Shown here: in pieces, positions 1 through 21,629 of the stretch | Layout of the letters: each line of letters starts with the position of its first letter | How positions within the stretch are numbered: position 1 is the first letter of the stretch | Source: a virus | DNA: 21,629 nt | Direction: 5' to 3' (one strand) | Virus record (IMG/VR): IMGVR_UViG_3300036985_004011 | Span: 1 to 21,629 of that record | Program-made: the position numbers and the translations under genes | The notes under the pieces: generated by a model | Seen by the model: the letters and a program-made list of their open reading frames with translations, nothing else | What the model was told of the DNA's origin: nothing | The model's database searches: none

Positions 1-2
1 TA

Positions 3-179
3 TTTGGAGCAGTATTTAGTAATCTTTCAAAATCAAAACTTATATTTCATTTTGGATTTACAAAATCTATACATAAAGTAGCACATGGTAGAGATTTAAA
101 AACGTGGATTAGCTTAGAATATAAATTGCGCCAAGCAAATAACGCAAGTAATAAAACAAACTTAAAATTAGAATTATAA
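3..179 (+). CDS. C-terminal fragment of an upstream phage gene (5' end outside window)
   Basis: An open frame enters from the left edge and stops at TAA 177-179, giving 58 residues with no start in the window. The tail is basic (HGRDLKTWISLEYKLRQ, then an Asn/Lys-rich end NKTNLKLEL). I do not recognise the family. Its place upstream of a protease-decoration-capsid block is where portal or other head genes usually lie, so a head-related protein is possible, but the fragment shows no diagnostic motif. Its last codons lie inside a direct repeat whose second copy contains the start of the gene at 512. Confidence 0.5.
   Translation, partial: FGAVFSNLSKSKLIFHFGFTKSIHKVAHGRDLKTWISLEYKLRQANNASNKTNLKLEL
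152..177 (+). repeat. Direct repeat copy 1 (26 bp)
   Basis: Nearly identical to 489-513, which lacks one A in the run after the first C. This copy encodes the final residues of the upstream partial gene and ends one base into its stop codon. Together the copies bracket the small gene at 214-486. Confidence 0.75.
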
Positions 180-213
180 AACCCGATTGCAAGGTTAAGT
201 GCTAAAAAAAATT

Positions 214-486
214 ATGGAAACAAGAGATGTAGAATTTTTTGAAAAAAAAATAAAAGAAATTGATAAAAAGATTGAAGAATGTTTTGTGTCTTTAGGAACA
301 GATGTTATTCCACATCTAAAAAAATATCTTATAGATGATAAAATAATCAAAGTACAAGCTGAATATGTTGGAGTTTCAGAAATGTGTTTTTCAATTAAAA
401 AATTAGAGGAACTTAGGGAATTTTATATTGTAAAGATTGAATCTATTGAAAGTCTTCTTGATAAAATTATAAGACATAAAAGATAA
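214..486 (+). CDS. Small charged protein of unknown function
   Basis: The product is 90 residues from ATG 214. A GTG at 199 would add five residues, but ATG 214 follows an A-run (ctaaaaaaaatt), the usual start context of genes in this window. The protein is rich in Lys, Glu and Ile. An N-terminal amphipathic segment (FFEKKIKEIDKKIEECF) and a C-terminal one (KLEELREFYIVKIESIESLL) suggest a helical, possibly coiled-coil protein. No family is recognised. It is framed by direct repeats at 152-177 and 489-513, so it looks like an insertion between the upstream gene and the gene at 512. Confidence 0.55.
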   Translation: METRDVEFFEKKIKEIDKKIEECFVSLGTDVIPHLKKYLIDDKIIKVQAEYVGVSEMCFSIKKLEELREFYIVKIESIESLLDKIIRHKR

Positions 487-488
487 GC

Positions 489-513
489 TAAAACAACTTA
501 AAATTAGAATTAT
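489..513 (+). repeat. Direct repeat copy 2 (25 bp)
   Basis: Second copy of 152-177 with one A deleted. Its last two bases are the first two of the ATG at 512. Removing everything between the copies would leave the upstream gene ending in TGA, overlapping the next ATG as ATGA. Confidence 0.75.
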
Positions 514-757
514 GATTTGGTTCAAAAAGAAAACAAGAGAGGAGCAAATTGATTATAGAACACAAAGTGTTTTTACTGAATTGATGGCAAGTGTAGATTT
601 TGAATTTACTGAATTAGAAACAATACAAATTTTAAATAATGTAAGAAGAAAATTACACGAAAGTTTATTAAACAAAAAATCTTATTATATGGAACAATCC
701 GTTATTAATTCTCAAAAATCAACTGAAATTGGTTCTGTTATAAAATACATAGAATAA
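512..757 (+). CDS. Small phage protein of unknown function
   Basis: The product is 81 residues from ATG 512, in an A/T-rich context inside a direct-repeat copy. The N-terminus is basic (MIWFKKKTREEQ). The remainder is probably helical (ELMASVDFEFTELETIQILN, then VRRKLHESLLNKK). No family is recognised. It is the last gene before a 156-base non-coding gap with a hairpin and a terminator, so it probably ends the upstream transcription unit. A head-associated role is possible from position only. Confidence 0.55.
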   Translation: MIWFKKKTREEQIDYRTQSVFTELMASVDFEFTELETIQILNNVRRKLHESLLNKKSYYMEQSVINSQKSTEIGSVIKYIE

Positions 758-778
758 AAAAAAAATAAAAAAAAAGTA

Positions 779-805
779 TTTGTAATTAAATTATTTATAT
801 ATTTG
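779..805 (+). promoter_or_regulatory. Possible Bacteroidetes-type promoter
   Basis: TATATTTG at 798-805 matches the -7 consensus TAnnTTTG, and TTTG at 779-782 could serve as the -33 element. The gap is only 15 bases where about 19-21 is usual, and TAnnTTTG occurs by chance often in DNA this AT-rich. Its position before a structured leader and the head operon is suggestive. Confidence 0.28.
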
Positions 806-845
806 TACCAATAAATAATCAATGTTGTGATAACATCGGTACAAA
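802..845 (+). other. Intergenic inverted repeat / two-level hairpin
   Basis: TTTGTACC (802-809) pairs perfectly with GGTACAAA (838-845). Inside it ATGTT (822-826) pairs with AACAT (832-836) around a five-base loop, leaving a 12-base bulge on the left arm only. It lies just before the terminator at 851-891. It could be an RNA leader structure or a DNA operator; the sequence alone does not decide. Confidence 0.5.
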
Positions 846-850
846 ATATT

Positions 851-891
851 AAAAAAGAGTATTCTGCATAATTGCGGAGTACTCTTTTTTT
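851..891 (+). terminator. Intrinsic terminator before the head module
   Basis: A 16-bp stem (852-867 with 874-889) has a six-base loop ATAATT, two G:U pairs and a T-run. It should end transcription from the small genes upstream. The protease start is only 23 bases beyond it, so the head genes need read-through, antitermination or a promoter within the gap. Confidence 0.85.
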
Positions 892-913
892 GTTTTAAAA
901 CAAATGAAATTTT

Positions 914-2167
914 ATGAGTTTGAATTTTCCATTAGCAAAAGAAATATACGGTACTCCATGGAGTATTGACCCTGTATCGTTTATTAACTTAAATTCAATA
1001 CTTAAAAATTTCCAAAACGGAGTTTCTTTAGAATTGCCAGAAATAAAATTAAATTCTATTGAGATATTAGATTTAAAAAGTGAAACTAAAATTATAAGCG
1101 AAACTTGGCAATTAAATAACGATGCTTCGTTTGAAGGCATTGGAGTAATAAATCTTAATGGACCAATTACAAAAAATGGTGGTGCATCTACAAACGGAAC
1201 AAAACAATTGTCAAGCACAATGCTTAAATTGTCAAATGACAAAAGAATAAAAGGATTTATAATTCTTACTGATTCTGGAGGTGGAGCAACTGGTGCGGTT
1301 AAATTGATGCAAGATGCAATAAATCAAGTTAAACAAACAAAGCCAGTATATGCTTTAATTGAAAAAGGCGGAATGGCTGGTTCAGCAGCTTACGGAATAG
1401 TATCGTCTGCAACAGCAATTTATTCGGAAGATGAAATGAATATTGTTGGAAGCGTGGGTACAATGATTCAATTTAGTGGCGCACCAAATGGCACAGTTGA
1501 TTCCGATGGAAACAAACAAATTACATTATACGCAACTAAATCAACTGCCAAAAACAAAGGTTTTGAGGAAGCTATTGAAAATGACAATTATGAAATTTTA
1601 ATCAATGATTTATTAGACCCAATCAACGAAAGTTTTATCAAAAGTGTTTTAAATGGTCGCCCACAACTTCAATCAACAAAGTTTGATAACGGCCACACAG
1701 TTTTTAGTAAAGATGCTATTGGAACATTTATAGATGGTATTGCAAGTTTTGATGAAGTCGTTTCAATGATTTTATCAAATTCAAATTTAGGAAGTAATTC
1801 AAATACAAATATTAATTCAAATTTAAAAAAAATGAACAAATCAGAAATTAAACAAAATCATTCTGCTGTTTATTCCGAAATCGTAAACGAAGGAATGGAA
1901 ATGCAGAAAGAAATTGTTGCAGGTTGGATTCCTTTTTATGAAGCAGATTCAAAAGCTGTAATAGAAGGTATTAAAAGTGGAGAGGCTATTAAAGAATCTC
2001 AAAAAAGTGCTTTTTTAGTTGCTATTGCTAACAAAGGTATAGTAGCTAATTTAGTTGCTGATAATGCAGAAGCAGTAGTTACTGAACAAACTACAACAGT
2101 AGTTAAAGGTACAGAAGAAAGTCAATCTGAAAAAGAAGCGAAAGCCGCTTTTAATTTTAATCTTTAA
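914..2167 (+). CDS. S49 (SppA/ClpP-fold) prohead protease with scaffold-like C-terminus
   Basis: Head maturation protease that cleaves scaffold and capsid precursors inside the procapsid, like lambda protein C. The 417-residue product has an S49 core at about residues 75-285. It shows the β-strand/oxyanion segment GFIILTDSGGGATGAV (114-128) and the nucleophile motif GGMAGSAAYG with Ser157. Lys209 or Lys213, 52-56 residues further on, is the likely general base, matching the Ser/Lys spacing in SppA-type enzymes. An Asn/Ser linker (~289-304) follows, then a 111-residue charged C-terminal part that resembles a scaffold and may also be made separately. The ATG at 914 is preferred because the ATG at 904 is in another frame with an early stop. 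First gene of the head operon, followed by decoration and capsid genes as in lambda. Confidence 0.9.
   Translation: MSLNFPLAKEIYGTPWSIDPVSFINLNSILKNFQNGVSLELPEIKLNSIEILDLKSETKIISETWQLNNDASFEGIGVINLNGPITKNGGASTNGTKQLSSTMLKLSNDKRIKGFIILTDSGGGATGAVKLMQDAINQVKQTKPVYALIEKGGMAGSAAYGIVSSATAIYSEDEMNIVGSVGTMIQFSGAPNGTVDSDGNKQITLYATKSTAKNKGFEEAIENDNYEILINDLLDPINESFIKSVLNGRPQLQSTKFDNGHTVFSKDAIGTFIDGIASFDEVVSMILSNSNLGSNSNTNINSNLKKMNKSEIKQNHSAVYSEIVNEGMEMQKEIVAGWIPFYEADSKAVIEGIKSGEAIKESQKSAFLVAIANKGIVANLVADNAEAVVTEQTTTVVKGTEESQSEKEAKAAFNFNL
1832..2167 (+). CDS. Possible nested scaffold protein (Nu3-like internal start)
   Basis: In-frame ATG 1832 (Met307 of the protease) directly follows an A-rich stretch like the start contexts of other genes here. 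It also falls right after the low-complexity Asn/Ser linker that ends the protease domain. The 111-residue product (begins MNKSEIKQ, ends EAKAAFNFNL) is hydrophilic, probably helical, with an acidic and Ala-rich tail, as expected of a scaffold. In lambda, Nu3 is made from an internal start in gene C in just this way. No separate scaffold gene is visible between protease and capsid. The internal start is inferred. Confidence 0.4.
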   Translation: MNKSEIKQNHSAVYSEIVNEGMEMQKEIVAGWIPFYEADSKAVIEGIKSGEAIKESQKSAFLVAIANKGIVANLVADNAEAVVTEQTTTVVKGTEESQSEKEAKAAFNFNL

Positions 2168-2178
2168 TTTAATTCGAT

Positions 2179-2952
2179 ATGGGCATATATGCTACACAAA
2201 GAAATGCTACTGAAAATCAATCTACGGTTGATTATGTAGTTCAGAATATTTTTACCTACGGAAATCGTTATGGTAAAGGTGTTTTTATTAACAATCTTGG
2301 AGAATCTTTAGATGCACAAGATGGAATTTTAGTTGTAAGAAATGCAGCTTCTTTTGAAACTGCTACAATTAAATTCAATGCCGCTGGATTAACAGCAGGA
2401 CAAACGCAAATTATTGCAGGTTTAACTTTTACTTCAACAGGAGTAACTACACAAGCTCAATTAGCTGCTGCGTTTGCAAATTTAGCTGTTGGTGCTATAA
2501 CTGGTGCAGGAAGTACTTTAGGAACTTATTCAGGTGCTTTAACTGGTTATGCGACTGGCGCTGTTATCACTAACAACACAGTTGTATTTACAGCTTCTAC
2601 TGTTGGTCCTAAAACCGATTTAGCTGATACTGGAACAGGAGCTGATCCAACTGTAACTGTTGTAAATGGAACTGCTGGAGTTGATGAAGGATTTTCACCA
2701 GCTACTTCTGCTACATTGGCAAATGTAATTGGAATCTTAAAAACAACTGCAAATGGAGTTACTGTTTTAGAAAATGGAGCTTCAATAAGTGCTAATTATG
2801 CTATTTATGGAGATATTGATGCTACAATGTTAATATTGCCAAATGGAGTAACATTAGATTCAATTGTAGGTTCAAAAGCATTAAAAGATATATTAACCGC
2901 ATTAGGTTTCCGTTTGAATAACGTTACCGAAATGACTAAATTCAATAATTAA
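2179..2952 (+). CDS. Head decoration protein (lambda gpD-like) with inserted domain
   Basis: Likely capsid-stabilising decoration protein bound on the outer surface of the shell. Residues 1-57 (VVQNIFTYGNRYGKGVFINN) and 169-257 (YAIYGDIDATMLILP, then LKDILTALGFRL) together have roughly the length and layout of lambda gpD, whose C-terminal pattern is a strand followed by a 'leucine-rich helix-Gly-φ' end. Between them, at about 58-168, is a Gly/Thr/Ala-rich β domain with IIAGLTFTSTGVTTQAQLAA and AAFANLAVGAITGAGST. This kind of domain is seen in surface and adhesin-like proteins. The gene lies between protease and major capsid gene, the standard gpD position. The gpD assignment rests on position and weak similarity. 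Confidence 0.65.
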   Translation: MGIYATQRNATENQSTVDYVVQNIFTYGNRYGKGVFINNLGESLDAQDGILVVRNAASFETATIKFNAAGLTAGQTQIIAGLTFTSTGVTTQAQLAAAFANLAVGAITGAGSTLGTYSGALTGYATGAVITNNTVVFTASTVGPKTDLADTGTGADPTVTVVNGTAGVDEGFSPATSATLANVIGILKTTANGVTVLENGASISANYAIYGDIDATMLILPNGVTLDSIVGSKALKDILTALGFRLNNVTEMTKFNN

Positions 2953-2954
2953 TC

Positions 2955-4037
2955 ATGCCAATTACATTAATTGACCACAGTAGCCTAGTAACTAAAAAGA
3001 TTGTAGGCAAATTTGAAGAAATGATCCCAGTAAGAACTGGATTTGGAGGATTTTTCCCTGAAGAAACAACTCCTACTTTAGAAGTAGATGTAGAAGTTCA
3101 AAGAGACAATGACCTTATCGCAGTTGATGTTGTACGTTTTACTGAAGGAAACAAAAACAAGTATTCAAGAGTAAGCGAAAATAAATATATTCCTCCATTT
3201 TTTAAAGAGGATTATGATTTCCAAAGAGATCAAGTGTATATGAACACAATTGCTTTAGGTGTTGGTTTAGAGAATGCACAAGTAAATTCAGTTATTACAA
3301 GAAATGCTTTTAAGAATGTTGAAAAAAACAGAAACAAAGTAATTCGTGCAATCCGTAAGCAACAAGCTGATGTGTTACAAACTGGTATTGTATCATTATC
3401 AAATGGAGATAATATTGATTACAGAAGAAAAGCGGCTTCAATGCCAACTGTTTCTGTATTATGGTCTAATGCTGCTACTGCTACACCTTTGACTAATATT
3501 CGTCAAGGAATGGATTTCTTAAGAAATGTTGGTAATTCAGGAGGTTCTAGCGTAAATGTTGTAATGCGTTCTGCTGCTTTTGAAGCTTTATTAGCATCTA
3601 CACAAGTAAAAGAACAAGGTCCAAATACAATCCAACAAATTCAGCGTATTAATATTAATATGCCACAATTTGATGGAGTTTCAGGATTTGCTTTTCAAGG
3701 TATGGTTGCGGCTGGAGATTTCACAGTAAATCTTTGGACTTACAACGAAAAATATACAGATGCTGCTGGAAACACACAGTTTTATTTAGCTGAAAATTTA
3801 GTTGTAATGTTGCCAGAAGATTTTGAAGGAAAAACTGTTTTTGGTGGATTACCAACAATGAACACATCTACTATTGGTGGTGTTTCTGTTGATGTACCTG
3901 GTATAGTTGAAGCTAATTTCTTAATTAGATCTTACAGCGATAAAAGAACAATGTCAAGCACAATTGAATTGACTTCTGCTCCGTTAGTTGTACCATTTAC
4001 AATTGATAAAATCTATACTATGAAAGTATTAGCATAA
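2955..4037 (+). CDS. Major capsid protein (lambda gpE family)
   Basis: Builds the icosahedral shell. The product is 360 residues, close to lambda gpE (341). Family-typical traits are the early FGGFFPEE segment (~30-38), the internal DFQRDQ...NSVITRNAFKNVEKNRNKVIRAIRKQQADVLQTG region (~88-144) with a long helix and conserved Gln-Thr-Gly, the YRRKAASMPTVS stretch, and a C-terminal part with VDVPGIVEANFLIRSYSDKR. The start ATG 2955 follows the decoration gene by two bases (TAATCATG), implying tight co-translation. A lambda-type capsid combined with the Mu-type tail downstream is a chimaeric head/tail pairing. Confidence 0.85.
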   Translation: MPITLIDHSSLVTKKIVGKFEEMIPVRTGFGGFFPEETTPTLEVDVEVQRDNDLIAVDVVRFTEGNKNKYSRVSENKYIPPFFKEDYDFQRDQVYMNTIALGVGLENAQVNSVITRNAFKNVEKNRNKVIRAIRKQQADVLQTGIVSLSNGDNIDYRRKAASMPTVSVLWSNAATATPLTNIRQGMDFLRNVGNSGGSSVNVVMRSAAFEALLASTQVKEQGPNTIQQIQRININMPQFDGVSGFAFQGMVAAGDFTVNLWTYNEKYTDAAGNTQFYLAENLVVMLPEDFEGKTVFGGLPTMNTSTIGGVSVDVPGIVEANFLIRSYSDKRTMSSTIELTSAPLVVPFTIDKIYTMKVLA

Positions 4038-4053
4038 TCTTAAAACAAAGAAA

Positions 4054-4284
4054 ATGGCTAAATATAAAGTATTAGTAATTGCAATGACCGTTAAAAATAA
4101 TGGTATTGCAAAAAGTGGAGAGTTGATTGATGAATCACAATTGAATAGTTCTGCTGAAGAATTAGTAAAAGAAGGATTTATTGAAAAAGTTGAATCGGAA
4201 GTTGAAGTTAATGATTTAGAAGTAAAATCTGAAGAAGTTAAACCAGCCGTAAAGAAAGTTGTTAAATCAACTGTAAAGAAATAA
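4054..4284 (+). CDS. Small head/neck-associated protein, unknown
   Basis: The product is 76 residues. An N-terminal segment of about 50 residues (KYKVLVIAMTVKNNG, then GELIDESQL, EELVKEGFIEKVE) resembles small phage head proteins of the 'KYKVL...GE.V..' type, which usually follow the capsid gene. The rest is an alternating acidic/basic tail ending KKVVKSTVKK. It lies 16 bases after the capsid gene and three before the next gene. Function is not known; the position resembles that of small lambda and Mu genes at the head-tail boundary. Confidence 0.6.
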   Translation: MAKYKVLVIAMTVKNNGIAKSGELIDESQLNSSAEELVKEGFIEKVESEVEVNDLEVKSEEVKPAVKKVVKSTVKK

Positions 4285-4287
4285 AAG

Positions 4288-4674
4288 ATGTCAGGCAGCC
4301 TATTCGATATTATTAAAAGAGATGCTAAAAGAGCAATTAACTCAGGGGGTTATCAAGTTGATATTGAAATCAAAACTCCCGATAATAGCAAAACTATTAA
4401 TATTACTGGATGGGCTGTCAAACATTATGTTTCGTTTGACTCTGACGGTAATCAAGTAAATACAAAAGTAGTTCGTGCTACAATTGACGAAGCTGTTTTA
4501 GTTTCTTTAAATTACCCGGTTAGAAATGCAAAAAAAGAAATTAGATTAATTCATCATAAAGTTTCTTTTGTTGATAGTTCTGGGGAATTAAAACACTATA
4601 CTGTTCGTGAAAACTTTCCTGATGAAAATTTAGGTTTAATTGTTCTCTTATTAGGAGATTATACACCAGCTTAA
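4288..4674 (+). CDS. Putative head-tail connector / head completion protein
   Basis: The product is 128 residues with no firmly recognised family. It starts with a short helix (SLFDIIKRDAKRAI) and continues with β-rich sequence (YQVDIEIKTPDN, KTINITGWAVKHYVSF, KEIRLIHHKVSFVD, ELKHYTVREN). It lies between the small head gene and a putative tail terminator, the place of Mu gp36-type and lambda FII-type joining proteins. Its stop is one base before the next ATG, so the genes are probably translationally coupled. The connector role comes from position only. Confidence 0.5.
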   Translation: MSGSLFDIIKRDAKRAINSGGYQVDIEIKTPDNSKTINITGWAVKHYVSFDSDGNQVNTKVVRATIDEAVLVSLNYPVRNAKKEIRLIHHKVSFVDSSGELKHYTVRENFPDENLGLIVLLLGDYTPA

Positions 4675-4675
4675 T

Positions 4676-5293
4676 ATGGCAGTAATTACAGAAATAATTC
4701 CTGCACAAGGATTTGAGATAGTACAAAATAGAATTGGAGAAATTCTAATTGAGGAAATATCAAATCAAATTGATTTACAAAACCTTTCTGATTCGGTTGA
4801 AGTATTTGTAGAGCGTATTGAGCCATTTGATAAAAGTGAAGATGTAATGATTTCTGTTGCATTTAAAGAAGGAGAATATGAAGGGCAAACCACATCAGAT
4901 TCACAAGGATATTATACTTATTTTATTGATTTGTTTGTAACTGGTAAAGGAATTGGGAATGAAAGTCCAAGTACAAATGCGAGAAACAAATTATTTAAGT
5001 ATATTGGAATGATTCGTTATATTTTAATGTCAGGAAAACTTCAAACATTAGGATTTGTACCTGGATTAATAGGAGGTAAAACAATCAAAAAAATAATGTT
5101 AGATACAGATTATTCCAATTTTGGAAACCATAGTAATTATGATGGAGCATTTATTAGATTTTGTAGAATATATTTTACAGTTCGAGTACAAGAAAGTCAA
5201 TTACTATTTGAAGGAATACCATTACAAGGAAACAACACTAATATAACATACGAAACAACAAACAAAGGAACAAAAGTAATTTTTAATAATTAA
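4676..5293 (+). CDS. Putative tail terminator / neck protein
   Basis: The product is 205 residues. It contains helix-rich N-terminal sequence (FEIVQNRIGEILIEEISNQI) and a β segment with YYTYFIDLFVTG. Next come a helix around ARNKLFKYIGMIRYILMSGK and a long C-terminal β part (GAFIRFCRIYFTVRVQES). The pattern of N-terminal helix, β-sheet with 'Y.F.IDLFV', long helix, then strands fits tail terminator proteins of the gpU/Mu gp37 type that cap the tube and bind the neck. It sits immediately before the sheath gene, where this protein normally lies. The family is not confirmed. Confidence 0.5.
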   Translation: MAVITEIIPAQGFEIVQNRIGEILIEEISNQIDLQNLSDSVEVFVERIEPFDKSEDVMISVAFKEGEYEGQTTSDSQGYYTYFIDLFVTGKGIGNESPSTNARNKLFKYIGMIRYILMSGKLQTLGFVPGLIGGKTIKKIMLDTDYSNFGNHSNYDGAFIRFCRIYFTVRVQESQLLFEGIPLQGNNTNITYETTNKGTKVIFNN

Positions 5294-5309
5294 ATTAATA
5301 AAATAAATT

Positions 5310-6830
5310 ATGGCAACTATTTCAACAGCTGTTGGTCTTGATAGAATTTCAAGAGTTACTGGTTATAATATTAAAAAAGGTTTTTTTTCAAGAGAAACTC
5401 AAAATTTACCACAAATAATTGCAATTTTCGGAGAAGCTAATACAGCTAATCAATCAGGATTATCAGTCAATAAAGTTGAGGTAACAAGTGCAGCAGAAGC
5501 GGCTTCATTATATGGATATGGTTCTCCAATTCATAGAATGGTAAGTATTTTAAGACCATCTGGAAGTGATGGCGTTGGTGGAATACCAACTGTTGTCTTT
5601 CCACAAGTTACATCAGTAGGAGCTACTGCAACAGTAAGAGCTTGGACTGTAACCGGAACTGCTACTGCAAATGCAACACACACGTTTGTAATTAATGGTA
5701 GATATTCAGTAGATTTCGCAAGTTATTCTTACGATGTTGCTATTGGTGATACTGCTACGGTTATTGCCGCTAAAATTGCAACTGCAATTAATGCTGTATT
5801 GTCAAGTCCTTGTACTGCTTCAAGTGCTTTAGGAGTTGTTACAATTACTTCAAAATGGAAAGGTACTACAAGTGCTGAATTATTTTTGACAGTTGATTAC
5901 GGAACAAATGCAGCAGGAATATCATACGCACAAACAAGCACTACAAATGGTGCAGGTTCAGTAAGTTTAGATACTTCTTTATCTCAATTTGGAGATGATT
6001 GGTACACAATGGTTTTAAATCCTTACGGAGAAGCTCATTTAGCTACTTTTGAAGCGTTTAACGGATTACCAAACGATGTTAATCCAACTGGAAGATATTC
6101 TGGTCTTATTTTTAAACCATTTTGTGCTTATTTTGGAAGCGTTTTAAGTGATAAAACAGCTTTGGCTACTATTACAAATAATGTTAGTAGAATACCACAA
6201 GTAACAAATGTTATTTGTGTTGCTCCAAATTCAAAAGGATTTACATTTGAAGCTGCTGCCAATGTTGTTGCATTAGCAAGTGTTGTTTATCAAAATACAC
6301 CACATTTAGACGTAACTGGTTTATCTTATCCTGATATGCCAATTCCTTCTGATGGTGTTATTGGTGATTTGAACGATTATAACAATAGAGATTTCCTAGT
6401 TAAAAAAGGATGTTCGACTGTTAAATTAGTAAATGGTGCTTATGAAATTCAAGATTTGGTAACTACTTATCATATTGACGGAGAAGTTCCATTATTATAT
6501 TCTTACCCAAGAACTTTGAATATTCATTGGAACGTTAAGGATTCTTATTCGACATTAGAAAGACTTTATTTAAAAGACAAAACATTGGTTTCTGATTCAC
6601 AACTTATATCTGTTGGTGATGCAATAAAGCCAAAAGAATGGAAAGGACTTGTTTCGGTTTTATTTGATGATTTAGCTGAAAATGCTTTAATCAATGATCC
6701 TGAATTTTCAAAATCAAGTTTAAATGTTCAAATTAGTTCTGCAAATCCAAACAGATTTGAAACTGCTTTCAACTATAAAACAACCGGAACTGCAAGAGTA
6801 TCAAGCACAACTGCAAAAGCAGGGTTTTAA
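5310..6830 (+). CDS. Contractile tail sheath protein (Mu gpL type)
   Basis: Forms the contractile tube around the inner tail tube. The product is 506 residues. The N-terminal pattern LPQIIAIFGEANTANQS (33-49), with SAAEAASLYGYGSPIHRMV (60-78), is the sheath signature 'lPqkiaiiGe...s..ea..lfG.GS..h.m'. The core resumes with DDWYTMVLNPYGE (229-241), and the C-terminal polymerisation part includes NNRDFLVKKGCSTVKL and a region near YSYPRTLNIHWN. An additional β domain at about 112-215 (VTGTATANATHTFVINGRYS, then VAIGDTATVIAAKIATAINA) is the kind of protruding domain known from other Mu-like sheaths. The tube gene follows, as in Mu (L then M). Confidence 0.9.
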   Translation: MATISTAVGLDRISRVTGYNIKKGFFSRETQNLPQIIAIFGEANTANQSGLSVNKVEVTSAAEAASLYGYGSPIHRMVSILRPSGSDGVGGIPTVVFPQVTSVGATATVRAWTVTGTATANATHTFVINGRYSVDFASYSYDVAIGDTATVIAAKIATAINAVLSSPCTASSALGVVTITSKWKGTTSAELFLTVDYGTNAAGISYAQTSTTNGAGSVSLDTSLSQFGDDWYTMVLNPYGEAHLATFEAFNGLPNDVNPTGRYSGLIFKPFCAYFGSVLSDKTALATITNNVSRIPQVTNVICVAPNSKGFTFEAAANVVALASVVYQNTPHLDVTGLSYPDMPIPSDGVIGDLNDYNNRDFLVKKGCSTVKLVNGAYEIQDLVTTYHIDGEVPLLYSYPRTLNIHWNVKDSYSTLERLYLKDKTLVSDSQLISVGDAIKPKEWKGLVSVLFDDLAENALINDPEFSKSSLNVQISSANPNRFETAFNYKTTGTARVSSTTAKAGF

Positions 6831-6852
6831 TTAATTTAAAAATAAAAAAAAT

Positions 6853-7257
6853 ATGTCAAATTTTGTATTTGGTGATTGCGTAGAAATTAAATGCGTTCAC
6901 AATGGAACAACTTACAGATTTAGCCCTAAAGCTAATGAAACTGCTAACGTTGACAAAGGCGGTATTAGAACTAATGATGATGCAAGTCAGATTACTTCTA
7001 ATGGTCAACTTATGCGACAATTAAATAGAGTTCGTGCAATGATTGAAGTGCCTATTGCTGCTGATTCAATTACAGGTTACGAGCAAAACGCATTAAATTT
7101 AATGGCTTCATCTCCAATTTTAGGAGTTTGGACATTTTCATTTCTTTCTGGAGCTATTTTAAATGGAGCTGGAAGTCCAGTAGGAGATATTCAATTTGAT
7201 TCTAACGGAGGTCAGATTAATTTAAAAGTGGCTTCAGATAAATTTACAACAGTTTAA
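6853..7257 (+). CDS. Tail tube protein (Mu gpM type)
   Basis: Inner tube subunit through which DNA passes. The product is 134 residues, close to Mu gpM in length. It is β-rich, with VEIKCVHNGTTYRFSPKANE near the N-terminus, NRVRAMIEVPIAADS in the middle, and a C-terminal strand pair GDIQFDSNGGQINLKVASDK. It lies between sheath and tail assembly chaperone, the conserved tube position in contractile phages. Family assignment depends on context as well as fold-like pattern. Confidence 0.75.
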   Translation: MSNFVFGDCVEIKCVHNGTTYRFSPKANETANVDKGGIRTNDDASQITSNGQLMRQLNRVRAMIEVPIAADSITGYEQNALNLMASSPILGVWTFSFLSGAILNGAGSPVGDIQFDSNGGQINLKVASDKFTTV

Positions 7258-7269
7258 TAAATAATAAAT

Positions 7270-7683
7270 ATGAAAACAGTAATTAGTAAGGAAGTTGCTT
7301 TAGAAGAATTAGAATCATTTGTAAACAAATTTGTAAAAAAGCCAGTAGCTTTAGATACGTTAGAAGAAACTTATCCTGATATTTTAGAAGGTATTATGGA
7401 TGGTTTAGTTTCATTTGACGAAGCTGGTTTACCAGTTTTAAAACTAAAAAACCCAATTAAAAGCGATACTGGAGATATTTTTCTTTCACAGATTAGTTTT
7501 AAGACACGAATTAAGCCAACTTCATTAGCAAGTATAGCAAAAGGAATTGATTTAAAAACAGATGCCTTAACGCTTCAATTGAGAATGGTTAGTTACATTA
7601 TCGACCAACCAGTACAGATGTTGGATAAATTCGAGCGATATGATTACGATGTAATCAATCAGATTTCAACAGTTTTTTCGTAA
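7270..7683 (+). CDS. Tail assembly chaperone, short form (Mu gp41-like / lambda gpG-like)
   Basis: Binds the tape measure protein during tail assembly and is not expected in the virion. The product is 137 residues, mostly acidic and helical (EVALEELESFVNKFVKKP, TYPDILEGIMDGLVSF), with LKLKNPI...ISFKTRIKPTSLASI in the middle and MVSYIIDQPVQMLDKFERYD near the end, a layout typical of gp41-like chaperones. The ORF ends in a run of six T followed by CG and TAA. A second open frame continues for 60 codons beyond the stop, the arrangement expected for a programmed frameshift. It lies between tube and tape measure, the conserved place for this gene. Confidence 0.85.
   Translation: MKTVISKEVALEELESFVNKFVKKPVALDTLEETYPDILEGIMDGLVSFDEAGLPVLKLKNPIKSDTGDIFLSQISFKTRIKPTSLASIAKGIDLKTDALTLQLRMVSYIIDQPVQMLDKFERYDYDVINQISTVFS
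7672..7683 (+). promoter_or_regulatory. Predicted +1/-2 ribosomal frameshift site
   Basis: The zero frame reads GTT TTT TCG TAA at 7672-7683. Six T (7673-7678) let tRNA-Phe re-pair one base forward or two bases back. Both move the ribosome into the frame beginning CGT at 7679; the -2 slip adds one extra Phe. The stop codon right behind the slip favours shifting. A -1 shift gives only eleven more residues, so it is not the productive frame. Mu uses a -2 shift at a homopolymer-then-CG site in the corresponding gene (from memory of the literature). Confidence 0.75.
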
Positions 7684-7861
7684 TTGGCAGTTTGATGATT
7701 ATGATTTATTAGATAATATGATTAAAAGTATTGTTTACGAATATCATTGGACACCAAAAGTAATAAGTAATATGTTTGTTGATGATTATGATTTTAAAGG
7801 ATTGATTTATTGGTACGATGAATTAATAAGAATTGACAAACAAATGAAAAAAAATAAATAA
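7679..7861 (+). CDS. Frameshift extension of the tail assembly chaperone (long form C-terminus)
   Basis: Sixty open codons in the +1 frame run from CGT 7679 to TAA 7859-7861. The sequence begins RNWQFDDYDLLDNMIKSIVY and contains EYHWTPKVISNMFVDDYDFK, ending in a Lys-rich tail. The motif of Trp-x-Pro followed by an aromatic/acidic helix is like the T or gp42 half of other phage chaperone pairs. There is no good independent start at its beginning; an ATG at 7718 exists but would lose the first 13 residues. It is most likely made only as a gp41-extension fusion of about 197 residues. Confidence 0.75.
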   Translation, partial: RNWQFDDYDLLDNMIKSIVYEYHWTPKVISNMFVDDYDFKGLIYWYDELIRIDKQMKKNK

Positions 7862-7863
7862 TT

Positions 7864-7901
7864 AAAACCTCCAACAGCATTAGTTTGTTGGAGGTTTTTT
7901 T
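7864..7901 (+). terminator. Intrinsic terminator between chaperone and tape measure genes
   Basis: A perfect 13-bp stem (7864-7876 with 7886-7898) carries a nine-base loop and a T-run. It starts two bases after the stop of the frameshift extension and ends 17 bases before the tape-measure ATG. Within one late operon it would lower expression of the baseplate genes relative to sheath, tube and capsid unless antitermination acts. Confidence 0.88.
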
Positions 7902-7917
7902 CTAAAAAAAAGATATT

Positions 7918-9882
7918 ATGGCAATAGCTACAATGAGAGTTCCGACTATATTTACTGCGGTAGATAGGTTTTCAGATGTTGTTTCAAAAATGTCAGGTGG
8001 TGTTAATAAATTTAGCAAAACAGCTTCTTCGGCAGTTAGCAGGGTAGATAATAAGATAAATGGAATGTGGAGTTCTATGAATAGTATTTCTCAACTTGCT
8101 ATTGGTGGGGGTGTAGGAGGTTTGTTTTATTATGCAGGTCAAGATATTTTAGAATATGAAAAGAAATTAGCTAGTTTGGCGGCAGTTACTGGAACCATTG
8201 TAGGTTCGATGAACAAACAAATTGAAAGTCTTGGAAAAGAAACAGGTAGGTCTGTAATTGATATAGCAGGAAGTTTTGAAATTGTAGGTTCAAAAATGTC
8301 GCAATATTTAAATAATCCTGAAGCATTAAAATCTATAACAAAAGCGAGTGTTTTAATGGCAGATGCTTCAAGAATGGAATTAGAACCAGCAATTGAATCT
8401 TTGACAGGTGTTATGAATATTTTTGGAAAATCTGCTAACGATGCAAATTATATTGTAAATAAATTATCAGCAGGGGAGATTGTAGGTAGTATTAAAATTG
8501 CAGAAACAGCAGATATTTTAAGACAATTTGGTGGTACTGCTAGATTAGCAAATGTACAAGTTGATGAATCTATTGCATTAATTCAAACTTTAACAAAATC
8601 ACTAGGAATTGAGGGAGTTGGTAGAGGTATTAGAAATTTAATGTCAGATTTGAACATGGTTGGTGCTTTTGATAAAAACAAAATGAGAGCATTGACAAAA
8701 GCTGGTGTTGATATGGATATTTTAGGAAACAAATCATTGGATTTAGTTACTAGATTAAAAGAATTAAAAAAACTTGAAGGAAATAGTGCTGCAATGGGAT
8801 TATTTTTTAAGAAAACTGGAATACAAACAGGAGCAACTTTATTTCAAAATTTTGATGACTATATTAGATTTTTAGAAGCTATTAAAAACACAAATGCAGC
8901 ACAAGAACAAGCAGATAAAAACAATGCTACATTATCAAGAGGAATTAAATATTTAAAAGAATCTTTTACCAATTTTATTGTAACAAATAATGAATCAAAT
9001 GCTGCATTAAAAATCACTAAAGGTTTGTTGTCTTGGATGACTGATAATATGGGGTCTTTAATAAATTTAGTAGGACTTTTAATTGGGGCATTTATAATTT
9101 GGAAAGGAATTGTTATGCTTACTGCTGCAAGATTATTTATTTTAAATGTTGCAATGGGTCTTTCGGCTTTTCAAGCTGGTGCAATGGCAATATCAATGCA
9201 AGGAAATGCAGTTGCAATTGGAGTTTATAATATTGCTACATTAATTGCTACCGGAAGTACTGCTGCATTAGGAGTAAGTATGATGACTGTTTTGGCACCA
9301 GTATTATTAGTTGTTGGAGCATTAGGATTATTAACTTATGCCTTTTGGGATAGTGAAGATGCGACAAATTCAATGGTTTCCAATCAAATTAATTCTTTAA
9401 CAAAAGGAAATTCTGCTATTATTAATTCAACTAAAGTTATGTCTGCAGAATTGCATAAACAAAAAGAATTAATGGAAACGCATAATCCAAATGTAATTGG
9501 TTCAAGAAGTATAACTAATGCTAATTTATTAAATGTTTTAAATAAAAATAAAGCTGATAAATTAATTCGTGATACTGAAAATGCTAAAATTGTAGCGGCT
9601 AGAGATATTGCTGCTAAATCGGCAAAACCATTACAAATGTCGAATGTAAATGGCGTTATGCAAATATCAGGAGGTTTAAACTTGTCAACTGAAAATAAAC
9701 CTACAAATTCTACAAATTTAGCAGGACAAAATCAAAATCAAATGGAAATGATAAAAGAATTGATGTCGAGTAAAAGTGGTAAATTAGACTTAAATATTTC
9801 TGCTCCTTCTGGATATGGTGTTGAAACCGAAGGATTTGTTCCAAGCGGAATAAACGTACATACTTCATCAACAAAAAAATAA
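7918..9882 (+). CDS. Tail tape measure protein
   Basis: Sets tail length and travels with DNA during injection. The product is 654 residues. The N-terminus is Ser/Lys-rich helical (FSDVVSKMSGGVNKFSKTAS). A core of the TP901/PhageMin tail tape measure kind follows at ~65-310, with GQDILEYEKKLASLAAVTG, SLGKETGRSVIDIAGSFEI and TADILRQFGGTARLANVQVD. Two hydrophobic stretches lie at ~381-415 (LLIGAFIIWKGIVML) and ~458-478 (VLAPVLLVVGALGLLTYAFW), likely the membrane-inserting parts. A Gln/Asn/Ser-rich C-terminal tail follows. At about 1.5 Å per residue the tail would be near 100 nm. The position after the chaperone pair is canonical. Confidence 0.9.
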   Translation: MAIATMRVPTIFTAVDRFSDVVSKMSGGVNKFSKTASSAVSRVDNKINGMWSSMNSISQLAIGGGVGGLFYYAGQDILEYEKKLASLAAVTGTIVGSMNKQIESLGKETGRSVIDIAGSFEIVGSKMSQYLNNPEALKSITKASVLMADASRMELEPAIESLTGVMNIFGKSANDANYIVNKLSAGEIVGSIKIAETADILRQFGGTARLANVQVDESIALIQTLTKSLGIEGVGRGIRNLMSDLNMVGAFDKNKMRALTKAGVDMDILGNKSLDLVTRLKELKKLEGNSAAMGLFFKKTGIQTGATLFQNFDDYIRFLEAIKNTNAAQEQADKNNATLSRGIKYLKESFTNFIVTNNESNAALKITKGLLSWMTDNMGSLINLVGLLIGAFIIWKGIVMLTAARLFILNVAMGLSAFQAGAMAISMQGNAVAIGVYNIATLIATGSTAALGVSMMTVLAPVLLVVGALGLLTYAFWDSEDATNSMVSNQINSLTKGNSAIINSTKVMSAELHKQKELMETHNPNVIGSRSITNANLLNVLNKNKADKLIRDTENAKIVAARDIAAKSAKPLQMSNVNGVMQISGGLNLSTENKPTNSTNLAGQNQNQMEMIKELMSSKSGKLDLNISAPSGYGVETEGFVPSGINVHTSSTKK

Positions 9883-9885
9883 ACT

Positions 9886-10365
9886 ATGAACACAACAGAC
9901 ATACATTTATTTGAAACGGGAAGTGGTGGCGATTTTGCCATTTTAAACAATGATTTATTGATGGCTGAAACATTGTATCAACAAATCTATTTAGCTTTGT
10001 TTGGTGGCAATATTGAAGCTAATACAAAAAGTTCTTATTTAGAAAGTGAAGAACGTTTTGATTATTGGGGAAATTCATTGATTTGGAATGATGCGAAAAC
10101 AAAACAATTTAATTCGGAAACCGAGAGGGTTTTATCAAATGTGGCTTTAAATAGTTCTGGTCGTTTAAGTATTATACAAGCAGTAAATAAGGATTTAGAT
10201 TATTTAAAAAATGTAATTGATTTTACAGTCGAAGTAGTAATCGAGAATGTTTCAAGTTTATCAATTTCAGTATCATTTTCAGGTAAAACAAACCAACAAA
10301 ATAGATTGTTACAAATGGTTTGGGACAATTCAAAAAAAGAAGTAATAATTAATAAAATAATTTAA
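9886..10365 (+). CDS. Baseplate wedge protein, Mu gp46-like (gp25/gpW fold)
   Basis: The product is 159 residues. The start pattern DIHLFETGSGGDFAILNNDL is the GP46 signature 'D..L..t..GGD..l...dL', followed by LYQQIYLALFGGNIEA. WGNSLIWND (61-69) fits the conserved Trp-Gly-(Asn/Asp) segment. SGRLSIIQAVNKDLDYLKN matches the GP46 helix, and a C-terminal β pair FTVEVVIENVSSLSISVSF follows. In contractile phages this protein helps start sheath polymerisation from the baseplate. It begins four bases after the tape measure stop and ends one base before the gp47-like gene. Confidence 0.85.
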   Translation: MNTTDIHLFETGSGGDFAILNNDLLMAETLYQQIYLALFGGNIEANTKSSYLESEERFDYWGNSLIWNDAKTKQFNSETERVLSNVALNSSGRLSIIQAVNKDLDYLKNVIDFTVEVVIENVSSLSISVSFSGKTNQQNRLLQMVWDNSKKEVIINKII

Positions 10366-10366
10366 A

Positions 10367-11542
10367 ATGAAACCAATTCCAACAATTAGTGAAATAAATG
10401 CTAACATTTCAAGTGATTTAAGAAGTAGATTAAATTTAGGTATTGATTATTTAAAAAAAACTTATGAAGCATTGGCTTTGGTTTTATCAGCACAATATCA
10501 TTTAGTTTATTTGTATTTAAGAGATATTCAGGACAACGTTTTTCCTGATACTGCAACTACTTCGGATCAAGGTGGAACTTTAGAAAGACAAGGCGCTATT
10601 TATATGAATAGGGGTTTGTTCCCTGCTTCTATTGGTACTTTTAAAGTTTCTGTTATTGGTGTTGCAGGTTCAGTTTTGCGAGAAAATTTAACTTTTAAAT
10701 CAAATGAAGATGCTTTAAATCAAGGTCAAGTTTATATTTTAGATTCATTATATACACTAACAGGAACTGCTGATATTATTGAAATTCGTTCAACTGGAGC
10801 AGGAGTAGAGTTTAATTTGAATATAGGGGATAATTTGACTATTACAGAACCTGTTATTGGCATTAATCAAACAGTTACTGTTACAGAAGTTTTAGACCAA
10901 CCAAAAGCAGGAGAAACAGTAGAATTGTATCGACAAGCTATTTTAAATGCAATTCAATTAGAGCCAGGGGGAGGTTCAAAATCAGATTATCGCCAATGGA
11001 GTACAGATGCACAAGGAGTTCGATTAGTTTATCCTTATGTTCAAGATGTTAATACCGGAAACATTAGTTTGTTTGTAGAAGCGACAATAGTTGATAGTAC
11101 TGATTCAAAAGGTACACCCTCAACCGCAATATTAAACGAAGTTAGAGATGTAATTGAACAAGACCCTGACGTTACAAAACCAATTAATGAACGAGGTCGC
11201 AGACCAATACAAGCAAATCTAATTGTACAAGCAATTACATTAGTTCCAATTACAATTACAATTTCAGGATTAAACGATAATTCTCAATCAGTAAAAGATT
11301 TAATTGAAACAAATATTAAAGATTATTTGTATGATGTAAGACCATTTATTTCTGGAGCGGACTTAAGGCGAAATAAAAATGATATTTTATATTCAGGACA
11401 AGTTCAATCAGTTGTAACCGATAGTTTGGTTAATGGTAATTTCTTTAATACTTTAACTTTATTAGTTAATGGAAATCAAGTAGTATCTTATGAATTTACA
11501 CTAGGGAATATTCCATATTTATTAACTTTAAATTTTGTGTAA
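10367..11542 (+). CDS. Baseplate J-like wedge protein (Mu gp47 type)
   Basis: Forms the baseplate ring with gp46 and gp48. The product is 391 residues, near Mu gp47. Recognisable features are an N-terminal helical part with DLRSRLNLGIDYLKKTYEAL (17-36) and the start of the β domain at TLERQGAIYMNRGLFPASIG. The J-like core includes KAGETVELYRQAILNAIQLE followed by PGGGSKSDYRQWSTDAQGVR, the conserved 'E....R.......GG...dy..w......gV' pattern. A C-terminal part has ITITISGLN and RPFISGADLRRND-like sequence. It directly abuts the gp48-like gene (stop at 11540-11542, ATG at 11543). Confidence 0.88.
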   Translation: MKPIPTISEINANISSDLRSRLNLGIDYLKKTYEALALVLSAQYHLVYLYLRDIQDNVFPDTATTSDQGGTLERQGAIYMNRGLFPASIGTFKVSVIGVAGSVLRENLTFKSNEDALNQGQVYILDSLYTLTGTADIIEIRSTGAGVEFNLNIGDNLTITEPVIGINQTVTVTEVLDQPKAGETVELYRQAILNAIQLEPGGGSKSDYRQWSTDAQGVRLVYPYVQDVNTGNISLFVEATIVDSTDSKGTPSTAILNEVRDVIEQDPDVTKPINERGRRPIQANLIVQAITLVPITITISGLNDNSQSVKDLIETNIKDYLYDVRPFISGADLRRNKNDILYSGQVQSVVTDSLVNGNFFNTLTLLVNGNQVVSYEFTLGNIPYLLTLNFV

Positions 11543-12319
11543 ATGTATCAAGTAACAGAAAATAGCACAAAACATGGTTTATCAACTCCACATGGATTTA
11601 AAACTCCACATAGGTTCCCAATTAAAGGAATAAAAAGTTTAGTTGATATTATGACTAATTTAGCTTCACAGCTTTACCCAACAGGTAGAGCTTTTCACAT
11701 GAATAAAGGTGGGGTAATGGATAAAACACATTTATCTTTTAACAGAAGTTTTATTAGAATAATTGATGATGCACAATTAACATTAGATTCTACTTTTCCG
11801 GATAATGATAATTTTAGTGTTGAAGATTGTGAGTTATGGGAATATAGATTTGGAATTGTAACTAATAATTTATTGAGTTTACAAGAGAGAAAAAGTGCTA
11901 TTTATAGACGAATGAGTAGAGGCAGAAATGTTCCAGCCAGACAACATAAAAACTATATTCAATCACAATTACAATTGGCAGGATTTGATGTTTACTTGTA
12001 TGAAAATGTTCAGCCTTATAAACGCCCACAAGACATTATTGCTTTGCTTACAAATAATGTTCAACATGGAGGTACTACACAACACGGAATAGGATTACAA
12101 CATGGTGGTTCAAGTTCTCAAATAATAGCAAATTCATATAAAGCAAATGAATTGTATTCTGTTTCTGATGCTAGATTATGGGCTACTTGTTTTATTGGTG
12201 GTTCTACACTTGGAACTTATGCTACAATTCCTGCTAATAGAGAAGAAGAATTTAGAGAATTAGTATTAAAATTAAAACCAGCACATATTGTCTGCTTCAC
12301 TTTTATAAATTATGTGTAA
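11543..12319 (+). CDS. Baseplate protein, Mu gp48-like (DUF2313), with His hexapeptide triplets
   Basis: The product is 258 residues, longer than Mu gp48. The family-like core has MTNLASQLYPTGRAFHMNKG (37-56) and CELWEYRFGIVTNN (96-109), the 'E..wE..fGi' motif. LSLQERKSAIYRRM (111-124) and VPARQHKNYIQSQLQLAGFD (130-149) follow. It should link wedge proteins to fibres. The odd trait is two sets of three histidines spaced exactly six residues apart: His11/17/23 at the N-terminus and His175/181/187 in a Gly-rich loop, each mostly as HG. The gene lies after gp47-like and before the fibres, as in Mu. Confidence 0.78.
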   Translation: MYQVTENSTKHGLSTPHGFKTPHRFPIKGIKSLVDIMTNLASQLYPTGRAFHMNKGGVMDKTHLSFNRSFIRIIDDAQLTLDSTFPDNDNFSVEDCELWEYRFGIVTNNLLSLQERKSAIYRRMSRGRNVPARQHKNYIQSQLQLAGFDVYLYENVQPYKRPQDIIALLTNNVQHGGTTQHGIGLQHGGSSSQIIANSYKANELYSVSDARLWATCFIGGSTLGTYATIPANREEEFRELVLKLKPAHIVCFTFINYV

Positions 12320-12344
12320 TTTTGTAAAATAAAAATAAATAATT

Positions 12345-13379
12345 ATGATAGCATTTAACAGTAATTCAAATGTAGATAATTCAGATTTAACGAATTATCC
12401 AGATGGTAGAATAAAAGACAATGATGGTTCTGGCAATGGTACACCAGTAAACAGAGCTGTGTATGGGGATTTACATTCAACAATTTCAAAATTAATGAGA
12501 TTGTATGCAATCACTCCAAATGGTTTACCAGACAATGAAACAAATGGTTTTCAAATAATTGATGCTTTATCTTCATTGGCTTCAAAAAATGATTTTATAT
12601 ATCCACTAACAACAAACGGAACAGTTTTAAATGTTGGAATAAAATTATCTTCAATGAAAGAAAATGAGTTTATTGTTTGTTTAGCAAATTTTAACAAAGG
12701 TTCTGAAACTCAAATAACAGGAATAGGCGCAGGAAGTTTTACTATTGGATATACCGGTTCATTTAAAACAAATGAATATGTTAGAGTTATTAAAACTCCT
12801 TCAGGATTTGCAATTATAAGATTGGCTGATGCCTTAAGTTTAGATGCAATGGTTTCGGATTTATTGTATTTGAAAAAAGCGAACCAAACAGAAGAAAATG
12901 CGGGTGCAATTGATACGGTTGCCACTACACCTTTGACCAATTTAACGGCATTTGTAAAAAGAGTTATTGGAGCTGATTCAGGAAGTTATTTGGCAACTGC
13001 AATTAGAAATGGGTTGTACCCAAAAGAACATTTTTCAATAGTAGCTGGATTGGTTGCTCCGAGAAATATTGGTTGGTTTTCAGGATTAAATGTTGGATCA
13101 ACTGGAACATTACCAGTTAGTGGACAAATAACAAATGCTGTTTTAACAAGTAGTGGTCCAGATTCATTTATCACTTGTACAATGTCTGTTGCAATGTCTA
13201 ATACAAATTATTATGTACGTTCTTTTGTTCAAGGAGAAAGTGCTTCTTTAGATACAGACAACGATATTACACAAATTCTATTTAAAACAATTTCAACAAC
13301 ACAATTTCAAATTAGCGTAAGAGAAATATCATCTAATTCACAGAGTTTGAAAATACATTTAGAAGTAATCCAATTATAA
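12345..13379 (+). CDS. Tail fibre protein, paralogue 1
   Basis: The product is 344 residues. Residues ~20-160 form a baseplate-attachment domain shared with the next gene: NGTPVNRAVYGDLHSTISKL (31-50) followed by FQIIDALSSL, a strand region, and EYVRVIKTPSGFAIIRL. QTEENAGAIDTVATTPLTNL (181-200) resembles the fibre repeat 'a....aGi..lat...' of Mu-type fibres. The C-terminal part (~240-344) is β-rich (LPVSGQITNAVL, FITCTMSVAMSNTNYYVRSF) and is the likely receptor-binding or trimerisation region. Position after gp48-like is the normal fibre place. No separate fibre-assembly chaperone of the gpU type is seen. Confidence 0.72.
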   Translation: MIAFNSNSNVDNSDLTNYPDGRIKDNDGSGNGTPVNRAVYGDLHSTISKLMRLYAITPNGLPDNETNGFQIIDALSSLASKNDFIYPLTTNGTVLNVGIKLSSMKENEFIVCLANFNKGSETQITGIGAGSFTIGYTGSFKTNEYVRVIKTPSGFAIIRLADALSLDAMVSDLLYLKKANQTEENAGAIDTVATTPLTNLTAFVKRVIGADSGSYLATAIRNGLYPKEHFSIVAGLVAPRNIGWFSGLNVGSTGTLPVSGQITNAVLTSSGPDSFITCTMSVAMSNTNYYVRSFVQGESASLDTDNDITQILFKTISTTQFQISVREISSNSQSLKIHLEVIQL

Positions 13380-13388
13380 AAAAATACA

Positions 13389-14543
13389 ATGAGAACAATA
13401 AAAAATTTAGTTGTACCGCAAAATACAGATGCCAAATTTCCTTTTAGTACAATACAAAATGAAACTGACACTTTAGATGGAACACCAGTAGTTGAAGAAA
13501 TCTACGGAGATATTTTGACCAATATCTACAAAGTACTTCAATCTACTGGGATAGTTCCCACAGCAACACAAGATAGTGATACTACACAATATCAATTTTT
13601 AGAAGCATTAAAAAAATTACCAAATGTTTTAAATGATATTGAACAAGTTTTATCTTTAACGGGTACGGTTTGGAGTGTGCCATTAAATTTAGATTTTTTG
13701 CCAAATAAATATGTTTTTATTGCAAGAGCAGGTGATAATTATGTCAATGGAGTAACTTATACTTTTAAAGGTAGCAGCTCAACTTCTTATACATTTACAG
13801 GAAGTAATTTTAAAAGTGGTGATGAAGTATTAATTATCATAGATTCATCAAATGTAAGGGCTTATTCTTTATCACAATTATCACAATCAGCAAATGAAAT
13901 TTTCACAGTATTTGGTTTGCCAGTTGCTTATAATGATAGTAATAAAATTTGGTATCAAGAAGCAGGTAAATTATTAAGTGATGTTCCAAGTGTTGACGAT
14001 TTAGAAAGTATTATTAGAGTTGATCTTTCAAATGGTACGGTATTGTTAAATGATATATTTATTATGAATGGAAATGTTGTTTGTTTCTGTTTAATACCAT
14101 CTACAAATACTTATTTTTTTAGGTATTTTGCATTAACAAATTTAACGGTTTCTTTACCTATAACTGTTTCAGTAGCTTTTGGAACTTCTACTGATTATTC
14201 TCCTTATGTATATTCTGATGCTGGGTTTATTTATGTTAGCAATAATCATAATAATTCAATTAATAACTACAATGTTTCTAAATTCACATACAATGCCTCT
14301 TTAGCTACTTTGACTTTTGTTTCTTCAGTAAATTTAGACGCTACTTTTGTTAAAACTACAAATGCTGTTATTAAATCAGGTTTACTTTATACAATGATTT
14401 CAGGAGTATTAAATAGTTTTAATTTAACCACAGGGGCAAAAATAACATTAGGTAATTATTCGGGTATTGCAGGACAGCTATTTAAGTTTAACGGACAAGT
14501 TTATTATAGTAGTGGTGAAGTAGCCAAAAAATGGTTTGTATAA
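13389..14543 (+). CDS. Tail fibre / receptor-binding protein, paralogue 2 (propeller-like C-terminus)
   Basis: The product is 384 residues. Residues ~17-160 are paralogous to the gene before: DGTPVVEEIYGDILTNIYKV (30-49), YQFLEALKKL (68-77) and DEVLIIIDSSNVRAYSL. The C-terminal ~200 residues differ completely. They are a series of short strands with recurring hydrophobic-aromatic patterns (NGNVVCFCLIP, AGFIYVSNNHNNS, SGLLYTMISGVLNSF, NGQVYYSSGEVAKKWFV), suggesting a β-propeller-like binding domain. That fold is inferred by eye. A second adhesin on the same anchor would broaden host range or bind another surface glycan. It starts nine bases after its paralogue. Confidence 0.68.
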   Translation: MRTIKNLVVPQNTDAKFPFSTIQNETDTLDGTPVVEEIYGDILTNIYKVLQSTGIVPTATQDSDTTQYQFLEALKKLPNVLNDIEQVLSLTGTVWSVPLNLDFLPNKYVFIARAGDNYVNGVTYTFKGSSSTSYTFTGSNFKSGDEVLIIIDSSNVRAYSLSQLSQSANEIFTVFGLPVAYNDSNKIWYQEAGKLLSDVPSVDDLESIIRVDLSNGTVLLNDIFIMNGNVVCFCLIPSTNTYFFRYFALTNLTVSLPITVSVAFGTSTDYSPYVYSDAGFIYVSNNHNNSINNYNVSKFTYNASLATLTFVSSVNLDATFVKTTNAVIKSGLLYTMISGVLNSFNLTTGAKITLGNYSGIAGQLFKFNGQVYYSSGEVAKKWFV

Positions 14544-14553
14544 ATAATTTTTT

Positions 14554-15276
14554 ATGGCAAATTTTAAGTTAAATGTAAATACCGATGCCGCAATCATTTT
14601 GACTGCTAAATTGGAACGTATGCACAGAAGCGCAATGCCTAGTGCTATAAGAAGTACTTTGAACGATGCCGCTTTTACAATGAAGAAAACCGAAATACTA
14701 ATTTCTGCAAAAAATAATATGAATGTAAAAAATCCAGCGTTTTTTAAAAGATTTACAGGTTTGAAAAGAGCAAATGGATTTAATGTTAATTCAATGTATA
14801 GTGAGGTTGGTTTTTTAGACAGAGGACAAAAATCAGCAATTAAAGCCATAAATAAAGGTATGGAAAGCAATGAATTTGGAGGTAAAGATGATGATGGCGG
14901 AATGTACATTGGTAAGTCCAGAAATGGCAAAGGATTAGTTAGGAGAAGTGCTAGGTTTGATAAAACAAAAGTTTTAAAAACAAAAAGCAAATCCAATATT
15001 GCTAGAATGTACGCAAGTGAGAAAAGCAAAAAACAAGTTTTTATAAATACATCTAAAGGAAGATTTTTAGTACAAGTTAATAGTTTTGAAAGAGGTGTTA
15101 AAGGTAGTGGCCCAGATATTAAACTTGATTTTTTAATGCGACATAGAAAACAGCATATTGCCAAAGCAAAAGCTACTCACTTTAATCAAGAAGCAGCATT
15201 AAAAACTCAAAAACAAATGGATAATTTTTATTTGAAAAATGCTAATTATCAATTTTCAAAAATTTGGAAAAAATAA
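14554..15276 (+). CDS. GPZ/HK97 gp10-like tail completion protein (tentative)
   Basis: The product is 240 residues, strongly basic. The N-terminal TDAAIILTAKLERMHRSAMP, followed by SAIRSTLNDAAFTMKKTEI, resembles the '...pkAi.rALn.ta...r' helix of minor tail protein Z and related completion proteins. The middle (GGKDDDGGMYIGKSRNGKG) is a flexible loop and the remainder is Lys-rich. It lies between the fibres and gpN, not near the neck genes at 4288-5293 where this family normally lies, so it may instead serve the baseplate. A 228-residue open frame on the opposite strand overlaps it but is judged spurious. Confidence 0.5.
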   Translation: MANFKLNVNTDAAIILTAKLERMHRSAMPSAIRSTLNDAAFTMKKTEILISAKNNMNVKNPAFFKRFTGLKRANGFNVNSMYSEVGFLDRGQKSAIKAINKGMESNEFGGKDDDGGMYIGKSRNGKGLVRRSARFDKTKVLKTKSKSNIARMYASEKSKKQVFINTSKGRFLVQVNSFERGVKGSGPDIKLDFLMRHRKQHIAKAKATHFNQEAALKTQKQMDNFYLKNANYQFSKIWKK

Positions 15277-15288
15277 AAAAAATAAATT

Positions 15289-16506
15289 ATGAGTTGGCAA
15301 GAACGTGTAGATAATATAAAATTCAGCATTGAAACTGGAGATGGTCAAATTTACTTTCCATTGTACAAAGGAGGAGAAACCGAAAGGGAATACAACACTT
15401 CGGTTTTTAATTTTATTAGTGTTTACGGAACTTTGGTTGACAGAAAAAAACCACAATCAAGAAAACTAACATTAGTTTTTTATTTTCAAGGTGCTGATAA
15501 TATAGAACAAGCTGATAGGTTTGAATTTTCTTGTGATGATCCTAGGCCATGGACAGTTACTCATCCTTTTTATGGCATAATTAATGGACAGCCAATGTCA
15601 ATAAAGCGTGATGATAGTTCGTTAAATATTACTGAAGTAACAGTACCTTTTTTAGAAAGTATTGATGCCGATTATCCTTTGTCAAATTTTACAATAAAAG
15701 ATAACACAAGAGATAAAAAAGCATTGGTTTATTCATTGTCAAGCGTTTCGGCAGTTACAAATGTAAATTTTGTTGCAGCAGATATTCCAAAAATGAATCA
15801 AAGTATTTTAGACATGTCTGGAGAAATGAAAAAAATTCAAGACGGAAATACTTATTCTGATTTTCAAAATGCTTTAAATTCAGGATTAAAAGCTATTGAT
15901 AATTTATTGGCAGAACCACTAGATGCTCTTGGTAAAATTCAAGATTTTTTAGATTTACCATCTACCTATGAACGAGCCATTGAAGCTAGAATAGGGAACT
16001 TTGAAAATATATTTCGTAGATTAAAAACAAGTATAAAAACATTAGCCGATAAGAAATATTTTGAATCAATGGGTGCTTCGGTAATATCTTCTTTGAGTTT
16101 GGTTTTGGTGTTACCTAAAGTTGGGGATTATGTTTTGGTTGATGATGTTGCTTCTGCTACTAGAAGATTATCAAATATTTATAATGAATATGTTGAAATT
16201 TTAGCCGATTTGCAAACTTCAATTTATGATGTTAATAATTCATTTAGTCCTGACGCATCTGTACAAACAGAATTAAATTCATTGGTAAATTATACTATTG
16301 CAAATCTTTATTTTTTATCGTTTGAAACCAAAAGAGAACGTATTGTAGTAACTGCAAAAGAAAGTAATTTAATTTTGTTGGTTCACAGATATTTAGGATT
16401 AGATGCAGATGATATTAATATTGATACCTTTGTAAAAACAAATAATTTAAAATTTAATAAATTATTTACCATAGAAAAAGGAACAGAAATAAGATATGCG
16501 AAATAA
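15289..16506 (+). CDS. Baseplate hub protein, Mu gpN-like (DNA circularisation N-terminal domain)
   Basis: The product is 405 residues (Mu gpN 491). It starts MSWQERVDNIKFSIE, the family opener 'sWqerl...sFrg', then YNTSVFNFISVYGTLVDRKK where 'dlGr' would fall. LTLVFYFQGADNIEQADRFE and the hallmark WTVTHPFYG (88-96) follow, with His-Pro-x-x-Gly as in DNA_circ_N proteins. The middle is α-helical with coiled-coil character (~165-340). A C-terminal segment LIVHRYLGL-like plus TFVKTNNLKFNKLFTIEKG follows. In Mu this protein sits at the base of the tail tube and was named for its role with injected DNA. gpP-like and gp45-like genes follow. Confidence 0.82.
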   Translation: MSWQERVDNIKFSIETGDGQIYFPLYKGGETEREYNTSVFNFISVYGTLVDRKKPQSRKLTLVFYFQGADNIEQADRFEFSCDDPRPWTVTHPFYGIINGQPMSIKRDDSSLNITEVTVPFLESIDADYPLSNFTIKDNTRDKKALVYSLSSVSAVTNVNFVAADIPKMNQSILDMSGEMKKIQDGNTYSDFQNALNSGLKAIDNLLAEPLDALGKIQDFLDLPSTYERAIEARIGNFENIFRRLKTSIKTLADKKYFESMGASVISSLSLVLVLPKVGDYVLVDDVASATRRLSNIYNEYVEILADLQTSIYDVNNSFSPDASVQTELNSLVNYTIANLYFLSFETKRERIVVTAKESNLILLVHRYLGLDADDINIDTFVKTNNLKFNKLFTIEKGTEIRYAK

Positions 16507-16535
16507 AAAAATAATTTTTTTTTAAATAAAAAGCC

Positions 16536-17714
16536 ATGAGTTTCAGAATAGTTATCGACAAGAAAAATATCCAATTTTTTACCGCTGGAACAATTAATTT
16601 AAAATTAGATTCTATTGCTTCTACTTTTGAATTTGCTGCAAGATTTAGCGCTCAAAATAAAGAACATCAAGAACTATTCAAACCGTTGCAATATAAAGAT
16701 GTTGAGATTTATAATTCAAAAGATAAATTAATTTTTACAGGAACAATATTAAACCACAGATTTAAGAGTAATTCAGGTAGAGAATTAGTAATTATTTCAG
16801 GATATTCAAAATCAGGCATTTTAGAGGACGTAACCATTCCTTTGAGTGCATATCCATTAGAAAGCAATAATCGTTCGTTAAAAGACATCGCCGAACGTTT
16901 GTGTGGCTTATTTGGTATAAAAGTATTAATATCAGATCAAGGGAAAACAATTACTGATACAATTATAAAAGATAAACCAACTAAAGTTCGTGAAAAATCT
17001 GATTTTGAAACTATAAAATCAAAATCAAATGTTGTATTTGGTAGAACATCTGCTGGACCTACTGAAACTGTAAAAGATTATTTATCTAAATTGGCAGGAC
17101 AAAAAAATATAATTTTATCACATAATGAAAAAGGCGAAGTTTTATTATTTCAGCCAGATTTACTACAAAAACCAAAATATTTTTTTACCAAAGGAAATTC
17201 TATTGCAATGTCAATGGATGTAAACGGACAAGCAATGCACTCCGAAATAAATGTTGTTAGACAACCTAGCGACGAAAATGAGGGCGTTTCTACTGTTGAT
17301 TCGACAAAGAACACATTAATAGGAAAATATCGCCCTACAACGAAGATTTTGAGTTCAGGAGTAGATACCGAAACAAAAGAAGCCGCAGAAAATGAATTGG
17401 CTTCAGAATTAAAGAATATTTCGGCTACTGTGGAACTTCAAGGATTGTTTGATGAAATATATCCAGGCGAAATAGTAAACGTTCATAATCATTACATTTA
17501 TAATTATGCTTACAATCGTTGGATGGTAGATTCTATTACATTAAAGTTCGATGAGAAATCAGATACAACAACTTTAAATTTAGTTCCGCCAGAAAGTTTT
17601 AATGGTGCAAATCCTCGTAATTTATTCTTTAACCATGATGACCCTGATAATCATTTAGAAGCACACTTAAATGAGTATAATTCTTTATATACAAATGATA
17701 AAAGTATTTTATAA
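16536..17714 (+). CDS. Baseplate hub protein, Mu gpP/gp44-like (T4 gp27 type)
   Basis: The product is 392 residues (Mu gpP 379). A characteristic N-terminal β domain has VEIYNSKDKLIFTGTILNHR and then FKSNSGRELVIISGYSKSGI, matching 'v.v....g..lftG.v......g.....i.GrS....l.D'. YLSKLAGQKNIILSHNEKGE (~184-203) leads the second domain, and the C-terminal barrel includes LFDEIYPGEIVNVHNHYI and WMVDSITLKF. It forms the trimeric hub carrying the spike. The start ATG 16536 follows the gpN stop by 29 A/T-rich bases. The gp45-like spike comes next, as in Mu. Confidence 0.85.
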   Translation: MSFRIVIDKKNIQFFTAGTINLKLDSIASTFEFAARFSAQNKEHQELFKPLQYKDVEIYNSKDKLIFTGTILNHRFKSNSGRELVIISGYSKSGILEDVTIPLSAYPLESNNRSLKDIAERLCGLFGIKVLISDQGKTITDTIIKDKPTKVREKSDFETIKSKSNVVFGRTSAGPTETVKDYLSKLAGQKNIILSHNEKGEVLLFQPDLLQKPKYFFTKGNSIAMSMDVNGQAMHSEINVVRQPSDENEGVSTVDSTKNTLIGKYRPTTKILSSGVDTETKEAAENELASELKNISATVELQGLFDEIYPGEIVNVHNHYIYNYAYNRWMVDSITLKFDEKSDTTTLNLVPPESFNGANPRNLFFNHDDPDNHLEAHLNEYNSLYTNDKSIL

Positions 17715-17717
17715 TAA

Positions 17718-17731
17718 TTTTTTTTTTTTTT
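17718..17731 (+). repeat. Homopolymer tract, 14 T
   Basis: Run of 14 T starting three bases after the gpP-like stop. With the run of 18 T at 17774-17791 it brackets a 42-base AT-only-like spacer ahead of the spike gene. Such runs slip in replication and sequencing, so the length may vary. Confidence 0.9.
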
Positions 17732-17773
17732 GAAAAACATTTTAAAATATAAGGTAATAGATTTTAAATATTA

Positions 17774-17791
17774 TTTTTTTTTTTTTTTTTT
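17774..17791 (+). repeat. Homopolymer tract, 18 T
   Basis: The longest homopolymer in the window, ending 21 bases before the spike ATG at 17813. It could influence spike expression if its length varies, or act as an upstream A/U-rich element. It is not preceded by a GC-rich hairpin, so it is not a typical intrinsic terminator. Confidence 0.9.
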
Positions 17792-17812
17792 CACACAAAA
17801 TACATAAACACT

Positions 17813-18304
17813 ATGATTACATTTAGCAAATTTAAAAGCTCAACAATAGAGCAAGGAAAAAGGATTTTAAAGGTATTACAATTTGGAGCAAAAACTGCAA
17901 AAGAAAGTTATCCATTTGGATTTGATAGTTCACCACTTGAAAATTTGACAGCAATTTATGCAGAAACAACCAACAAAGGAGAAGCTGTAATAATCGGTTA
18001 TATTAACAAAAATCAGATAGCCGAGCTAGGAGGAAGCAGGATGTATTCGCTTGATTCAACGGGCAACCTTAAGGCGTATGCCTACGCAAGAGCATCGGGC
18101 ATATTGGAGCTAAACGGAAATCAATATACTTCGGTTAGATATGAAAATCTACTCCAGGCAATCAATTCGCAAAATGCTTTAATAAATGCGGAACTAGTCA
18201 AAATTGCAGCCGGATTAAATGCAATTGTACCTGGATCATATATACCTGGATCAATAACTATAAATTTAACCTCCAGCCAGTCCCCAACGGTAAAAATAAA
18301 ATAA
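17813..18304 (+). CDS. Baseplate central spike, Mu gp45-like
   Basis: The product is 163 residues (Mu gp45 197). After a short N-terminus, VLQFGAKTAKESYPFGFDSS (21-40) is followed by LTAIYAETTNKGEAVIIGYI (45-64). ELGGSRMYSLDSTGNLKAYA (71-90) and ASGILELNGNQ follow the gp45 order 'fP.G....p......pvG......vi......l..GE..lyd..G..i.i...g.i.i.g'. The end (ELVKIAAGLNAI then a repeated PGS) is short and has no HxH motif like the iron-binding tip of Mu gp45. The protein should pierce the outer membrane below the hub. Base composition is visibly richer in G+C between about 17990 and 18130 than in neighbours. It ends the structural operon before a terminator. Confidence 0.75.
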   Translation: MITFSKFKSSTIEQGKRILKVLQFGAKTAKESYPFGFDSSPLENLTAIYAETTNKGEAVIIGYINKNQIAELGGSRMYSLDSTGNLKAYAYARASGILELNGNQYTSVRYENLLQAINSQNALINAELVKIAAGLNAIVPGSYIPGSITINLTSSQSPTVKIK

Positions 18305-18351
18305 TACCTATATATATAGATTATTTTAAAAAAAATACAAAAAATTTATAC

Positions 18352-18390
18352 AATGTGAAACCCTATAAAATAAGGGCTTCACATTTTTTT
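18352..18390 (+). terminator. Intrinsic terminator of the late structural operon
   Basis: A 13-bp stem (18352-18364 with 18373-18385) has one A-C mismatch, an eight-base loop and a T-run. It lies 48 bases beyond the spike gene and just before the promoter of the small-gene island. Confidence 0.85.
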
Positions 18391-18422
18391 ATGCAAAAAA
18401 TATTAAAAAATTATAAAAAAAA

Positions 18423-18455
18423 TTTGTTTATTATAAAAAAAGTTACTTATCTTTG
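18423..18455 (+). promoter_or_regulatory. Bacteroidetes-type promoter of the small-gene island
   Basis: TTTG at 18423-18426 (-33) and TATCTTTG at 18448-18455 (-7, TAnnTTTG) are separated by 21 bases, in agreement with the Bacteroidetes sigma-A consensus. It lies between the operon terminator and the gene at 18519, leaving a leader of roughly 55-60 bases. This is the best promoter in the window. Confidence 0.75.
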
Positions 18456-18518
18456 ACCCAATAAAAATAACTAATACTTAAAAACTGTTAGCCGCTTCAG
18501 ATAAAAAGACGGTAAAAA

Positions 18519-19085
18519 ATGAGAACAATAAGAACAAAAATTTACAAATTTGAGGAATTAAGCAAGGAAAGTCAAGCAAATGCAATTGATGAAATGCGTG
18601 GAATTAATACAGAACACGATGATTGGTACGATTGTATTTTTGAAGATTTTAAAGAAACATTAACCGAAGCGGGTTTTTTAGATGCTACTATACAATTTTC
18701 GGGTTTTTGGTCACAAGGTGACGGACTATCTTTTGACGCTAAAATAGACGCTTCAAAATTCGCAACCATAACAAATGAAAAAAGAGTAGTTAATTTAATT
18801 AATTCGTGTATAATTGATGAATTTACAATAGAAAAAACATCTTTCGCAAACCATTACAGCCACGAAAAAACACGTTATGTAGATTATTCAATTTGCAACG
18901 GAGAAAATTGCAACAAAGTACTTGAAACGCTTTGCGAAAAAATAGAAGCTAAACGCCTTGAGTTATGCAAAGATTTTTATTCAACACTTGAAAAAGATTA
19001 TTACTATTTACAAAGTGATGAATTGATAAAAGAAACTATCTTATCTAATGAATACGAATTTTTAAAAAGCGGCAAACAATTTTAA
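18519..19085 (+). CDS. Widespread phage protein of unknown function ('FSGFWSQGDG' family)
   Basis: The product is 188 residues and the first gene after the strong promoter. The N-terminal YKFEELSKESQANAIDEMRG (9-28) and IQFSGFWSQGDGLSFDAKID (58-77) are typical of a protein family found in many unrelated phages, with no function I can name. The C-terminal half is charged and helical (KVLETLCEKIEAKRLELCKD). It is acidic, soluble, with no membrane segment. Being first and largest in a cluster of tiny genes, it could be the main effector of the island; any host-takeover or counter-defence role is inference. Confidence 0.75.
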   Translation: MRTIRTKIYKFEELSKESQANAIDEMRGINTEHDDWYDCIFEDFKETLTEAGFLDATIQFSGFWSQGDGLSFDAKIDASKFATITNEKRVVNLINSCIIDEFTIEKTSFANHYSHEKTRYVDYSICNGENCNKVLETLCEKIEAKRLELCKDFYSTLEKDYYYLQSDELIKETILSNEYEFLKSGKQF

Positions 19086-19116
19086 TCAAAAAATATTAAC
19101 ACTAAAAAAAAACATC

Positions 19117-19404
19117 ATGCAATCAAAAAGACAAACAAACACAACAGGGTTAAAAGTTAAATTTTTAGGCGCTACAAATACAAAATGTAACAGAATAAAA
19201 ATAACGCAAATGAATTGTAATAAAAGCATTACAATTTCACAGCCTGGAAATATGGAGGTATTACAATATATTTATTTAATACTAGACCAAACAAACGAAA
19301 TTAATTTTTATAGTATTTTAGTTGATAACACACAAAATAATTATCATATTATAAATATAGATTTTAAAGATAATTCATTTACTAACATTTTAAATAAATT
19401 TTAA
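19117..19404 (+). CDS. Small protein of unknown function
   Basis: The product is 95 residues, start ATG 19117 in the context CATCATG after an A-run. The N-terminus is basic (MQSKRQTNTTGLKVKFLG); the rest is β-like with repeated Asn/Ile (CNKSITISQPGNM, YIYLILDQTNEINFYSILVD). Four cysteines are not arranged as a known zinc motif. No family is recognised. It is followed after two bases by the next gene. Confidence 0.6.
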   Translation: MQSKRQTNTTGLKVKFLGATNTKCNRIKITQMNCNKSITISQPGNMEVLQYIYLILDQTNEINFYSILVDNTQNNYHIINIDFKDNSFTNILNKF

Positions 19405-19406
19405 TC

Positions 19407-19658
19407 ATGTATAACACAGACTTAAGAACGTTTTTTATATCGTTTCAACACAGATCAACAAACAAAAATTTTATCTTTCAAACTGGGGCCGAATTAGTAG
19501 AAATTCTAAAAAAAGCGGAAACAGGAATAGAAAGTATAAAAGAATTTCAACCTCACAAAGCAGCATTTAAAACAATAAGTAAAAAAGATTTTCTAAATTA
19601 TTTTAATTGGGAAACTGAAACAATCGAGTACTTAAGAAACCATTATTTTTTTAAATAA
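19407..19658 (+). CDS. Small protein of unknown function
   Basis: The product is 83 residues, start AATCATG two bases after the preceding stop. It contains YNTDLRTFFISFQHRSTNKN, a helix (GAELVEILKKAETGIESIKE), and an aromatic C-terminus (FNWETETIEYLRNHYFFK). Soluble, no signal peptide. No family is recognised. Confidence 0.58.
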   Translation: MYNTDLRTFFISFQHRSTNKNFIFQTGAELVEILKKAETGIESIKEFQPHKAAFKTISKKDFLNYFNWETETIEYLRNHYFFK

Positions 19659-19665
19659 TATAAAA

Positions 19666-19767
19666 ATGAGAACAAAACCAAGACAACCAAGCGAAACAGA
19701 AATTTATTGCAAATTTTCAGTTTTATTTTTAGTAACAATAACTATTTTATCAATCTTTTTAAACTAA
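19666..19767 (+). CDS. 33-residue single-span membrane peptide
   Basis: Reads MRTKPRQPSETEIYCKFSVL and continues with a hydrophobic stretch (FLVTITILSIFLN). It has a basic N-terminus then one predicted membrane span, positive-inside topology. The ATG follows an A-run and a seven-base gap from the previous stop; the next gene starts six bases after its end, so it fits the tight spacing of this cluster. It could be a small inhibitor or lysis accessory; nothing identifies it. Confidence 0.5.
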   Translation: MRTKPRQPSETEIYCKFSVLFLVTITILSIFLN

Positions 19768-19773
19768 TTAATC

Positions 19774-20100
19774 ATGAAAAAAATATCTTCAAAAAATCAA
19801 AAAATATTTATTGATACAATGAAACAGGAACTAATAAAAATTAAGGCGGAGCCGTTTATATCTGATCCTTTACAATTTGACTTGAAAACTAAATACGGTA
19901 TTTTATGGCTTCGTATTGATACCGATCAAAGTAGTTGTTTTTCTGTTTTTGGCCGTTTTGTTGAAGTTTCAAAAGTTAAATATAATTTATTTGATAATAT
20001 CAATTCATATTCTGGAAAATGGAATCACCATTTAATAGAAGAAAATCCAAAAAATGCGGTTAATCAAATTATAAATAATTATAAATTTTTAATAAATTAG
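19774..20100 (+). CDS. Small protein of unknown function
   Basis: The product is 108 residues, start AATCATG. Features are a basic N-terminal helix (MKKISSKNQKIFIDTMKQEL), a β stretch with tryptophan (KYGILWLRIDTD), CFSVFGRFVEVSKVKYNLF, and NSYSGKWNHHLIEE ending in a helix (NAVNQIINNYKF). Small phage proteins with a 'W-N-H' end like this occur, but I cannot name a function. Confidence 0.6.
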   Translation: MKKISSKNQKIFIDTMKQELIKIKAEPFISDPLQFDLKTKYGILWLRIDTDQSSCFSVFGRFVEVSKVKYNLFDNINSYSGKWNHHLIEENPKNAVNQIINNYKFLIN

Positions 20101-20103
20101 AAT

Positions 20104-20337
20104 ATGGAATTAATAAAGTACAATTGTGAATTTTACGAAAGTTTCAGCCCACAACGTGGCGAATTAAGAAAATTATGGAATGACACGGAAACTGACTGGA
20201 AAGATTACTTAAAAGAAAATGATTTACAAGTATTGAAAATTTCGGATGCTTTAGGAATCAATTTAAAAGAAATTTCAATAACATATAGTATTATCGATTT
20301 ACAAAGGATTTACAACGAACTTTATAAAATTAATTAA
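20104..20337 (+). CDS. Small acidic protein of unknown function
   Basis: The product is 77 residues, starting three bases after the previous stop. Its N-terminus has FYESFSPQRGELRKLWNDTE, then DWKDYLKENDLQVLKISDAL and a helix IDLQRIYNELYKIN. It is acidic and likely α-helical. No family is recognised. Its end is one base before the next ATG. Confidence 0.58.
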   Translation: MELIKYNCEFYESFSPQRGELRKLWNDTETDWKDYLKENDLQVLKISDALGINLKEISITYSIIDLQRIYNELYKIN

Positions 20338-20338
20338 A

Positions 20339-20590
20339 ATGAAAATACAAATATCAACTACAATTATAGACGGCAGCAATAAAACACAAAAAACCGAAAC
20401 CGTACAAAAAAATGATCTACGGATTGAAATGCTGGCCAATTACAAAAGTTTAAGTACGACATATAATATTTTAGATTGTGTTTTTGATTATGAATGCAGC
20501 CAAACAAAATTTGGTTATAAAATTACAAAAACAATAGTGCAGCACAAAAGAACAAAACACACAACTATTCAAATTATAAATTATAATTAG
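20339..20590 (+). CDS. Small basic protein of unknown function
   Basis: The product is 83 residues, start one base after the previous stop, so probably translationally coupled. Strand-rich and basic (MKIQISTTIIDGSNKTQKTE, FGYKITKTIVQHKRTKHTTI). The Lys/His-rich end could bind nucleic acid, which is only a guess from charge. No family is recognised. Confidence 0.55.
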   Translation: MKIQISTTIIDGSNKTQKTETVQKNDLRIEMLANYKSLSTTYNILDCVFDYECSQTKFGYKITKTIVQHKRTKHTTIQIINYN

Positions 20591-20598
20591 CAGCTAAA

Positions 20599-20724
20599 AT
20601 GAAAATAACACAAAAGGACGGATTTTTCACAATCCAATTAAAAGACTGTCAAAGGCATTTTTTAACCGCATGGGAGGCAATTGCCTATTTATCAAAAATC
20701 AATTTATTAACTCAAAAAAATTAA
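20599..20724 (+). CDS. 41-residue protein of unknown function
   Basis: Starts MKITQKDGFFTIQLKDCQRH and ends AYLSKINLLTQKN. ATG 20599 follows an A-run. It fills the gap between neighbours with normal spacing (eight bases before, four after), which argues that it is real. The TAWEAIAYLSKINLL part is a probable amphipathic helix. Confidence 0.5.
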   Translation: MKITQKDGFFTIQLKDCQRHFLTAWEAIAYLSKINLLTQKN

Positions 20725-20728
20725 AATC

Positions 20729-20920
20729 ATGAATTTATACTTAATTTTGATTTACAACAGCATAAATACAAAAAATCATTTTATGCAGGAAGTAATAGAA
20801 GCAGAAAACGAAACAGAAGCAGAAAACAAACTAATAAATAAAAAGTATTTTTTAGATAGTGCGCAAAGTAAAATTTTAGGAGTATGCAGGAAAGTAAAAA
20901 TTTTACATAAGATAGAATAA
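20729..20920 (+). CDS. Small protein of unknown function
   Basis: The product is 63 residues, start AATCATG. A hydrophobic N-terminus (NLYLILIYNSI) is followed by an acidic Glu/Asn/Ala repeat (EVIEAENETEAENKLINKKY), which resembles small proteins in which an N-terminal strand leads a helix rich in 'A.s..eAe..l'. No signal peptidase site is obvious. It is the last gene before the terminator at 20930-20962. Confidence 0.55.
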   Translation: MNLYLILIYNSINTKNHFMQEVIEAENETEAENKLINKKYFLDSAQSKILGVCRKVKILHKIE

Positions 20921-20929
20921 AAAAAATAT

Positions 20930-20962
20930 AAACCTTAAATTTAATTATTTGAGGTTTTTTTT
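20930..20962 (+). terminator. Intrinsic terminator within the small-gene island
   Basis: An 11-bp stem (20930-20940 with 20947-20957) has one G:U pair, a six-base loop and a T-run. It probably ends the main transcript from the 18423 promoter; the two following genes would need read-through or another promoter. Confidence 0.8.
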
Positions 20963-20985
20963 ATAAATTTACAAAAATTAAAAAT

Positions 20986-21216
20986 ATGATCACACAAAAA
21001 GAAATCCGAGAAACAAACATTTACAAGGCATTGAATCCAGAAACGGACTTTATAAAATTGAAGTTTATCAATTGCTTATCTGTGCAAAAAATCATAATTC
21101 ATGGTTATATAGTCGCAATCAATACGGGAGCAATCCCTGGAAACATTACCGGAATAAACAGATTAATAATTGAGGAACTAATTAAAACAAAAAAAAATGA
21201 AAGACAATCAAAGTAA
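20986..21216 (+). CDS. Small protein of unknown function
   Basis: The product is 76 residues, start ATG 20986 after an A-run, 24 bases beyond a terminator. Mostly helical with a hydrophobic middle (INCLSVQKIIIHGYIVAINT) and a basic end (EELIKTKKNERQSK). No family is recognised. It overlaps the next gene by 20 bases. Confidence 0.5.
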   Translation: MITQKEIRETNIYKALNPETDFIKLKFINCLSVQKIIIHGYIVAINTGAIPGNITGINRLIIEELIKTKKNERQSK

Positions 21217-21319
21217 CAGGGAAGAAGCAAAGCAATTGACAAAGCTATTTATTGAAATCATTTGCATTATTATTGTGGTATCTATAATTACATATATAGT
21301 CCACAAGGCAACAATATAA
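21197..21319 (+). CDS. 40-residue single-span membrane protein
   Basis: Reads MKDNQSNREEAKQLTKLFIE, then a strongly hydrophobic span (IICIIIVVSIITYIV) and a short basic end HKATI. The ATG lies in an A-run inside the end of the previous gene, giving a 20-base overlap. The layout, with a hydrophilic N-terminus and one span, would fit a small holin-like or spanin-like protein or a membrane inhibitor. There is no lysozyme or other lysis gene in the window to support a lysis role. Confidence 0.5.
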   Translation: MKDNQSNREEAKQLTKLFIEIICIIIVVSIITYIVHKATI

Positions 21320-21340
21320 TAAACAACAAACAGAATACAC

Positions 21341-21374
21341 AAGCCCCAAACCGTAAAAGGTAAGGGGCTTTTTT
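21341..21374 (+). terminator. Intrinsic terminator after the last small gene
   Basis: A 7-bp GC-rich stem AAGCCCC (21341-21347) with GGGGCTT (21364-21370) has three further inner base pairs (ACC/GGT) across a 2x2 mismatch, then a T-run. Confidence 0.8.
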
Positions 21375-21629
21375 GTATCTTATAATCAAATATAATATAT
21401 AAACAACCCCAGAGGATAAACCCAGAAGCAAAGGACAAATACAAACGGATAAATGAATAAGATAATAGAGGGCTAAATTAGGCACGAACTAGGATCTAAG
21501 TATATCGAAACTACTATAAAATTTTTTATATAAAAATTAATATTTTAAATTGCTTACAATCAGATAGTTATACAATACAAAAAAGGTACTGTAAAGCCTT
21601 AAAATGCTGATTTGCAATGGGTTGCGCAC
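21375..21629 (+). other. Non-coding right end of the window
   Basis: No + strand frame of useful length; stops are frequent. On the - strand a frame enters from the right edge and runs to TAA at 21537-21539 (30 codons, with RNPLQISILRLYST). It has no support as a gene. No tRNA, promoter of good quality, or repeat is seen. The G+C is higher in the last 20 bases. Confidence 0.4.

Follow-up and report, generated by a model that had tools for sequence, protein, structure and literature searches.

One gene in the contractile-tail module of the Flavobacterium-type phage analysed here probably yields two tail-assembly chaperones through programmed ribosomal frameshifting at a run of T's, and the step in this record would be -2; we give this reading, step included, a probability of roughly two in three. 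The window, by which we mean the whole stretch of DNA under study, is the 21.6-kb viral record IMGVR_UViG_3300036985_004011 (21,629 nt). Its tail module runs from sheath and tube through the ORF at 7270-7683 to tape measure and then baseplate genes, with the following features.

5310-6830: sheath gene of the contractile-tail module
6853-7257, + strand: tail tube protein gene (phrog_4699, E 1.6e-38)
7270-7683, + strand: putative tail-assembly-chaperone ORF, zero frame, 137 aa (phrog_4648, E 1.3e-40)
7672-7680, + strand: candidate slip site GTT TTT TCG with the T-run at 7673-7678 (TTTTT invariant in 29 of 29 non-redundant sequences)
7681-7683, + strand: zero-frame stop TAA, directly 3' of the slip site (same place, +9, in nearly all relatives)
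7676-7861, + strand: extension frame, 60-61 codons and stop (phrog_5697, E 1.1e-13; pN/pS 0.43)
7864-7898, + strand: terminator-like hairpin followed by a T-run, in the gap between the extension and the tape measure gene
7918-9882, + strand: tape measure protein gene (PF10145, E 7.4e-19; phrog_28, E 1.2e-33)

The original prediction had the zero frame ending in GTT TTT TCG TAA between the genes for tube and tape measure, and the window agrees on both counts: ORF 7270-7683 ends with GTT at 7672, TTT at 7675, TCG at 7678 and TAA at 7681, and it is flanked by the phrog_4699 match at 6853-7257 and the PF10145 match at 7918-9882. The open frame of 60 codons that had been claimed to lie within reach of a +1 or -2 step is also present. 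Counted from CGT at 7679, it comprises 60 codons before its stop at 7859-7861; on the 5' side it reaches only 17 nt beyond the slip core. The extension would begin at 7676 after a -2 step (FRNW...) and at 7679 after a +1 step (RNW...), and the junction peptides proposed for the two cases, STVFFRNW and STVFRNW respectively, are correct. The site does not follow the canonical -1 heptamer X XXY YYZ, as its phase is GTT TTT TCG and the extension lies in the +1/-2 frame. The contention that the step is not the common -1 thus holds for the window, where it must be -2 or +1, though most relatives use -1.

Relatives were sought by scans that covered viral contigs, one MAG contig and cultured phages. 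These gave 31 loci with distinct junction sequences, the window included, or 29 after removal of two near-copies; one more locus, L075, was added later from a pattern scan that demanded a sixth T. Both frames are kept in every relative examined, and the chaperone gene also lies between tail tube and tape measure in phages FL-1, FCV-1 and phi3ST:2. In a collection of annotated phages, the upstream ORF and the extension each have 86 matching records, all of them from Flavobacterium or Cellulophaga phages (the counts were compared, not the individual records). The extension is in the -1 frame in 24 of the 29 non-redundant sequences, with a conserved Trp codon 8 bases after the core; one relative, L051, has lost this Trp. 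The other five (the window, L004, L017, L022 and FL-1, our L042), together with L075, carry it in the -2/+1 frame at sites of the form T6-C[AG]-TA[AG]-[AT]TGG, and here the Trp codon stands 7 bases after the core. The two types thus differ by a single base, which lies downstream of the T-run, in the stretch from the stop to the conserved Trp codon. Pattern scans for further sites of the -2 type returned one true case, L075, while L076 and L077 proved to be chance matches.

The slip core is strikingly constant. Every relative has a zero-frame TTT preceded by GTT, ATT or CTT (NTT TTT), and in most of them just one further codon separates it from the stop. Of the 122 scored columns of the upstream ORF, none but the NTT and TTT columns are free of synonymous change, the mean being 0.42. 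The Val codon of the core is never GTA, although GTA accounts for 38% of Val codons here. The genes of the region contain 21 in-phase NTT TTT pairs in 5529 codons, roughly one in 260, and only two of the 21 have the sixth T. Downstream of the stop, pN/pS among the -2/+1 sequences is about 0.43 in the extension frame, compared to 0.85 and 1.5 in its other two frames, and by this measure the extension is real coding sequence under purifying selection. Conservation among relatives extends to the residues that immediately follow the slip site. The extension of the window has no ATG, GTG or TTG before codon 15, which is already inside the conserved domain, and several relatives have no ATG until codon 30, or until codon 54 or later, which is midway through the domain or at its end. 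The frozen slip codons, the selection on the extension and the lack of a usable start before its conserved part are what argue for frameshifting, and the gene combines the position between tube and tape measure, the start-less conserved extension and the conserved slippery sequence of genes of the G/GT kind. Overall, the comparative evidence of frames, slip core and purifying selection supports the programmed frameshift first suggested for this T-run, and among homologues both frames and the NTT TTT core are maintained, with no degradation of the downstream frame.

The same three observations make reinitiation and sequencing error poor explanations. Translation of the extension as a separate gene, by reinitiation or coupling after the stop and without any fusion, is how depositors treated it in phi3ST:2 (gp24) and VK58, where it is annotated apart. 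We consider this very improbable, since the slip codons are frozen, the residues right after them are conserved, and the window lacks any of the three start codons before codon 15, the first ATG of relatives falling at codon 30 or 54 and beyond. Slippage of the RNA polymerase on the T-run, with edited mRNAs encoding the fusion, is slightly less probable again: the conserved run is just five T's in most relatives, and two inserted bases or one lost base would be needed here. The runs usually needed for transcriptional slippage are longer than five T's. A homopolymer run is nonetheless present, and slippage of this kind is known in bacteria (PMC5009743). Least probable of all is a sequencing or assembly error or a decayed gene. 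Homopolymers are error-prone and five of the six -2/+1 sequences come from metagenomic or MAG assemblies, yet the layout is common to six distinct sequences, including the finished genome of the cultured phage FL-1, the one-base difference lies downstream of the T-run and not inside it, and decay is at odds with the purifying selection on the extension within the -2/+1 set.

The direction of the step is a closer matter, and we prefer -2 over +1. A -2 product is one residue longer than a +1 product (PMC5009743), and the length of the junction can be compared with that in the -1 relatives. Their products read VFYVRW, or VFFIRW where there are six T's (L018, L054 and L055), and have three residues between the slip Phe and the conserved Trp (YVR, FIR, SLR). 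A -2 step would likewise leave three (FRN, FHN, FHR), giving VFFRNW in the window, whereas a +1 step would leave two; moreover, the first residue after the slip Phe is aromatic in most -1 and -2 products. The preference for -2 thus rests on a product length equal to that of the relatives' -1 products. A backward slip is further favored by the last T of NTT, which never varies and is needed only for backward re-pairing. The sequences themselves show the two frames and their conservation, the invariant slip core and the one-base difference; that the ribosome slips here, and by -2 rather than +1, we infer.

It is possible, if clearly less likely, that the gene makes the same two products by a +1 step. 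The tRNA-Phe would then slide forward from TTT 7675-7677 onto TTT 7676-7678 during a delay in the reading of TCG, a less-used Ser codon, giving VFRNW. TCG makes up just 7% of Ser codons here, +1 frameshifting has a precedent in the tail genes of the haloarchaeal virus HSTV-2 (PMC5009743), and the sequence TTT T CR, which allows perfect re-pairing, is found in all six -2/+1 sequences, although L075 was found by a pattern that demanded it. The sixth T is needed for perfect +1 re-pairing and not for -2, and since it is often found in close -1 relatives as well, it is weak evidence. A +1 step would also yield a product one residue shorter than every relative's -1 product, mean that slipping reversed its direction inside one clade while the core stayed as it was, and leave the invariant T at the third base of NTT unexplained. 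The site differs from +1 frameshifting of the prfB type, as the A site holds TCG, with the stop in the next codon, and there is no Shine-Dalgarno-like sequence just upstream. Against our own reading stand the non-canonical site and the failure to find either a Shine-Dalgarno-like stimulator or a conserved RNA structure; ribosomes of the hosts hardly use Shine-Dalgarno pairing (PMC8710568). On the 3' side, RNAalifold gave no consensus pair, with single sequences in places folding slightly better than shuffles, and we do not claim a stimulatory RNA structure.

With a -2 step, the 137-aa chaperone would be the product of most ribosomes, those that terminate at TAA 7681. In a minority that pause while the P site holds tRNA-Phe paired to TTT 7675-7677, the tRNA would slip back two bases within the T-run to TTT 7673-7675, and the ribosome would read on through TTT CGT AAT TGG and add a 61-residue extension with the junction VFFRNW. 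Relatives would reach the same outcome at the same core by -1. In the clade of the window, deletion of a single base after the stop and ahead of the conserved Trp codon would have created the dependence on a -2 product. As most relatives use -1 at the same core, the -2/+1 type is a derived variant. Five relatives (L018, L048 and L054-L056) have the same T6-TCR-TA site yet keep the extension in the -1 frame, for example:

L018, -1-type site: GTTTTTTCATAAGGTGG

They look like natural intermediates: take away one of the bases that separate the stop from the Trp, and the layout of the window results. When the junction residues are left out of tree building, the -2/+1 sequences are nested among the -1 types and the best tree needs four changes; a single origin has a p-AU of 0.26, so that one clade is not rejected, and we make no claim of multiple independent origins. 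We lean, somewhat less firmly than for the frameshift itself, toward a scheme in which one NTT TTT core serves both -1 and -2, the number of downstream bases alone sets the product, and a one-base deletion moved the clade of the window from -1 to -2 with the slip core unchanged.

We infer that ORF 7270-7683 encodes a tail-assembly chaperone; phrog_4648 and phrog_5697, the families of the ORF and the extension, are both catalogued as of unknown function. The profile PF10109 (Phage_TAC_7, 'E, or 41 or 14') matches 3 of 13 aligned members weakly, with a best E of 2.2e-4, and does not match the window's own ORF. The structure of the ORF protein was modelled with confidence (pLDDT 91). This model has three significant matches in a viral structure library, all to unnamed viral proteins, and weaker ones named as tail assembly or tape measure chaperones (E 0.028 and 0.36). 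A fold search of the PDB with it had no significant result; YqbN ranked first, at E 0.84. A link of the upstream protein to P2 E or Mu 41 by profile comparison was not significant. The extension, which is modelled as helical, gave in direct searches with PF06528 (Phage_P2_GpE, the E' domain) no match in the window and one among 29 relatives (E 0.055), and profile comparison with P2 gpE' reached an hhalign probability of 82-86% (P about 1e-5). Just after the conserved Trp, the window carries a three-residue insertion (7685-7720, QFDDYDLLDN as opposed to xxDGLDN in relatives).

The hairpin at 7864-7898 is the only such element within the tail operon of the window and is possibly an attenuator that lowers expression of the tape measure gene. 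By a strict scan, 21 of 31 loci carry a hairpin at this place, their stems having 17 different sequences; folding adds a few loci to these, and the element is absent where the gap is 0-6 nt. Several distant relatives (L013, L014, L015, L016, L038, L039 and L044) have a second terminator-like hairpin, which lies some 640 bases before the stop of the extension, near the gap between tube and chaperone and close to the start of the chaperone gene. Between them, the two hairpins may reduce expression in steps, first between tube and chaperone and then between chaperone and tape measure. Only three other strong terminator-like hairpins are found on the + strand of the window: at 853-888 before the capsid gene block, at 18352-18385 after the tail operon and at 21341-21370 near the right end.

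Programmed -2 frameshifting is rare, and here -1 and -2 (or +1) versions occur in close relatives with near-identical slip sites, some of them cultured phages, which opens the determinants of step direction and size to direct testing. If one core does serve both steps, the family would be a natural experiment in which slippage of the P-site tRNA on a T-run gives a usable -2 product in Bacteroidota. A literature search on frameshifting in these Flavobacterium or Cellulophaga phages found no description of it among the papers covered. A close case is Flavobacterium phage FL-1 (KY421186), whose chaperone is 67% identical and whose site has the same -2/+1 layout (ATT TTT TCA TAG ATGG); its extension (3404-3586) is unannotated, as is that of FCV-1, and the FL-1 genome paper is silent on a frameshift. 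In phi3ST:2 (KC821610, L044) the extension at 2953-3138 stands as a separate hypothetical gene, gp24, and in VK58 it is also a separate hypothetical gene. All four annotations could be corrected to frameshift products.

Tail phages use -1, -2 or +1 frameshifts, as reviewed by Atkins and colleagues, who name phage Mu, the arteriviruses and one Trichomonas virus for -2 (PMC5009743). Mu gp41 shares with the window a contractile tail, the position between tube and tape measure, a homopolymer preceded by another base, and a TGG-containing extension in the -2/+1 frame behind it, whereas its run is of G's and its extension looks unrelated. The resemblance to Mu that was originally proposed stands for the layout of homopolymer then CG and fails for the six identical bases, as the Mu reference site CGG GGG CGA G has five G's. 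In P2, the chaperone gene E likewise precedes the tape measure gene, has a T6 run and continues out of frame as E+E', and P2 E' and the extension of the window have the pattern HWPPSE...M...L..W.E.A in common (hhalign probability 86%). In contrast to the window, where the T-run has the phase N TT TTT T and the step is -2 or +1, P2 shifts by -1 on the canonical T TTT TTG; because P2 and its kin have T6 at the same place, the T-run as such is not new. Lambda G/GT is alike in operon position and presumed role, but belongs to a non-contractile tail and uses -1 at G GGA AAG. In lambda, coating of the tape measure protein falls to the short form and recruitment of the tube protein to the long one (PMC5009743), and by analogy the 137-aa form would coat the tape measure protein here and the long form would bring in the tube protein. 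A switch between -1 and -2 within one group has a parallel in Trichomonas vaginalis viruses, with -2 in TVV1 and -1 in TVV2-4 (PMC5009743), although these are eukaryotic dsRNA viruses and the gene is a different one, which makes it a parallel only. In summary, the mechanism is known from other phages, and the switch between a one-base and a two-base step within one family is apparently the new detail.
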